Assembly: GCA_934254985.1 (NCBI GenBank)
Contig: CAKQMS010000010.1
Coordinates: 1-64,000, forward strand
DNA from: an uncultured Prevotella sp.
GTDB lineage: Bacteria; Bacteroidota; Bacteroidia; Bacteroidales; Bacteroidaceae
Direction: 5' to 3'
DNA length: 64,000 nucleotides
Shown here in pieces: positions 1-64,000 of the stretch. The position numbers and the translations under genes are program-made. Every line of letters begins with the position of its first letter. Within the stretch, counting starts at the first letter, position 1. The notes under the pieces are model-generated. The model had not been told where the DNA came from, did no database searches, and saw nothing but the letters and a program-made list of their open reading frames with translations.

Positions 1-161
1 ACCGCACCCTTGTTGGAATGATTTCCAACTATCTTTATAATATTACTTCCATTGTCAATGGAATCTTTCCGTTCTGCTGGATCTTGCTTTTGTGCATGAG
101 CCAAAGAACTGCAAAAGAGTGCAATGATAAGTAAGGTAATGTCTTTTTTGCTCTTTGCCAT
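1..161 (-). CDS. Secreted protein, N-terminal fragment
   Basis: This is the first 53 codons of a gene that runs off the left edge of the window. The start is an ATG at 161. The protein opens with MAKSKK, then a hydrophobic stretch (about residues 8-17) and a signal-peptidase-like site after LAHA (about residue 22), so it is probably exported. The following residues (QKQDPAERKDSIDNG) are polar and give no family. A -7 promoter box (CAAAGATA on the plus strand, 204-211) lies about 45 bp upstream. The product cannot be named from this fragment. Confidence 0.6.
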   Translation of the reverse strand, partial: MAKSKKDITLLIIALFCSSLAHAQKQDPAERKDSIDNGSNIIKIVGNHSNKGA

Positions 162-203
162 TTTCTATTTCTATTTCTTAGATTATGGATAGTTTCTTAT
201 TAG

Positions 204-211
204 CAAAGATA
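204..211 (-). promoter_or_regulatory. Likely -7 promoter box for the secreted-protein gene
   Basis: CAAAGATA on the plus strand reads TATCTTTG on the minus strand, matching the Bacteroidota -7 consensus TAnnTTTG. No convincing -33 TTTG was found at 19-20 bp. The rest of the gap 162-357 is AT-rich and shows nothing else. Confidence 0.4.
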
Positions 212-357
212 AAGCATAATTTATATATAAACTAAAATAATTACACTTTATTAACAATAATAGTCAATTAATCAATTGTTGCATCGAATCCGATGCTTAT
301 CATATAATAATATACAACGAAGTTATGATAATTGCAAAACCTCTTTAAGTTCAATTA

Positions 358-810
358 TCATATATGCCTTTTAATCCAAGCCATTAGTACAGCTACAGCA
401 TATTGCTGTTCTTCTCTTGTCAATTGTCTTCCTGCAGGTATATGATGCCATTTGGAGAAGCATCCTCGGCAACAGCACCCCGTAGCATGTTGAGCAATAA
501 ATACAGGATGCCCTTTCATAGGAGTCTGTTTACCATCATTTGGAATAACAGCAGGAGCAAGTCGCAAGGCTACAAAATCCTCGGCATGTTTACGAATTGT
601 TGTCAATCCCTTTTCTGCAATATATTCCTTATCCCTTACAGAAAGATTAAATCGGCTACGAAAGTTAGACTTTGAAAGCCTATCGAACAAGTCAGTTAAG
701 TCGTAATCTTTCATCCCTGATGGTGTATACTCTTGGTTACCTTTTGAGCCAATGCCCTTTTCAAATTCCTCGTCCTCTTCAGGAAACAAATTTAATTCTA
801 CGTATTTCAT
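358..810 (-). CDS. DUF4186 family protein
   Basis: The 150-residue protein matches my memory of the DUF4186 family: a DLFDRLSKSNFRSRF region near residue 40, then RLAPAVIPNDGKQTP (about 83-97), GHPVFIAQHATGCCCRGC (about 100-117), KWHHIP, and a closing REEQQYAVAVLMAWI. The cluster of four cysteines with nearby histidines suggests metal binding, though this is inference. The family has no established function; members are small cytosolic proteins scattered across bacteria. The start ATG at 810 gives MKYVELNLFPEEDEE, an acidic leader in front of the conserved core. The next gene upstream on the same strand (864-1292) is 53 bp away, so the two are probably co-transcribed. Confidence 0.8.
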   Translation of the reverse strand: MKYVELNLFPEEDEEFEKGIGSKGNQEYTPSGMKDYDLTDLFDRLSKSNFRSRFNLSVRDKEYIAEKGLTTIRKHAEDFVALRLAPAVIPNDGKQTPMKGHPVFIAQHATGCCCRGCFSKWHHIPAGRQLTREEQQYAVAVLMAWIKRHI

Positions 811-863
811 ACGTCTAAATGATTTCTTTGAGAGTCAATTATCACAAACTAGAAAATCTATTA

Positions 864-1292
864 TTACTTCTTTTGATACAAGCATCTCCCTTTTCTGTAA
901 TCGTCAGGTGAAATTCTATTTCGGTCGTCAAACTCTAATTTGTATGCTTCAACATCCCATTCCCATGCTTCTTGCATAATATAATATTTATCATATAGAA
1001 TCCATATGAGTTTATCCCATAGATAATTAGAAGCTTTGGCAACTATTGTAACCTTACTACCAGGTTTACCACTTGGACGATTAGCTTTTACTTGATATCT
1101 AATGTGCTTATATACAAAATCCGAACCTTTGTTTACTGCGGTTTTATCTTGCATATAATCAGAATAATCACTTTCTAACATACCTACTAACATTGCAGCA
1201 TCATATTCTGATATAACTGTGGTAATCTGTGGTGCAACACCATATTTTACTTGCCATTGCAAAGCAATTTTAACAAGTTCATCTCTTAACAT
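864..1292 (-). CDS. Conserved hypothetical protein, possible nuclease-like fold
   Basis: A 142-residue protein I cannot assign to a named family. A distinctive block, RYQVKANRPSGKPGSKVT (about residues 65-82), is followed by NYLWDKLIWILYDKYYIMQEAWEWDVEAY, rich in aromatic residues. An acid before a Q-x-K (QVK) in a beta-strand-like setting resembles the core of PD-(D/E)xK nucleases, but this is weak inference. The ATG at 1292 follows a -7 promoter box at 1323-1330, and DUF4186 lies directly downstream, making a two-gene unit. The region is AT-rich next to a GIY-YIG-type gene and a transposon-like element, a typical accessory setting. Confidence 0.6.
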   Translation of the reverse strand: MLRDELVKIALQWQVKYGVAPQITTVISEYDAAMLVGMLESDYSDYMQDKTAVNKGSDFVYKHIRYQVKANRPSGKPGSKVTIVAKASNYLWDKLIWILYDKYYIMQEAWEWDVEAYKLEFDDRNRISPDDYRKGRCLYQKK

Positions 1293-1322
1293 ATAACTAT
1301 CTTTAAATTATTTATTAATTAG

Positions 1323-1330
1323 CAAAGATA
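1323..1330 (-). promoter_or_regulatory. Likely -7 promoter box for the 142-aa/DUF4186 pair
   Basis: CAAAGATA on the plus strand reads TATCTTTG on the minus strand (TAnnTTTG), 31 bp upstream of the ATG at 1292. A clear -33 element is not visible. The divergent gap 1293-1628 otherwise holds only AT-rich sequence and the promoter at 1479-1509. Confidence 0.4.
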
Positions 1331-1478
1331 CGAAAATAAATCGAATTATTTGAAATAGCACCGAAAATATAAATAATTTTAGATTAAAAATGTATTCTTA
1401 TTTAGAGAGTAAATAAAACACTTTTGAATACAAAACAAAAAGCATCCCTTTTATTTGGAGAAAAGTATCTTGGAAAAG

Positions 1479-1509
1479 TTTGTAAGATTAAAATATTTCT
1501 GTATTTTTG
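1479..1509 (+). promoter_or_regulatory. Promoter for the GIY-YIG-type gene
   Basis: TTTG at 1479-1482, a 19-bp spacer, then TATTTTTG at 1502-1509 fit the Bacteroidota primary-sigma consensus. Transcription would begin near 1515, leaving a leader of about 110 nt before the ATG at 1629, longer than usual and without an obvious structure. Confidence 0.65.
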
Positions 1510-1628
1510 CAGTAAAAAATAGAGTTTATGGATTAATATTATTCTATTAAGATAATAGTTTTTCCTTTTTAATGACTTTTTTATAATGATTTTAAATATT
1601 GTTTTTCGTTAAATATAAATAGAATATC

Positions 1629-2846
1629 ATGATAAGACAAATTATCGCTTTTGATACTAAAGATTTTTATGATATCCAAAAAGCAACTAAGATAGAGATT
1701 AAATGGTATATTGGCAATTATGATAAAGTAGATATAGGTACATCTATTGTTTGCTTAACATTACATGGCTATGATATACCTCAATCTTATGTTATTAAAA
1801 GTAACTATAAAGGCTTTTGCCGTGTATTAAATCCAGAAACAGTTTTTATCCATTTCCCTGAAGAAAATCTTGCTATTATAGTTGACAAAGAAATCGATAT
1901 GTTATACCCATACAAATTGGATAAGACTAATGATTCGTTCACTAATGAAGTAATAATAGATTGGAAACAAATATCGGGCTTTAATACGTCCGTAGGAATT
2001 CCATTGGTAAAAAATGGGAAAAAGCCTTTATATCTTAGTAATAGTTTTTTTAATGGAAAATTGCTTTTATCTTTTTGTTTTGATATAAGACATATAAAAT
2101 TTAAAAAAGGGGATACTATATCATTTAAATTTTGTAGTGGGAATATTTTAGACTTTACCTTAGATTCTAAACCTGTTAAAATTACTGATAAAATTATATT
2201 ACCTGAGGAAGATAACAACTATATAATGTCTGTTAATGAAGAAACGCTACTAGATGAATCTTTTATTTTAGGTTATTCCTCACTAATAATTAAGATTAAA
2301 AAATCATTTAGAAAATACACCTTTGCTCTTTCTACAAAAGAACTATTATTGTTTCTATCAGAAACACTTAACATGATAAGAATAACATTTAATTCTGAAG
2401 GTGGAACACATATTGATATAGATATCCAAAGCCATGTTATGAACAAGGATGTGTGTCCTATAATAATTAAGGATATGTTTATTAAACTTGTAGAAGAAAT
2501 AAGTAAATTTGATACATCTTATTCACTTGAAAAACTTGAAAACATTAAAGAAAGTACTTCTTGTTCGACAATAAAAGAAGACCCTTGTTTTGTATATTTA
2601 ATGCACGATGAAGCTAATGGTTTCTACAAGATAGGTATGTCAAATAACCCTATTTATAGAGAAGGAACATTACAAAGTGAAAAACCTACTATCAAATTAA
2701 TTGCAAGTCACAAATATCCATCAAGAAAATTTGCTTCAGCTTTAGAAGCTGCTTTGCATAATTTATATAGTAATTTGCATGTTAGAGGTGAATGGTATAG
2801 ACTTAGAGATGAAGACGTTAATGAAATTATTGAAGGATTAAAGTAA
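1629..2846 (+). CDS. GIY-YIG (T5orf172/MUG113-like) domain protein
   Basis: A 405-residue protein whose last 88 residues read as a T5orf172/MUG113-type GIY-YIG nuclease domain: FVYLM (321-325), GFYKIGMS (331-338), Arg344, the ALEAALH helix with Glu373, and GEWYRL (387-392). In this family the Arg and Glu are the expected catalytic residues, so the domain may be an active nuclease. The first ~310 residues are AT-rich, low-complexity in codon choice, and match nothing I recognise. The gene stands alone with its own promoter at 1479-1509. Base use is much more AT-rich than in the hut genes, and a MITE-like element follows its stop, so horizontal acquisition is likely. A defence or mobile-element role is possible but not shown. 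Confidence 0.7.
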   Translation: MIRQIIAFDTKDFYDIQKATKIEIKWYIGNYDKVDIGTSIVCLTLHGYDIPQSYVIKSNYKGFCRVLNPETVFIHFPEENLAIIVDKEIDMLYPYKLDKTNDSFTNEVIIDWKQISGFNTSVGIPLVKNGKKPLYLSNSFFNGKLLLSFCFDIRHIKFKKGDTISFKFCSGNILDFTLDSKPVKITDKIILPEEDNNYIMSVNEETLLDESFILGYSSLIIKIKKSFRKYTFALSTKELLLFLSETLNMIRITFNSEGGTHIDIDIQSHVMNKDVCPIIIKDMFIKLVEEISKFDTSYSLEKLENIKESTSCSTIKEDPCFVYLMHDEANGFYKIGMSNNPIYREGTLQSEKPTIKLIASHKYPSRKFASALEAALHNLYSNLHVRGEWYRLRDEDVNEIIEGLK

Positions 2847-2886
2847 ACTTCGCAAGTTACTATTCTCAAATAATTATATTCATTAG

Positions 2887-3077
2887 TGTCCCGTTAAAAT
2901 TTAAAATTTGTCGCACAACCAACTGTATATCAAAGTGATACAAACACTTTTGAGGTAAACCGATTTGATTTCAAAACTTAATCAAACAAACATAAGATGG
3001 TATATAAGTGCTTGAATATCAAGAACGGAATTCCGAGAATTTGAGCTCAGATGATACTTCACAATTTTAACGGGACA
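2887..3077. mobile_element. MITE-like element or IS remnant with 15-bp inverted ends
   Basis: TGTCCCGTTAAAATT at 2887-2901 is repeated exactly, inverted, at 3063-3077, bounding 191 bp without an open frame. Perfect 15-bp terminal inverted repeats around a short non-coding core are the form of a miniature inverted-repeat element or of a deleted insertion sequence. No target-site duplication is clear: the flanks read TTAG on the left and GCAG on the right. No transposase gene is in the window, so any movement would need one elsewhere in the genome. Confidence 0.65.
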
Positions 3078-3097
3078 GCAGTGAATTATATTTAAAA

Positions 3098-3124
3098 AAG
3101 GGACTTTTCACAGAAAAGCCCCTT
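3098..3124. terminator. Hairpin terminator, probably bidirectional
   Basis: A 12-bp stem with one mismatch (AAGGGACTTTTC against GAAAAGCCCCTT) closes on a 3-nt loop and is followed by a T-rich tract; an A-rich run lies on the other side. It separates the GIY-YIG-type gene from the convergent lipoprotein gene. The remaining bases to 3237 show no other structure. Confidence 0.65.
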
Positions 3125-3237
3125 ATTTTAATTTTACTGTCTATTACATTTTAATCGCTAATACAACATTTATCATTTGAACTATGCCAAAGCCGACAGA
3201 GTTTATATTTATATACAGACCATAGGATATTAATTCT

Positions 3238-3507
3238 TTAATATTCATCCAATATCTCTTTGGCCTTTTTCTTTTTCGCTTCCTTCCTTGATTTAATAAT
3301 TCCTCCAACATTAATGGCATAAGGGTCAGTATCGTAATCTTTTACGAATACTTGGGTGCCTGTTTTAGGGTCGGTAATAGATTCTATTAGCGATTCTTTT
3401 GCTACTTCTTTTGCTACCTTGCAAGATGTTAGGCAAAACAAGGATGATATAATTAGCATGAGCAATAATGCTGTCCATGATTTTGGCTTTCTTATAAACT
3501 GATTCAT
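3238..3507 (-). CDS. Small lipoprotein
   Basis: An 89-residue protein with a lipoprotein signal: basic N-terminus (MNQFIRKPKS), hydrophobic core (about 12-25) and lipobox LTSC with Cys29. The mature part is short and charged, with the phrase DPKTGTQVFVKDYDTDPYAINVGG and a lysine-rich tail, and matches no family I know. It is the last gene of the run tlyC-like, ogt, flavodoxin/ferredoxin, lipoprotein, 15 bp after its neighbour. Its first codons and upstream gap are copied in front of ogt (49-bp direct repeat). Location is probably periplasmic, anchored in inner or outer membrane; function unknown. Confidence 0.75.
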   Translation of the reverse strand: MNQFIRKPKSWTALLLMLIISSLFCLTSCKVAKEVAKESLIESITDPKTGTQVFVKDYDTDPYAINVGGIIKSRKEAKKKKAKEILDEY

Positions 3508-3542
3508 AGCTTTCTGATTTTGTTATACGAAAAGCTCATTCT
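3494..3542. repeat. 49-bp imperfect direct repeat, copy A
   Basis: This segment covers the last codons of the flavodoxin/ferredoxin gene, the 15-bp gap and the first codons of the lipoprotein gene. It matches 4831-4879 at about 43 of 49 positions in the same orientation. Both copies end just inside the start of a downstream gene. Confidence 0.8.
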
Positions 3543-4281
3543 CCTTTCTGTCGCTACATAGAGGCTTGAGATGTGCGGTAAGGAGATTTAGACGCTCACC
3601 AATACCTCTTGCTTGGGTAGGACAAACCGAGACGCAACGCATACAGCCGATGCATAGTTCCTGATTGTTGGCTTTTGGATTTTGAAGAGATATAGCTCCT
3701 GTAGGACATTCGCTTACGCATGTTCCGCATTCTGTACAATCATCGTTGGCAACAGGGTAGGGACCTGAGCAACCTTGCTTGTAAGGACGATTACCTGGTA
3801 ATACTAATGGTTCAAAAGACTGTTGTGTCTTCACCTTATTTAATATATATGAGCCAAAGGAAGTCAAAACTTTAGCATCCTCATCATCAGGTCTGCCTGC
3901 GCCATACATTCTGCAAATGCTATGCTCGGCAATAGCAGCAACGGCAGCTATTACTTGGAATCCTATTTCAGAAGCTACATCCTGCATTTCAACCAAAGCA
4001 TCTTCGTAGGCTCTATTGCCGTAGACAGCAACTATTGCGCACTTGGCTCCGTTAGCCTTAATGCCCTTCAATCTTTCTACCGCAAGAGCAGGCACACGAC
4101 CTGCGTATACAGGCATAGAAATAACTACCAAGTCGTCTGCATTAATAATTGGACATTTCAAGTTTTCCTGCTTAGTGCAGAGTTCTGTAAGATTGCTGTC
4201 GGCTGCGATTCCTTTGCATAACAATTCGCTTACTCGGCGAGTTCCGCCTGTTGGGCTAAATGTAATTTGATGTATTTTCAT
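3523..4281 (-). CDS. EFR1-family flavodoxin/ferredoxin fusion protein
   Basis: The 252-residue protein combines an N-terminal flavodoxin-like domain with two C-terminal [4Fe-4S] clusters. The FMN phosphate loop is SPTGGTRR (9-16). The clusters use Cys182, 185, 188, 192 and Cys210, 213, 216, 220, in CTECGTC and CIGCMRC motifs. This layout matches the EFR1-type ferredoxins of anaerobes, soluble electron carriers whose partners are mostly unknown. It lies between ogt (53 bp upstream) and the small lipoprotein gene (15 bp downstream). Its last codons (ENELFV, stop) are echoed in non-coding DNA after the CNNM gene. Confidence 0.9.
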   Translation of the reverse strand: MKIHQITFSPTGGTRRVSELLCKGIAADSNLTELCTKQENLKCPIINADDLVVISMPVYAGRVPALAVERLKGIKANGAKCAIVAVYGNRAYEDALVEMQDVASEIGFQVIAAVAAIAEHSICRMYGAGRPDDEDAKVLTSFGSYILNKVKTQQSFEPLVLPGNRPYKQGCSGPYPVANDDCTECGTCVSECPTGAISLQNPKANNQELCIGCMRCVSVCPTQARGIGERLNLLTAHLKPLCSDRKENELFV

Positions 4282-4334
4282 AATGATGATTCTCTTTGTA
4301 ATATTGATTGCAGATGCAAAGGTAATGATTTCTA

Positions 4335-4844
4335 TTATATTTGCGTCTCTATTTGCAGCAACATTTTCTTAGCTTCCAATCCTCCTGCATAGCCAGTAAG
4401 GGATTTATCGCTACCTATGACGCGATGACAAGGAATGAGAATGCTGATGCCGTTGGCTCCTATTGCTCCTGCCACAGCTCTTACGGCTTTAGGTTTGCCG
4501 ATGCATTGAGCTATTTCCTTGTAACTTGTTGTTGCTCCGTATGGAATATTCAGCAATTCGTTCCATACTTGCTGTTGAAAATCCGTGCCTACCAAATGCA
4601 ACGGAATAGTGAAAGCCTTGCGATTGCCTGCAAAGTATTCATCAAGTTGTCTTTTGGCTTCTTCCAAGATAGAGGAAGTCTCGGTCTTGAAAGAGGCTTT
4701 AAAATATCTCTCTATTCGACGTTTATTACGCTCGTAACATGGATTATCGCTCCAATCGCAAAGGCATAGTTTATCAGCATAAGAAGCCAAGACAAGCTCG
4801 CCGAATGGAGAGAAGAAGTGTTGGATGTGGATAAACTTATTCAT
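4335..4844 (-). CDS. ogt: Methylated-DNA--protein-cysteine methyltransferase
   Basis: A 169-residue suicide repair protein that moves the methyl group from O6-methylguanine in DNA to its own cysteine. The active-site motif PCHRV is at 138-142 with Cys139 as the acceptor. The helix-turn-helix region (TDFQQQVWNELLNIPYGATTSYKE) and the helix KAVRAVAGAIGAN are present, and the length matches Ogt-type proteins without an Ada domain. It follows the CNNM/CBS gene by 37 bp and precedes the EFR1 gene by 53 bp on the same strand. The start ATG at 4844 lies inside a duplicated 49-bp segment. Confidence 0.95.
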   Translation of the reverse strand: MNKFIHIQHFFSPFGELVLASYADKLCLCDWSDNPCYERNKRRIERYFKASFKTETSSILEEAKRQLDEYFAGNRKAFTIPLHLVGTDFQQQVWNELLNIPYGATTSYKEIAQCIGKPKAVRAVAGAIGANGISILIPCHRVIGSDKSLTGYAGGLEAKKMLLQIETQI

Positions 4845-4879
4845 AGCTTTATGATTATATTAGATGAAAAGCTCATTCT
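4831..4879. repeat. 49-bp imperfect direct repeat, copy B
   Basis: This is the partner of 3494-3542. It covers the first codons of ogt and most of the gap after the CNNM/CBS gene. Read on the minus strand it still carries a short KNELFI-stop reading frame resembling the end of the EFR1 gene (KENELFV-stop), which suggests a vestige of a former gene end. Confidence 0.8.
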
Positions 4880-4881
4880 TT

Positions 4882-5907
4882 TCACTTCTTCAACATCATT
4901 CGCGACTTTTCCTTGGCAAAAGCCTGCATGTCAACAGCCACATCGTCTTCGTCGACAATTTCTACACCTGTCATGGTTTCAATCACGTCTTCCATAGAAA
5001 CCACCCCACGCAAACAGCCATACTCGTCGAGAATGATAGAGATATGTTCGCGCTTCTCAAGCATTTTCTCCCATATCTGATATACAGAATCATCCTCATA
5101 GAACGAAAGGATAGGGCGCATAAGGTCAGCCAGCTTGGTCTCGAATTTATCTTCCGACAATTCTTTCAGCACTATATCCTTCAGTACATAGCCTACTATG
5201 TAGTCCTTGCTCTTATCGTATACAGGTATACGAGAGAAGTTCCATGTCTGCTGCTCGTAGAATTCTTTGATTGTCATGTTCACATTGGCTGTTTCTACCA
5301 CAATTGAAGGAGTCATCACCTCCCTTGCCTTAACTCCTGCCAAACGAATACAGCTTTTGATAATTTTGCTTTCCGACTCGCGGAAGATACCTTCAGTAGT
5401 ACCTACATCTACCATTGCCGAAACTTCCTCACGGCTTACAGAAGCTTGATGAGTCTTTGGAGAGAAAACCTTGGTAATGAGTTCTGAGAGTAGAACTAAA
5501 GGATAGGTGATAAAGATGAGTACTCTTATAACCTTTGTGGAAGGCATGGCGAGCGAACGCCAATATGAAGCACCAATAGTCTTTGGGATGATTTCAGAAA
5601 GCACAAGAATCAATAGCGTAAGAATAGCTGATATTACTCCGAAGTATTCTTCGCCAAAAAGTTTCATAGACTCAGCTCCTACACCTGCCGAACCAATAGT
5701 GTGAGCAATGGTATTGAGCGAAAGAATAGCGCCTACCGGACGGTCAACGTTATTCTTATACTCTTTCATCAACGAGGCTGTCTTGTTACCTTGACTCTCC
5801 TTCATTGAGATAAACGACATTGGGGTAGATAGAAGTACCGCTTCAAGAACGGAACATAAAAAAGATAGTGACAGAGCACCTAAAAAATATAATATGATTA
5901 AACCCAT
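4882..5907 (-). CDS. CNNM/DUF21 and CBS-domain membrane protein (TlyC/CorC type)
   Basis: A 341-residue inner-membrane protein. Residues 1-~150 form a DUF21/CNNM membrane domain with several hydrophobic segments and the phrase LSEIIPKTIGASYWR. Residues ~185-310 form a pair of CBS domains (MTPSIVVETAN, then ILDEYGCLRGVVSMEDVIETMTGVEIVDE). The C-terminal CorC/HlyC transporter-associated domain is missing or very short, so this is a compact member. The family is linked to magnesium or other divalent-ion efflux, although older annotations say hemolysin. It is the first gene of the run leading to ogt and EFR1. A -7 box (CAAAGATA, 6032-6039) lies upstream. Confidence 0.85.
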   Translation of the reverse strand: MGLIILYFLGALSLSFLCSVLEAVLLSTPMSFISMKESQGNKTASLMKEYKNNVDRPVGAILSLNTIAHTIGSAGVGAESMKLFGEEYFGVISAILTLLILVLSEIIPKTIGASYWRSLAMPSTKVIRVLIFITYPLVLLSELITKVFSPKTHQASVSREEVSAMVDVGTTEGIFRESESKIIKSCIRLAGVKAREVMTPSIVVETANVNMTIKEFYEQQTWNFSRIPVYDKSKDYIVGYVLKDIVLKELSEDKFETKLADLMRPILSFYEDDSVYQIWEKMLEKREHISIILDEYGCLRGVVSMEDVIETMTGVEIVDEDDVAVDMQAFAKEKSRMMLKK

Positions 5908-6255
5908 TTATATAAAAATAAATTTGAAAGTTGGTTTATAATAAGTTGTCTGCATAAGGGGTGCGAATGAACAACCTACTATAAACGAAGGGCATTATGA
6001 TGTATGAATAATCGTTGTGACATTTTCGACACAAAGATATTAGTTTTGGTATAATCTTATGGCTTTTGAAATAAAATATTGCGAAACTTTAACTAAAAAG
6101 AGTATGACTTTACATTGTTTAGTAACTTTTAGAATTTAGGAATAAGTGGAGCATTATTGAAGTAAAGACTTTGCTTAACTCAGATTTTTGTTGTATTTTT
6201 GCACTCGAATAAACATTATCCTATATTTATTAATCTTTTAATAGTGTAAAAATAG
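5908..6255. other. Divergent intergenic region with promoters only
   Basis: This 348-bp gap separates the divergent CNNM/CBS and hydrolase genes. It holds a minus-strand -7 box at 6032-6039 without a clear -33 partner, and a full plus-strand promoter at 6170-6201. No small open frame, RNA gene or repeat was seen. Confidence 0.5.
6170..6201 (+). promoter_or_regulatory. Promoter for the secreted hydrolase gene
   Basis: TTTG at 6170-6173, a 20-bp spacer and TATTTTTG at 6194-6201 match the Bacteroidota consensus. The ATG at 6256 lies about 50 bp downstream. Confidence 0.7.
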
Positions 6256-7053
6256 ATGAGAAAAATTGTTGTTATTATATTCTTGTTTGTGAGTTTTTTC
6301 TCACTTGCACAAGAAAAGGAGTTGCGCATTCCTTATGAAGAGGGTAAAACAATTTATGGAATTTTCTCGACACCTACCGATGATATGACCAAACATGGAG
6401 TCGTTATAATCAGTCATGGTTTTAATGGAACACACCATTTTGGACGTGATTATTTCAAGACTTTGAATGATTTAGGCTATAATGTTTATGCTTTCGATTT
6501 TCCATGCGGATCTGTAAGGAGCCAGAGCGATAATAATACGATGAACATGTCTGTGTCAGACGAAAAGGAGACATTGAAAACTATTGTGAAATATTTCAAG
6601 AAACAGAAGAATGTTGATAAAAAGAATATTGTGCTCATAGGAGAGAGTCAAGGAGGTCTTGTTTCTGCTTTGGCAGCATCTGAGTTGAAGAAACAGATTA
6701 GCCGCCTTATTTTGATTTATCCTGCTCTTTGCATTCCTGACAACTGGAACGAGCGCTACCCACATGTGGAGGATATTCCAGAAGTATCTGAAATATGGGG
6801 CGTGAAACTTGGTAAGAAATTCATGATGGACATTCGTCCTATGAAACCATTTGATACTATTGGCAAATATGCAGGACCAGTACTCATCATTCATGGCAGC
6901 GACGACAAGGTGGTGCCGATAGATTACGCTAAGAGAGCTTTAAAAACTTATAGAAATGCCACGCTTAGGGTAATAGACAAGGCTGGTCATGGGTTTAATC
7001 CTGCCGAACGCAAGCTTTCTAATAAATATGTAGGTGAGTTTCTGGCAAAATAG
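6256..7053 (+). CDS. Secreted alpha/beta hydrolase (esterase type)
   Basis: A 265-residue protein with a signal peptide (cleavage near residue 18, after FSLA) and a full alpha/beta-hydrolase fold. The oxyanion region is SHGFNGTHH (53-61), the nucleophile elbow GESQGG places Ser131, Asp217 sits in GSDDKVVP and His245 in GHGF, making a complete triad. It resembles the cinnamoyl/feruloyl esterase-like hydrolases of gut Bacteroidota; the substrate cannot be read from sequence. The signal peptide suggests a periplasmic enzyme. It is a single-gene unit with its own promoter and ends 31 bp from the convergent ZIP transporter gene, with no clear terminator between. Confidence 0.8.
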   Translation: MRKIVVIIFLFVSFFSLAQEKELRIPYEEGKTIYGIFSTPTDDMTKHGVVIISHGFNGTHHFGRDYFKTLNDLGYNVYAFDFPCGSVRSQSDNNTMNMSVSDEKETLKTIVKYFKKQKNVDKKNIVLIGESQGGLVSALAASELKKQISRLILIYPALCIPDNWNERYPHVEDIPEVSEIWGVKLGKKFMMDIRPMKPFDTIGKYAGPVLIIHGSDDKVVPIDYAKRALKTYRNATLRVIDKAGHGFNPAERKLSNKYVGEFLAK

Positions 7054-7084
7054 ACACTTCAATATTTTTTCCATAATCTATTTA

Positions 7085-7873
7085 CTATCCCATTACAACA
7101 TCGAGAACCATCATAAGTACGAAGCCTATGGCAAAACCGATAGTACTCAGGTTGCTATGCTGACCACTTGAAGCTTCGGGAATCAGCTCTTCTACCACCA
7201 CATAGAACATGGCACCTGCAGCAAAAGCAAGCATGTAGGGTAGAGCTGGCATTAGAAGTGAGGCAAGCAAAATAACAGCTAAGGCTCCTATTGGTTCAAC
7301 TACTCCACTAAGAGAACCAAGCATGAAGGATTTCCAACGGCTGTTGCCAGCTGCACGCATAGGCATAGAGATTATTGCACCTTCCGGAATATTTTGTATG
7401 GCAATACCCAAAGATACAGAAATGGCAGCAGCCAACGAAATATGAGCAGCTCCATTCTCGGCTCCTGCAAACACCACGCCTACAGCCATTCCTTCAGGCA
7501 GATTGTGGATAGTTACAGCAAGAGCAAGCATGGCTGTCTTGGATAAGTGAGAGCGTAATCCCTCTGGCTTGTCGGTACCAATATGGAGGTGAGGAGTTAG
7601 TTCATCGACAAGCAGCAAAAAGCCTATACCTAAAAGGAAGCCAACTGCAGCAGGCACTACCGACCACGCTCCGCTATCAGCCTTCATCTCCATAGCAGGA
7701 ATAAGCAACGACCATACGGAGGCTGCCACCATTACGCCTGATGCAAAACCTAATAGCGACTTTTGTAGACGTGCCGACATTTCGTTTTTCATCATGAACA
7801 CGAATGCCGAGCCAAGCATCGTGCCTAATAACGGAACTATAAGTCCGATAATCATTATTGTTGTTTCTGTCAT
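7085..7873 (-). CDS. ZIP-family metal transporter
   Basis: A 262-residue integral membrane protein with about eight hydrophobic segments. The two ZIP metal-site motifs are clear: HNLPEGMAVG in the fourth segment and QNIPEGAII in the fifth, where the first residue is Gln rather than the His seen in many members. The loop between segments three and four is short with a few His residues (HLHIGTDKPEGLRSH). ZIP proteins of the ZupT/GufA type import zinc and related divalent cations across the inner membrane. It is a single gene with a -7 box (CAAAGATA, 7912-7919), convergent with the hydrolase gene and divergent from the hut operon. Confidence 0.9.
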   Translation of the reverse strand: MTETTIMIIGLIVPLLGTMLGSAFVFMMKNEMSARLQKSLLGFASGVMVAASVWSLLIPAMEMKADSGAWSVVPAAVGFLLGIGFLLLVDELTPHLHIGTDKPEGLRSHLSKTAMLALAVTIHNLPEGMAVGVVFAGAENGAAHISLAAAISVSLGIAIQNIPEGAIISMPMRAAGNSRWKSFMLGSLSGVVEPIGALAVILLASLLMPALPYMLAFAAGAMFYVVVEELIPEASSGQHSNLSTIGFAIGFVLMMVLDVVMG

Positions 7874-8025
7874 CTTTTCTTTTGTTTATTAATAAGGAAT
7901 ATAAGTAGATGCAAAGATACAATTTTATTATGATTTAAGCAATACCTAAAAATGATGTTTACAATTGTTACTTGAAAACAATAAGCCCGAAATAGTATAA
8001 TAATTGATAAATAATACGGTTTTTA

Positions 8026-8057
8026 TTTGTTTCAAATATTCTTTTTCGCTATATTTG
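8026..8057 (+). promoter_or_regulatory. Promoter of the hut operon
   Basis: TTTG at 8026-8029, a 20-bp spacer and TATATTTG at 8050-8057 fit the consensus well. The leader to the ftcD ATG at 8122 is about 60 nt, with no obvious riboswitch or operator palindrome. Confidence 0.7.
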
Positions 8058-8121
8058 CAGAGTATCATTAAGATACCTATGTATTATACAGAATTGCTAC
8101 TAACTAAAAATCTTTTATACT

Positions 8122-9828
8122 ATGGCAAAAATTAAGCAGATAGTAGAGTGTGTGCCTAATTTCAGCGAAGGCCGCGACATGAATGTTATTCGTCAGATAA
8201 CAGACGAGATAGAAGGCGTAAAGGGTGTGAAACTGCTCGATGTAGACCCGGGCGAGGCTACCAACCGCACGGTTGTTACCTTCGTAGGCGAACCAGCCGA
8301 CGTGGTAGAAGCAGCCTTCCGAGCTGTAAAGAAAGCTAGTCAGCTTATTGATATGCGCCAGCATCATGGTGCTCATCCTCGTATTGGCGCAACCGACGTG
8401 TTGCCTATCGTGCCTGTTAGCGGTATCACGCTTGAAGAGTGTGCTGAGATTTCGCGCCAACTTGCTAAGCGTATTGCCGATGAACTAAATATTCCTTGCT
8501 ATTGCTACGAGGCTGCAGCTTACAAGCCTGAGCGTCAGAACCTTGCCATTTGTCGCAAGGGAGAATACGAGGGAATAGCAAAACGCATAAATGATGATGC
8601 CGAGGCACCAGACTTCGGTCGTCGTCCATTCGACGAGCAGGTGGCTCGCACAGGTTGTACCGTAGTTGGTGCACGCGACTTCCTGATTGCAGTCAACTTT
8701 AATCTCAACACCACTTCCACTCGTCGTGCCAACGCTATAGCTTTCGACGTTAGAGAGAAAGGCCGCCCTATGCGTGAGGGCAATCCTATTGTAGGCAAAA
8801 AACTCCTTAATGCCGACGGCACTCCTATGATGAAGCCTGGAACTTTGAAATGTACCAAAGCCATCGGATGGTATATCGACGAATATGGCATCGCACAGGT
8901 TTCGATGAACATCACAAATATAAACGTAACTCCTCTTCACAAAGCTTTCGACGAGGTTTGTCGCTGCGCTCAAAATCGTGGCGTTCGCGTAACAGGTACC
9001 GAGATAGTTGGTCTTGTGCCTGAGCGCACTCTTCTCGAGGCCGGTCGCTATTTCCTTGCTAAGCAGCAGCGCTCGGCAGGTATTCCAAAGCGCGACATCC
9101 TAAACATCGCCATCAAGTCGTTAGGATTATCCGACCTCAAGGAGTTTAAACCAGAAGAGAAGATTATAGAATATGTGATGGCTGAGGGCGAAGAGAAGCA
9201 ACGCTTGTTGGTAGACCTTACCGTTAAGGGATTTGCAGAAGAGACTTCGCGCGAGAGTCCTGCTCCTGGTGGTGGCTCGGTATCAGCTTATATGGGAGCT
9301 TTGGGAGCGTCGCTCGCAACTATGGTTGCAAACCTTTCGAGCCATAAGCCAGGCTGGGACAACCAATGGAGCGAGTTTGCTGCCGTAGCCGAAGAGGGTA
9401 TGGCGCTACAAGAGCGTTTGTTGCATCTCGTAGACGAAGATACAGAAGCATTCAATCGCATAATGTCTGCCTTCGGTATGCCTAAGAATACTCCAGAAGA
9501 GAAAGCGGCTCGATCAGAAGCCATACAGACGGCAACACTCTTTGCTGCCGAGGTGCCATTAGAAACCATGAAGGCTTCGTTCGAAGTGTTTGCCGTTTGC
9601 CGCAAGATGGTTGAGAGGGGCAATCCTAATAGCGTTTCAGATGCTGGCGTAGGTGCTTTGGCTGCTCGAGCTGCTGTGCTTGGTGCTGGCATGAATGTGA
9701 AGATAAATGCCGGTTCGCTCAAGAATCGTGAGCAGGCAGAGGCTCTTGTTGCTCAAGCCAACGAGCTTATAGCCAAGGCTAATAGCGAAGAGGCTGAGAT
9801 AACAAAGATGGTAGAAGAAAAACTATAA
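8122..9828 (+). CDS. ftcD: Bifunctional glutamate formimidoyltransferase/formimidoyl-THF cyclodeaminase
   Basis: A 568-residue fusion that carries out the last step of histidine breakdown. Residues 1-~335 are the formimidoyltransferase domain (VECVPNFSEGRD at the start, HHGAHPRIGATDVLP, VSMNITNINVTPLH), moving the formimino group from formiminoglutamate to tetrahydrofolate and releasing glutamate. Residues ~355-565 are the cyclodeaminase domain (SPAPGGGSVSAYMGALGASLATMVANL), closing the ring to 5,10-methenyl-THF with loss of ammonia. The two-domain layout is the same as in the animal enzyme. It is first in the hut operon, 12 bp before hutU, with a promoter at 8026-8057. No hutF/hutG route genes are present. 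Confidence 0.95.
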   Translation: MAKIKQIVECVPNFSEGRDMNVIRQITDEIEGVKGVKLLDVDPGEATNRTVVTFVGEPADVVEAAFRAVKKASQLIDMRQHHGAHPRIGATDVLPIVPVSGITLEECAEISRQLAKRIADELNIPCYCYEAAAYKPERQNLAICRKGEYEGIAKRINDDAEAPDFGRRPFDEQVARTGCTVVGARDFLIAVNFNLNTTSTRRANAIAFDVREKGRPMREGNPIVGKKLLNADGTPMMKPGTLKCTKAIGWYIDEYGIAQVSMNITNINVTPLHKAFDEVCRCAQNRGVRVTGTEIVGLVPERTLLEAGRYFLAKQQRSAGIPKRDILNIAIKSLGLSDLKEFKPEEKIIEYVMAEGEEKQRLLVDLTVKGFAEETSRESPAPGGGSVSAYMGALGASLATMVANLSSHKPGWDNQWSEFAAVAEEGMALQERLLHLVDEDTEAFNRIMSAFGMPKNTPEEKAARSEAIQTATLFAAEVPLETMKASFEVFAVCRKMVERGNPNSVSDAGVGALAARAAVLGAGMNVKINAGSLKNREQAEALVAQANELIAKANSEEAEITKMVEEKL

Positions 9829-9840
9829 AACCTAACGACT

Positions 9841-11850
9841 ATGACTTTTGCTGAAGAAATAAGAATGGGCATTCCTGAGTTCTTGCCAGAACCTATGCCT
9901 TACGACAAAAATATTAATCATGCGCCTAAACGCAAAGAGATACTAACAGCCGAAGAACGTCAGTTGGCGCTACGCAACGCTCTTCGCTATTTCCCTAAGC
10001 ATCTACATGCACAATTGGCTCCTGAGTTTATCGACGAGCTAAATCGCTATGGCCGTATCTATATGTATCGTTATCGCCCAAGCTATGAGATGTATGCTCG
10101 ACCTATCGACGAATATCCTCATCGCTCTGAGCAGGCTGCTGCCATAATGCTCATGATACAAAACAACCTAAACCCTGAGGTTGCACAACATCCTCATGAG
10201 CTTATAGTATATGGTGGTAATGGTGCGATATTCCAAAACTGGGCACAATATCGACTAACGATGAAATATCTTAGCGAGATGACCGACGAGCAAACGTTGG
10301 TGATGTATTCCGGTCATCCGCTCGGCTTGTTCCCTTCGCATAAGAATGCTCCACGAGTGGTGGTGACAAACGGAATGGTAATACCTAACTATTCCAAGCC
10401 CGACGATTGGGAGCGCATGAATGCTCTCGGAGTAAGCCAATATGGTCAGATGACGGCTGGCTCGTATATGTATATTGGTCCTCAGGGTATCGTGCATGGC
10501 ACTACTATTACCGTGCTCAACGCTTGTCGCAAGCAGCTTCAAGCCAAGGGCGGAGGCAAGGATATTCACGGTATGCTCTTCGTATCGTCGGGTCTTGGTG
10601 GCATGTCGGGTGCACAACCTAAGGCGGGCAACATAGCTGGCGTGGTGAGTGTTGTGGCTGAGATAAATCCGTTGGCTGCAAAGAAACGCTACGACCAAGG
10701 TTGGGTAGACGAGCTTCATGATAATCTCGACGAACTGATTCCTGCAATACGCAAGAGCGTGGAGGCTAAGCGCACGGTTTCGATGGCTTATGTAGGAAAT
10801 GTGGTAGACCTTTGGGAACGACTTGCCGACGAAGGTATACATGTGGATATTGGCAGTGACCAGACTTCGCTCCACAATCCTTGGGCAGGCGGATACTATC
10901 CTGCCGACCTCACCCTTGAGGAGTCGAAGACTATGATGGCTGAAAATCCTGACGAGTTCCGCCAGCATGTGCAGGCTTCGTTGCGTCGTCAGGTGGCAGC
11001 TATAAACCGCCTTTCAGCCAACGGCATGTATTTCTTCGACTATGGCAATGCCTTCTTGTTGCAATCTAAACGTGCAGGTGCCGACATCTGCTTGAAGAAT
11101 GGCAAGTTCCGCTATCCATCGTATGTGCAAGACATCATGGGACCGATGTTCTTCGACTATGGCTTTGGACCATTCAGATGGGTGTGCACATCGGGCTTAG
11201 CTGCCGACCTTGCCAAGACCGACGAGATAGCAGCTGCTGTGCTTGAAGAAATTATGCAGGATGCTCCTGACGAGATAAAGGGACAGATGGCAGACAACAT
11301 TCATTGGATTCGTGAAGCAAGCCGCAACAACCTCGTGGTGGGTTCTCAGGCTCGCATCCTTTATGCCGACGCCGAGGGACGCTCAAAGATAGCTCAGGCT
11401 TTCAACGAGGCAATAAAGAAGGGCGAGATTACTCGTCCGATAGTGCTTGGTCGCGACCATCATGATGTGTCGGGTACCGACTCTCCTTTCCGTGAAACAA
11501 GCAACATCTACGACGGTTCGCAGTTCTGTGCCGACATGGCTGTACAGAATGTCATTGGCGACTCCTTCCGTGGTGCCACATGGGTATCGCTACATAATGG
11601 TGGCGGAGTAGGCTGGGGCGAAGTTATCAATGGCGGATTCGGTATGGTTATTGATGGTAGCGAAGATAGCGACCGCCACATACGCGAAATGCTGTTCTGG
11701 GATGTCAACAACGGCATAGCTCGCAGAGCATGGGCGCGCAACGAGGGTTCCATCCATAGCATAGAGCGAGAGATGATGCGCTCACAGGGCTTGCAAGTAA
11801 CAATGCCAAGTCTTGTTGACGACGATATCATCAATAAATACGCAAACTAA
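9841..11850 (+). CDS. hutU: Urocanate hydratase, long form
   Basis: A 669-residue enzyme that adds water to urocanate to give imidazolonepropionate, using tightly bound NAD+. Family motifs include YGGNGAIFQNWAQY, MYSGHPLGLFPS, GMSGAQPKAG, GRDHHDVSGTDSPFRET and HNGGGVGWGEVINGGFGM. It is about 110 residues longer than the common proteobacterial HutU (near 555) and close to the size of the animal enzyme; the extra length lies partly in the N-terminal region. It sits 12 bp after ftcD and 40 bp before hutH in one operon. The start ATG at 9841 gives a conserved-looking N-terminus (MTFAEEIRMGIPEFLPEP). Confidence 0.95.
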   Translation: MTFAEEIRMGIPEFLPEPMPYDKNINHAPKRKEILTAEERQLALRNALRYFPKHLHAQLAPEFIDELNRYGRIYMYRYRPSYEMYARPIDEYPHRSEQAAAIMLMIQNNLNPEVAQHPHELIVYGGNGAIFQNWAQYRLTMKYLSEMTDEQTLVMYSGHPLGLFPSHKNAPRVVVTNGMVIPNYSKPDDWERMNALGVSQYGQMTAGSYMYIGPQGIVHGTTITVLNACRKQLQAKGGGKDIHGMLFVSSGLGGMSGAQPKAGNIAGVVSVVAEINPLAAKKRYDQGWVDELHDNLDELIPAIRKSVEAKRTVSMAYVGNVVDLWERLADEGIHVDIGSDQTSLHNPWAGGYYPADLTLEESKTMMAENPDEFRQHVQASLRRQVAAINRLSANGMYFFDYGNAFLLQSKRAGADICLKNGKFRYPSYVQDIMGPMFFDYGFGPFRWVCTSGLAADLAKTDEIAAAVLEEIMQDAPDEIKGQMADNIHWIREASRNNLVVGSQARILYADAEGRSKIAQAFNEAIKKGEITRPIVLGRDHHDVSGTDSPFRETSNIYDGSQFCADMAVQNVIGDSFRGATWVSLHNGGGVGWGEVINGGFGMVIDGSEDSDRHIREMLFWDVNNGIARRAWARNEGSIHSIEREMMRSQGLQVTMPSLVDDDIINKYAN

Positions 11851-11890
11851 AAATCCTTATAATCAAAACAACCAAAAAGCCTAAGTTTTT

Positions 11891-13366
11891 ATGAAGATTC
11901 ACAAGATTTCAGCCGAACACCTTTCAATTGAGCAGATAGGTGAAATAGTATATGGCGGCTACAAGATAGAATTGAGCGACGACGCACAAAGGCGCATCTC
12001 AGAATGTCGCAAGTATCTCGACAAAAAGATAGAGGAGTCTACCGTGCCTATCTATGGTGTGACAACAGGATTTGGCTCGCTTTGCAACGTGAGTATCGGC
12101 TCCGACTATCTTGCACAACTGCAGATAAACCTTATGATGTCGCACGCTTGTGGCACGGGCGACCGTGTGCCTAACGACATCGTGAAGATAATGTTGCTAC
12201 TCAAGATTCAGTCGCTCAGCTATGGTTTCTCGGGCTGCCAGCTCGCTACAGTAAACCGCCTCATCGACTTCTTCAACAACGATGTTTATCCTATAGTTTA
12301 TATGCAAGGTTCGCTTGGTGCATCGGGCGACTTAGTGCCTTTGGCTCATCTCTCGTTGCCTCTCGTGGGACTTGGCGAGGTGGAATATAAAGGCAAGGTG
12401 CTGACAAGTGTAGAGTTGCTGAAGAAATTCAAATGGCAACCTATTCAGCTTGCTTCTAAAGAAGGATTAGCCTTGCTCAACGGTACGCAGAATATGGGTG
12501 CCTTTGCCGTATGGTCGCTGTTGCAATCGCAAAGACTCAGCAAATGGGCAGACAAGATTGCAGCCATGTCGCTCGATGCCTACTATGGTCTTACTGCTCC
12601 TTTCACAGATGCCGTACACCAAGTGCGACCTCATAAGGGACAAATCGCTACGGCTGCTCGCATGCGTGAACTCTTAGAGGGTAGCGAAATCATTGAGAAG
12701 CCTAAATCGTATGTGCAAGATCCATATTCATTCCGTTGTATTCCGCAGGTGCATGGCACGGTAAAAGATACTATAGAATATGTGAGGTCAGTAGTTGATG
12801 TAGAGGTTAATTCCGCTACCGACAATCCAACAGTTTGCCCTGATGAAGATTTGATAATCTCGGCAGGCAACTTCCATGGCGAACCTATTGCCATGCCTAT
12901 GGACTTCCTTGCTATAGCGTTATGCGAATTGGCTAACATCTCGGAGCGTCGCATCTACAAACTTGTGAGTGGCACTCGTGGTCTGCCAAGCTTCCTGGTT
13001 GCTAACCCTGGAGTAAATAGCGGCTTCATGATTCCACAATATACCGCAGCTTCGATAGTAAGTCTCAACAAGACCCTCTCTACTCCTTCGTCGGTAGACA
13101 GCATACCATCGAGCCAGGGTCAGGAAGACCATGTGAGCATGGGTGCAAACGCAGCCATAAAACTATATAAGGTGGTGTTCAATACTGAGCGTGTGCTTGC
13201 CATCGAACTCTTTAATGCTGCTCAGGCACTCGACTTCCGTCGTCCGCTCAAATCGTCGCCTGCAGTAGAGGCAATCCATGCTGCTTATCGCAAGGTGGTA
13301 CCTTTCATCGTCGATGATGAAGTGATGTATCCTCATATAGCTCAGTCAATAGAGTTTTTGAAATAA
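11891..13366 (+). CDS. hutH: Histidine ammonia-lyase
   Basis: A 491-residue enzyme removing ammonia from L-histidine to form urocanate. The MIO prosthetic group forms from Ala144-Ser145-Gly146 in GSLGASGDLVPLAH, and catalytic Tyr55 lies in YGVTTGFG. Other family motifs are KEGLALLNGTQ, DNPTV and SSQGQEDHVSMG. Length is slightly short of the typical ~505 but complete. It lies third in the hut operon, 40 bp after hutU and 5 bp before hutI, so hutH and hutI are probably translationally linked. Confidence 0.95.
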   Translation: MKIHKISAEHLSIEQIGEIVYGGYKIELSDDAQRRISECRKYLDKKIEESTVPIYGVTTGFGSLCNVSIGSDYLAQLQINLMMSHACGTGDRVPNDIVKIMLLLKIQSLSYGFSGCQLATVNRLIDFFNNDVYPIVYMQGSLGASGDLVPLAHLSLPLVGLGEVEYKGKVLTSVELLKKFKWQPIQLASKEGLALLNGTQNMGAFAVWSLLQSQRLSKWADKIAAMSLDAYYGLTAPFTDAVHQVRPHKGQIATAARMRELLEGSEIIEKPKSYVQDPYSFRCIPQVHGTVKDTIEYVRSVVDVEVNSATDNPTVCPDEDLIISAGNFHGEPIAMPMDFLAIALCELANISERRIYKLVSGTRGLPSFLVANPGVNSGFMIPQYTAASIVSLNKTLSTPSSVDSIPSSQGQEDHVSMGANAAIKLYKVVFNTERVLAIELFNAAQALDFRRPLKSSPAVEAIHAAYRKVVPFIVDDEVMYPHIAQSIEFLK

Positions 13367-13371
13367 AGCCT

Positions 13372-14607
13372 ATGAAATTACTTGTTAAAAACATTCATAC
13401 ACTTGCAGGCGTAGAATACGAGCCGAAACTAAGACTAAAGGGCAAGGAGATGGCGCAAACAAACACCATCTCCAACGCTTGGCTATTGGCTGAAGATGGA
13501 CGCTTTACGCAGTTTGGTAGCATGGCTGACGGTATGCCTGCAAGTGAAGGAGCAGACAAAATTATCGATGCTGAAGGTGGCATGGTGTTGCCTTCGTGGT
13601 GCGATTCGCATACGCATATCGTCTTTGCTGGCAGTCGCGAGCGAGAGTTTGTAGATAAGATTAATGGCTTAAGCTACGAAGAAATAGCTCGTCGTGGAGG
13701 CGGCATTCTCAATTCTGCCGACTTGCTTCACAACACTTCTGAAGATGAGCTATATCGCCAAGCTATGATGCGACTTAACGAGGTTATACAGAAGGGTACT
13801 GGCTGCATAGAGATAAAGAGTGGCTACGGACTAAACCTTGAAGATGAGCTAAAGATGCTTCGCGTGATTCAACGCATGAAGGAAACATCCAAGGCTAAGA
13901 TAGTATCTACATTTCTTGGTGCTCATGCCGTGGCTCGTGGCATGTCGCAAGAGGAATATGTGAAGCGTATTATCGATGAGATGATACCTGAGGTTGGGCG
14001 TCAGAAGCTTGCCGACTTTGTCGACGTGTTTTGCGACCGTGGCTTCTTCACTCCTGCGGAGACAGCACGCATACTTGAAGCTGCTGCCACATGGGGTATG
14101 CGACCAAAGATTCATGCCGACGAATTGGCTTCGTCGGGTGGAGTAGAGGTTGGCGTAGAACATGATGCCTTGTCGGTAGACCATCTGGAGAGTATGACCG
14201 TAGAGGAAATAGAGATATTGCGCAATAGCAACACTATGCCAACGGTATTGCCAGGCACATCATTCTTCTTGAATATGCCTTATGGCAAGGCTCGAAAGAT
14301 GGTTGATGCAGGACTGAGCGTAGCTGTAGCGAGCGACTATAATCCAGGTTCTACACCTTCGGGCGACATGAAGTTTGTGGTGTCGTTAGCGTGCATCAAG
14401 TTGCGATTGCAACCAAGCGAAGCGTTGAATGCAGCCACGATAAATGGTGCTTATGCTATGGACGAGAGTGCCAACTATGGAAGCATAGCCAAGGGAAAAG
14501 TGGCGAACTTCTTCATCACTCATCCTATCCCATCGCTCGACTTCATTCCGTATTCCTATACCACACCTATCGTTAAAACTGTAGTTTTGGCAGGTTGTGT
14601 AGTGTGA
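13372..14607 (+). CDS. hutI: Imidazolonepropionase
   Basis: A 411-residue metal-dependent amidohydrolase that opens imidazolonepropionate to N-formimino-glutamate. The metal-binding HxH is His80-Thr-His82 in DSHTHIVFAG, followed by REREFVDKINGLSYEEIARRGGGI, IEIKSGYGLN, a metal His in KIHADE and ASDYNPGS near the end, all typical of HutI. It ends the hut operon, 5 bp after hutH. Transcription probably stops in the repeat-rich gap beyond 14607, where inverted copies of CGAATAGTCGCAT can form hairpins. Confidence 0.95.
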   Translation: MKLLVKNIHTLAGVEYEPKLRLKGKEMAQTNTISNAWLLAEDGRFTQFGSMADGMPASEGADKIIDAEGGMVLPSWCDSHTHIVFAGSREREFVDKINGLSYEEIARRGGGILNSADLLHNTSEDELYRQAMMRLNEVIQKGTGCIEIKSGYGLNLEDELKMLRVIQRMKETSKAKIVSTFLGAHAVARGMSQEEYVKRIIDEMIPEVGRQKLADFVDVFCDRGFFTPAETARILEAAATWGMRPKIHADELASSGGVEVGVEHDALSVDHLESMTVEEIEILRNSNTMPTVLPGTSFFLNMPYGKARKMVDAGLSVAVASDYNPGSTPSGDMKFVVSLACIKLRLQPSEALNAATINGAYAMDESANYGSIAKGKVANFFITHPIPSLDFIPYSYTTPIVKTVVLAGCVV

Positions 14608-14642
14608 TTTGTACCTAAATCTCTGGTTTACCTCATATTATT

Positions 14643-14752
14643 ATGCGACTATTCGCGTTGGCTGTTTCGATTACTCGCATGACGCCATTCGAATAGTCGC
14701 ATAAGCTCTTTCGAATAGTCGCATAAACTCTTTTGAAATGCCTATAATTTCA
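14643..14752. repeat. 22-bp-period tandem array 1 (five degenerate units)
   Basis: Five consecutive 22-bp units run at 14643, 14665, 14687, 14709 and 14731. Units 3 and 4 agree at 20 of 22 positions around the core CGAATAGTCGCAT; unit 2 agrees with unit 4 at about 16 of 22; unit 5 is weak. Unit 1 holds the same core inverted (ATGCGACTATTCG), so it can pair with units 3 or 4 as a 13-bp stem. The array lies just past hutI in a convergent gap. It is too short for CRISPR and no cas gene is present. Confidence 0.7.
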
Positions 14753-14878
14753 CACTTATATCATGTTTTTGCTCCATAAAACTGGTAGTTTTGCAGATAT
14801 AGTGTTCCAATTAATTTGAGTTTAAACGTAATATAACTTATTGATTATAAGCCTTTTAGAGAGAGCAAATAAGGTTCG

Positions 14879-15042
14879 TGTTCCAGTTGTTCCAGTTGTT
14901 CCAATTAATTATTTTTGCGTTCCATTTTTCTTCCTCTTATATATAACTACTTAATAATCAATTAATTATATAGTATATATAGAGGGGTTTTGGATATTGA
15001 TAACCTAATTGGAACAACTGGAACAATTGGAACAACTGGAAC
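14879..15042. repeat. Inverted arrays of 9-bp GTTCCAGTT repeats
   Basis: The left arm (14879-14907) has three 9-bp units, GTTCCAGTT twice and GTTCCAATT once. The right arm (15006-15042) has four units in inverse orientation, alternating AATTGGAAC and AACTGGAAC. The arms can pair as a long stem around about 100 bp of AT-rich DNA; matching extends through the flanking CG-A-A bases. A lone GTGTTCCAATTAAT lies nearby, around 14802-14815. It sits between convergent hutI and the Nudix gene, so it may act as a terminator or a recombination-prone cruciform. Confidence 0.75.
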
Positions 15043-15075
15043 ACGAAGAGTAAGAAACCACTTTCGTTTTCTTGC

Positions 15076-15636
15076 CTATTTCTTCTCCAAGGCAAAATAT
15101 TTCCATAAAGGCGCAGCCATCATGGCTTGATGGAATTCATCGTTTTGAAGCATGCGCCACACATCGTCGCGATCGAGGAGTAGGACTTTGATGTCTTCGG
15201 ATGCTTCAAGATGTTGGGTAGACACTTTCTCTACGCCTATAGCAAGATATGTGTGACTATAGTTGGTGCATGCCCCAGCATTAGGACTTATGGTCATCAG
15301 TTTGCTCCATTCGCCTCCAGCGTAGCCCGTTTCTTCGTATAGTTCGCGCTTAGCAGCCTCCATAGGGTCTTCACCTGGCTCCACACAGCCTGCAGGAATC
15401 TCTATTGCCGTGAGGTGCTGTGCATGGCGGTATTGACGCTCCATGAGGAATTTGCCATCCTTTGTTATGGCTATTACGTTGCAAAACTCAGGATATTCCA
15501 ACACATAGAAGTCTTTTATCTCGGCTCCTGTAGGTAGCTTCACATGTTCGCGACGTACTGTTAGCCATGGTTGCTTAAACAGGTATTCGCTTTCGAGAAC
15601 TTGCCAAGCCATAGGGTCTTTTTCTTGTTTATCCAT
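15076..15636 (-). CDS. Nudix hydrolase, ADP-ribose pyrophosphatase-like
   Basis: A 186-residue Nudix protein. The Nudix box begins at GCVEPGEDPMEAAKRELYEETGY and fits Gx5Ex7REUxEExGU; the preceding EIPAG is typical of the ADP-ribose pyrophosphatase branch, which cleaves ADP-ribose or other nucleoside diphosphate derivatives. I chose the ATG at 15636 (MDKQEKDPMAWQVLESEYL) because family alignments begin about there; the frame stays open to an ATG at 15705 and a TTG at 15732, but the extra residues look unlike the family. It is a single gene convergent with the hut operon and divergent from the large helicase gene. Confidence 0.85.
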   Translation of the reverse strand: MDKQEKDPMAWQVLESEYLFKQPWLTVRREHVKLPTGAEIKDFYVLEYPEFCNVIAITKDGKFLMERQYRHAQHLTAIEIPAGCVEPGEDPMEAAKRELYEETGYAGGEWSKLMTISPNAGACTNYSHTYLAIGVEKVSTQHLEASEDIKVLLLDRDDVWRMLQNDEFHQAMMAAPLWKYFALEKK

Positions 15637-15795
15637 ATTTTCTGTTAATGTATAATAGTCGTAATTAATCAACGAAGGATTATAATGAATTATTGCCTTT
15701 TGCATAAACTTTGTTTCTAAGTTAATATTCAATCATGATATGAAAACAAGAGAAAAATAGTAGACAAAGAATGCTGATAATAGAGATAAAAACAG

Positions 15796-15803
15796 TATAT
15801 TTG
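15796..15803 (+). promoter_or_regulatory. -7 promoter box for the large helicase gene
   Basis: TATATTTG matches TAnnTTTG, followed by C as usual, 27 bp before the ATG at 15831. No good TTTG is present 19-20 bp upstream, so the promoter may be weak or activator-dependent. Confidence 0.5.
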
Positions 15804-15830
15804 CATAGAATAAAAAAGAAGAAAATATAA

Positions 15831-18800
15831 ATGGCACTAAATATATACAAGATATCAGAGTTTAACCATAAGGCAAAGATCGTGTTGTTTGACGAACTAT
15901 GCAAACTGCTTGCTGAGAGATGTGAGGATGGCAAGGAAGATTGCATAGTTGTGGGCAACTATAATGTGGAGGGAGTAGAGATTGATGCGCTGGTTGTAAC
16001 TCATCATGGTGTCATGGTTTTCGACTTTAAGAATGGTGGTGGCAACATCGTGGCACGAGAAGTGGGAGAGTGGACACAGAATGACCACTCCGTAGCTGGA
16101 GGAGCCTATGGCAAGAGTCCGATGGTGAATGCGAGAATGGTTAGAAATCGCCTGTGCTCAAGTTCGAGCAAGTTGCTTGGTTGCCAGGTGTCGGACGCAA
16201 AAGTGGTGGTTGCGTTTAGCATGCCTTCAGCTATTGATGATTCAGCTCTTTCGGAATCAACGAAGTGCTGGCTGACTGTTTGCGACATCAATAATATTGC
16301 AGACTCTTTAGACAAGGCATTGCTTGGAGCAAGAGTGATAAGTGATGAAGTTTTTAACGCTATCCCTAACCAGTTGCGCTTATCGCAGTTTGATATTCAG
16401 CAAGGTTCTGCTAACAGCTATTCGGGAATTTATTCTCCCGACGTGGCAACCGACTTCTTTGGTCAGATATTGTCGATGCCTCATTATATTGATATCCGAC
16501 TACAATATAGAATGTTGGCACAGATTTTTCATCAGGCTGTCGACGGCAGATTGCAGGACAACAACATAAAGTTCTCGGGCTTTTATGCCAAGGTGGAATA
16601 CCTGCTGTCGGAATATAAAGACAAGATGATGGACAGGTCGTTGGCAATGGCTGTTAACGCTTTTCGTATCAGAACACGCAGACTGAAACCTCGTAGCGCA
16701 AGATATCAAACTAATGACGAGGAAAGCGTGACCGACGAAGAGCTCACAAAGTCGTTGACTCACGATGTGGCAGCCTTGGCTAAGTTTATTGGCATGATTT
16801 ATGGTCGTCCTGTGCCAGAAGAATTGAACCGCCGTTTCCCCTATGTATCAGATGCCTATTATTGTCCGCTTTACCGCATGGGAGCCGTGATGCGAGTGGT
16901 GGTAGACAGTTGGGACGACGACTTTATAATGGCTACTGATAGCGAATCGGGCTTGGAACAGAAGATTTATTATCGCAAGACCGACAACCGCTATGCTCTT
17001 GGCGACCATGGATATCTGAAGGATATGTTGCAAAAGGGCGACCAGTTGAACATAGTGATGCCAAGAATAGAAAACGAGATTATCTATCCTGTCATCGTAA
17101 TCTATAATCCCGACTATCTGATAGACGTATCGTCGCTTGCTGCTTGCTTTTCGGAACACGAGATTGCCACACCATATGCCTATCTGATAAGGAAGTTGTC
17201 GCCTTCGGTAAATAGCGAGGCCATAATGCTCGGTAACTTTGCCGGTCAGATACTCGACGAAGAGGTGTATCATATTAAACGTAGCTATGAGCGCAGCCTA
17301 CGTGCCTTCTGTGCCAATAATGCCGTAAATCTTGCAGTATGTCCGCTATCGGAACAATTTAGAGAGAATGCGGAGATGCAGAAGCAACATATCCATAGAG
17401 CTATATTTGAAACCTTGGCTGAAGCAGCCACAATACCATATCAGGCAGACGGAAGAAACACCATATTGGAACCTTCGTTCTATAGCGAGACGTTGGGATT
17501 GCAGGCTCGTATGGACTTCATACAGAAGGATATGACGATGATGGTGGAGCAGAAATCGGGCAAGGCTGCCTATAATCCGTCAGACCCTTCAACGCCTCGT
17601 ATTCGCCCTGAGCATTATGTGCAGGCGCTATTGTACATGGCGATATTCAGATACAACTATGGTGTGGCGTATAGCAATTTTCATTCGTATATGCAATACT
17701 CTAAATACCCCAACAGCCTTTTGGATATAGCTACAGCTCCAGGATTGCTCTTTGATGCTTTGAAACTGCGCAACCAAGTGGCGTGGATGGAATTGCTATT
17801 GAGCAAGGGTGGATTCCGCATGCTGGAATCGCTTACTCCTGAGCATATTTATCCTAACGAGAGTGGATATGCGTGGACTCACTTTGTGCGTCCGAGATTG
17901 GAGGATATATTGTGCCAAGTTCGAGGTGCGAGTCAGCTGGAACGCGACTATTATTACCGCTTCTTAGCGTTTATTGAAAACGAACAGATACTGTCGAAGG
18001 TGGGCAACCGCACCAAGGAAGAATCGGGATTTGCATCGACATGGAATTCTACTCTCGAAGAGAAACGTAATGCGGGCAACATATATGCAGACCTCAGCAT
18101 CAAGCCTGTACGCAAACAGGAAGGTGAACCTATTGAAGAGGTAGAGTTCTTATTCCCTGAAGAGCAAGATAACGATATGTCGAACTTCAGACAGGGCGAT
18201 GTGGTGTTCTTCTATTCCTACGACCCACGAAAGGTAGATGAACCAAATCCTACACGCCACTATGTGTTCCGTGGCTCGTTGGCAACAAATCCCGGAACCA
18301 AAAGCGTGAAGGTGGCACTACGCAATCCGCAGACCACAACCGAGGTTTTCGAGGGCGAAGTGTGGGCTATAGAGCACGACTTTATGGAATCATCATATCG
18401 TGCGCTATTCCAAGGTATGCAACTATTCCTGCAAGCACCAAAGAGCCGAAGAGACTTGCTGATGCTTCAGCGCAAGCCTGAGATTAATGCGAGCAGAAAA
18501 CTAAAGGGCGACTATACTAACAACGGAAATGCGGAGTTTAACGAGCTTGTGTTAAGAGTGAAGCAAGCCAACGACTTGTTCTTGATAATAGGACCTCCAG
18601 GTACGGGTAAGACCTCGTTTGGTATGCTGAATGTGCTGAAGGAGGAATTGTTGGAAGAGCGGAGCTCGGTATTGCTATTGTCGTTTACAAATAGAGCTGT
18701 CGACGAGATGTGTAGCAAGTTGGTGGAAGAAGGTATCGATTTCATACGCTTGGGTAGCGAACTGGGATGTAGCGAGAAATACAGAAGCCACTTGCTGAAT

Positions 18801-20702
18801 AAACGCTCTGAGGCATGCAAAGATGGCGAAGAGATACAACAACTGATAAGCGGTTGTAGGGTGTTTTGTGGCACTACCACAGCCTTCAATAGCAGCATAG
18901 CGCTACTCGGCATAAAGCAGTTTGACTTGGCTATAGTAGACGAGGCTTCACAGATATTGGAGCCACAGATAATTGGTTTGCTGTCGCAAAAGAAAAATGG
19001 CACAGACGAGTGTGCTATAAAGAAGTTTGTACTAATAGGCGACGAAAAACAGTTGCCAGCAGTAGTGCAACAACAAGAATCGGAATCTAAGGTTGTGGAG
19101 CCTAATCTGCAGGCTATAAACCTAAGTGACTGCCGACTATCGCTATTTGAACGTTTGATAAAGACTTATCGCAAAAATGGCGAGAACAACGAGTATAGCT
19201 ACATGCTAACACGTCAGGGCAGAATGCACCAAGATATTGCAAAGTTTCCTAACTACGCCTTCTATCAGAATAAACTCATACCTGTGCCTCTGTCGCATCA
19301 GGAAGAGTTTACACCATGCGTGAGCGACAGCAAGAATGGTTTGGATAATCTGCTTACAACAAGGCGAGTATCGTTTGTGACGTATCCTCAACCAAAAACC
19401 ACGGAATGGGAATACGAGGTTTCGGACAAGGTAAACATAGACGAAGCTAAGATGGTGGCAGCTGCGGTTTATCGTATCTATAAGCTCAACGAAAAGGAGT
19501 TTGATAAGAAGACCGTGGGCGTGATAGTGCCTTATCGCAACCAAATATCGACCATAAGAAACGAGATTGATAAATATGGGGTTGAGGAGTTGCACGATAT
19601 CATGATAGATACCGTAGAGCGCTATCAGGGTAGCCAATGCGAGAATATCGTGTATGGTTTCACTATAAAGAAATACTACCAGCTAAACTTCTTAACGAGC
19701 AATCAGTATGTTGATGAAACCTCGGGCGAGATTATCGACCGCAAGCTCAACGTGGCTATGACCAGGGCTATGAAACACCTGATAATGATAGGCGACGCAA
19801 GACTATTGCGCGAAAATATCATCTTCTATAAGCTTATGGAGTTTGCGAAGAGTAGACATAGTTATTTCGAAATAGCAGCTGAAGATTTCGTTAAGGGCAA
19901 CTTCTTTTTGGCTGATAACAAAGGTGACACATTTTATAATATTGGTGGCACATTCGAGAGGCTATTCAACAAATTCGTTTTGAAGCCAATAAAGGACGAC
20001 GCTTATAGTGAGTTACCACAATATGTAATGGGCAACTGCGAAGAAACCAATAAGGCGTTGATTGACTATGGACGAATAAACTTCTCTTCGCCCAAAATAT
20101 GCCAAATGGATAATGCTGATGCCAACGGAAGAAAGCAGATGCGGGAATTCTCTGCCCACGACATTGTAAAGCTATATTGTTATCATTATATGAGCGAATA
20201 TTATTATGAAACTAAGGCCTTGTATAGTACATATAGTAAAGCCGGCATTCCAAATAGTGTCTTGTTTATAGATATGGGATGTGGTCCTGCTACTGCAGGC
20301 TTGGCTTTTATGGATGTGTTTGGCGACGTGGTGTCGAACGTGGAATATTATGGAATAGACACATCGGAAGCTATGCTCGATATGGCAGAAAAGATGATGA
20401 AGGATGGTTATGGAGATAAAGCATGCTTCCATAAGGTGAGAAGTTTTTCACAATTAGATGCCAACTTCTGGGCTGGAGTTTCAGAGGTGCCGTCGTTAGT
20501 GGTATTCAACTTCTCGCATTTCTTCTCTATGGTTAGTCCTTCATTCTCGGAGAAACTTGCAAATCAGATATCAAATGTGATGAAGAAATATCCACTCAAC
20601 AAATATGAATTCTTCATTCTGCAAGCGGAGGGAGAAGAGAATAGCAAGAGCTGTAAAGTGTTTAAGAATAGTTTTACCGCAAACCACTTTATAAACAAAT
20701 AA
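15831..20702 (+). CDS. NERD / Dna2-like nuclease / SF1 helicase / methyltransferase fusion
   Basis: A 1623-residue multidomain protein. Residues ~10-120 look like a NERD nuclease-related domain (Asp52, then Asp65-x-Lys67 in VFDFKN). Residues ~480-660 contain a RecB/Dna2-type nuclease core: Asp562 in GLQARMDF and Glu573-Gln-Lys575 in VEQKSG. Residues ~900-1340 are a Dna2/Upf1-like SF1 helicase: Walker A GPPGTGKTS (921-929), Walker B DEAS (1037-1040), a TVERYQGSQ motif, and motif VI NVAMTRA (1307-1313, Arg1312). Residues ~1430-1610 resemble a class I SAM methyltransferase (DMGCG 1481-1485, then EYYGIDTSEAMLDMA). It is a single-gene unit. DNA end processing, repair or defence are possible; none is demonstrated. 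The last codons are partly duplicated past the stop. Confidence 0.8.
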   Translation: MALNIYKISEFNHKAKIVLFDELCKLLAERCEDGKEDCIVVGNYNVEGVEIDALVVTHHGVMVFDFKNGGGNIVAREVGEWTQNDHSVAGGAYGKSPMVNARMVRNRLCSSSSKLLGCQVSDAKVVVAFSMPSAIDDSALSESTKCWLTVCDINNIADSLDKALLGARVISDEVFNAIPNQLRLSQFDIQQGSANSYSGIYSPDVATDFFGQILSMPHYIDIRLQYRMLAQIFHQAVDGRLQDNNIKFSGFYAKVEYLLSEYKDKMMDRSLAMAVNAFRIRTRRLKPRSARYQTNDEESVTDEELTKSLTHDVAALAKFIGMIYGRPVPEELNRRFPYVSDAYYCPLYRMGAVMRVVVDSWDDDFIMATDSESGLEQKIYYRKTDNRYALGDHGYLKDMLQKGDQLNIVMPRIENEIIYPVIVIYNPDYLIDVSSLAACFSEHEIATPYAYLIRKLSPSVNSEAIMLGNFAGQILDEEVYHIKRSYERSLRAFCANNAVNLAVCPLSEQFRENAEMQKQHIHRAIFETLAEAATIPYQADGRNTILEPSFYSETLGLQARMDFIQKDMTMMVEQKSGKAAYNPSDPSTPRIRPEHYVQALLYMAIFRYNYGVAYSNFHSYMQYSKYPNSLLDIATAPGLLFDALKLRNQVAWMELLLSKGGFRMLESLTPEHIYPNESGYAWTHFVRPRLEDILCQVRGASQLERDYYYRFLAFIENEQILSKVGNRTKEESGFASTWNSTLEEKRNAGNIYADLSIKPVRKQEGEPIEEVEFLFPEEQDNDMSNFRQGDVVFFYSYDPRKVDEPNPTRHYVFRGSLATNPGTKSVKVALRNPQTTTEVFEGEVWAIEHDFMESSYRALFQGMQLFLQAPKSRRDLLMLQRKPEINASRKLKGDYTNNGNAEFNELVLRVKQANDLFLIIGPPGTGKTSFGMLNVLKEELLEERSSVLLLSFTNRAVDEMCSKLVEEGIDFIRLGSELGCSEKYRSHLLNKRSEACKDGEEIQQLISGCRVFCGTTTAFNSSIALLGIKQFDLAIVDEASQILEPQIIGLLSQKKNGTDECAIKKFVLIGDEKQLPAVVQQQESESKVVEPNLQAINLSDCRLSLFERLIKTYRKNGENNEYSYMLTRQGRMHQDIAKFPNYAFYQNKLIPVPLSHQEEFTPCVSDSKNGLDNLLTTRRVSFVTYPQPKTTEWEYEVSDKVNIDEAKMVAAAVYRIYKLNEKEFDKKTVGVIVPYRNQISTIRNEIDKYGVEELHDIMIDTVERYQGSQCENIVYGFTIKKYYQLNFLTSNQYVDETSGEIIDRKLNVAMTRAMKHLIMIGDARLLRENIIFYKLMEFAKSRHSYFEIAAEDFVKGNFFLADNKGDTFYNIGGTFERLFNKFVLKPIKDDAYSELPQYVMGNCEETNKALIDYGRINFSSPKICQMDNADANGRKQMREFSAHDIVKLYCYHYMSEYYYETKALYSTYSKAGIPNSVLFIDMGCGPATAGLAFMDVFGDVVSNVEYYGIDTSEAMLDMAEKMMKDGYGDKACFHKVRSFSQLDANFWAGVSEVPSLVVFNFSHFFSMVSPSFSEKLANQISNVMKKYPLNKYEFFILQAEGEENSKSCKVFKNSFTANHFINK

Positions 20703-20727
20703 TAGCAAACCACTTCTTAAACAAATC
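20679..20727. repeat. Tandem duplication spanning the helicase-gene stop codon
   Basis: Two copies of a 23-bp segment beginning GCAAACCACTT, at 20679 and 20705 (period 26 bp), differ at three positions. The first encodes the C-terminal ANHFINK; the second would encode ANHFLNKS in another frame, after the stop. It marks a small local duplication at the gene end. Confidence 0.7.
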
Positions 20728-20735
20728 ATAACAGT

Positions 20736-20780
20736 TTCGCCCCCAACGTCTTTCTATAGTTGAAAGATGTTGGGGGCGAA
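20736..20780. terminator. Strong bidirectional hairpin terminator
   Basis: A 19-bp stem with a single mismatch (starting TTCGCCCCCAACGTCTTTC) closes on a 7-nt loop, TATAGTT. It lies between the convergent helicase-fusion and ansA genes and can serve both. Confidence 0.75.
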
Positions 20781-20810
20781 TAGTTTATTCTATAACAATT
20801 ACATGTGCTA

Positions 20811-21842
20811 TTATTCAATTGTTATTTCGCCTGCTATTGAGCGGCACATCATATTGCGAATGATGTTGGAATCGTTGTGCTTTCCTTGTAGGAACATCAG
20901 TTTGGTAACAGCAGCCTCGACTGTAGAATCGATACCGCTAATGACGCCTGCCTTTTTGAGATGATAGCCCGTATCGTAGCGCGACATTTCTACGCTACCA
21001 GCAATACATTGGCTAATGTTTACTATTACCACACCACGATGGGCTGCCTGATAAAGAAGCTTGTTGAGCCATGGCTGCTGAGGAGCATTACCGCTACCAT
21101 AGCTACGCATAACGATGCTTCGAAGTTCTGGAGCATCAAGCACGTGGCGAATGATGCTTTCCTGAATGCCAGGGAAAAGACTAAACACCACAACATTAGG
21201 ATCCATAGCATAATGCGGAATCATAGGCTTGGAGAAATCAGGCTTCAGAATGTGGTGAGGATGGAATGTGAAGTTGATGCCAGCGTCGCAAAGGTGTGGA
21301 TAGTTGAACGACTCAAATGCGTTGAAACCATCGGCGTTCTTCTTAATAGAGCGATTTCCACGGAGCAGGCGACCACTAAAGTAAACACATACTTCTGGTA
21401 CCATAGCATGACCATGGCTGTCTTTCAACGATGCTAATTCAACACTCGTAATAAGGTTCTCTTTACCATCAGTACGTAGTTGGCCCATAGGAAGCTGCGA
21501 ACCAGTAAGGATGACAGGCTTGGTGAGGTTTTCGAGCATAAACGATAGGGCACTTGCTGTATACGACATGGTGTCGGTACCATGAAGGATAACAAAACCA
21601 TCGTAGTCATTATATCTCTCAGCTATAATTCTTACTATCTGCGCCCAAAGACGTGGACTCATGTCGCTGGAGTCTATCGGAGGTGTAAACTGATATACTT
21701 CTACACCAGTTTGAAGTTGCTGAAACTCTGGCATGCTTTCAACCAAATGATTGAAATCTAACGGCTCCAAAGTGCCCGTTAGAGGGTTACATCCCATACC
21801 TATAGTACCGCCTGTATAAATGATTAATACCTTTTGTGACAT
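20811..21842 (-). CDS. ansA: Type I L-asparaginase
   Basis: A 343-residue asparaginase that hydrolyses asparagine to aspartate and ammonia. Both catalytic threonine signatures are present: TGGTIG with Thr13 and HGTDTM with Thr89-Asp90. There is no signal peptide, which fits a cytosolic type I enzyme, as does the length near 340. It is a single gene with a good promoter (21863-21894, minus strand) and a shared terminator at 20736-20780. Its product feeds aspartate and ammonia to central nitrogen metabolism, a role similar to that of the nearby hut operon. Confidence 0.93.
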   Translation of the reverse strand: MSQKVLIIYTGGTIGMGCNPLTGTLEPLDFNHLVESMPEFQQLQTGVEVYQFTPPIDSSDMSPRLWAQIVRIIAERYNDYDGFVILHGTDTMSYTASALSFMLENLTKPVILTGSQLPMGQLRTDGKENLITSVELASLKDSHGHAMVPEVCVYFSGRLLRGNRSIKKNADGFNAFESFNYPHLCDAGINFTFHPHHILKPDFSKPMIPHYAMDPNVVVFSLFPGIQESIIRHVLDAPELRSIVMRSYGSGNAPQQPWLNKLLYQAAHRGVVIVNISQCIAGSVEMSRYDTGYHLKKAGVISGIDSTVEAAVTKLMFLQGKHNDSNIIRNMMCRSIAGEITIE

Positions 21843-21862
21843 CGCTCGTGCTTAATTTTGGG

Positions 21863-21894
21863 CAAATTTAGTTAAATTCTACCGAATAAACAAA
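21863..21894 (-). promoter_or_regulatory. Promoter of ansA
   Basis: On the minus strand TTTG (21891-21894), a 20-bp spacer and TAAATTTG (21863-21870) fit the consensus, 20 bp upstream of the ATG. Confidence 0.65.
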
Positions 21895-22003
21895 TAATAT
21901 CATATATTTATGTGACAAAATGTTAGCCAAGTTACAATCTGTAAGTTATGCACCTTAGTAACTTATTTTAATACAAAGTTGCTGAAAATTAACGGCTAAT
22001 TAT

Positions 22004-22034
22004 TTTGTTGCTATTACAATTTCTATTAACTTTG
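22004..22034 (+). promoter_or_regulatory. Promoter of uxaC
   Basis: TTTG at 22004-22007, a 19-bp spacer and TAACTTTG at 22027-22034 match the consensus. The 5' leader to 22117 is about 75 nt. Confidence 0.7.
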
Positions 22035-22116
22035 CAAGTTGAAAGAGATATTGCTCTCTTAACATTAAAAATGTAAGTTATAACAATACTATAATCTATT
22101 AAAACAGAAAGAAAAC

Positions 22117-23520
22117 ATGAAAAAGTTTATGGATGAAAACTTCCTGTTGGATACACAAACTGCACAGGATTTGTTTCACAATCATGCGGCTAAGATGCCT
22201 ATCATCGATTACCATTGCCATCTGATTCCAGAGATGGTTGCTAACGACCACAAGTTTAAGAGCATCACAGAGCTTTGGCTTGGTGGCGACCACTACAAGT
22301 GGCGTGCTATGCGTACTAATGGTGTTGATGAGCGCTTCTGTACAGGTAAGGATACTTCTGACTGGGAGAAGTTTGAGAAGTGGGCTGAGACCGTACCTTA
22401 TACTTTCCGCAACCCTCTTTATCATTGGACTCACCTTGAGCTTAAGACTGCTTTCGGTATCGACAAGCTTCTGTCGCCAAAGACAGCACGTGAGATTTAT
22501 GACGAGTGTAACGAGAAATTGTTGCAGCCAGAGTTTAGCGCTCGTGGTTTGATGCGTCGTTATAATGTAGAGTGCGTATGTACTACAGATGATCCTATCG
22601 ACGATCTTCGCTACCACAAGCAGACTCGCGAGAGTGGTTTCGAAATTAAGATGATTCCAGCATGGCGTCCTGACAAGGCTATGAACATCGAGAAGCCTGA
22701 CTATGCTGAATATATCAATAAGCTTGGCGAAGTAGCAGGTGTTACCATCACTACTTTCAAGGATATGGTTGATGCTCTTCAGAAGCGTCACGACTTCTTC
22801 ACAGAAAATGGTTGCAAGCTTTCTGACCACGGTATCGAGGAGTTCTATGATGAGGAATATACAGATTCTCAGATTGAGACAATCTTCGCTAAGGCTATGA
22901 GCGGACAGCAGCTTTCTGCTCAAGAGGTTCGCCAGTACAAGAATGCATTCCTTACTGTTTGTGCAGAAATGGACTATAATGCAGACTGGACTCAGCAATA
23001 TCACTATGGCGCTATTCGCGACAACAATACTTTGATGTATGACAAGCTTGGCGCTGATACTGGTTTCGACTCTATTGGTGAGTTTACAACAGCTAAGGCT
23101 ATGAGTCATTTCCTCAACAAGCTCAATATGAGAGGTAAGCTCACACGCACTATCCTCTATACTCTTAACCCATGTGCTAACGAGGTTATCGCTACTATGC
23201 TTGGTAACTTCCAGGATGGTTCTTGCCCAGGTAAGATTCAGTTTGGTTCAGGTTGGTGGTTCAACGATCAGCTCGATGGTATGACACGCCAGATGAACGC
23301 TCTTTCTGTACTCGGATTGTTGAGCCGCTTCGTAGGTATGCTTACCGACAGCCGTTCATTCTTGAGCTATCCTCGTCATGAGTACTTCAGAAGATTGCTT
23401 TGCAACCTCTTGGGTAACGACGTTGAAAAGGGATTGCTTCCTAACGATATGGAGAGCCTTTCTCGTATGGTTGAGGATATCTCTTACAACAACGCAAAGA
23501 ACTACTTCAAGTTCTACTAA
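22117..23520 (+). CDS. uxaC: Glucuronate/galacturonate isomerase
   Basis: A 467-residue uronate isomerase converting D-glucuronate to D-fructuronate and D-galacturonate to D-tagaturonate, early steps in pectin and glycosaminoglycan sugar use. Family motifs are IIDYHCHLIPEMVAND near the N-terminus (metal-binding HxH), CTTDDP, AWRPDKAMN, GWWFNDQLDGM and SRSFLSYPRHEYFRR near the end. Length is normal for UxaC (about 470). It stands alone with its own promoter and a terminator at 23553-23585; the partner reductase and dehydratase genes are not in the window. Codon use looks highly biased, which suggests strong expression. Confidence 0.95.
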   Translation: MKKFMDENFLLDTQTAQDLFHNHAAKMPIIDYHCHLIPEMVANDHKFKSITELWLGGDHYKWRAMRTNGVDERFCTGKDTSDWEKFEKWAETVPYTFRNPLYHWTHLELKTAFGIDKLLSPKTAREIYDECNEKLLQPEFSARGLMRRYNVECVCTTDDPIDDLRYHKQTRESGFEIKMIPAWRPDKAMNIEKPDYAEYINKLGEVAGVTITTFKDMVDALQKRHDFFTENGCKLSDHGIEEFYDEEYTDSQIETIFAKAMSGQQLSAQEVRQYKNAFLTVCAEMDYNADWTQQYHYGAIRDNNTLMYDKLGADTGFDSIGEFTTAKAMSHFLNKLNMRGKLTRTILYTLNPCANEVIATMLGNFQDGSCPGKIQFGSGWWFNDQLDGMTRQMNALSVLGLLSRFVGMLTDSRSFLSYPRHEYFRRLLCNLLGNDVEKGLLPNDMESLSRMVEDISYNNAKNYFKFY

Positions 23521-23552
23521 AAAAAGAAGTATATTTATTGATAGTTAATAAT

Positions 23553-23585
23553 AAAGGCAAGCGATTTGTTTCGCTTGCCTTTTTC
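23553..23585. terminator. Hairpin terminator between uxaC and the PIF1 gene
   Basis: A perfect 12-bp stem, AAAGGCAAGCGA, with a 6-nt loop followed by a T run. It serves uxaC; the convergent PIF1-TPR gene ends at 23592 and may share it. Confidence 0.8.
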
Positions 23586-23591
23586 GTTTAA

Positions 23592-25328
23592 CTATTTCTT
23601 TAGCTTCTTTAGTCTGCGCTTAGCCACAGTATGGTCGGGGCATAGCTCAAGTGCTTTTTCATAGTTTCGGATAGCTGCATCCTTCATGCCTTCGCTTTCG
23701 CATTCTTTGCCCATTACCACATATTCTGTAGCAAACTTCATAAGGGCTTTGCGTTGAGTATCGGCTTCTTGCTGCAGTTGAGCAACCTTGTTTTGCAAGG
23801 TATTGACGATAGATAGTTTCTTGCGCAAATAGCGTTTGGCGATAGGTTTCTCGATATCGTAACGACTATGAATGGCAAGGAAGAAATTGTCGAGTGCCGA
23901 CTGCATGTCGCCTTTGTCGAAAGCTTCTATAGCATCATGATATTGTTGATCGGCCTTGGATTGCGATAGGGCAGACTGAATGACGGCATTATCGTTATAG
24001 TTGCGAGCAAAGTCGACAACGGCACGATTTACGAAGATATCGCCTCGACGTATAGGTAGGTTAAGGCTTATTCCTTCTAAGGATTTGCATCGAGATAGAG
24101 CCACGTAGGTTTGACCAGCAGCAAAGACACCACCCGTGAAATCAATCTTTACGTTGCTAAAGGTAAGACCCTGACTCTTGTGAACGGTTATTGCCCATGC
24201 TAAGCGTATAGGGAATTGGGTATATGTACCAATTTCCTCTTCTACGATTTTCTTTTCTGTTTCGTCAAAAGTATAGCGCATGTTGCTCCATACTTCGCGC
24301 TCAACATCAAATTCCAAGCCATTTTCAAGCAAGATGGTGATATAGTTGTAGCCTTCTTCATCAACTCCTGTAATGGTGCCAAGGGTTCCATTTACCCATC
24401 TTTTCTCCTTATCGTTTTTCACAAACAACACCTGTGCACCAATCTTCAAGATTAACTCCATAGGGGTAGGGAGGCTGTTAACAGGGAACTCGCCTTGCAC
24501 ATTACCTTGAAACATCATCTGCTCGCCTTCAAGCTCGTCGAGCTTTCGTTGGTTAATGAAGTCGACTGTATCGCGAAGAGTGGAAAGGGTAATAGAGAGT
24601 TGGCCATCGTTGTTGTCAACCTCGGCTCCAACACGGGTGTTGAGCATGGAAAGCTGGCGGTCGGAAACTTGCGATATGCGGATATTGTCGAGAATGCCAA
24701 TAAACTCAGGGTCGTTTTGGCGGTATACCTTGCGTAGCTCTATACACACCTGGCGCATTTGACGGAACACGTTGGCATCAAAGAAATAACCTGACTTATA
24801 GAAGGGACGCAACAGCTGGCGGTCTTCCTCCTTGATAACAGGTTCAAGCTGATAGATATCGCCAACAAACAACATCTGCTTGCCGCCAAAAGGTTCACGC
24901 ATATTGCGACAATATATACGTAACACTTTATCTATGAAATCGATGATGTCGGCACGTACCATACTTATCTCATCGATGATGATAAGTTCCACCTCCTGAA
25001 TGAGCTTTACCTTCTCACGATTGTATTTTAGCGTGTCGCGTATGTTGCGCGGACTATAGCTGACATCAGTTGGAAGCAAAGGATGAAAAGGAAGTTTGAA
25101 GAAGCTATGAAGAGTGGAACCTCCTGCATTAATAGCAGCTATACCAGTAGGAGCAAGAATGATATTTTTCTTCTTGGTATGGCTGGCTATATAACGTAAG
25201 AAAGTAGACTTACCCGTCCCTGCTTTACCGGTAAGGAAAAGCGAGCGACGGGTAAATCTTATAATCTGAAGAGCTTGCTGTAGCTCAGGATTGTCTTTAT
25301 CTATATTCTCAAAATCTGTTTCGGCCAT
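23592..25328 (-). CDS. PIF1-like SF1 helicase with C-terminal TPR region
   Basis: A 578-residue protein. Residues 15-~210 carry a PIF1/RecD-like ATPase core: Walker A GKAGTGKS (34-41, Lys40), LAPTGIAAINAGGSTLHSFF, and Walker B IIDEISMV. The later motif ITVHKSQGLTFSNV and YVALSRCKSLEG (~400-430) complete the helicase. From about 455 on, helical segments resemble a coiled coil and one or two tetratricopeptide repeats (AAIRNYEKALELCPDH). PIF1-type enzymes unwind 5'-3' DNA, often at G-quadruplexes or forks; the TPR tail suggests a protein partner. It follows the PBP1A gene by 20 bp. Confidence 0.85.
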   Translation of the reverse strand: MAETDFENIDKDNPELQQALQIIRFTRRSLFLTGKAGTGKSTFLRYIASHTKKKNIILAPTGIAAINAGGSTLHSFFKLPFHPLLPTDVSYSPRNIRDTLKYNREKVKLIQEVELIIIDEISMVRADIIDFIDKVLRIYCRNMREPFGGKQMLFVGDIYQLEPVIKEEDRQLLRPFYKSGYFFDANVFRQMRQVCIELRKVYRQNDPEFIGILDNIRISQVSDRQLSMLNTRVGAEVDNNDGQLSITLSTLRDTVDFINQRKLDELEGEQMMFQGNVQGEFPVNSLPTPMELILKIGAQVLFVKNDKEKRWVNGTLGTITGVDEEGYNYITILLENGLEFDVEREVWSNMRYTFDETEKKIVEEEIGTYTQFPIRLAWAITVHKSQGLTFSNVKIDFTGGVFAAGQTYVALSRCKSLEGISLNLPIRRGDIFVNRAVVDFARNYNDNAVIQSALSQSKADQQYHDAIEAFDKGDMQSALDNFFLAIHSRYDIEKPIAKRYLRKKLSIVNTLQNKVAQLQQEADTQRKALMKFATEYVVMGKECESEGMKDAAIRNYEKALELCPDHTVAKRRLKKLKK

Positions 25329-25348
25329 GTAAGGTGAATGTTCACTTA

Positions 25349-27859
25349 TTATAGGTCATCGAAGTTTACTGCCTGTTCTTTTGGTTGTGTGCGTGGTTTC
25401 TCCTGACTTGGAGTCGATGTGCCATTAGCCGAAGAGTGGTTTTCACCCTCAGATTTAACGACACGATGTACAGGGTTACCATTCTCGTCGAGAACAATCT
25501 CTTCTTCTATTACGAGAGTGCTATCGTTGTCGAGAGTATCGTTCTTAGCACTTGGATAATAGCTTGCACATGTATACATGTCGGAAGTTATATCACTATC
25601 CTTAGGCTTATCGAATTTGCCACGATAATGAGCAAAAGCAGGATCGGCAAGAACAGACTGAAGGAAGTAGCCACAAATAGGGAGCGCAGTACGCGAACCT
25701 TGACCAAGAGCACCTGTACGGAAATGGATGCTACGATATTCGCCTCCTACCCATGCACCAACTACAAGCTTAGGACTAACGCCTACGAACCAAGCGTCGG
25801 AATGGTTGTTGGAAGTACCAGTCTTACCACCAAATTCGGTATCCTTGAATTGTCCCACATAGCCCCAAAGACTTTGCGAAGTTCCTCCAGGTTCCATCAT
25901 ACCTCCCTTGAGAAGTTGCTGCATGAAGAATGCACTCTTGTATGGAATAACTTGTTCGGCATCCTCAGGAGCACGATAAACCTCCTTGCCGTCGCGGTCG
26001 ACAATACGTGTCACCAATATTGGAGCATGATGACGACCATTATCAGCTACGGTACAATAAGAGTCGGCAAGTTCGAGGAGGTTCATATCACTTGAACCAA
26101 GAGCCAACGATGGAGTATCATCAAGTTTGCTGTCAACACCCATCTTGTGGGCTGTTTCTATGATGCGCTTGATGCCCATCTCCTGACCAAGACGAACGGC
26201 TACCGAGTTGATACTCTTAGCAAATGCACTCTTAAGAGCCATAGAGTCGCCAGAGAAAGAGCCGTTGGCGTTGCCTGGAGTCCAGGTAGTCATCTCGTGC
26301 TTCTTGCTGTCGTATACCTGCATAGAGATATATTCGTCGCGACGCTTGTCGCAAGGAGTTAATCCTTGGTTCATTGCTTCGGTATAAACAAAGAGCTTGA
26401 AGGTAGATCCAGGCTGGCGCATAGCTTTAACCTTGTCGTATTTCCAAGAATTGAAATCAATATCTCCAACCCATGCTTTCACAGCACCTGTTTGTGGTTC
26501 CATGGCAACCATAGCGCAATGCATGAATTTCACCATGTAGCGAATAGAGTCTAACGACGACATCTCCATCTCAATAGATCCCTTCTCATAGTCGAAGAGT
26601 TTAACCTTGTGAGGTTTGTTGAGATAATAGTTTATAGAGTCTTGGTTGTCTTCGAATTTTGCTTCCAACTGTTTATAGAAAGGCTGACGCTTAGCGATAT
26701 CCTCGATGAAGTTTGGTATTACTTTACCATGTTCGTCAATCCAAGGATCGTTGTTGCCCCAATGGTTTTTGAAGTTGCGTTGTATCTGCTTCATCTGCTT
26801 GATAGCAGCTTCTTCTGCATACTTCTGCATACGTGAATCGAGAGTGGTATAGATTTTAAGACCGCTACTATAGAGGTCGTAACCATTCTCCTCACACCAT
26901 GCCTTCAAGTCGTCAGCAACAGCCTGACGGAAGTATAGCGCCTTACCATCATAGTTGTTCTCTACCTTAAAGTCAAGCTTTATTGGTAGCTGCGATAGTT
27001 CCGAATAACGAGCCTTATCGAGGTCGTGATGATTAACCATATTCATCATCACAACATTTCGACGACGCAAGCTATTCTCAGGATGTGAGATAGGATTATA
27101 GTATGTTGTAGCCTTAAGCATACCCACAAGGATAGCACATTGGTCGGTAGTGAGCTCCTTTGGTGTGGTATTGAAATATGTCTTAGCAGCAGTCTTTATG
27201 CCAAAAGCGTTGGAACCAAAGTCAACGGTATTGGCATACATGGTGATGATTTCCTTCTTGCTATAGACGGTTTCAAGCTTTGTCGCAATAATCCACTCCT
27301 TGCTCTTCACGATAAGAATCTTAAGACCAGGAATCTTGCCAAGCAAACCTGTAGAATATTGCGAACGAACGCGGAACATATTCTTAGCAAGCTGCTGGGT
27401 GATGGTAGATGCACCACGACCATCATGACGAAGCAAGGCATCCTTAACGGCACCAAAAAGACCTATAGGGTCAATACCCATATGCTTATAGAAGCGCTCG
27501 TCTTCTGTATCTATAAGAGCACGCCAAAAGTCAGGAGCCACTTCTTCGTACTTTACTGGAGTACGGTTTTCGTTGAAGTATTTTCCTATCAATTCGCCAT
27601 CTGCACTATAAATCTCAGAAGCCTGACTTGTCTGAGGATCATTAATACCTGAGAAATAGCCTGGACTCTTACCGAAAAGCCAAAGGAAATTGATATCTAC
27701 TGCTCCAAGATAGAGGAACAGCATTACTATAAACGAAACAAAACCAACAAGGGTTTTTGTATACCAGGCACGTCCTCTGTAGAGCGACTTGTACCACGAC
27801 CAGAAAGTGCGCATCTTTGTTGCACACCAACTGCAAAAGCGTTTAATCTTCTTATACAT
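25349..27859 (-). CDS. Penicillin-binding protein 1A (bifunctional glycosyltransferase/transpeptidase)
   Basis: An 836-residue class A penicillin-binding protein. One membrane segment lies at ~37-55. The GT51 glycosyltransferase domain (~80-260) has catalytic Glu119 in TEDERFYKH, and GASTITQQLAKN. The transpeptidase domain (~440-730) has the SxxK motif with Ser485 and Lys488 in GSTFK, an SxN motif (SIN) and KTGT starting at Lys679. It polymerises and crosslinks peptidoglycan in the periplasm, anchored to the inner membrane. The C-terminal ~90 residues are acidic and then Pro/Ser/Thr-rich, likely disordered. It lies between miaA (53 bp upstream) and the PIF1-TPR gene (20 bp downstream). Confidence 0.93.
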   Translation of the reverse strand: MYKKIKRFCSWCATKMRTFWSWYKSLYRGRAWYTKTLVGFVSFIVMLFLYLGAVDINFLWLFGKSPGYFSGINDPQTSQASEIYSADGELIGKYFNENRTPVKYEEVAPDFWRALIDTEDERFYKHMGIDPIGLFGAVKDALLRHDGRGASTITQQLAKNMFRVRSQYSTGLLGKIPGLKILIVKSKEWIIATKLETVYSKKEIITMYANTVDFGSNAFGIKTAAKTYFNTTPKELTTDQCAILVGMLKATTYYNPISHPENSLRRRNVVMMNMVNHHDLDKARYSELSQLPIKLDFKVENNYDGKALYFRQAVADDLKAWCEENGYDLYSSGLKIYTTLDSRMQKYAEEAAIKQMKQIQRNFKNHWGNNDPWIDEHGKVIPNFIEDIAKRQPFYKQLEAKFEDNQDSINYYLNKPHKVKLFDYEKGSIEMEMSSLDSIRYMVKFMHCAMVAMEPQTGAVKAWVGDIDFNSWKYDKVKAMRQPGSTFKLFVYTEAMNQGLTPCDKRRDEYISMQVYDSKKHEMTTWTPGNANGSFSGDSMALKSAFAKSINSVAVRLGQEMGIKRIIETAHKMGVDSKLDDTPSLALGSSDMNLLELADSYCTVADNGRHHAPILVTRIVDRDGKEVYRAPEDAEQVIPYKSAFFMQQLLKGGMMEPGGTSQSLWGYVGQFKDTEFGGKTGTSNNHSDAWFVGVSPKLVVGAWVGGEYRSIHFRTGALGQGSRTALPICGYFLQSVLADPAFAHYRGKFDKPKDSDITSDMYTCASYYPSAKNDTLDNDSTLVIEEEIVLDENGNPVHRVVKSEGENHSSANGTSTPSQEKPRTQPKEQAVNFDDL

Positions 27860-27912
27860 ACTTATGCCTAATTAGCAAATTATACATACAAAAGTAATAA
27901 TAATAACGACAA

Positions 27913-28824
27913 CTATAGCGAATTGTCGATATATTTTATGATTTCTTCAATATTATCGGGCGAAAACCAACGGATATTCTCATCTTTCTTAAACCAAGTG
28001 AGCTGTTTGCGCATATATCGACGTGAATTTGATTGTATCTGTCGGATAGCCTCGTCGCGATCTATCGCACCATCAAAATAAGCAAACATCTCTTTATAAC
28101 CTACGGTATTCAAAGAATTGCAAGAGCGTTTATGATATACACGTCGGGCTTCGTCTTCTAAGCCTTGTTCCATCATCATAAGAACCCTGCGATTTATTCT
28201 ATCGTACATTTCTTCACGATCGCGGTTGAGTCCAATCTTCAAGATATTAAACGGACGTTGCTTCACGGAGTTTGTACGAAAGGAAGTATATGTGGTACCT
28301 GTCTGATGACATATTTCTAAAGCATGAACAACACGACGCGGATTATTACGGTCTACAATAGCCCAATGCTCTGGATCAAGCTCTTTGAGTTCTGCAACCA
28401 AAGCTTCAAGACCTTCGTTCGCAAGTCTTTGCTTCATCATCTCGCGTATGTCTTCTCGTATGGTAGGAATATCATCAATACCTTTACATACAGCATCAAT
28501 ATACATCATCGAACCACCAGACATCAAGGCAACATGATTTTCATGGCTATCGTCTGAAAACATTTGCTGAAGCAACTTCATCACATCTTCTTCATAAAGT
28601 GATGCGCTATAATAGTCGTCGAGGGTGTGGTTTCCAACAAAATAATGGTAAACACGCTTCTGCTGCTCAGGGGTAGGGGCTGCCGTTCCTACAGGCAGTT
28701 CTTTAAAGATTTGACGCGAGTCGGCATTTATTATTGATACGCCAAGATGTTCGGCAATATCAAGACAAAGTTCAGACTTGCCAACGCCTGTAGGACCAAC
28801 GATTACTATCAAGGTGTTTCTCAT
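27913..28824 (-). CDS. miaA: tRNA dimethylallyltransferase
   Basis: A 303-residue enzyme that adds a dimethylallyl group to N6 of adenosine 37 in tRNAs reading codons that start with U. The P-loop GPTGVGKS (10-17, Lys16) is followed by [18 protein letters not shown], the substrate-binding region and [24 protein letters not shown] and [18 protein letters not shown] are also typical. Length is normal. It starts at 28824; the 194-bp gap to lpxA contains no gene, only AT-rich DNA and a weak small palindrome near 28912-28925, so miaA may have its own promoter. PBP1A follows 53 bp later. Confidence 0.95.
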
Positions 28825-29018
28825 CTATATAAAAAACTTGATGACAAAAAATGGGAACTAATAATTAAAAGAAAAAGGAATATAGAAGACACATTCACAA
28901 ATGTTAGTTTGGATGATGTCATCTAAATTCCTTTCACTATTTAGTTGTAATATCTCTCAATATTATTACTATAAACTCTCGTTTGTTTTCACAATTCGAT
29001 ATCTATCAGAATATACTA

Positions 29019-29789
29019 TTATCTGATGATGCCTCGCTTTGAAGTTGTAACGAAGTCGATGAGATATTGAATTTCAGGAGTAACCTCCATATTTGCCTTT
29101 ATCTCTTCCAAGCCTTCTTTGAGGATGCCTTTAGAATAGAGCAAACGATAAGCATCATGGAGCTTAGTAATAAGCTCGTTGCTGAAGCCACGACGGCGAA
29201 GACCTACGAGGTTCAAACCGCAATATTTAGTTGGCTCTTTGCCTGCTATGACGTAAGGAGGGATATCCTGGCTGAAACGGCAACCACCCTGAATCATCAC
29301 GTAACCGCCGATATGGCAGAACTGATGAACGAGAACGTTGGCACTAACGATAGCATTATCGTCAACGACAACCTCGCCAGCAAACTTAGTAGAGTTACCA
29401 ATTATAAGTCCACTTCCTAGCTCGCAATCGTGAGCCACATGCACACATTCCATCAATAGGTTGTTGCTTCCTACCACGGTCTTACCCTTAGAAGCTGTAC
29501 CGCGAGAAATAGTTACGTTCTCTCTGATACTGTTGTTGTTACCAACTTCGCAGGTTGTTTCTTCACCACGGAACTTCAAGTCTTGTGGCTTAGTAGAGAT
29601 GCTGGCACCAGGGAATATCTCGTTGCCGTCACCAATACGTGCGCCTACATGTATAGTAACACTATTTTGGAATACGTTATTATTGCCGATAACAGTATCA
29701 CGGTCGATATAGCAGAAAGGACCGATTATGTTGTTGTCTCCGAGTTTTGCCTCAGGATGTACAAATGCTAAAGGACTAATCTGATTCAT
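29019..29789 (-). CDS. lpxA: UDP-N-acetylglucosamine acyltransferase
   Basis: A 256-residue left-handed beta-helix acyltransferase doing the first step of lipid A synthesis: 3-O-acylation of UDP-GlcNAc from 3-hydroxyacyl-ACP. Hexapeptide repeats run from residue ~10 to ~185 (IGPFCYIDRDTVIG, VGNNNSIRENVTISRG), and the catalytic His lies in CVHVAHDCELGSG. GLNLVGLRRRGFS marks the C-terminal helical domain of LpxA. It follows lpxC-fabZ by 5 bp, the end of a lpxD, lpxC-fabZ, lpxA operon. Cytosolic enzyme. Confidence 0.96.
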   Translation of the reverse strand: MNQISPLAFVHPEAKLGDNNIIGPFCYIDRDTVIGNNNVFQNSVTIHVGARIGDGNEIFPGASISTKPQDLKFRGEETTCEVGNNNSIRENVTISRGTASKGKTVVGSNNLLMECVHVAHDCELGSGLIIGNSTKFAGEVVVDDNAIVSANVLVHQFCHIGGYVMIQGGCRFSQDIPPYVIAGKEPTKYCGLNLVGLRRRGFSNELITKLHDAYRLLYSKGILKEGLEEIKANMEVTPEIQYLIDFVTTSKRGIIR

Positions 29790-29794
29790 TATTC

Positions 29795-31186
29795 TTATTT
29801 ATTCTTTACGATTTGTGCAGTAAATGTTGCTTCCGAAACTACCTTGTCGCCTACAAACATGTAACCCTTCATAGAGCTTATACCATGGCGTACAGGAGCA
29901 AGAAGTTCAACCTTGAAGAGTAGGGTGTCGCCAGGAACTACCTTCTGGCGGAACTTCACTTCATCGATACGCAAGAAGTAAGTAGACCAACGCTCAGGTT
30001 CTTCAACCTGATTTAGTACCAACAATCCACCACATTGCGCCATAGCCTCAATCTGCAATACTCCTGGCATTACAGGCTCTTTAGGGAAGTGACCTACAAA
30101 GAAAGGTTCGTTGGCTGTTACGTTCTTAACACCTACGATACTTGTAGAACCTACGGCAATAATCTTGTCGACTAACTGCATAGGGTAGCGATGTGGTAAC
30201 AGTTCGCGTATGCGAATATTGTCCATTACAGGTGCATCGTTAGGGTTGTAAACAGGAGCTTGAATCTCGTGTTTACGAATTTCCTTGCGCATCAAACGAG
30301 CAAACTTGTTGTTGATGGTATGACCAGGACGAGTAGCCACGATACGACCCTTGATAGGTTTGCCGATAAGTGCCATATCACCAATGATATCAAGGAGCTT
30401 ATGGCGAGTACACTCGTTTTCCCACATCAAAGGCTTGTGCTGGATGTAGCCAATCTTCTTAGCATCCATGTGAGGAACGTTAAGTACGTCTGCAAGCTGA
30501 TCAAGCTTCTCTTGAGTTACCTCGCGCTCATAGATAACAATAGCGTTATCCAAATCGCCACCCTTTATAAGGTTTGCTTCAAGCAAAGGTACGATATCGC
30601 GAACAAACACGAATGTGCGGGCAGGAGAAATCTCCTCACTAAAGTTGCGAATATCGTCGAGAGTTGCAAACTGGCTATTGATGAACTTAGACTGGAACGA
30701 GCACATAGCTGTGATGGAGAATTGCTCATCTGGTAATATTGTGATGCAAGAGCCAGTTTCTGGGTCCTTAACCTCTATCTTATGCTTGATGATATAATAG
30801 TCTTTAGGAGCATTCTGCTCTTCGATTCCAACCTCGTTGATTTTCTGTACATACTGAGTTGCAGAACCATCGAGGATAGGGAACTCAGGACCATTAACCT
30901 GAATCAAGCAGTTGTCGATGCCAAGGGCATAAAGGGCTGCCATACCATGTTCAATAGTAGAAACGCGGATGTTGCCTTCACCAAGCACGGTACCACGCTG
31001 AGTATCAACCACCTTCTCTGCTATAGCGTCGATAATAGGAGCGCCTTCAAGGTCGGTACGTTGAATTTTATATCCTGTATTTTCAGGTGCAGGATTGAAG
31101 ACTACAGTTAGGCTTAATCCTGTATGTAATCCTTTTCCGAAGAGGGAAAAGCTACCTTTCAAGGTTGTTTGTTTTTGTGCGTCCAT
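29795..31186 (-). CDS. lpxC: LpxC-FabZ fusion: UDP-acyl-GlcNAc deacetylase / 3-hydroxyacyl-ACP dehydratase
   Basis: A 463-residue fusion typical of Bacteroidota. Residues 1-~305 are LpxC, the committed zinc deacetylase of lipid A synthesis: STIEHGMAALYALGIDN holds a zinc His, and HKLLDIIGDMALIG the second motif. Residues ~315-463 are FabZ, dehydrating 3-hydroxyacyl-ACP: LPHRYPMQLVDKI with the catalytic His and GHFPKEPVMPGVLQIEAMAQ with the catalytic Glu. Joining them may balance the use of 3-hydroxyacyl-ACP between lipid A and fatty acids. It lies 14 bp after lpxD and 5 bp before lpxA. Confidence 0.96.
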   Translation of the reverse strand: MDAQKQTTLKGSFSLFGKGLHTGLSLTVVFNPAPENTGYKIQRTDLEGAPIIDAIAEKVVDTQRGTVLGEGNIRVSTIEHGMAALYALGIDNCLIQVNGPEFPILDGSATQYVQKINEVGIEEQNAPKDYYIIKHKIEVKDPETGSCITILPDEQFSITAMCSFQSKFINSQFATLDDIRNFSEEISPARTFVFVRDIVPLLEANLIKGGDLDNAIVIYEREVTQEKLDQLADVLNVPHMDAKKIGYIQHKPLMWENECTRHKLLDIIGDMALIGKPIKGRIVATRPGHTINNKFARLMRKEIRKHEIQAPVYNPNDAPVMDNIRIRELLPHRYPMQLVDKIIAVGSTSIVGVKNVTANEPFFVGHFPKEPVMPGVLQIEAMAQCGGLLVLNQVEEPERWSTYFLRIDEVKFRQKVVPGDTLLFKVELLAPVRHGISSMKGYMFVGDKVVSEATFTAQIVKNK

Positions 31187-31200
31187 AATGGATAATATCT

Positions 31201-32235
31201 TTATTTTGTTTTTTTCAATTCGTCAACTTCCTTCTGCAATTTCTGAATTTGCTTATAGAGGTCTGGAAGTCTTTGGAAGATAGCCTGTGACTTGAAGTAA
31301 GGCAACTTCTCCATAGGAGGTGTACCGATAAGAGTCTGATCATCTTTCAAGCTACTTGGCACACCTGATTGTGCTCCAAGGAACACCTTGTTACCAATAG
31401 TGATATGACCGGCAATTCCAACCTGACCGCCAAACATACACCATTGACCAACCTTAGTGGAACCAGCAACACCAACCTGAGCGCTCATCACGGTATTTGC
31501 ACCAATATCGGTATTGTGGGCAATCTGTACAAGGTTATCGAGCTTAACGCCTTTGCGAACGTATGTGCTACCCATGGTAGAACGGTCGATACAGGTATTT
31601 GCGCCTATCTCTACATCATCTTCAATAGTTACGATACCAATCTGTGGAATCTTATCATAGCCATTCTCTGAAGGAGCGAAACCGAAGCCATCCGAACCTA
31701 CTACGCTACCTGCATGAAGGGTCACACGATTACCAACATGACAATCATGATAGATAGTAACGTTAGGATAGAACAAGCAGTCGTTGCCAACCTTGGCATT
31801 TTCGCAGATAACAACATTTGGATAAATCTGGCATCCGTCGCCAATAACAACATTATCGCCAATATATGCGAATGCACCAATATATACATTTTCGCCAATC
31901 TTTGCCGAAGGAGAAACGAAAGCCAAAGAATCGATACCTGTCTTCTTAGGCTTCATAGATTCGTAGAGCTGCAAAAGCTTAGCCACGCATTCGTATGCGT
32001 TGTCTACCCTGACAAGGGTAGCCTTGGTAGGCTTTTCAAGTTCTACACTCTTATCCACAAGCACAATGCTTGACTCTGTGTCATAGATATAATGTGTATA
32101 TTTAGGATTTGAAAGGAACGAAATAGCACCAGGCTTTCCATCCTCAATCTTAGCAAATGTGTTAACAGTAGCGTTTTCGTCACCTTCAATAACGCCCTGT
32201 ACGAACTGGGCAATTTGCTTAGCTGAAAATTCCAT
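31201..32235 (-). CDS. lpxD: UDP-3-O-acylglucosamine N-acyltransferase
   Basis: A 344-residue acyltransferase for the third step of lipid A synthesis, moving a 3-hydroxyacyl chain to the 2-amino group. Residues 1-~100 form the uridine-binding domain ([22 protein letters not shown]); hexapeptide repeats follow to ~310, with the catalytic His in [13 protein letters not shown], and the [19 protein letters not shown] signature is present. A C-terminal helix ([20 protein letters not shown]) closes it. It is first in the lpx operon; a -7 box is at 32264-32271. A hairpin at 32294-32338 separates it from pyrF. Confidence 0.96.
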
Positions 32236-32263
32236 ATTTGTTTAATCGTTATGTTATAATTTG

Positions 32264-32271
32264 CAAATATA
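32264..32271 (-). promoter_or_regulatory. -7 promoter box of the lpx operon
   Basis: CAAATATA on the plus strand reads TATATTTG on the minus strand, 28 bp upstream of the lpxD ATG. Only a partial -33 element (CAA at 32290-32292) is present. Confidence 0.5.
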
Positions 32272-32293
32272 GCAATTTTTGCTGATATACAAT

Positions 32294-32338
32294 AAGGACT
32301 TGGATAATATTTGCGTTTTTTTTATTATCCAAGTCCTT
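32294..32338. terminator. Hairpin terminator after pyrF
   Basis: A perfect 16-bp stem (AAGGACTTGGATAATA and its complement) with a T-rich 13-nt loop. It lies downstream of pyrF on the minus strand, just ahead of the lpxD promoter, and probably ends the phoH-to-pyrF transcript. Confidence 0.6.
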
Positions 32339-32411
32339 AAATACTATATATTTGGTATTTTTACGCCAAAATACTACAAAATAAAGCCAACATTAATATG
32401 TTATAATACTA

Positions 32412-33236
32412 TTATGCCAACTTTGCCAATTCTGCAGCCATTTGCTCCTGCAACTCCTTAGCTTTCTGACCTGCTACCTCAGCAAAGTCTTCGCCCTTGC
32501 TTGCGTAGATGATACCTCGTGAAGAGTTTACGAGCAAACCGCAATCCTTGGTCATACCATATTTGCATACTTCCTGAAGGCTACCACCCTGAGCACCTAC
32601 GCCAGGAACAAGCAAGAAGTGAGTAGGGGCACACTTACGAATGTCGGCAAACATAGCACCCTGTGTAGCACCAACGACATACATCATGTTCTCGTCATTT
32701 CCCCATTCTTGGCTCTTCTTCAAGACTTTCTCAAACAGGCGTTCGCCATTTGCGTCTGCTGTTAGCTGGAAGTCGTGAGAACCCTTATTGCTTGTCAATG
32801 CCAACAATACAACCCATTTTCCTTCATATGTAAGGAATGGAGTTACACTATCTTCGCCCATGTATGGAGCAACAGTCAAAGCTTCTACATTATATTCCTC
32901 GAAGAAAGTCTTTGCATACATAGCTGACGTGTTGCCGATATCGCCACGCTTAGCATCTGCTATGATGAAATGATTTGGATAATTCTTCTTCAAATAGTCA
33001 ACTGTTTTCTCGAAAGCTACAAGACCCTTTACACCATAAGCCTCATAGAAAGCGAGGTTTGGCTTGTATGATACACAATAGTCGGCAGTAGCGTCGATAA
33101 TAGCCTTGTTGAATTCAAAGATTGGATCTTCCATTTCTGCAATATGCTGTGGCATCTTGCTGATATCTGTATCAAGACCTACACACAAGAATGATTTCTT
33201 GCTAAAAATCTGTTCTACGAGTTGTTTTCTGTTCAT
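32412..33236 (-). CDS. pyrF: Orotidine 5'-phosphate decarboxylase
   Basis: A 274-residue enzyme of pyrimidine synthesis converting OMP to UMP. The catalytic DAKRGD lies at 94-99 with Lys96; [10 protein letters not shown] at the start and [12 protein letters not shown] near the end are typical of the longer type 2 family, which matches the length. It is the last gene of the run phoH-purC-ubiE-aroE-purM-prfA-pyrF, 87 bp after prfA. The strong hairpin at 32294-32338 follows. Confidence 0.95.
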
Positions 33237-33323
33237 GATTATTCTATTGTTTTTGAACTTTTTAGTTGTTAAACTCCAAGTTTCAGGAAATTATTTACTC
33301 TCTGTAAGTAGCTAAAAAGCATC

Positions 33324-34436
33324 TTACAATTCATTTTCCTTCATCTTTTCTGCATTCTCAGCCACGGTCAATGCGTCAATCATATCTTGGATGTTGCCGC
33401 CAAGAAAACCTTGAAGGTCATGAGTGGTATATCCAATACGATGGTCTGTCACACGACCTTGAGGGAAGTTATATGTACGAATCTTTGCACTACGGTCGCC
33501 AGTAGAAACAAGGCTCTTACGGCGGTTAGCGATATCGTCTACATATTTCTGATGTTCCTTATCATAAATAAATGTACGCAAGCGCGAAAGAGCACGTTCC
33601 TTATTCTTAGGTTGGTCGCGGGTTTCGGTACACTCGATAAGGATTTCTTCTGTTTCGCCAGTATTTGGATTCTTCCACATATAGCGCAAACGCACACCAG
33701 ACTCTACCTTATTTACGTTCTGACCACCGGCACCACTTGATCGGAAGGTATCCCACTTGATTTCTCCCTCGTTGATGCTTACCTCAAACTTGTCTGCCTC
33801 TGGCAATACGGCTACAGTAGCAGCAGATGTCTGCATACGCCCATTTGATTCTGTTACAGGAACTCGCTGAACACGATGTACTCCTGACTCATATTTCAAA
33901 GTACCATATACATCTTCGCCACTTACAGCAAAGTCAATCTCCTTATAACCGCCTACAGCACCTTCGCTTACGTCGGTTACTGAAAGTTGCCAACCCTTAG
34001 ATTCGCAATAGCGCTTATACATCTGGAACAAGTCGCCAGCAAACAGGCAAGCCTCGTCGCCACCTGTTCCTGCACGAATTTCCATCTGTACATTCTTTGC
34101 ATCCTCAGGATCTTTTGGAACGAGCAATATCTTTATCTCTTCCTCTAGTTTTGGCTGCAATTCTTCGTTGGTTGTCAATTCTTCACGAGCCATCTCCTTC
34201 ATTTCAGGATCGCTCTCATTAGCAAGGATATCTTTTGCCTCGCTAATAGAATTAAGACAATTAATATATCTCTTACGGGCGTTCATAATGTCGCCCAAAT
34301 CCTTGTACTCTTTAGTCAGACGTACGTATCTCTGCTGGTCGGCAATTACTGAAGGGTCAGTAATGAGTGTCGACACTTCCTCGTAACGGCTCTCAAGTCC
34401 GTCGAGTTTCTCCAAGATGCTGTTATTCTCTGGCAT
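33324..34436 (-). CDS. prfA: Peptide chain release factor 1
   Basis: A 370-residue release factor recognising UAA and UAG. The GGQ peptidyl-hydrolysis motif is at 237-239 (GAGGQNVNKVES), and the codon-recognition PxT motif is Pro193-Val-Thr195 in VPVTESNGR, which marks RF1 rather than RF2. No programmed frameshift is needed, as expected for RF1. It follows purM by 15 bp and precedes pyrF by 87 bp. Confidence 0.95.
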   Translation of the reverse strand: MPENNSILEKLDGLESRYEEVSTLITDPSVIADQQRYVRLTKEYKDLGDIMNARKRYINCLNSISEAKDILANESDPEMKEMAREELTTNEELQPKLEEEIKILLVPKDPEDAKNVQMEIRAGTGGDEACLFAGDLFQMYKRYCESKGWQLSVTDVSEGAVGGYKEIDFAVSGEDVYGTLKYESGVHRVQRVPVTESNGRMQTSAATVAVLPEADKFEVSINEGEIKWDTFRSSGAGGQNVNKVESGVRLRYMWKNPNTGETEEILIECTETRDQPKNKERALSRLRTFIYDKEHQKYVDDIANRRKSLVSTGDRSAKIRTYNFPQGRVTDHRIGYTTHDLQGFLGGNIQDMIDALTVAENAEKMKENEL

Positions 34437-34451
34437 TTTGTATTTATATGA

Positions 34452-35615
34452 TTAATAATTGAATTCTCCAAATTCAGACTTAATAGTAAGGCTCTTTTCA
34501 CCCTCTTCGATATGACCAACAATCTGAGCGTCAATATTGAAGCTACGGCTAATTTCGATAACCTTCTCGGCAACTTCAGGGCGAACATATATCTCCATAC
34601 GATGACCCATGTTGAATACCTGATACATTTCCTTCCAGTCAGTACCAGAGCAGTCGTGGATAGCTTTAAACAATGGAGGTACAGGGAACATATTGTCCTT
34701 AACAACCTTACAATTGTCACCAACAAAGTGAAGAACCTTGGTCTGAGCACCACCTGTACAATGAACCATACCATGAATTTCAGGACGAAGCTCATCAAGC
34801 AACTTCTTAATAACAGGTGCATAAGTACGAGTAGGAGAGAGCACAAGCTGACCTGCGTCAATGTCTACGCCCTCAACGCTATCTGTGAGTTTATATTTTC
34901 CGCTATAAACCAATTCGTCAGGCACTGCATGGTCGAAGCTTTCAGGATATTTCTCTGCAAGATATTTTGCAAATACATCGTGGCGAGCACTTGTCAATCC
35001 ATTTGAGCCCATTCCTCCGTTATATTTCTTTTCGTAGGTTGCTTGACCTGTTGAACTCAAACCTACAATAACATCGCCAGGTTTAATATTTGCGTTGTCG
35101 ATAACATCGCTACGCTTCATACGACAAGTAACGGTAGAATCGACAATTATTGTACGCACAAGGTCGCCAACGTCAGCAGTTTCGCCACCTGTAGGATAGA
35201 TTCCTACGCCCATCTCGCGAAGTTCTGAAAGCAATTCGTCTGTACCATTAATGATAGCAGAGATTACTTCTCCTGGAACGAGCATCTTGTTGCGTCCGAT
35301 GGTGCTTGATACAAGAATGTTGTCAACAGCACCCACACAAAGCAAGTCGTCGGTATTCATTACTATTGCATCCTGTGCAATACCTTTCCAAACATTTAGG
35401 TCACCAGTTTCTTTCCAATACATGTATGCCAAGCTCGACTTAGTGCCAGCTCCATCAGCATGCATGATATTGCAATATTCTGGGTCGCCACCCAATACGT
35501 CGGGAATAATCTTACAGAAAGCTTGTGGATACAAACCTTTGTCGATGTTTTTAATAGCGTTATGAACATCTTCTTTTGCGGCGCTAACGCCACGCATCAT
35601 ATACCTATTGTTCAT
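34452..35615 (-). CDS. purM: Phosphoribosylformylglycinamidine cyclo-ligase
   Basis: A 387-residue AIR synthetase acting in purine synthesis: ATP-driven closure of FGAM to AIR. Family phrases include the N-terminal RGVSAAKEDVHNAIKNI, HADGAGTKSSLAYMYWKE, NTDDLLCVGA, GIYPTGGETADVGD and CTGGAQTKVLHF. The sequence is the divergent form found in Bacteroidota, longer than the E. coli enzyme (345). It follows aroE by 89 bp and precedes prfA by 15 bp; grouping with purC in the same run gives a purine flavour to the cluster. Confidence 0.9.
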   Translation of the reverse strand: MNNRYMMRGVSAAKEDVHNAIKNIDKGLYPQAFCKIIPDVLGGDPEYCNIMHADGAGTKSSLAYMYWKETGDLNVWKGIAQDAIVMNTDDLLCVGAVDNILVSSTIGRNKMLVPGEVISAIINGTDELLSELREMGVGIYPTGGETADVGDLVRTIIVDSTVTCRMKRSDVIDNANIKPGDVIVGLSSTGQATYEKKYNGGMGSNGLTSARHDVFAKYLAEKYPESFDHAVPDELVYSGKYKLTDSVEGVDIDAGQLVLSPTRTYAPVIKKLLDELRPEIHGMVHCTGGAQTKVLHFVGDNCKVVKDNMFPVPPLFKAIHDCSGTDWKEMYQVFNMGHRMEIYVRPEVAEKVIEISRSFNIDAQIVGHIEEGEKSLTIKSEFGEFNY

Positions 35616-35704
35616 GGAGTGATGTTGTGTATTATTTAATTGTTTATTATTATCAATTTTATCGTAAGAACTGCTATAATGAGCAATCCTTTAGGGTGTT
35701 GTAC

Positions 35705-36451
35705 TTAATCCTTTGAATTCCAGAATGTCCAGCTAACAAAAGCTTGAAGAAGTAACATCTCAAGACCATTCTTTACTATTGCTCCTTGAGTCTTGCCTTT
35801 TTTCAAGAACAAGGTCTCGTCTGGATTATAGATTAGGTCGTAGAGTAGGGTGTGGCTATCCATAGCTTCGTAAGGAAGATTTGGACATTCATCGGTATGA
35901 GGATACATACCACATGGGGTGCAGTTTACTATCACGTTGTACTCCTTAATAATCTCAGGAGTCAACTTTTCATATTGGATAGTTCCTTCCACTTCGCGAC
36001 GGCTCACAAACATAGTCTCTAATCCGAGAGACTTGAGTCCGTAGTTAATAGCTTTGCTGGCACCACCAGTTCCAAGTATTAGAGCTTTCTTGTGGCACTT
36101 CTCCAATAGCGGTTCGATGCTTTGGGTAAAACCAATCACATCACTATTGAAGCCTTTAAGTTCTACGTCGTCACCCTTGTGAGTAACACGAATCACATTT
36201 ACCGCTCCGATAGCCCTTGCTTCAGGACTTATCGCATCAAGATAACTTATCACCTTCTCCTTATAAGGGATGGTGACATTCAGACCCTTCAGTTCAGGGT
36301 TGGCGTCAACAACTTCCATCAGATTTTCTATCGATGGAATCTCGAAATTCACATACTCTGCGTCGATTCCTTCGTTTTGGAATTTCTCGTTGAAATATCC
36401 CTTAGAGAAAGAATGAACAAGAGGATAACCGATAAGTCCGTATTTGTCCAT
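35705..36451 (-). CDS. aroE: Shikimate dehydrogenase
   Basis: A 248-residue NADPH enzyme reducing 3-dehydroshikimate to shikimate on the way to aromatic amino acids. The N-terminus GLIGYPLVHSFSKGYFNEKF binds substrate; GLNVTIPYKEKVISYLD carries the catalytic Lys; GTGGASKAINYGLKSLG is the nucleotide-binding loop; VNCTPCGMYPH is also typical. At 248 residues it is a short member. It follows ubiE by 11 bp, so the two are probably coupled. Confidence 0.94.
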   Translation of the reverse strand: MDKYGLIGYPLVHSFSKGYFNEKFQNEGIDAEYVNFEIPSIENLMEVVDANPELKGLNVTIPYKEKVISYLDAISPEARAIGAVNVIRVTHKGDDVELKGFNSDVIGFTQSIEPLLEKCHKKALILGTGGASKAINYGLKSLGLETMFVSRREVEGTIQYEKLTPEIIKEYNVIVNCTPCGMYPHTDECPNLPYEAMDSHTLLYDLIYNPDETLFLKKGKTQGAIVKNGLEMLLLQAFVSWTFWNSKD

Positions 36452-36462
36452 AAATTAACGAT

Positions 36463-37197
36463 TTATTTCTCGGCAAGATACATAGTGCAGATGCCGAAGG
36501 TGAGTCGCTTAAATGAGGCTTTTTTGAAGCCTGCTTTGTGGAATGCTTCCACCATCTGCTCGCCTTGCGGAAAGGCTTCGATAGTGGCTGTGAGATAACT
36601 ATAGGCATCGTTGTCATTAGAGACAAGTTTGCCGTAAACAGGCAGAATGGTATGCGAATAGATAGCAAATAACTGTCGCATAGGAAACGATACAGGACGT
36701 GTAAGTTCAACGATACTTAAATGTCCGCCAGGCTTCAGCACTCTGCACATTTCTTTTAATCCTTGATCCAAGTTGCCAAAGTTGCGAATACCAAAGGCTG
36801 CAGTCACGGCATCAAAAGTGTTATCAGCAAAAGACATCTTCATGCAATCTTCGCGTTGAAAACTGATTACATCCGACAGATGTTGAGCCTCAACCTTTTG
36901 GCGTCCGATATTCATCATGCCTTCCGACAGGTCGGCACCTATTATTTGCTTTGGCTTAAGCATCTTGGCTGCCTGAATAGCAAAGTCGCCTGTACCGGTA
37001 GCAATATCAAGAATATGCTGCGGATTCCATTTGGCAATCTGCTTAATAGCCTTTTTGCGCCATCCCTTGTCGATATCGAACGATAGACGATGATTCAAAG
37101 TATCGTAAGTAGGAGCTATGTTATCGAACATTTTCTCCACCAACTGACCTTTGTCTCCTTTTCCGTCGTAGGGTTTTATTTCTTCCTGTTTGTACAT
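36463..37197 (-). CDS. ubiE: Demethylmenaquinone methyltransferase
   Basis: A 244-residue SAM-dependent methyltransferase for the last step of menaquinone synthesis (UbiE/MenG family). Motifs are [21 protein letters not shown], the SAM loop [21 protein letters not shown] and [25 protein letters not shown]. As Bacteroidota use menaquinone, MenG activity is the likely role. It lies 66 bp after purC and 11 bp before aroE. Confidence 0.95.
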
Positions 37198-37263
37198 ATT
37201 ATAGCAATAAAGGAGTTATGAGAGCAAACCTATATTTACTCCCACAACCCCTCATTATTATCT

Positions 37264-38211
37264 TTAGCGAGTAGCAAGAAACTCGCTGACATTCTTTTCG
37301 ATACGAGCTGCGATGTCACCGCCTTCGAGAGCCTTATCAAACTTCTCGCCTGTGATATGCTCGTAGAGTTCGATGTATCTCTCACTCACGCTTTCTGCAT
37401 ATTCATCAGTAATCTCAGGCATTGTCTGTCCAGGTTCGTTCATGAAGTTGTGTTCGATAAGCCATTGACGTACGAACTCCTTAGAAAGCTGCTTCTGTGG
37501 CTCACCCTTTTCAAACTTCTCCTCATAGCCGTCTGCATAGAAATAGCGGCTTGAGTCTGGTGTGTGGATTTCGTCGATAAGATATACTTTACCATCACGC
37601 TTACCAAACTCATATTTAGTATCTACGAGGATAAGACCGTGCTTTGCAGCAATTTCCTGACCACGAGCAAAAAGCTTGCGTGTGTAGTCTTCCATCACTG
37701 CATAGTCTTCTGCGCTAACGATACCCTGAGCGATAATTTCTTCTTTAGAGATGTTGAGGTCGTGACCCTCATCAGCCTTTGTAGTAGGAGTGATAATAGG
37801 CTCTGGGAAACGCTGGTTTTCCTTCATTCCCTCAGGAAGCTTTACACCACAAATCTCACGACAACCATTCTTGTAGTCGCGCCATGCTGAACCTGTAAGG
37901 ATACCGCGGATAATCATTTCTACGCGGAAGCCTTCGCATTTCAATCCAACTGTCACCATAGGGTCTGGAGTAGCAAGCTTCCAGTTAGGACAGATGTCTG
38001 CTGTAGCGTCAAGGAACTTAGCAGCTATCTGGTTCAATACCTGACCTTTGAAAGGAATACCCTTTGGCAAAATAACATCAAATGCCGAAATACGGTCTGT
38101 TGCCACCATCACCATGATGTCATCATTGATGTTGTAAACGTCACGAACTTTGCCGTGATAAACACTCTTCTGTCCATTGAAATGGAAATCAGTCGTTGTT
38201 AATGCTTTCAT
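37264..38211 (-). CDS. purC: Phosphoribosylaminoimidazole-succinocarboxamide synthase
   Basis: A 315-residue SAICAR synthetase joining aspartate to CAIR in purine synthesis. [27 protein letters not shown] near the N-terminus, [17 protein letters not shown] ([14 protein letters not shown]) and [12 protein letters not shown] are family signatures. The length matches the longer eukaryote-like form rather than the ~237-residue E. coli form. Its ATG at 38211 lies 23 bp inside the end of phoH, a sign of translational coupling. Confidence 0.95.
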
Positions 38212-39169
38212 CTCTGTTATCTTTTTTTAAAGTTGCTTTATCATAAGCGTCGTAGGCATTCACGATACGAGTCACGAGTTTGTGTCTCACGATATCCTTC
38301 TGATTGAAGTATACCATCGCTATACCTTCTGTGTTTTTCAATATTGACAACGCCTCGCGCAGTCCGCATTTCGATTGTTTTGGCAAGTCAACCTGTGTAA
38401 GGTCGCCTGTAATCATCATTTTTGTGTTCCATCCCATACGGGTCAAGAACATGCGCAATTGGGCTGGGGTGGTATTTTGTGCCTCATCTAGTATTACTAT
38501 GGCGTCGCTCAAAGTACGTCCACGCATAAATGCCAATGGGCAAATCTGAATTATTCGTTTCTCCATCATATCCTGAAGTTTTACTCCTGGGAGCATATCT
38601 TCAAGGGCATCATAGAGAGGTTGTAGATACGGATCTATCTTATCTTTGATATCACCAGGAAGGAAACCTAACTTCTCTCCGGCCTCAACAGCAGGACGAC
38701 AGAGAATAATCTTCTTTGCGGTCTTTTCCTTCAAAGCCTTTACAGCAAGAGCGATGCTAAGATAGGTTTTACCAGTTCCTGCAGGACCTACTGCAAATAT
38801 CATATCGTTTTCGTAATAGGCATCGATAAGCTTCTGCTGGTTTTCGGATTTACTCTTTATAGGGCGACCAGACATGCTGTATACGATAACTCCTTTCGAG
38901 CTTTCTGAAGCTGTTTTGCGTCCCTTAATGATATCAAGGATATCTTCCTCCGATATTGTATTGTGAGTCAACAGATGCTTTCGCATTGTTTCCACATCTT
39001 CCTCTATCTTAGCTATTTCCTCCTCGTCGCCAAGAACTCGCAAAACGTTGCCACGAGCCATTATCCTTAGCTTAGGAAATAACGATTTCACCATCTGCAA
39101 ATGACAGTTGCCTACACCATAGAACATTATTGGATCTATGTCTTCGAGTACAATATGTTTCTCTATCAA
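38189..39169 (-). CDS. PhoH family ATPase
   Basis: A 326-residue PhoH-like protein. An N-terminal ~95-residue region ([25 protein letters not shown]) has a KH-like look, and the PhoH ATPase domain follows: Walker A GPAGTGKT, Walker [16 protein letters not shown], and GDLTQVDLP. PhoH proteins are linked to RNA metabolism and ribosome quality control, often next to ybeY; ybeY is not beside it here. It leads the run to pyrF and overlaps purC by 23 bp. A full promoter is at 39205-39235. Confidence 0.93.
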
Positions 39170-39204
39170 AGTCTTATTCTTATTATTTAATTTGTTAAAC
39201 GCTG

Positions 39205-39235
39205 CAAAATTACAACTTTAATTGCGAAACACAAA
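39205..39235 (-). promoter_or_regulatory. Promoter of the phoH-purC run
   Basis: On the minus strand TTTG (39232-39235), a 19-bp spacer and TAATTTTG (39205-39212) match the consensus, 35 bp upstream of phoH. Confidence 0.7.
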
Positions 39236-39317
39236 ATAAAGCGTCAAATATTTCTATTTGTAAGAGTATAACTCTGATTATCTAATTATAAAAACTGTTT
39301 ATTTTCTTTTTAATTCT

Positions 39318-39348
39318 TTTGAAATTACGTATTCTTGTATTATCTTTG
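39318..39348 (+). promoter_or_regulatory. Promoter of the DUF5715 gene
   Basis: TTTG at 39318-39321, a 19-bp spacer and TATCTTTG at 39341-39348. The ATG at 39375 lies 26 bp downstream. Confidence 0.7.
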
Positions 39349-39374
39349 CATGTCGAAAAAAACAAATATAGAAA

Positions 39375-40190
39375 ATGAAAAAATCGAAATCTGCATACCT
39401 TCAGGGCTTTATTGCAACCACCATCACACTTGCTCTTGTAAGATGTGTTTTTCCAAGTGTAGCAGGCAACATGGACGAGAATTCAGCCATTACATCGAAA
39501 CAAACATCCATAGACAGAACAAGCAAAGATAGCGTTGCAAATGAATTAATTGACAATCAGGCAAATAACTTTGTTGCTCATTCGGTAAAATCGAGGTTTT
39601 TCGCCCCTGACGGTTCTCTTACTAAAAATAAAATATGGAGTGTACCTGGATTTCAGAACACATTCCCAGACCAAAATGACGTTCAGCTAGCTTCTGCACA
39701 AAAATGGGGAGTAAAACCTGTACACAATCGAGCTGATGCAGAAAAGCGCAAGGCAGAACTTGTTTATATTGGCTCTAATCCATTCTTCCATGTAGACAAG
39801 CTCAACAATAGTATTCCTTATCTTGTTCCTCGCGCTTCGATTTTGCTACAGGATATTGGTCGCAACTTCTTTGATAGCCTACAATGTAAGGGTATTCCTT
39901 TGCACAAGATTATTGTAACAAGCGTGCTTCGTACTACTGACGATGTAGCTCGTCTTCGCCAACGCAATAGTAATGCAACGGAGAATAGTTGCCACCTTTA
40001 TGCCACTACTTTCGACGTATGTTATAATAGGTATAAGACAGTAGAGGCTCCTGGCGAACAACGTCGAGCTGTCAGAAATGACACGTTGAAATGGGTGTTT
40101 AGCGAAGTTTTGCAAGATATGCGAGAGGCTAATCGTTGCTGGATTAAGTATGAAGTAAAGCAGGGTTGCTTCCACATCACGGTAAGATAA
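39375..40190 (+). CDS. DUF5715 family protein, M15-peptidase-like
   Basis: A 271-residue protein with an N-terminal hydrophobic segment (about 10-30) that probably exports or anchors it. The core SVLRTTDDVARLRQRN, then SCHLYATTFD (205-214), and CFHITV (265-270) follow the VanY/M15 zinc-peptidase pattern SxHxxGxAxD ... H, with His207, Asp214 and His267 as likely metal ligands; Gly and Ala of the pattern are changed. Glu260 may be the general base. I recall this family as DUF5715 in Bacteroidales. A role in trimming peptidoglycan peptides is inferred, not shown. A TPR gene follows 53 bp later. Confidence 0.75.
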   Translation: MKKSKSAYLQGFIATTITLALVRCVFPSVAGNMDENSAITSKQTSIDRTSKDSVANELIDNQANNFVAHSVKSRFFAPDGSLTKNKIWSVPGFQNTFPDQNDVQLASAQKWGVKPVHNRADAEKRKAELVYIGSNPFFHVDKLNNSIPYLVPRASILLQDIGRNFFDSLQCKGIPLHKIIVTSVLRTTDDVARLRQRNSNATENSCHLYATTFDVCYNRYKTVEAPGEQRRAVRNDTLKWVFSEVLQDMREANRCWIKYEVKQGCFHITVR

Positions 40191-40243
40191 TTCTTGTTTG
40201 CCCCATACAACCAGAACAAAGATAAAATGAGAAAAAATTGCTT

Positions 40244-40936
40244 ATGAACAAGAATCTTTTAGTTAGTATATTGTTATCTTTTGGACTTCCATCTTTTGTT
40301 GAAGCCCAAGAAGCTAACCCATTGCGCGACAGCCTAAAAGTTGCTGCAGAAATATTGGCGTACCATCCAGATTCTGTTGACTTATTACTAAAAAAAGCAG
40401 CATGGAATATAGAACTCGAGCAATGGCAATATGCTAAGGATTCTTATGACATAGTACTTGCTAAAGAGCCTGCAAATATAGCGGCTCTATATTTTCGCGC
40501 TTATGCCAACGAGCGATTAAACCGATTTAATTTTGCTCGCCTTGACTATGAGCAGCTTTTGAGTATTGTGCCAGGCAATTATCAAGCTCAACTTGGCTTA
40601 GCTCTCCTCAACCACAAAAGCAAACATTATACTGAGGCCATGGATATGATGAACCATCTTGCTTCGCAATTTCCGGATAGCGCTGTGGTTTTTGCTGCTC
40701 GCGCTAATATGGAGAAAGATCGCAAGATGTATTCTGTCGCTGAATACGACATCACCAAGGCTATTAATCTCGACCCTAAAAATGCGGACTATCTAATGAT
40801 GCGAGCTGACTTGAGAGCGAAACTTGGTTTGTGGCCAGATGCCAAAGCCGATCTAAAGAAGCTTATTCAGCTTGGTGTTTCACCAGTTTCGCTACAAGAT
40901 TTATATACAAGAGTGAGCAAACGTAAACGAAAGTAA
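40244..40936 (+). CDS. Periplasmic TPR protein
   Basis: A 230-residue protein with a signal peptide (MNKNLLVSILLSFGLPSFVEA, cleavage near EAQ) and a string of tetratricopeptide repeats from ~50 to ~215 (AALYFRAYANERLNRFNFARLDYEQLL, YSVAEYDITKAINLDPKNADYLMMRADLRAKLG). I start at the ATG at 40244 rather than the in-frame TTG at 40238. TPRs act as protein-binding scaffolds; the partner may be the preceding DUF5715 protein, but this is guesswork. It ends before a repeat-bearing convergent gap shared with queC. Confidence 0.8.
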   Translation: MNKNLLVSILLSFGLPSFVEAQEANPLRDSLKVAAEILAYHPDSVDLLLKKAAWNIELEQWQYAKDSYDIVLAKEPANIAALYFRAYANERLNRFNFARLDYEQLLSIVPGNYQAQLGLALLNHKSKHYTEAMDMMNHLASQFPDSAVVFAARANMEKDRKMYSVAEYDITKAINLDPKNADYLMMRADLRAKLGLWPDAKADLKKLIQLGVSPVSLQDLYTRVSKRKRK

Positions 40937-41034
40937 GCACTTTCAGCTAACAACAATTTAGTAAAACCAATTGTTTTATTAAAAATCCAATTATATTGAG
41001 CAAAAACTATTTTAAATAAAACACCCTAAAAAAT

Positions 41035-41115
41035 GAAGCAGGCTTCGATGCCCGATGAAGCCTGCTTCATGTGCCAACGAAGCCTGCTTCGTTGGGCATC
41101 GAAGCTTATATCATT
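41035..41115. repeat. 22-bp-period tandem array 2 (three units plus a partial)
   Basis: Units start at 41035, 41057, 41079 and 41101, an exact 22-bp spacing. Each has a 12-bp near-palindrome, GAAGCCTGCTTC in units 2 and 3 and its complement GAAGCAGGCTTC in unit 1, then a 10-bp variable part. The tails of units 1 and 3 (GATGCCCGAT, GTTGGGCATC) are nearly complementary to each other, so several alternative hairpins can form. A T-rich run follows unit 4. It lies between the convergent TPR and queC genes and may also stop transcription. Confidence 0.8.
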
Positions 41116-41181
41116 TTTTTCCCTATATTTTTAGAAAAAAATACTCACCTCGAACTTACGAGATGAGTATTAAGAATATAG

Positions 41182-41835
41182 TTATTCTTCGTATTCTGTG
41201 TTGTCTTCTATTCCTGCTCCCTCAAGAGCCTCTTTACGCTCTACACATGTGCCACATTTGCCACAATGCTTTTCGCCACCTTTATAGCAACTCCATGTTT
41301 CGGTATAATCGATGCCAAGACGTTTACCTATGGCGGCGATGTCGGTCTTGGTGATATTGGTATATGGTGCACAAACCTTAACATTGACATATGTTCCTGC
41401 CGAGGCAGCAGCATCAATGGCAGAAATAAATTCTGGACGGCAGTCAGGATATATAGTATGGTCGCCACCATGGTTTGCAATAAGCACCTTGGTGAGGTTG
41501 CGACTTTCGGCTATTCCTACAGCTATAGCAAGCATGATGCCATTACGGAAAGGCACAACCGTAGACTTCATATTAGCGTCGGCATAATGGCCTTCTGGTA
41601 TGGCATCGGCACCTTGAAGCAACGAACTCTTGAAATATTGATGCATGAAGTCGAGAGGTATGATGATATGCTCAATCCCCAAACGTTCGCAATGCATCTT
41701 AGCAAAAGGAATTTCACGAGCGTTGTGGTTACTACCATAGTCGAATGATATACCTAAGGCTATTTCGTCTTTCTTGTCGTAGAGTAGGGTGATGGAATCC
41801 ATTCCGCCACTCACAATGATTACAGAAGTTTTCAT
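41182..41835 (-). CDS. queC: 7-cyano-7-deazaguanine synthase
   Basis: A 217-residue ATP-dependent enzyme converting CDG to preQ0, the precursor of queuosine in tRNA. The pyrophosphatase loop SGGMDS lies at 9-14, and the zinc site uses Cys183, Cys191, Cys194 and Cys197 near the C-terminus. It follows radA by 32 bp and is probably transcribed with it. Other queuosine genes are absent from the window. No preQ1 riboswitch was seen upstream, as the promoter lies ahead of radA. Confidence 0.95.
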   Translation of the reverse strand: MKTSVIIVSGGMDSITLLYDKKDEIALGISFDYGSNHNAREIPFAKMHCERLGIEHIIIPLDFMHQYFKSSLLQGADAIPEGHYADANMKSTVVPFRNGIMLAIAVGIAESRNLTKVLIANHGGDHTIYPDCRPEFISAIDAAASAGTYVNVKVCAPYTNITKTDIAAIGKRLGIDYTETWSCYKGGEKHCGKCGTCVERKEALEGAGIEDNTEYEE

Positions 41836-41867
41836 ATTATTGTTTCTTATTATTTTTGTTTGTTTAT

Positions 41868-43259
41868 TTATCCAAAGAGATAACGAAGCGCCTCTTCAAC
41901 CTTACGTACAGGATGTAGAGAGATTTTGAATTTCGATGTATCAAGACCCTGCATGTTGTGAGATGGCACAATCATATCTGTAAAGCCGAGTTTCTGAGCT
42001 TCAGCTATACGCTGAACAATGCGGCTCACAGGGCGCACTTCGCCACTCAATCCCACTTCGCCAGCCATACACCATCCTGTTTCAATGGCAGTATCAACGT
42101 TGCTTGACAGCACGGCAGCAATAACACTAAGATCCATAGCGAGATCTGTAACTCGCAAACCACCAGCGATATTTACAAAGACATCCTTCTGCATGAGCTT
42201 AAAGCCTACGCGCTTTTCGAGAACAGCAAGGAGCATATTTAGTCGACGCTGATCGAAACCTGTGGCTGAACGTTGTGGAGTTCCATAAGCTGCCGACGAT
42301 ACCAAAGCTTGAGTTTCAACAAGAAATGGTCGCACACCCTCAATAGCTGAGCTTATGGCAATTCCTGAAAGTCCATTATGGTCTTGCGACAAGAGCAGTT
42401 CTGAAGGATTTGCCACCTGACGCAATCCCTGCTGATGCATCTCATAGATTCCAAGTTCGGCTGTGCTACCGAAGCGGTTTTTGGTAGAGCGCAGAATGCG
42501 GTACATATAATGGTTGTCACCCTCAAACTGGATAACTGTATCGACGATATGTTCAAGAATCTTTGGACCTGCTATAGTTCCTTCCTTATTTATATGACCT
42601 ATAAGGAGTACGGGTACACCACTTGTTTTAGCAAAGCGGAGTAGGGCAGAAGCACATTCTCTGACCTGAGTAACACTACCAGGAGAACTATCTACATCGG
42701 CTGTAGAAATGGTTTGTATGGAGTCGATAACAACAAATTCTGGCTTAACCTCTGTAATATGTTTAAAGATGTCTTCAAGAGATGTTTCACACAGAATCAT
42801 AACGTTGTCGGCAGCATCTGGGTTGATTCTCATAGCACGCATCTTTAGTTGATGTGCACTCTCCTCGCCGCTCACATAGAGTATGCGACGGTCGGGCATA
42901 TTGAGCACCGTCTGCAGCGTGAGAGTACTTTTACCGATACCAGGCTCACCACCAAGCAAGACTATGCTTCCACGTACGAGTCCACCTCCAAGTACACGGT
43001 TAAGCTCGTTGTCGTGCATATCGATACGTGGCTCGTCTTGCGAAGATATATCTTTTAGAAACATAGGCTTAGCGCCACTATGCGACATAGCACGATGCAT
43101 ATCGACAGCAGCATTACGAGCAGCCTGACTACCAGTATCGGCAGACACTCGAAGTTCCTTAAAGGTGTTCCATTGTCCACAAGACGGACATTTACCTATC
43201 CATTTTGCCGACTCCTGTCCGCAGTTGGAACATACATAAACAGTCTTATCTTTTGCCAT
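41868..43259 (-). CDS. radA: DNA repair protein RadA (Sms)
   Basis: A 463-residue RecA-like ATPase promoting branch migration in recombination. The zinc finger uses Cys10, 13, 24 and 27; Walker A is GGEPGIGKST with Lys110; the RadA-specific KNRFG motif is in STKNRFGSTAELGIYEM; the C-terminal Lon-protease-like domain covers ~285-450. Length and layout are normal. Its promoter (43267-43297) starts within 10 bp of the ATG and overlaps the divergent lipoprotein promoter region. Confidence 0.96.
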   Translation of the reverse strand: MAKDKTVYVCSNCGQESAKWIGKCPSCGQWNTFKELRVSADTGSQAARNAAVDMHRAMSHSGAKPMFLKDISSQDEPRIDMHDNELNRVLGGGLVRGSIVLLGGEPGIGKSTLTLQTVLNMPDRRILYVSGEESAHQLKMRAMRINPDAADNVMILCETSLEDIFKHITEVKPEFVVIDSIQTISTADVDSSPGSVTQVRECASALLRFAKTSGVPVLLIGHINKEGTIAGPKILEHIVDTVIQFEGDNHYMYRILRSTKNRFGSTAELGIYEMHQQGLRQVANPSELLLSQDHNGLSGIAISSAIEGVRPFLVETQALVSSAAYGTPQRSATGFDQRRLNMLLAVLEKRVGFKLMQKDVFVNIAGGLRVTDLAMDLSVIAAVLSSNVDTAIETGWCMAGEVGLSGEVRPVSRIVQRIAEAQKLGFTDMIVPSHNMQGLDTSKFKISLHPVRKVEEALRYLFG

Positions 43260-43266
43260 AATGCCA

Positions 43267-43297
43267 CAAAATTACTAATATTTTTTTTTGTTACAAA
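43267..43297 (-). promoter_or_regulatory. Promoter of radA-queC
   Basis: On the minus strand TTTG (43294-43297), a 19-bp spacer and TAATTTTG (43267-43274). The -7 box lies only 7 bp from the radA ATG, so the transcript may be nearly leaderless. Confidence 0.6.
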
Positions 43298-43306
43298 ATA
43301 AATGCT

Positions 43307-43314
43307 TATTTTTG
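43307..43314 (+). promoter_or_regulatory. -7 box for the solute-binding lipoprotein gene
   Basis: TATTTTTG, 20 bp before the ATG at 43335. The nearest TTTG (43287-43290) is 16 bp away, shorter than usual. It lies back to back with the radA promoter. Confidence 0.5.
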
Positions 43315-43334
43315 CATAGAATAAGAAACAATTC

Positions 43335-44210
43335 ATGAAAAGATACATTATATATATAGCAGCTATGATAGCCATGCTGAATTTGGCTACATCGTGTGAT
43401 GAAACAAGCCAAGAAAAGCAACGCCTGTCGTATAAACAGCGCATGGAGCTTCGCCGACAAGACTCGTTGGCGTTGAAAGTAGGCGTAACGCCAACTATGG
43501 ACTGTCTACCAATATTCGTAGCTAAAGAGCGTGGAATGTTTGATAATGACAGTCTGCAAGTGAACCTCAGATTGCGCAATTCACATCTCGACCTCGATAC
43601 ATTGTTGGCTGGAGGATATATAGAGGGTGCTGCTACAGAACGTGTTCGCGCTTCAAAGCTTGAAGCCAAGGGATGCCAGTTGAAGTATGTTGCAGAAACT
43701 AACCTTGGATGGAAATTCATCACAAATAAAGCACAACGAATCAAGAAGTTTGAGCAATTGGCTGATAAGATGATTGCAATGACACGTTTTTCGGCTACCG
43801 ACTCGCTTGCAGACGTGGCTATAGCTAAGGCTAAAGTAAAAGAAGGTATCTATAAAATTCAAATCAACGATGTGAAATTGCGACTAAAAATGTTGTTGAA
43901 CAACGAGATGGATGCAATGCTTCTACCACAGCCTCAAGCTACAACAGCCTTGCTCCATAATCACAAGGAGATTGCCGATAGCGCATTCTCGCAAACACAT
44001 GTTGGCGTGATAGCTTTCCGCAAAAAGGCTATGGAAGATAATCGCAGAAAGCAACAATTGAAATCGTTTGTAAAAGCATACAACGAAGCTTGCGACTCGA
44101 TAAATAAATATGGTGTGGGTAGCTATGCCGACGTGATAAAGAAATATACTGAAGCCGACTATAAGACTATCAAGGCTTTACCTAAACTTAACTATAAGCA
44201 CGCAAAATAA
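43335..44210 (+). CDS. ABC-type solute-binding lipoprotein (NMT1/SsuA-like)
   Basis: A 291-residue lipoprotein: signal MKRYIIYIAAMIAMLNLATSC with Cys21 as the lipid site. The mature part has a periplasmic-binding-protein pattern like the NMT1/SsuA branch: LKVGVTPTMDCLPIFVAKERGMF (48-70) and later AMLLPQPQATTALL. No ABC permease or ATPase gene is near, so either the partner is elsewhere or the fold has been reused for another purpose. It is followed after 1 bp by a 721-residue TPR protein gene, which must be co-transcribed. Confidence 0.75.
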   Translation: MKRYIIYIAAMIAMLNLATSCDETSQEKQRLSYKQRMELRRQDSLALKVGVTPTMDCLPIFVAKERGMFDNDSLQVNLRLRNSHLDLDTLLAGGYIEGAATERVRASKLEAKGCQLKYVAETNLGWKFITNKAQRIKKFEQLADKMIAMTRFSATDSLADVAIAKAKVKEGIYKIQINDVKLRLKMLLNNEMDAMLLPQPQATTALLHNHKEIADSAFSQTHVGVIAFRKKAMEDNRRKQQLKSFVKAYNEACDSINKYGVGSYADVIKKYTEADYKTIKALPKLNYKHAK

Positions 44211-44211
44211 T

Positions 44212-46377
44212 ATGAATCAAGGAGATAGCAATAAGACGTTTGCTCCAGAAACATTAGGCAACATGACGCTTGGCTTGTGTATAGAAACGCTTCGCAAGTA
44301 TTTCGAAGCAGAACCATACTCAGGCTTTAATGAGGAGTTGGAGACCGTTAACTCTAACTATCAGCTCATGAAAAACTATATGCGTAATGGCTACGACGAC
44401 AAGATGCGACAAAGCATGTATACAGACATGCTATTGCATGTAAAGCGTATTGCTGCCGACGCAGCGCTTATGGTAAAGATAAAGAATGATTCGGCATTTA
44501 CTGAACTTTATAATAAAGGTAGAAAGGTAAATGTGGATGCTGATGAAATATTGTCGGAACTGGAGACATACGTTCAGGATGTAGCCTTTGCATCGTTTGA
44601 TATTGATGGCAACAAGGATGCTGCAAATGCAAACAACTCGTTGGCTCCTATATATAGCAAACACTATTCGTATATGGACCGTCTGTTTAGCGCTATCGTT
44701 ACGGGTGGTTCGTGGAGCAAGTCGAAAGCAGACGATATAGCTAAAGTATTGCTATCACCAACTATCGACATTCAAGATGCTCAATGGCTTACTTCAGCCA
44801 TAACCTTGGCTACACTTCTTTCATCAGACTTCAACAAGGTACGCGTTCTTGCTTCTATTTATAAACAAGCTCAAGATGAATCATTGCGTCAGCGTGGACT
44901 CGTAGGCTTTGTGTTTGCTGTTATAGAATGCAAACTTTATTTGCACGAAGTTGATGAACTAGTGGAAGAGATGTTGAAAGAGGAGAGTGTGCGCAATGAA
45001 ATCCTTGAAACTGCTATTCAAGTAGTATTCTGCAATAATGCAGAAAAGGACAACGAATACTTGGAGCGCAACATATTTCCTGAAATAATGAAAAACCGTC
45101 CGGTCGACATTACCAAGACGGGCATCATAGAGAAGGAAGACGACCCTATGGAAGATATCCTTAATCCTGATGCTACAGACCGCAAGATGGACGAGCTGGA
45201 ACAATCAATGCGCAAGATGGTGGACATGCAGAAAGCAGGTGCCGATATTTATTTCGGTGGCTTTAAGCAGATGAAGCGTTATGCTTTCTTCTACACCATG
45301 TCTAATTGGTTTGCGCCATTCAATATTAATCATCCTGCCTTCGGTAATATTTCGCAAGAAATCAAGGAGTCTTCGTTGCTAAAAATGCTTTTTGCAAGCA
45401 ACTCATTCTGCGATAACGATAAATATTCGCTTGTGTTGAGTATGTCGTCGATATTCTCGAAGTTGCCTGAGAATATCAAGGATGCTGTTCCTGGAGAAAT
45501 TATCGGTAGCAAGCTTATGGAAAACAAGAACAATGCAGCCGAAATACGCCGATTGTATCTTCAGGATTTGTATCGCTTCTTCATGCTTTATCCACAAAAG
45601 AATAGCTTTGACAACATATTTTCACGACATTCAAAATTCTTAGGAGAAGAACCTTTTGCATGGTATATGCCCGACGAATTGCGCACACTCGTGAAATTCC
45701 TCGTTAAGCGTGGTGACAATGCCTTGCCACTTATGCTATCAGTTTTCGATATTAACAACGATGCAGACTGCATGTTGTTGGCATATATCTATATGAAACG
45801 TGGCGACAATATCAAAGCATATACATATTATTATAAGGTATACCAAAAGGAAGCAGCAAACATAAAAGCTCTGAAAGGTGCAGCTTTGACTGCCTTTAGG
45901 TCAGAAAACTATGTATCGGCAGCCAAGCTATATGATGAATTGATAAATACTCATGGCGAAAAGGCTATGAAGCATCAGGTGTATTATTGCTTATCGTTAT
46001 TGCGAATTGGTGATATTGACAAGGCGGTAAGCAACCTTTATCGATTGTCGTTTGAGTTTACTGATAATGCAGAGGTGATACGTGCATTGGCTCTAGGTTT
46101 GGTTCTTCAGGGTAAGACCGACCAAGCCATATCTAACTATGTTGCTTTACAAACTATGGGAGCAAATAATCATTTAGACAACAGAGCTTTGGCATTCTGC
46201 TATGGAAGCAAAGGAGAATGGACAAAGGCTACGAAAGCTATATGTGCAAGAATATCAGCGAAGACCGACGAGAAATTCTATGAACCACACATTCTTGATA
46301 ATCCTTCGGAGACTTTCAAAATATCGAAGTCTGATTTACAGATATTACTTGATATTGAAACCGACGACAAACTGTAG
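44212..46377 (+). CDS. Large TPR-repeat protein, function unknown
   Basis: A 721-residue cytosolic-looking protein without a signal peptide. The first ~500 residues are mostly helical with no family I recognise; the last ~200 contain tetratricopeptide-like repeats (DNIKAYTYYYKVYQKEAANIKALKGAALTAF, YVSAAKLYDELINTHGEKAMK, DQAISNYVALQTMG). It starts 1 bp after the lipoprotein gene, so the two are translated from one message. The next gene, fucO, is 44 bp downstream and may be read through. A scaffold role is inferred from the repeats only. Confidence 0.7.
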   Translation: MNQGDSNKTFAPETLGNMTLGLCIETLRKYFEAEPYSGFNEELETVNSNYQLMKNYMRNGYDDKMRQSMYTDMLLHVKRIAADAALMVKIKNDSAFTELYNKGRKVNVDADEILSELETYVQDVAFASFDIDGNKDAANANNSLAPIYSKHYSYMDRLFSAIVTGGSWSKSKADDIAKVLLSPTIDIQDAQWLTSAITLATLLSSDFNKVRVLASIYKQAQDESLRQRGLVGFVFAVIECKLYLHEVDELVEEMLKEESVRNEILETAIQVVFCNNAEKDNEYLERNIFPEIMKNRPVDITKTGIIEKEDDPMEDILNPDATDRKMDELEQSMRKMVDMQKAGADIYFGGFKQMKRYAFFYTMSNWFAPFNINHPAFGNISQEIKESSLLKMLFASNSFCDNDKYSLVLSMSSIFSKLPENIKDAVPGEIIGSKLMENKNNAAEIRRLYLQDLYRFFMLYPQKNSFDNIFSRHSKFLGEEPFAWYMPDELRTLVKFLVKRGDNALPLMLSVFDINNDADCMLLAYIYMKRGDNIKAYTYYYKVYQKEAANIKALKGAALTAFRSENYVSAAKLYDELINTHGEKAMKHQVYYCLSLLRIGDIDKAVSNLYRLSFEFTDNAEVIRALALGLVLQGKTDQAISNYVALQTMGANNHLDNRALAFCYGSKGEWTKATKAICARISAKTDEKFYEPHILDNPSETFKISKSDLQILLDIETDDKL

Positions 46378-46421
46378 AGAAACCCCAATATTATTAACTA
46401 AATAACTAAAACTAAATTATC

Positions 46422-47576
46422 ATGGTAAACAGATTTATTCTGAACGAAGTATCTTATTTCGGACCAGGCGCTCGCAAAGAGTTGCCAGGAGTAGTAGCAA
46501 GACTTGGCTATAAGAAGGCTCTGGTAGTAACAGACAAAGGATTGATGAAATTCGGCGTTGCTAAGATGGTGCTCGACGTATTGGACGAGGCTGCCATTCC
46601 TTATGAAATCTACGACGAAGTAAAGCCAAACCCAACAGTTACAAATGTGAAGATGGGTGTAGAGGCTTGCAAGAAAGCTGAAGCTGACTTCATCATCGCT
46701 ATCGGCGGTGGTTCGTCTATGGATACTGCTAAGGGTATTGGTATCATCTGCAACAACCCTGAATTCTCTGACGTAATCTCGCTCGAGGGAGTTGCCGACA
46801 CTAAGAAGAAGACTGTGCCTATCATTGCTCTTCCTACAACTGCGGGTACTGCTGCCGAAACAACTATCAACTACGTAATCATCGACGAAGAAAAGCAGAA
46901 GAAGATGGTTTGCGTAGACCCTAACGACATTCCTGCCGTTGCCATCATCGATGCAGAACTTATGTATTCTCTTCCAAAGAGTCTTACTGCCGCTACAGGT
47001 ATGGATGCCATGACTCATGCAATCGAAGGACTCATCACCAAGGGTGCTTGGGAACTTAGCGATATGTTTGAAATCAAGGCTATTGAGATGATTCATAAAT
47101 ATTTGCCTATTGCAGTTAACGAACCTACAAACCCTGTAGGTCGTGATGGTATGGCTGTGGCTCAGTATGTGGCAGGTATGGCATTCTCAAATGTAGGCTT
47201 GGGAGTAGACCACGGTATGGCTCATCCTTTGAGTGCTCTTCACGATATTCCTCATGGTGTAGCCTGCGCTATGTTGTTGCCTACAGTAATGAAGTTTAAT
47301 GCTCCTGCAGCTTTGCCTAAATATGTAGACATCGCTAAGGCTTTGGGTGTATACAAAGATGGTATGACACAGCAGGAAGCTGCTGATGCTGCATGCGCAG
47401 AAATCGATAACCTCAGCCGCTTGGTTGGTATTCCTACTCATCTTTCAGAATTGGGTATAACAGAAAAGGATATCGACGCTTTGGCTGATCAGGCAATTGT
47501 AGACGTATGTACTCCTGGTAATCCACGTGAGGTTACTCGCGACGATATTGTTGCTCTTTACAAGCAGATTTTGTAA
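46422..47576 (+). CDS. fucO: Lactaldehyde reductase (iron-containing alcohol dehydrogenase)
   Basis: A 384-residue group III alcohol dehydrogenase closest to FucO, reducing L-lactaldehyde to 1,2-propanediol during fucose or rhamnose use. The NAD-binding GGGSSMDTAKG and the metal-site segments DAMTHAIEGL and GVDHGMAHPLSALHDIPHG (iron histidines) are clear. Length is normal for FucO (382). It lies 44 bp after the TPR gene; no fucose genes are nearby. A strong hairpin at 47601-47661 ends it. Confidence 0.9.
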   Translation: MVNRFILNEVSYFGPGARKELPGVVARLGYKKALVVTDKGLMKFGVAKMVLDVLDEAAIPYEIYDEVKPNPTVTNVKMGVEACKKAEADFIIAIGGGSSMDTAKGIGIICNNPEFSDVISLEGVADTKKKTVPIIALPTTAGTAAETTINYVIIDEEKQKKMVCVDPNDIPAVAIIDAELMYSLPKSLTAATGMDAMTHAIEGLITKGAWELSDMFEIKAIEMIHKYLPIAVNEPTNPVGRDGMAVAQYVAGMAFSNVGLGVDHGMAHPLSALHDIPHGVACAMLLPTVMKFNAPAALPKYVDIAKALGVYKDGMTQQEAADAACAEIDNLSRLVGIPTHLSELGITEKDIDALADQAIVDVCTPGNPREVTRDDIVALYKQIL

Positions 47577-47600
47577 TCAGATGATTGCATCATAATATAT

Positions 47601-47661
47601 AAGCGCCTTGCAAGCGAAATGCACTATAATCATTTACTGCTTTCGTCTTTGCAAGGCGCTT
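47601..47661. terminator. Hairpin terminator between fucO and the Nudix gene
   Basis: AAGCGCCTTGCAA pairs perfectly with TTGCAAGGCGCTT around a 35-nt loop that can extend the stem (GCGAAA with TTTCG). A T run follows. It serves fucO and perhaps the convergent Nudix gene. Confidence 0.7.
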
Positions 47662-47696
47662 TTATTTGCATACAATTCTAATAATTCTACTTCTTT

Positions 47697-48218
47697 TTAA
47701 AGCGATTCGTTAGAAGAGTCAAGAAAGAAGCGTTGATATTCACTTTCAAAATTTGGGGTAAAGATGTTGCGTCCTATATTTGACAATATCTCTCCACGAC
47801 TCCAGAAGCGTCCACCAGCAAGTTCGCTGTCGGAGGGACATACAGGAAGGTCGTAGATTGTAGTATGCACATGAACCAATTCTCGCTCGCGACTACTCTC
47901 AAAGACGTAGCGACCAAGAAAGCGAGGTGTGAAGTCGGTAATACCAAGTTCTTCTCTTACTTCGCGACGCAGGGCAGATGGTATATCTTCACCATAGTCA
48001 ACATGTCCTCCACAAGCAGTATCCCATTTGCCAGGCTGAATGTCTTTCCATAATGGACGTTGCTGAAGATATAGATCGCCTGCTGAATTGAATAGATGTA
48101 GATGAACCACGGGATGCAACACCATACTACCACCATGGGCTTCGCCACGAGTGATAGAGCCGAGAACTTTACCCTCGGCATCTACAACAGGGAATAGCTC
48201 TTTTGAATTATCTGCCAT
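47697..48218 (-). CDS. Nudix hydrolase (IDI-like)
   Basis: A 173-residue Nudix protein of the branch resembling isopentenyl-diphosphate isomerase and YfcD: LFPVVDAEGKVLGSITRGEAH, VVHLHLFNSAGDLYLQQRP, and the Nudix box GGHVDYGEDIPSALRREVREELGI. I start at the ATG at 48218 (MADNSKELF), 2 bp after the ispE stop; the open frame extends further into ispE but looks spurious. Being next to ispE raises an isoprenoid link, but the substrate is not known. Cytosolic. Confidence 0.85.
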   Translation of the reverse strand: MADNSKELFPVVDAEGKVLGSITRGEAHGGSMVLHPVVHLHLFNSAGDLYLQQRPLWKDIQPGKWDTACGGHVDYGEDIPSALRREVREELGITDFTPRFLGRYVFESSRERELVHVHTTIYDLPVCPSDSELAGGRFWSRGEILSNIGRNIFTPNFESEYQRFFLDSSNESL

Positions 48219-48220
48219 GA

Positions 48221-49060
48221 CTATAGTATCTCTACGAATGTTGCACAATCAGGGAATGCTGCATCTATGCCTTCTGGCTTATGACGGAATATTCCGAATA
48301 GGGCGCTTCCACTTCCACTCATCAAAGCAAATACGGCTCCAAGAGAATAAAGTTTTTCTTTTATTTCAGCAAGTTGTGGATAGAGAGCAAAGACTGGTTG
48401 CTCGAAATCGTTGACAAGTTCATTGCGCCATGTTTCGATAGGTTGGCGTACTATATCGCGACAACATTTCTGTGGCTGGCGAGGCGTAATCTTTGAGTAT
48501 GCATCGCGAGTAGAAACAGCAACATCTGGTTTTACCACCACAATATAACATCTTTCGAGAGCTTGTTGTGGACCTTCTACAGGTTCAAGAATATTGCCAA
48601 TACCAGAAGCAAAAGAAGGTTCTGCGGTTATAAAGAATGCGCAATCGGCACCCAAGCGAGCAGCATATCGTTCCATCTCAGCATTGCCGATGTTAAGGCG
48701 AAATCTCTCGTCGAGCAATCGAATCATATAAGCTGCATCGCTACTTCCGCCACCCATTCCGGCTTGCGAAGGTATGCGCTTAAAGAGGTGGGCATGGATG
48801 CGTGGAATGTTGAAGTCGGCAGCCAATATATTATAGGCCTTTACAACCAAGTTGTCGGCCTCATTGCATTCTACTGCATTTCCCGACACCTTAAGGTCGC
48901 AGCCTGTAGGACATGGGAATTTATCACTCATGAGTTTTATCTCTAGTGCGTCGGTGATAGGAATAGGATAGAATACCGTTTCTAGATTATGGTAGCCATC
49001 CTCACGTCGGGATGTGATGTTGAGTCCAAGGTTTATCTTGGCGCATGGGAAATTTATCAT
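48221..49060 (-). CDS. ispE: 4-diphosphocytidyl-2-C-methyl-D-erythritol kinase
   Basis: A 279-residue GHMP kinase of the MEP isoprenoid pathway. FPCAKINLGLNITSRREDGYHNLETVF at the start and the ATP loop PSQAGMGGGSSDAA are diagnostic; ALMSGSGSALFGIF is the C-terminal GHMP motif. It has a good promoter at 49092-49122 and is followed by the Nudix gene with virtually no gap. Confidence 0.96.
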   Translation of the reverse strand: MINFPCAKINLGLNITSRREDGYHNLETVFYPIPITDALEIKLMSDKFPCPTGCDLKVSGNAVECNEADNLVVKAYNILAADFNIPRIHAHLFKRIPSQAGMGGGSSDAAYMIRLLDERFRLNIGNAEMERYAARLGADCAFFITAEPSFASGIGNILEPVEGPQQALERCYIVVVKPDVAVSTRDAYSKITPRQPQKCCRDIVRQPIETWRNELVNDFEQPVFALYPQLAEIKEKLYSLGAVFALMSGSGSALFGIFRHKPEGIDAAFPDCATFVEIL

Positions 49061-49091
49061 ATCGCAGGTAGTTTTTTAATTTATGATAATG

Positions 49092-49122
49092 CAAAAATAG
49101 CAAAAAATCATGTGACGACAAA
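49092..49122 (-). promoter_or_regulatory. Promoter of ispE
   Basis: On the minus strand TTTG (49119-49122), a 19-bp spacer and TATTTTTG (49092-49099), 31 bp upstream of ispE. Confidence 0.7.
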
Positions 49123-49142
49123 TGATTAATAGATATTTTTTG

Positions 49143-49150
49143 TAATTTTG
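49143..49150 (+). promoter_or_regulatory. -7 box for dnaB
   Basis: TAATTTTG followed by C, 53 bp before the dnaB ATG. No clear -33 TTTG is seen at the right distance. Confidence 0.5.
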
Positions 49151-49203
49151 CACTAATATCCACTTATAGGATATACACCTTATTATATATATAAAGAGAT
49201 TAA

Positions 49204-50727
49204 ATGGCAGAAAATAGCAGAGCCAGTTATGGCAGAAAGAAGAGTTCGCCCGTGATAGACAACACCTACGGCCACTTACAGCCACAAGCTATAGACTTGG
49301 AAAAGGTGGTATTGGGAGCGTTGATGATAGATAAAGATGCTTTTTCTATCGTCAGCGAGATGTTGGTACCAGAAACTTTCTACGAGCCTCGTCATCAAAA
49401 GATATACAACGCCATTAGGGTGTTGAATATGAACGAGAACCCTGTGGACATCATGACAGTAACGGAGGAACTGGCACGTGAAGGAACTCTTGAGGAAGTA
49501 GGGGGAAGTCCTTATGTCATCGAGCTTAGTTCGCTTGTTGCTTCTTCGGCTCATATCGAATATCATGCAAAGATATTGCAGCAGAAATATTTGGCACGAC
49601 AGCTTATCTCGTTTTCAAGCAAGATTGAAACAGAAGCCTTCGACCCTACGGTCGACGTAGAGGAGTTGATGCAAGAGGCACAAGGTAAGCTATTCGAGAT
49701 ATCACAACGCAATATGAAACAAGACTATACACAGATTGACCCTGTTATTAGTCAGGCTATGGAGGTATTGAAAAAGGCTTCAGCTAATTCGGATGGTTTG
49801 ACAGGTATTCCTACAGGCTACAACAAGTTGGATGATATGACTAGCGGTTGGCAACCTTCCGACTTGGTTATTCTTGCAGGACGTCCTGCCATGGGTAAAA
49901 CAGCTTTTGCCTTGTCGTTAGCCAAGAATATTGCTATTGACCAAAAGATTCCTGTAGCATTCTTCTCGCTTGAAATGAGCAACGTACAGTTGGTGAATCG
50001 TTTGATTTCCAACGTGTGCGAGGTGGAAGGTAAAAAGATTCTGAATGGTCAGCTGAGCAACGACGAATGGTCACGACTCGACAAAAACCTAAGAAGAATG
50101 ACTGGCGCACCATTATATGTAGACGATACTCCAGGCTTGTCGGTATTTGAATTGCGAACTAAGGCTCGACGACTTGTTAAGGAGAAAAAGGTGCAGATAA
50201 TAATGATCGACTATTTGCAGCTGATGAATGCTACGGGTATGAAGTTTAACAGCCGACAGGAGGAGGTGTCTACGATATCTCGTTCGCTCAAGGGATTGGC
50301 AAAGGAACTGAATATTCCTATCATAGCTCTATCTCAGTTGAACCGTACAGTTGAAGGACGTGAGGGATTGGAAGGTAAACGTCCGCAGATGAGTGACCTC
50401 CGTGAATCGGGAGCCATTGAGCAGGATGCCGATATGATTATGTTTGTGCATCGCCCAGAATACTATCACATTTTCCAAGATGAAAAGGGAAACGACCTGC
50501 ATGGTATGGCACAGATTATCATTGCAAAACATCGTAAGGGTGCCACAGGCGATGTGCTACTGACATTTATCGGTAAATATACAAGATTTGCCAATCCTGA
50601 GGAAGGACAAACCGCTATGGCTACCGATATGCCAGATATGGGTGGAGGCGAAATTCTTGGTAGCAAGATGAATGAAGACGATCCATTTGGAGCAGGTGGC
50701 CCACCTATAGAAGGTTTGGCATTCTGA
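49204..50727 (+). CDS. dnaB: Replicative DNA helicase DnaB
   Basis: A 507-residue hexameric helicase unwinding DNA at the replication fork. The N-terminal DnaB domain starts with PQAIDLEKVVLGALMIDKDAF; the RecA-like domain has Walker A GRPAMGKTAF (from 226, Lys232), FFSLEMSNVQLVNRL, IMIDYLQLM and the C-terminal DLRESGAIEQDADMI. No intein interrupts it. The C-terminal ~40 residues are Gly/Asp-rich. It is a single gene with a terminator at 50762-50795. Confidence 0.96.
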   Translation: MAENSRASYGRKKSSPVIDNTYGHLQPQAIDLEKVVLGALMIDKDAFSIVSEMLVPETFYEPRHQKIYNAIRVLNMNENPVDIMTVTEELAREGTLEEVGGSPYVIELSSLVASSAHIEYHAKILQQKYLARQLISFSSKIETEAFDPTVDVEELMQEAQGKLFEISQRNMKQDYTQIDPVISQAMEVLKKASANSDGLTGIPTGYNKLDDMTSGWQPSDLVILAGRPAMGKTAFALSLAKNIAIDQKIPVAFFSLEMSNVQLVNRLISNVCEVEGKKILNGQLSNDEWSRLDKNLRRMTGAPLYVDDTPGLSVFELRTKARRLVKEKKVQIIMIDYLQLMNATGMKFNSRQEEVSTISRSLKGLAKELNIPIIALSQLNRTVEGREGLEGKRPQMSDLRESGAIEQDADMIMFVHRPEYYHIFQDEKGNDLHGMAQIIIAKHRKGATGDVLLTFIGKYTRFANPEEGQTAMATDMPDMGGGEILGSKMNEDDPFGAGGPPIEGLAF

Positions 50728-50761
50728 TAAACATATCTATGTATCACGAATAAAATGATAG

Positions 50762-50795
50762 AAACACGGCATTTATATGATTAAATGTCGTGTTT
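50762..50795 (+). terminator. Hairpin terminator after dnaB
   Basis: A 14-bp stem (AAACACGGCATTTA with one G-U pair) and 6-nt loop followed by TT. Confidence 0.7.
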
Positions 50796-50849
50796 TTGCG
50801 TATAATAGAGATAAAATGTAAGAGATATATGCAAAAATATAGCAAAATA

Positions 50850-50881
50850 TTTGCAGGTTTAAACTATAATATATAACTTTG
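50850..50881 (+). promoter_or_regulatory. Promoter of the leu operon
   Basis: TTTG at 50850-50853, a 20-bp spacer and TAACTTTG at 50874-50881. It lies about 80 bp before the leader peptide ATG. Confidence 0.7.
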
Positions 50882-50964
50882 CGCTCATTAAGCAATAACA
50901 ATTTAATCAAATCTATACGGTTTAGATTATAATTGGTAAGAAGAAATATAAAAACAACAACGAT

Positions 50965-51057
50965 ATGAAAGCAATTACATACAATCTAATCGCCCTTATT
51001 ATTCGAATTCGACTATTTCCTATGGCCGGAGGTAATAAGGTGTGCTTGTATGTATGA
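50965..51057 (+). CDS. Leader peptide of the leu operon attenuator
   Basis: A 30-codon open frame (ATG 50965, TGA 51055-51057) between the promoter and the transcription terminator. Residues 7-18 are NLIALIIRIRLF, with three Leu and four Ile in 12 positions; Leu uses CTA and CTT codons. It is too short to be a functional protein and has the layout of an attenuation leader: ribosome stalling at Leu or Ile codons would leave the RNA at 51026-51040 free to pair with 51078-51092 and block the terminator. It is followed by leuA 142 bp later. Confidence 0.8.
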   Translation: MKAITYNLIALIIRIRLFPMAGGNKVCLYV

Positions 51058-51114
51058 TAGTATACAGAAAAATAAAGCCTTTCTACTTCCGACCGGAGTA
51101 AGAAAGGCTTTTTT
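51026..51114 (+). promoter_or_regulatory. Leu/Ile attenuator: antiterminator and terminator
   Basis: The terminator stem is 51075-51090 (AAGCCTTTCTACTTCC) with 51095-51110, loop GACC, then six T to 51114. The earlier segment 51026-51040 (CCGGAGGTAATAAGG) resembles the terminator's 3' arm (CCGGAGTAAGAAAGG) and can pair with its 5' arm instead, at about 12 of 14 positions. This earlier segment lies just past the Leu/Ile codons and inside the leader frame, so a ribosome reaching the stop codon would mask it and allow termination. Confidence 0.75.
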
Positions 51115-51198
51115 CGTATTCTAAAACTCGAATATCGTAAACTTTCGAATTACGGAATCAATAAAAGAATAATAACCACTTAAAAAACATAAAAAGAC

Positions 51199-52698
51199 AT
51201 GAGCGACAGACTTTTCATTTTCGACACCACCCTGAGAGACGGCGAACAAGTGCCAGGCTGCCAATTGAATACTGTAGAGAAGATTCAAGTGGCAAAGCAA
51301 TTGGAGCAGTTGGGAGTAGACGTGATAGAGGCAGGATTTCCTATTTCTTCGCCAGGTGACTTCAATTCTGTGATTGAGATTTCAAAGGCTGTAACATGGC
51401 CTACTATCTGTGCCCTAACTCGTGCGGTAGAAAAGGATATCGACGTGGCAGCTCAAGCTTTGGAATATGCTAAGCATAAGCGTATTCATACAGGTATCGG
51501 TACTAGTGATAGTCATATCAAATATAAGTTTAATAGCACTCGAGAAGAGATTATTGAGCGAGCTGTAAGAGCTGTTGCTTATGCCAAGAAATATGTGGAG
51601 GATGTGGAGTTCTATGCCGAAGATGCAGGACGTACAGACAACGAATATTTGGCTCGTGTGGTAGAGGCTGTTATCAAGGCTGGAGCTACAGTTGTTAATA
51701 TTCCAGACACCACAGGATATTGTTTGCCAGACGAATATGGCGCAAAGATAAAATATTTGATGGAGCATGTAGATGGCATCGATAAAGCCATTATATCTAC
51801 TCATTGCCATAACGACCTTGGTATGGCTACTGCCAACACTCTTCAAGGTGTGTTGAATGGAGCTCGACAGGTAGAAGTAACTATCAACGGTATTGGCGAA
51901 CGAGCTGGCAACACATCGCTTGAAGAAATTGCTATGATATTGAGATGTCACAAAAACATAGATATCGACACAAATATCAATACTCAGAAGATTTATCCTA
52001 CTTCTCGCATGGTATCAAGCTTGATGAATATGCCTGTACAGCCTAATAAGGCAATCGTAGGAAGAAACGCTTTCGCTCATTCAAGCGGCATCCATCAGGA
52101 TGGCGTATTGAAGAATGTGCAGACATACGAGATTATGGATCCTAAGGATGTGGGATTGGACGACAACGCTATCGTTTTGACAGCACGCTCTGGTAGAGCA
52201 GCTTTGAAATATCGTTTGCATGTAAATGGTTGCGATATCGAAGATGAAGAGAAGCTCGACAAGATATATAAGCAGTTCTTGCTCTTGGCAGACAAAAAGA
52301 AAGAGATTACCGACGATGACGTATTGATGTTGGCAGGTGCTGATAGGGCAGAGGCTCATGCCGTGAAGCTCGACTTCTTGCAGGTTACAACAGGTATGGG
52401 ATGCAAGAGTGTAGCAAGCATTGGATTGGATATCAGCGGTCAGAAGTTTGAAGAGGCAAGTTCTGGCAATGGTCCTGTGGACGCTGCTATCAAGGCGCTT
52501 AAGAAGATTATCCAGAAGCATATGGTGCTGAAAGAGTTCACCATTCAAGCTATCTCTAAGGGCTCTGACGATGTGGGTAAGGTACACATGCAGGTGGAAT
52601 ACGATGGCAACGTATACTACGGCTTTGGAGCAAATACCGACATCGTAACAGCTTCGGTAGAGGCTTACATAGATTGTATAAACAAATTTAGAAAATAA
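51199..52698 (+). CDS. leuA: 2-isopropylmalate synthase
   Basis: A 499-residue enzyme condensing acetyl-CoA with 2-ketoisovalerate, the first step of leucine synthesis. [15 protein letters not shown] is the metal-binding N-terminal motif; [16 protein letters not shown] the HxH region; [16 protein letters not shown] a further motif. Residues ~385-499 form the LeuA regulatory domain that binds leucine. It is first in the leu operon after the attenuator, 27 bp before leuC. Confidence 0.95.
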
Positions 52699-52725
52699 AG
52701 ATATCAGGATTTAAGAAATAAAAGC

Positions 52726-54120
52726 ATGAACACACTATTTGACAAAATCTGGGATAAGCACGTAGTACAGATGGTAGACGATGGTCCCACACAACTTTAC
52801 ATCGACAGACTCTATTGCCACGAGGTAACATCACCTCAGGCTTTCGACGGTATGCGTCAACGCGGACTGAAATGTTTCCGTCCAGACAAGATTTATTGCA
52901 TGCCAGACCATAACACTCCAACTCACGATCAGGATAAGCCTGTTGAAGACCCTGTTTCAAAGAAGCAGCTTGATGCATTGGACAAAAACTGCGAAGAGTT
53001 TGGTCTTACAGAGTTTAAAATGTTCTCAAAAGACAATGGTATCATCCATGTTGTTGGACCAGAGAAGGGATTGTCGTTGCCAGGAATGACAATTGTTTGT
53101 GGTGACTCTCACACCTCTACTCATGGTGCTATGGGTGCTGTGGCTTTCGGTATCGGAACTTCGGAAGTTGAGATGGTAATGGCAAGCCAATGCATCTTGC
53201 AGCAGAAGCCTAAGTCTATGAGAATCAATATAAATGGCAAACTTGGCAAAGGTGTTACAGCAAAGGATGTGGCACTATATCTTATGTCGAAACTCACCAC
53301 AAGTGGTGCTACAGGATATTTCGTAGAATATGCAGGTCAGGTGGTTCGCGACATGTCGATGGAAGGTCGCTTAACACTTTGCAACTTGTCTATTGAGATG
53401 GGTGCTCGTGGAGGCTTCGTAGCTCCTGATGAAACTACATTCGAATATATCAAAGGCAGAGAATATGCTCCAAAGGGTGCAGACTGGGATAAAGCCGTAG
53501 AATATTGGAAGACTTTGAAGAGTGGCGATGATGCAGTATTCGATAAGGAACTGAACTTTGATGGTGCAGATATTGAGCCTCGCATTACATACGGAACAAA
53601 CCCAGGTATGGGAATTGGCATAACAGGCTCTGTACCTACACTCGATGAAATCGACGAAAATGGTAAGGCAAGCTTCTTAAAGAGCCTTGACTACATGGGC
53701 TTTAAGCCAGGCGAGAAACTTGCCGGACATAAGGTTGATTATGTATTCCTTGGTGCATGTACAAATGGAAGAATAGAAGATTTTCGCGCTTTCGCAAGCA
53801 TAGTAAAGGGTAAGAAGAAAGCTGATAACATCACAGCATGGCTTGTGCCAGGCTCATGGCTTGTAGATAAGCAGATTAGAGAAGAGGGATTGGACAAGGT
53901 TTTGGAAGAGGCAGGCTTCGCCATACGCCAGCCTGGATGCTCTGCTTGCTTGGCCATGAACGATGACAAGATTCCTGCAGGCAAGTATAGCGTTTCTACT
54001 AGCAACCGTAACTTTGAAGGTCGTCAGGGACCAGGTTCACGTACCATCTTGGCTTCGCCATTGGTAGCAGCTGCAGCTGCCGTTACAGGAGTGATAACAG
54101 ACCCACGAGAGTTGATGTAG
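52726..54120 (+). CDS. leuC: 3-isopropylmalate dehydratase large subunit
   Basis: A 464-residue aconitase-family subunit which, with LeuD, isomerises 2-isopropylmalate to 3-isopropylmalate. [25 protein letters not shown], the first cluster cysteine in [12 protein letters not shown] and the CxxC pair in [10 protein letters not shown] give the three ligands of its [4Fe-4S] cluster. It sits 27 bp after leuA and 39 bp before leuD. Such enzymes also process citramalate for isoleucine synthesis. Confidence 0.96.
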
Positions 54121-54159
54121 GAATTCTCATAAGCGAAAACTTTAATTTACACAAACAAC

Positions 54160-54750
54160 ATGAAACAGAAATTTGATATAATAACATCGTCTTGTTATCC
54201 TCTTCCATTGGAAAACGTAGACACCGACCAAATAATACCTGCACGATTCCTTAAAGCAACTGACAAAAAGGGATTTGGCGACAACTTGTTTCGCGATTGG
54301 CGATACAACAAAGATGGTTCGCTAAAGAAGGATTTCGTGCTCAACGATCCGTCATATTCTGGCGTAATCCTTGTAGCAGGCAAGAACTTCGGTTCTGGTT
54401 CTTCACGCGAACATGCAGCGTGGGCTATAGCTGGATATGGCTTTAGAGTTGTTATCAGCAGTTTCTTTGCAGATATTCATAAGAATAATGAACTCAACAA
54501 CTTCGTGTTGCCAGTAGTGGTTTCAGAACCATTCTTGCAAGAATTGTTTGATTCTATTGCTAAAGACCACGCTACGCAGGTGAAGGTGGATTTACCAAAC
54601 CAGACTGTAACAAACCTTGCAACAGGCAAGAGTGAGAAGTTTGAGATAAATGCTTACAAGAAGCATTGTTTGATGAATGGTCTTGATGATATAGACTATT
54701 TGATACAGAATAAGGATAAGATAGAAGCATGGGAACAGCAGAACAAGTAA
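54160..54750 (+). CDS. leuD: 3-isopropylmalate dehydratase small subunit
   Basis: A 196-residue small subunit of the LeuCD dehydratase. LENVDTDQIIPARFL near the start and GKNFGSGSSREHAAWAIAGYGFRVVISSFFADI are diagnostic of the aconitase swivel domain. Length is normal. Its last 22 bp overlap the start of the CimA-like gene, indicating coupled translation. Confidence 0.96.
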   Translation: MKQKFDIITSSCYPLPLENVDTDQIIPARFLKATDKKGFGDNLFRDWRYNKDGSLKKDFVLNDPSYSGVILVAGKNFGSGSSREHAAWAIAGYGFRVVISSFFADIHKNNELNNFVLPVVVSEPFLQELFDSIAKDHATQVKVDLPNQTVTNLATGKSEKFEINAYKKHCLMNGLDDIDYLIQNKDKIEAWEQQNK

Positions 54751-56300
54751 CTCACGATGGTCTGCGTCATCCTTTCATCGAGATAATGGACAGCACACTC
54801 CGCGATGGTGAACAAACCAGCGGAGTGTCGTTTCTGCCTCACGAGAAGATGATGATTGCCAAGAAGCTTCTCTCTGATGTCAACGTTGACCGTATAGAGG
54901 TAGCCTCTGCAAGAGTATCGGAGGGTGAAAAGGATGCAGTAACCATGATATGCAACTACGCAAAGTCTGTAGGAAAACTCAATAGGGTAGAGGTTTTAGG
55001 CTTCGTAGACGGCAAGTTATCAATAGACTGGATAAAAAGTTGTGGAGGAAGGGTCATTAACCTACTTGCTAAAGGTTCGTTAAAGCATTGTAATCAACAA
55101 CTTCATAAAAGTCCAGAAGAGCATATTCAGGATATACTTCATAGCGTGGAATACGCAACAGAACAAGGTTTCGATGTAAACCTTTATCTTGAGGATTGGA
55201 GCAATGGTATGAAAGATTCTGCGGAATATGTCTACCAGCTACTCGATGTATTAAGCAAGACAGCTATTAAGCGATTTATGTTGCCAGATACTCTTGGCAT
55301 CTTGCATCCGCTTCAATGTGTGGAGTTTATGCGCAAGATGGTGAAAAGGTATCCCGAAGCTCATTTCGATTTCCATGCTCACAACGATTACGACTTGGCG
55401 GTATCAAACTCTTTGGCAGCTGTACTGTCCGGATGCAAGGGATTGCACGTAACGGTTAATGGAATGGGGGAGAGATGCGGTAATGCTCCTTTGGCTAGCG
55501 TACAGGTTATTCTTAAAGATATGTATCATGCCAAGACCAACATCGACGAGAGCCAACTTGTAGAATTGAGCCATTTGGTAGAAGGATATTCAGGTATAGC
55601 AATAGCTCCAAATACTCCTATCGTTGGCGAAAACGTATTTACGCAAGTTGCTGGTGTTCATGCAGATGGAGATAATAAGAACAACCTTTACTGCAACGAC
55701 TTAGTACCAGAAAGATTTGGCAGAAAGCGTGAGTATGCGTTGGGTAAAAATAGCGGTAAAGCTAATATCGCTCGCAACCTTGAAGAGCTTGGTTTGTCGC
55801 TTACACCTGAACAAACAAAGAGAGTTACTAAGCGCATTACAGAACTTGGTGACCGCAAGGAACTCGTTACACAAGACGATTTGCCATATATTGTTTCAGA
55901 CGTATTGAAGCATAGCGCTCCTGAAGACAAGGTGAAGCTCGTAAGCTATATGGTTAGCACAAGCTATGGACTGAAGCCTATAGCCTCTATCAAGGTTGAG
56001 ATAAATGGTAAGGAGTTTGCTGCTGATGCTACAGGCGACGGTCAGTATGATGCTTTTGTAAAGGCTTTGAGAAAGATTTATAAGGAAAAGCTGGACCGTA
56101 CATTCCCTATACTTTCCAACTATACTGTCTCTATCCCGCCAGGTGGTCGCACAGACGCTCTCGTACAAACTATCATCACTTGGCAATATGACAACAAGGT
56201 GATTCGCACACGCGGTCTTGATGCCGACCAGACTGAAGCAGCCATTAAGGCTACATTCAAAATGCTCAACCTCTTTGAGGACGAGAACTATAAGGCATAA
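54729..56300 (+). CDS. cimA: Citramalate/2-isopropylmalate synthase-family enzyme
   Basis: A 523-residue HMGL-like condensing enzyme, clearly paralogous to LeuA. MDSTLRDGEQTSGVSF, FHAHNDYDLAVSNSL, VNGMGERCGNAPLASV and a C-terminal LeuA-type regulatory domain (~410-515) are seen. Placement between leuD and leuB, in addition to a full leuA, suggests (R)-citramalate synthase, making 2-ketobutyrate for isoleucine from pyruvate and acetyl-CoA with LeuCD and LeuB. Substrate choice cannot be proved from motifs. The ATG at 54729 overlaps leuD by 22 bp. Confidence 0.75.
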   Translation: MGTAEQVTHDGLRHPFIEIMDSTLRDGEQTSGVSFLPHEKMMIAKKLLSDVNVDRIEVASARVSEGEKDAVTMICNYAKSVGKLNRVEVLGFVDGKLSIDWIKSCGGRVINLLAKGSLKHCNQQLHKSPEEHIQDILHSVEYATEQGFDVNLYLEDWSNGMKDSAEYVYQLLDVLSKTAIKRFMLPDTLGILHPLQCVEFMRKMVKRYPEAHFDFHAHNDYDLAVSNSLAAVLSGCKGLHVTVNGMGERCGNAPLASVQVILKDMYHAKTNIDESQLVELSHLVEGYSGIAIAPNTPIVGENVFTQVAGVHADGDNKNNLYCNDLVPERFGRKREYALGKNSGKANIARNLEELGLSLTPEQTKRVTKRITELGDRKELVTQDDLPYIVSDVLKHSAPEDKVKLVSYMVSTSYGLKPIASIKVEINGKEFAADATGDGQYDAFVKALRKIYKEKLDRTFPILSNYTVSIPPGGRTDALVQTIITWQYDNKVIRTRGLDADQTEAAIKATFKMLNLFEDENYKA

Positions 56301-56386
56301 GATACTGAAACGAGAAAGGAGAAATGGAACGAGAAAGAAAGCTCCATAAAAATAATAGAATATAAACAAATAAACATTTTAAGAAT

Positions 56387-57448
56387 ATGAAACTTAATAT
56401 AGCTGTTCTTGCTGGCGACGGTATAGGACCAGAGATTATGAAGCAGGGTGTGGCTGTTATGGATGCCATAGCAAAGAAGTTTAATCACGAATTTACATAC
56501 AATGAGGCTCTTTGTGGTGCTCATGCTATTGATGCTGTGGGCGATCCATTCCCTGAGGATACATACAAAACTTGTATGGATGCTGATGCAGTATTGTTTG
56601 CAGCTGTTGGCGACCCTCGTTTCGACAACGACCCAACTGCAAAGGTAAGACCAGAGCAGGGATTGTTGGCTATGAGAAAGAAACTCGGACTATTTGCAAA
56701 CTTGCGTCCTGTAGCAACTTTCGATTGCTTGCTTCACAAGAGTCCTTTGAAAGATGAATTGCTGAAAGGTGCTGATTTCATTGTTATCCGTGAGCTTACA
56801 GGTGGTATGTATTTCGGAGAGAAATATCAAGATAACGATAAGGCTTATGATACAGATATTTATTATCGTCATGAAATAGAGCGAATATTGAAGGTAGCAT
56901 TTGAATTTGCTCAGAAGCGCAATAAGCATCTTACCGTGGTAGACAAAGCTAACGTCTTGGCAAGTAGCCGTTTATGGCGCCAAATAGCAAAAGAAATGGA
57001 GCCACAATATCCTGATGTAAATACCGACTATATGTTTATCGATAATGCATCAATGCGTGTGCTCACAGAGCCTACATTCTTTGATGTTATCGTAACAGAA
57101 AATACATTTGGAGATATTCTTACCGACGAAACTTCATGTATTACAGGTTCTATGGGATTGCAACCATCGGCTTCGCTTGGCGAGCATACACCTTTGTTTG
57201 AGCCTGTACATGGTAGTTGGCCACAGGCAGCTGGTAAAAACCTTGCAAATCCTGTAGCACAGATTTTGTCGGCAGCTATGTTGCTCGAGCATTTCGGTCT
57301 TAATGCAGAGGGCAGCTTGATACGTGAAGCTGTAAATGCAAGTTTGGATGCAAACGTCAGAACTCCTGAGATTCAGGTAGAAGGTGGCAAGGCATATGGC
57401 ACAACAGAAGTTGGTGCATGGATCGTCGACTATATAAACAAGAAATAG
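56387..57448 (+). CDS. leuB: 3-isopropylmalate dehydrogenase
   Basis: A 353-residue NAD-dependent oxidative decarboxylase making 2-ketoisocaproate from 3-isopropylmalate, and by analogy 2-ketobutyrate from methylmalate. [18 protein letters not shown] at the start, [12 protein letters not shown] and [27 protein letters not shown] are typical. It closes the leu operon, 86 bp after the CimA-like gene; that gap is A-rich and contains no clear promoter. Confidence 0.95.
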
Positions 57449-57894
57449 TTTTTTAATCTATATTATTGGTAGAATTCCGTTTGGTATTAATTATCATTCG
57501 GAATTCATTTTTTGTTTCTTACTTTATTCAGACAAATTGATTCTGTACGATTGTTTAATAAAGGAAGAATCTGTGTATAGAAAAGCATATAGGTTAGTGA
57601 AATAATGTATGTAGATTTAGCTATTTATCATAACTGCCATTATATTTAAATATAACTATAAGCTTATTATTAGTTAAAATAATTAATTATAGGAATAGAA
57701 TCACCAAATAATTTTGTTTTCTTACAGGTAATAATCTATATATGTTTGAAGGACTATTTTGGTATTTGTAACGGATTTTTCTTGGTAATTGCAAGAACAA
57801 ACTGTATTAGTACAAAATTTGATGTTTATTGTTGTAGTAATAAAATAAGTAGCTTGCAGTCAACAACTTAACAGGCTTGGTTCGTTATTGAAGC
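57449..57894. other. Gene-free AT-rich region after leuB
   Basis: No coding frame of note, RNA gene or promoter was recognised here. The hairpin at 57472-57506 lies at the start; the rest to 57894 is AT-rich. The full convergent gap to 58135 is 687 bp, the longest in the window, and also contains array 3 and a terminator at 58062-58110. A decayed gene is possible, but no frame can be traced. Confidence 0.5.
57472..57506 (+). terminator. Hairpin terminator after leuB
   Basis: GAATTCCG pairs with CGGAATTC, with a partly pairing loop between, followed by ATTTTTTG. It lies 23 bp past the leuB stop. Confidence 0.6.
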
Positions 57895-57998
57895 TATGCT
57901 TCCAGCAATCTATGCTTTCTAGCAAATATATCTATGCTTTCTAGCAAACGTATTTTTGCTTACCATCAAATGTCAATATGATTACTATCAAATATAAT
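57895..57998. repeat. 22-bp-period tandem array 3 (five units)
   Basis: A 16-bp short unit at 57895 is followed by 22-bp units at 57911, 57933, 57955 and 57977. Units 2 and 3 match at 19 of 22 positions and share TATGCTTTCTAGCAAA; units 4 and 5 match unit 2 at about 15 and 17 positions. The core TGCTTTCTAGCA is a near-palindrome. Like the other two arrays it lies between convergent genes (leuB and a hypothetical gene). Confidence 0.75.
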
Positions 57999-58061
57999 TA
58001 AAGAAAATGGTGACTTTATTAAAATTATGACCACATGACATTTATCTATTAAGCCACAAAA

Positions 58062-58110
58062 ATAGCTCACACCAATTACGTATTTATGAATAGTAATTGA
58101 AGTGAGCTAT
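58062..58110. terminator. Hairpin terminator for the 178-aa gene
   Basis: An 18-bp stem with one mismatch (ATAGCTCACACCAATTAC with GTAATTGAAGTGAGCTAT) and a 13-nt loop, 26 bp past the stop of the minus-strand gene. A-rich DNA on the left gives a T tract for that strand. Confidence 0.7.
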
Positions 58111-58135
58111 AATATTCAATACTCGTGAAATATAA

Positions 58136-58672
58136 TTAGTTGATAGCAGTCATGTGATAACCGAGAGACTTAAGTTCTATATACATGCCGTACATATACA
58201 TTTGTCGTAAACAAGAGACAAATAATTCAAAAGCTTCTCGTGTGCCACTTTCAACGCCACTATGTATGAGCATATCGTTAGCACCAGATGCACAATTCAT
58301 AACGAGATTCTGTAGCTTGATTTTATCTTCGCCTTTTAAGCATAAAACCTCATCCATTATATAATCATCCATAGCATCGTAACCTCGTTTATCTCTAAGA
58401 TATACATACAGGTCATCTACTTTAGAATAAACATCCCATTCTAAATCCCAATATTTTGCCAATGCCATACCCGTATACATCATCCATGATAAGGTTGCTA
58501 AAGGATAAGAATTATACTCTTTTACAGCGTCATGGATAAAAGAATTCAGAATGCCAACCATTTTGTCGGCAACATCTGGACATTCTGGCTTATGCATGTC
58601 TATACAATCTCTATCTACCAAATAGCGATCAAGGAAATTACAAAGAGTTGTTTCAAAGTGTACAGTATTCAT
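58136..58672 (-). CDS. Hypothetical protein, 178 residues
   Basis: A soluble-looking helical protein with no signal peptide and no recognised family. It opens MNTVHFETTLCNFLDRYLVDRD and has a central phrase PLATLSWMMYTGMALAKYWDLEWDVYSKVDDLYVYLRDKRGYDAMDDYIMDEVL, rich in aromatic and acidic residues. Similar small helical proteins occur in Bacteroidales without known roles. It is a single-gene unit between two hairpin terminators (58062-58110 and 58717-58750), with AT-rich flanks. Confidence 0.6.
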   Translation of the reverse strand: MNTVHFETTLCNFLDRYLVDRDCIDMHKPECPDVADKMVGILNSFIHDAVKEYNSYPLATLSWMMYTGMALAKYWDLEWDVYSKVDDLYVYLRDKRGYDAMDDYIMDEVLCLKGEDKIKLQNLVMNCASGANDMLIHSGVESGTREAFELFVSCLRQMYMYGMYIELKSLGYHMTAIN

Positions 58673-58716
58673 AATAGATATATATTATAATAGGTGTATC
58701 TTATATTAGAATAATA

Positions 58717-58750
58717 CGAGATGTAAGAAAAATACATTTCTTACATCTCG
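58717..58750. terminator. Hairpin terminator after pyk
   Basis: A perfect 14-bp stem (CGAGATGTAAGAAA) with a 6-nt loop, 33 bp downstream of the pyk stop on the minus strand. Confidence 0.75.
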
Positions 58751-58782
58751 CAACTATTTTGATAATAAATATAACTCGCTGA

Positions 58783-60231
58783 TTATTCGAAGTTTGGCAA
58801 GTGGAACTTATACTTCTTCTCAAACACATCCTTAACGTTGTTTATCTCAAGGAATGTTGTGCCACCGCCTTCACCAAAGCTACCACTAAGATAAGCTATC
58901 TTGTCGTCGAGAGAGATGTATCCTTTCTGACGAAGCATTCTCAATGCCGCATAGAAGACGTATTGAGCAGAAACCAATCCTTTTTCCTTTTGATGTACAG
59001 GAATAACTCCATAGCTAAGGTTTAGCCAACGTTGGGTCTTCTCTTTATAGCATATTGCCAATACAGGATTAGAACCACGGAAAGAAGCCAAAATACGAGC
59101 TGTAAGTCCTGTTTCGCTATCAGTAATAATACCAGCAACATTAATCTTCTGAGTAGCTTCAATTGCAGAATGAGCAAGGAATTCGCGCTGGTCGCATTTG
59201 TCTGACAAAGGAACGATGATGTCGTTTTCACGCATCTTGTCACGTTCTGCCTGTTCTGCAATAGCAGCCATTGTCTTAACCGCCTCTACAGGATATTTAC
59301 CTGTTGCAGTTTCACCACTAAGCATCAAAGCATCAGTACGATAATAGATAGCGTTAGCAATATCTGTTACTTCAGCACGTGTAGGACGAGGATTATTTAT
59401 CATTGTATGAAGCATCTGAGTTGCCACGATTACAGGCTTGTGCTTCTGTATACATTTCTTAATTATAGTTCTCTGAATTCCTGGGATTCTCTCAATAGGA
59501 ACTTCAATACCAAGGTCGCCACGAGCAATCATAATACCATATGAGGCATCAATAATCTCGTCGATATTGTCAACACCTTCTTGGTTTTCAATCTTTGAAA
59601 TAATCTTTATGTCGCTATTGCGAGCATCAAGAATATCTTGAACAGCCTTTACGTCGGCAGCATTGCGCACGAATGAATGAGCAATAAAATCAATATCTTC
59701 GTCAATAGCGAGATTGATGTTCGCCCTATCCTTTTCTGTTACAGCTGGTAAATCGATATGAACTCCAGGAACATTAACACTCTTGCGAGCGCCAAGAACA
59801 CCATCATTCATAACTTCAGCAACAAGCATAGGACCTGTATTTTCAACAACGTGCATACACAAAGCACCATCGTCGAAAAGAATGTCGTCACCAACAGAAA
59901 CATCCTTGGTGATATCGTCGTATGAAACATTAATAATATCGTGGGTTGTATCCATACCTGGTCGACCGAAAATCTTTACCACGTCGCCAGTCTTATATTG
60001 GATAGGAGACTCTACGTTGGTAGTTCGGATTTCTGGACCCTTGGTATCGATAAGCAAGGCTATATGTGGAGAAACGCTTCTGGTGTTGTTGATAATAGCT
60101 CTAATGCCATCAGGAGTAGCATGAGCAGTATTCATTCTAACAACATTCATTCCTGCAAAAAACAATTTCTTGAGGAACTCCACTTCACATCTTCTGTCGC
60201 TTATCGAGCATACAATCTTTGTTTGTTTCAT
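58783..60231 (-). CDS. pyk: Pyruvate kinase
   Basis: A 482-residue glycolytic enzyme transferring phosphate from phosphoenolpyruvate to ADP. TKIVCSISDRR and GMNVVRMNTAH open the protein; IDTKGPEIRT, the catalytic Lys in KIISKIENQEGVDNIDEII, MIARGDLGIEVP and ATQMLHTMINNPRPTRAEVTDIANAI are all present. The C-terminal regulatory domain is complete. A -7 box (CAAAGTTA on the plus strand, 60275-60282) lies upstream, divergent from the sigma factor promoter. Confidence 0.96.
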   Translation of the reverse strand: MKQTKIVCSISDRRCEVEFLKKLFFAGMNVVRMNTAHATPDGIRAIINNTRSVSPHIALLIDTKGPEIRTTNVESPIQYKTGDVVKIFGRPGMDTTHDIINVSYDDITKDVSVGDDILFDDGALCMHVVENTGPMLVAEVMNDGVLGARKSVNVPGVHIDLPAVTEKDRANINLAIDEDIDFIAHSFVRNAADVKAVQDILDARNSDIKIISKIENQEGVDNIDEIIDASYGIMIARGDLGIEVPIERIPGIQRTIIKKCIQKHKPVIVATQMLHTMINNPRPTRAEVTDIANAIYYRTDALMLSGETATGKYPVEAVKTMAAIAEQAERDKMRENDIIVPLSDKCDQREFLAHSAIEATQKINVAGIITDSETGLTARILASFRGSNPVLAICYKEKTQRWLNLSYGVIPVHQKEKGLVSAQYVFYAALRMLRQKGYISLDDKIAYLSGSFGEGGGTTFLEINNVKDVFEKKYKFHLPNFE

Positions 60232-60274
60232 ATAAACTACCTATTAACTTATTAAAGAAATACAAAATCTCTTG

Positions 60275-60282
60275 CAAAGTTA
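60275..60282 (-). promoter_or_regulatory. -7 box for pyk
   Basis: Reads TAACTTTG on the minus strand, 43 bp before the pyk ATG. No clear -33 TTTG at 19-20 bp. Confidence 0.5.
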
Positions 60283-60357
60283 ATGCAAAAAATCGAGAAA
60301 TAGCATGAAATGAGCAAAAATATACTTGGCAATATCAAAGATATCACGATTTTTTTG

Positions 60358-60365
60358 TAACTTTG
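60358..60365 (+). promoter_or_regulatory. -7 box for the sigma factor gene
   Basis: TAACTTTG followed by C, 49 bp before the ATG at 60415. A -33 TTTG is not evident. Confidence 0.5.
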
Positions 60366-60414
60366 CAGTCCAAATTAAATTAGGTATATTAGATAAACAT
60401 ATTTTTAGGTTAAC

Positions 60415-61287
60415 ATGAGACAATTAAAAATTCAGAAGAGTATTACGAACCGTTCGAGCGAAGCATTAGATAAATACTTGGTAGAGATTGGTCGTGTGCC
60501 CATGATTTCTGTAGATGAAGAAATTGAACTTGCACAAGCCATCAGAAAAGGCGGACGTGAGGGCGAACGTGCCAAAGACAAATTGGTGAAGTCGAACTTG
60601 CGATTTGTTGTTTCTGTAGCAAAGCAGTATCAGCACCAAGGATTGTCTCTTACCGACTTGATTGATGAAGGCAACATCGGACTTGTAAAGGCAGCAGAGA
60701 AATTTGACGAGACTCGTGGTTTTAAATTTATCTCTTATGCTGTATGGTGGATTCGTCAAAGCATTCTTCAGGCTATTGCCGAGCAAAGCCGTATCGTTAG
60801 ATTGCCATTGAATCAGGTTGGCGCTTTGAGCAAAATCAACAACGAGATATCTAAGTTTGAGCAAGAAAACCAACGTAGACCTTCAGTTACTGAGTTGTCG
60901 CGCATAACAAATATGGAAGAAGCCAAGATTGATCAGACTATCAAGGCTGACAACCACCATATGAGTATTGACGCACCTTTTGCCGATGGTGAAGACAACA
61001 GTATGGCAGACGTATTGGCTTCTGGCGACGACAGCAGAACAGACCGTCATGTAGACTTTGAATCAATGTCACAGGAACTTGACAACGTGTTGAAAAGCGT
61101 GTTGAAAGATCGTGAGATAACCATCGTTAGAGAATGTTTCGGTATTGGTTGCCACGAGAAAGGTCTTGAGGAGATTGGTGATCAGCTTGGTCTGACACGT
61201 GAGCGTGTGAGACAGATTCGCGAAAAGAGTATCATCAAGCTACGCGAAAGTGGACATTCCAAGATATTGATGAAATACTTAGGATAA
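60415..61287 (+). CDS. rpoD: Primary RNA polymerase sigma factor (sigma-ABfr type)
   Basis: A 290-residue sigma-70 protein lacking region 1.1 and the non-conserved insert, as in the Bacteroidota primary sigma factor. Region 1.2 starts near LDKYLVEIGRVPMISVDEE; region 2 has NLRFVVSVAKQYQHQGLSLTDLIDEGNIGL and FISYAVWWIRQSILQAI; region 4 has LEEIGDQLGLTRERVRQIREKSIIKLR. It would direct the TTTG/TAnnTTTG promoters seen across the window. Single gene, divergent from pyk. Confidence 0.93.
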   Translation: MRQLKIQKSITNRSSEALDKYLVEIGRVPMISVDEEIELAQAIRKGGREGERAKDKLVKSNLRFVVSVAKQYQHQGLSLTDLIDEGNIGLVKAAEKFDETRGFKFISYAVWWIRQSILQAIAEQSRIVRLPLNQVGALSKINNEISKFEQENQRRPSVTELSRITNMEEAKIDQTIKADNHHMSIDAPFADGEDNSMADVLASGDDSRTDRHVDFESMSQELDNVLKSVLKDREITIVRECFGIGCHEKGLEEIGDQLGLTRERVRQIREKSIIKLRESGHSKILMKYLG

Positions 61288-61356
61288 GCCATTGGAAGCT
61301 TGGATGACCCTCTCTAATCCTACATCCATCTGATATTACATTTATAATAAATAAAT

Positions 61357-63051
61357 ATGGATTGGTTAATTAATCTTTTTACTACTACCGATTCGGTAGC
61401 GCACATCGCCCTACTCTACTCGGTTGTAATTGCCATCGGCGTTTACCTCGGCAAAATCAAAATCGGAGGTATCTCGCTTGGTGTTACGTTTGTGCTTTTT
61501 GCAGGCATCGTAGCAGGACACTTTGGGTTTACAGGCCCTACCAATATCCTGACATTCGTTCAGGACTTTGGACTTATCCTCTTCGTGTTCTGCATCGGTC
61601 TTCAGGTAGGACCAGGCTTCTTTGAGAGCTTTAAGAAAGGCGGAGTAACCCTAAACCTGCTTTCTACAGCTCTTATCATGCTCAACATTGGCGTGATGTT
61701 TGCCTGCTACTATCTCTTCTTTGACACTTCGGATCCAAAGAATCTGCCTATGATGGTTGGTACTTTGTATGGTGCCGTTACCAACACCCCAGGTCTTGGT
61801 GCAGCCAACGAAGCTCTTACATCTATATTCACAAATGGCAACGTGCCACAGATTGCTTCTGGATACGCTTGTGCCTACCCTCTTGGTGTACTTGGTATCA
61901 TCGGAGCAACCATAGCTGTAAAGTACATCTGCCGAGTAAATCTTGAGAGTGAAGAAGAGGAACTTGAAGAAGCAGAGGCTGAGAACCCACACACAAAGGC
62001 TCACAGCATGCGCTTGAAAGTTGCCAACTCTTATATCGCAGGTAGAACTCTTGGAGAAATCTCTATATTCTTGAATCGTGATATCGTTTGTACACGTCTG
62101 TTGCATGAAGGCAATGTTACTACACCTATGCGCGACACCATTCTTAACATGAATGATGAGGTTTTGGTAGTATGTGCAGAGGCTGACGCAGAAGCTATTA
62201 AAGCTTTCATCGGTCCTGAGCAAGAGACTGAATGGACAGAACAGGATGAGAAGCAACCTATGGTAAGCCGTCGTATTATCGTTACCAACCCTTCTATCAA
62301 TGGTAAGACACTCGGCAAGATGCACTTCTCAAGCGTTTATGGTGTCAACGTTACTCGTATCACCCGTCAGGGTATGGACCTCTTTGCAAGCCGCGACCAC
62401 CATTTCCATTATGGAGATAAGATCATGGTTGTTGGTCCTGAGGACAACGTAAATCGCGTTGCTGAACTCATGGGTAACTCTGTGAAGCGTCTTGATGCTC
62501 CAAATATCGCAACTATCTTCATTGGTATCCTCGTAGGTATCATCTTTGGAAGCATTCCTGTTGCAGTTCCAGGCATGCCAGTGCCTATGAAGCTTGGTAT
62601 CGCTGGTGGTCCTCTGATCATTGCAATCTTGGTAGGTCGTTTCGGCTATCGCATGAAGCTCGTTACCTATACCACGACATCAGCCAACATGATGCTTCGC
62701 GAGATTGGTCTTGTGTTGTTCTTGGCGAGTGTGGGAATCAAGGCAGGTGCAAACTTTATGGAGACTGTAGTACAGGGTGATGGTTTGAAATATGTGTATA
62801 CTGGTTTCTTGATAACTATAATCCCTATCCTTATCATCGGAACTATTGCACGCCTGAAGTTCAAATTCAACTACTTCACCATCATGGGTATGCTTGCAGG
62901 TACATGTACAGACCCTCCAGCATTGGCATACGCTAACTCTATTTGTTCGAAGGAAGCTCCAGCAATTGGATATTCTACAGTTTATCCATTGAGTATGTTC
63001 CTCAGAATATTCACAGCACAGATTATAGTTCTGTTCTGTTGCGGAATGTAA
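61357..63051 (+). CDS. AspT/YidE/YbjL-family transporter
   Basis: A 564-residue inner-membrane protein with two membrane halves (~10-190 and ~385-564, AspT/YidE/YbjL duplication) around two TrkA-C (RCK-C) domains (~210-290 and ~300-375). Repeats of the pattern [20 protein letters not shown] and [18 protein letters not shown] mark the two halves. Known relatives include the aspartate:alanine exchanger AspT; the substrate here is unknown. It lies 69 bp after the sigma factor gene and ends at a strong terminator (63084-63124). Confidence 0.88.
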
Positions 63052-63083
63052 TAGTATAGATATTCAAACATCTATAAAATAAC

Positions 63084-63124
63084 AAAAGCAGGAAGAAAAC
63101 GAAATTGTTTCTTCCTGCTTTTTT
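63084..63124. terminator. Hairpin terminator after the AspT-type gene
   Basis: A perfect 15-bp stem (AAAAGCAGGAAGAAA) with a 9-nt loop and a T run. It lies between convergent genes. Confidence 0.8.
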
Positions 63125-63169
63125 CGTATCAACTCAGTCTATTTAGGAAACGATATGTTTGCTCATTTC

Positions 63170-64000
63170 TTAATTTTCATTTATCGGCATCAGGCATTTT
63201 GTTTTCATCCATTCAATGCTATTATCATTAGTTGATATATAACGCCAATGACCAGAGGTTGGAGTCACTTCAACAATCTTAGGTGCAGAGATTTCATTTA
63301 TAGTTGCAGTAACACTTGTAGGACTACAAGTCTCGTCATTATATCCATAGCTATAGAAGCCCGGAACTTTTAACCTGCGCGCAAAGTTTACTACATCATA
63401 ATATGGTATTGTAGCGATAAACTTATCTTTATTGATAGTTTCTTTGCCTCGGAAATATTGAGGCCAACCACCTGCTCTACCATTTAGGAAACCTTCAAGA
63501 TCGCTTAAAGCTGGATAGAATGATGCAATAAACTTCACCTTTGGATTTAGGGCGGCGGTTATAATAGTCAATGCCCCACCCTGGCTTCCACCAGTTACGC
63601 CAACATTTTCTCCATCCCAGTCAGCTAAAGAGCAAAGATAATCAACAAACTTGCTACAGCCAACATACACTTTACGATAATAGAAACTATCACGATTTTC
63701 AATTCCCATTCTATTATATCCATCAACAGCTTTACGCAACTTGTCATATTCTGCATCAGATAATTCAGGATTAAGTCCATGGATTTCTGAAGTTATAGAG
63801 ATGAAACCTTGTTCTGCATACATGTTATTAGGCACAATCTTCTTAGAGCCAGCACCCGGTGGATTAAACAAAACAGGATGTTTGCCTCCACCCTTTGGTT
63901 TCGACATATAACCATACATTGTTTCCCCCTTCTTACCATAGACCATCTTTACGAGATAAACCTCTACATTATCTGTACATAAACGAGGAATAAGAGTAGA
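63170..64000 (-). CDS. Acetylxylan-esterase-like hydrolase, C-terminal part
   Basis: The frame is open to the right edge of the window, so the N-terminus is missing; at least 276 residues are present. The internal Met at 63946 is probably not the start, as the upstream frame (VEVYLVK just before it) reads like coding sequence. The core has HPVLFNPPGAGSKK, the nucleophile elbow GVTGGSQGGALT, an Asp in GYNDETCSPTS and GHWRY near the end for the triad His. It resembles the AXE1/cephalosporin-C deacetylase family, enzymes removing acetyl groups from sugars. Location and substrate cannot be decided here. Confidence 0.8.
   Translation of the reverse strand, partial: STLIPRLCTDNVEVYLVKMVYGKKGETMYGYMSKPKGGGKHPVLFNPPGAGSKKIVPNNMYAEQGFISITSEIHGLNPELSDAEYDKLRKAVDGYNRMGIENRDSFYYRKVYVGCSKFVDYLCSLADWDGENVGVTGGSQGGALTIITAALNPKVKFIASFYPALSDLEGFLNGRAGGWPQYFRGKETINKDKFIATIPYYDVVNFARRLKVPGFYSYGYNDETCSPTSVTATINEISAPKIVEVTPTSGHWRYISTNDNSIEWMKTKCLMPINEN

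Follow-up and report, generated by a model that had tools for sequence, protein, structure and literature searches.

A Prevotella gene joining a NERD nuclease, a Dna2-like nuclease-helicase and a methyltransferase module, and its possible place in genetic conflict

What might a single bacterial protein do that carries two nuclease-type domains, a helicase and a methyltransferase (MTase)? Such a protein of 1623 aa is encoded by an open frame with an ATG start at 15831..20702 (+ strand) of the window, the 64,000-nucleotide stretch of DNA from an uncultured Prevotella sp. that was analysed here. An earlier note on this DNA had read the order NERD, Dna2/RecB-type nuclease, helicase and methyltransferase in one chain. 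That order was borne out, and the motif positions given with it (D52, D65-x-K67, D562, E573-x-K575, Walker A at 921–929, motif VI, and DMGCG at 1481–1485) were all correct. Features beyond those in the note are an OB fold within the core, the loss of the last MTase strands in the window copy, a terminator-like hairpin and a possible promoter element. A chance assembly of domains was rejected, since every domain was independently supported. Domains, motifs and folds, the patchy distribution of the family and its gene neighbours were all computed.

The NERD nuclease module occupies residues 1–187 (15831..16391, +), where the N-terminus of PADLOC family PDC-M16A matched, and Pfam NERD matched residues 34–104 over its curated cut-off (E 3.2e-7). 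D52 and D65-x-K67 lie within the NERD motif, and the position of D65 is occupied by E in 12 of 13 aligned NERD rows.

The central part of the protein holds a Dna2-like core. Its OB-fold part (residues about 350–428; 16878..17114, +) was located by model rows 146–226, which align to OB-fold chains and Dna2; the structural alignment with Dna2 starts at model residue 43. The PD-(D/E)XK nuclease of Dna2/RecB type (residues about 426–706; 17106..17948, +) was assigned by motif and structural match, and its model resembles the nuclease domains of Dna2, Cas4-family proteins, AdnA, RecE and AddAB. D562 and E573-x-K575 were present in 74 of 74 alignment rows read by eye. The Dna2/Upf1-type SF1 helicase (residues 905–1345; 18543..19865, +) matched Pfam AAA_12 (E 6e-31) and AAA_11 (E 2.2e-23), and its best PDB match was DNA2 (5eaw/5eax/5ean, E 4.7e-22); G921–S929, D1037–S1040 and R1304–A1313 were invariant in 15 rows, M1310 nearly so. 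The Dna2 feature set of a nuclease motif, an OB fold before the nuclease and a Dna2/Upf1-type SF1 helicase after it is thus present in full. Dna2 carries four Fe-S cysteines at the nuclease. No such set was found in the window protein: the Cys columns kept in more than 70% of 74 rows are 317, 439, 961, 980 and 1101, none of them in 480–680. The protein was therefore classed as Dna2-like, not Dna2. Unlike eukaryotic Dna2, which has these cysteines, it is bacterial, bears NERD and MTase ends, and is rare in its fused form. Pfam Dna2 scored over cut-off in a core-only relative (L020) and not in the window protein.

The C-terminal residues 1360–1623 (19908..20702, +) form a class I MTase module with motif I DMGCG at 1481–1485. 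Although Pfam matches were below threshold (Methyltransf_31, E 2.3e-4, 21.3 bits vs a cut-off of 27), the fold was predicted confidently (pLDDT 87.9, pTM 0.86) and its structural matches were class I methyltransferases, so that the proposed C-terminal methyltransferase was upheld at the level of fold. The closest fold is that of a mitoribosome-assembly chain, and the Rsm22/METTL17 fold covers the whole domain. The module shares this fold with METTL17/Rsm22 but is fused to a helicase, has no ribosome context and lacks visible Fe-S cysteines; Fe4S4 cysteines are described as a feature of the Rsm22/METTL17 family in passages of PMC9892005. No obvious four-Cys set for Fe4S4 was found in the sequence alignment of the module. 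Both motif I and the acidic residue that follows strand 2 are conserved, and the window shares an intact frame with the 97–100% relatives. The window protein stops about 35–60 residues short of most relatives and the C-termini of close relatives diverge just after VFK; its MTase lacks the last strands, which makes its activity doubtful. Motif IV of amino-DNA methyltransferases is (D/N/S)PP(Y/F/W). At this site, alignments showed FNFSHFFS/FNMSYFFS-type residues and no (D/N/S)PP(Y/F/W). The suggestion that the MTase might mark self DNA was not supported, and we rejected it as unlikely because of the absent motif IV and the mitoribosome-assembly-type fold.

A genome scan with two exact peptide patterns, which is not a census, gave 58 related loci. 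All 58 had the core, 12 the NERD module (as did the window), 15 the MTase and 10 both ends; hence 48 loci lacked the full NERD+MTase set and 43 lacked the MTase. Family profiles detected no stand-alone NERD or MTase gene beside the core-only copies of these first 58 loci. In the genus of Segatella copri, 124 of 150 genomes had a core match (E up to 1e-60); judged by the query range covered, seven matches extended into the MTase and three spanned both ends. Two genomes (G002 and G011) held a fused and a core-only copy together. Homologues 96–100% identical to the window protein are common in public data, for example in a 1745-member cluster at 96%. The earlier note had set the defence reading against that of a universal housekeeping gene with conserved neighbours. 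That description fits only in part: core-only paralogues are widespread and often sit in conserved surroundings, whereas the fused form is rare and accessory, and no window flank recurs syntenically beside it in the 58 loci. In the site comparison, the regions beside ansA (14 genomes) and hutI (2 genomes) lacked the gene, and their flanks differed from those in the window; of the hutI genes in 398 genus genomes, the closest shared 78% identity with that of the window at the DNA level.

A core tree of 78 rows placed the 11 full fusions among core-only rows, requiring 7 changes, and paired the window with L001 of Segatella copri. The MTase label required 13 changes in a second tree of 55 rows; both trees were built by a quick method with SH-aLRT only and contain some long branches. 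Core identities co-varied with MTase identities (r 0.91 for 22 proteins; 0.90 for the 19 of the main Bacteroidales clade) and with NERD identities (r 0.92, 12 proteins), and none of 2000 permutations reached the observed r values. We read this as an old fusion whose ends were lost repeatedly; common ancestry alone could raise r even under repeated gains. One homologue (P0013) looks like a mosaic, its ends like the 79% clade and its middle (about residues 560–1330) like the window clade, reflecting either recombination or chimeric assembly.

The only neighbour family standing out among 78 loci was a DUF1848 gene (Pfam E 3.6e-88 and 5.6e-80). Seven of the 11 rows with NERD, core and MTase, and none of the 67 others, have it ending 1–12 bases upstream of the fusion. 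Since L002, L008 and L046 are near copies, these represent about five independent cases. All seven DUF1848 proteins share a CxxxCxxC motif (C321-C325-C328), the pattern of radical-SAM enzymes; no solved structure matched DUF1848 among PDB sequences. Neither a DUF1848 nor an AlkB gene was found in the window or near L001, L005 and L013. The gene had been described as standing alone, and in the window it does form a self-contained transcription unit, but the description fails for the family, given the DUF1848 gene upstream of most full fusions. In two near-identical loci, the fusion is followed after 28 nt by a gene for a DEAD-box helicase of 1746 aa (L046:14915-20155 and L008:12104-17341). Around one core-only type (L152–L171 from 20 genomes, plus L150 and L151), an esterase-like family recurred close to the gene in 12 of 22 loci, and genes resembling dGTPase and dUTPase in 7 of 22. 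The dGTPase name was borne out by PADLOC, and the esterase-like and dUTPase-like names were read from sequence; L151 falls with the other core-only type in the 55-row tree. This esterase/dGTPase/dUTPase-associated gene is possibly a housekeeping bacterial Dna2 of Prevotella.

Relatives of the MTase module were sparse: its profile matched in 4 of 395 Bacteroidota genomes and in 2 of 296 in the order of G618, and the L176 protein as a query matched in 3 of 246 genomes in the family of G412. The L176 protein is a 486-aa MTase not fused to a core and identical to a Chryseobacterium mulctrae protein. It lies in a row of genes for a UvrD-like helicase, an ADP-ribosyltransferase/glycohydrolase protein, the MTase and, directly following, an AlkB-like protein; L187 repeats this four-gene row, which seemingly constitutes an undescribed system. 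Beyond the row at L176 are MksE-, MukB- and JetD-like genes, of which the MukB- and JetD-like ones score below Pfam cut-off, and PADLOC called none of the four MksE/MukB/JetD-like genes. At both loci (L176:116-9873, L187:8507-13867), the row has a recombinase and further genes of conflict type beside it. In L178, a core-MTase fusion of 1472 aa is followed by an AlkB gene whose product is 54% identical to that of L176; another core-MTase fusion (L188), and a fusion with a degenerate motif I in which GCG is lost (L177), have no AlkB.

The same MTase family was found on Picosynechococcus plasmids (hhalign probability 99.4), where an annotated AlkB gene follows the MTase in three records that are themselves 89–100% alike. 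Two of these are type III-B CRISPR loci and one has a reverse transcriptase, an Abi gene and a restriction endonuclease; PADLOC label C3a159 presumably denotes a type III CRISPR accessory, with which these loci agree. Near 6777-10444 in each record (L181, L182, L183), an ATP-binding/WYL-annotated gene, the MTase and AlkB stand behind type III-B CRISPR or reverse-transcriptase genes. In total, AlkB follows the MTase in 6 of 8 loci (L176, L187, L178, L188, L177 and the three Picosynechococcus records). The window and 18 other Bacteroidales MTase loci differ from these pairs, having no AlkB and in many cases DUF1848 instead; an AlkB profile run on the ORFs of the window and of the first 90 loci detected nothing. 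Among solved structures, the AlkB proteins are closest to human ALKBH8 (E 4.1e-23). According to sections of PMC4051686, a tRNA MTase is combined with a hydroxylase in mammalian ALKBH8, and bacterial ALKBH8-like proteins act in DNA repair in vitro, one being inactive on the tRNA wobble base. On these data, the likeness to ALKBH8 does not fix the substrate of the AlkB partner. The same kind of AlkB occurs on a 5.8-kb Roseobacter plasmid (L189:983-1570) with no annotated MTase adjoining, which argues against strict pairing from the AlkB side.

PADLOC scans of the neighbours of 19 fused loci (108/133) returned two MTases and a restriction subunit of type I, a specificity subunit, one MTase of type II and some candidates; those of the core-only control (108/221) returned one type II system and dGTPases. 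A defence island around the fused loci was not established, as a type II system also turned up in the core-only control. No relative came up in pattern scans of viral contigs, and phages gave one weak helicase match. Among plasmids, 99 records matched, none over more than 80% of the query, and the three best were core-only, over 69%.

Nhi is a single-gene nuclease-helicase according to portions of PMC12904381, and parts of PMC10952713 list Nhi-like proteins with Pfam NERD. The window protein likewise combines nuclease and helicase in one chain, but it is much larger, differs in size and order, and has a second, Dna2-type nuclease, an OB fold and an MTase; no Nhi-named model was among the 19 PADLOC families listed for it. 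Mokosh MkoA was among the best curated helicase matches (E 5.2e-50), limited to helicase stretches (998–1329 of 1623). Matches to PLuB_AAA (157 bits) and TIGR00376 (IGHMBP2-family, 187 bits) were confined to the helicase region and below the NCBIfam cut-offs of 999 and 348.9. Pfam found no match in the window protein to a PLD nuclease as in Mokosh, and the flanking genes are hut, NUDIX and asparaginase genes.

On balance, we lean towards the fused protein being an accessory nuclease-helicase of an anti-phage or anti-plasmid conflict system. An immune or conflict role is probably to be preferred to a housekeeping one because relatives of the MTase domain sit beside AlkB in CRISPR and other defence-type clusters. 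The earlier proposal of a defence role is likely through this association of the MTase family, while the neighbour scan of the fused loci was not decisive. The Dna2-like core (OB fold, PD-(D/E)XK nuclease and SF1 5'-3'-type helicase) would load on a replicating invader's DNA where this is single-stranded, flapped or branched, unwinding and cutting it, and the N-terminal NERD domain would make a second cut. The C-terminal MTase may act as an effector or in a control step by methylating nucleic acid, RNA or a single-stranded substrate being likelier than duplex self DNA, with the radical-SAM-type DUF1848 protein filling the place of AlkB in most full fusions; we infer the substrate, the immune role and the direction of the MTase–partner chemistry. 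More tentatively, and rather doubtfully, the MTase and its partner (an ALKBH8-like AlkB or DUF1848) could be a portable nucleic-acid modification cassette of prokaryotic immunity. It would be coupled to various sensors (type III-B CRISPR, reverse transcriptases, UvrD + ADP-ribosyltransferase operons and the Dna2-like nuclease-helicase) and would stop the invader or the infected cell by a methyl-derived mark, set probably on RNA or on nucleic acid in single-stranded form, which the partner would complete or erase. The partner would be AlkB in Flavobacteriales-type genomes and cyanobacterial plasmids, and DUF1848 in Bacteroidales.

Several observations weigh against the conflict role: the window has no DUF1848 or AlkB, the control set also held a type II system, viral contigs held no relative and the plasmid matches were core-only; moreover, the family closest by descent contains core-only genes that are widespread and have housekeeping-like neighbours. 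The main rival is repair of the cell's own DNA, to which we give a smaller but substantial chance. The protein would then be a DNA-repair or replication-fork paralogue of the core-only Dna2-like gene, processing the cell's own flaps or broken ends with its extra domains tuning this activity. Such a role would suit the complete Dna2 arrangement of the core, its occurrence across most genomes of the genus (124/150), the recurrent core-only neighbours (12/22; dGTPase/dUTPase-like 7/22) and the fact that AlkB-type partners are repair enzymes in other settings (sections of PMC4051686), but fits poorly with a fused form that is rare, lacks conserved surroundings and stands beside a core-only copy in G002 and G011, and with an MTase family found elsewhere in CRISPR, reverse-transcriptase and toxin-like loci.

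Loss of function at the C-terminus is an unlikely account, in which the MTase end of an accessory gene is degenerating in this lineage and the NERD-Dna2 core is the working part. The shortened end, the divergent termini after VFK, the loss of GCG in L177 and the absence of the module from many relatives agree with decay; against it stand the intact frame here and in 97–100% relatives, the conserved motif I and acidic residue, and a confident prediction for the domain even in its shortened form. Type I, IIL and ISP-type enzymes join nuclease, motor and MTase in one chain, and the window protein has a similar plan. Even so, it is very improbable that it is a self-contained restriction-modification enzyme whose MTase marks self DNA while the nucleases cut unmarked DNA: amino-DNA MTase motif IV is absent, the closest fold is the mitoribosome-assembly chain, Pfam matched no target-recognition domain, and many relatives keep core and nuclease without the MTase (43/58), which would be lethal under such self-marking.

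If the conflict role is correct, it would link a Dna2-type nuclease-helicase, a kind of enzyme familiar chiefly from replication and repair in eukaryotes, to an MTase family that accompanies AlkB in type III CRISPR loci and in loci with reverse transcriptases. The chemistry of bacterial immunity would then gain nucleic-acid methylation of a reversible or two-step kind, and AlkB and DUF1848 would become candidate partners for an MTase family without known function. Within the literature searched, whose coverage was partial, no description of a NERD-Dna2-MTase fusion or of MTase-AlkB pairing in defence was found. A core that is a widespread gene with conserved neighbours, next to a rare, mobile-looking fused paralogue, lends itself well to a comparison of repair and defence.

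In the window, the gene is flanked upstream by the hut operon and a NUDIX gene and downstream by asparaginase-like and uxaC-like genes, all named from their sequences and the NUDIX gene confirmed by Pfam. A possible Bacteroidetes-type -7 promoter element, TATATTTG (15796..15803, +), lies 27 nt upstream of the ATG; the pattern TANNTTTG has 95 matches in the window vs 57 expected, so this single match is weak promoter evidence. A terminator-like hairpin of 19 pairs follows 3' of the gene (20736..20780, +). Between hutI and the NUDIX gene, positions 14650-15060 contain short repeats, with GGAACAACTGGAACA in both orientations and also TTCGAATAGTCGCATAA.
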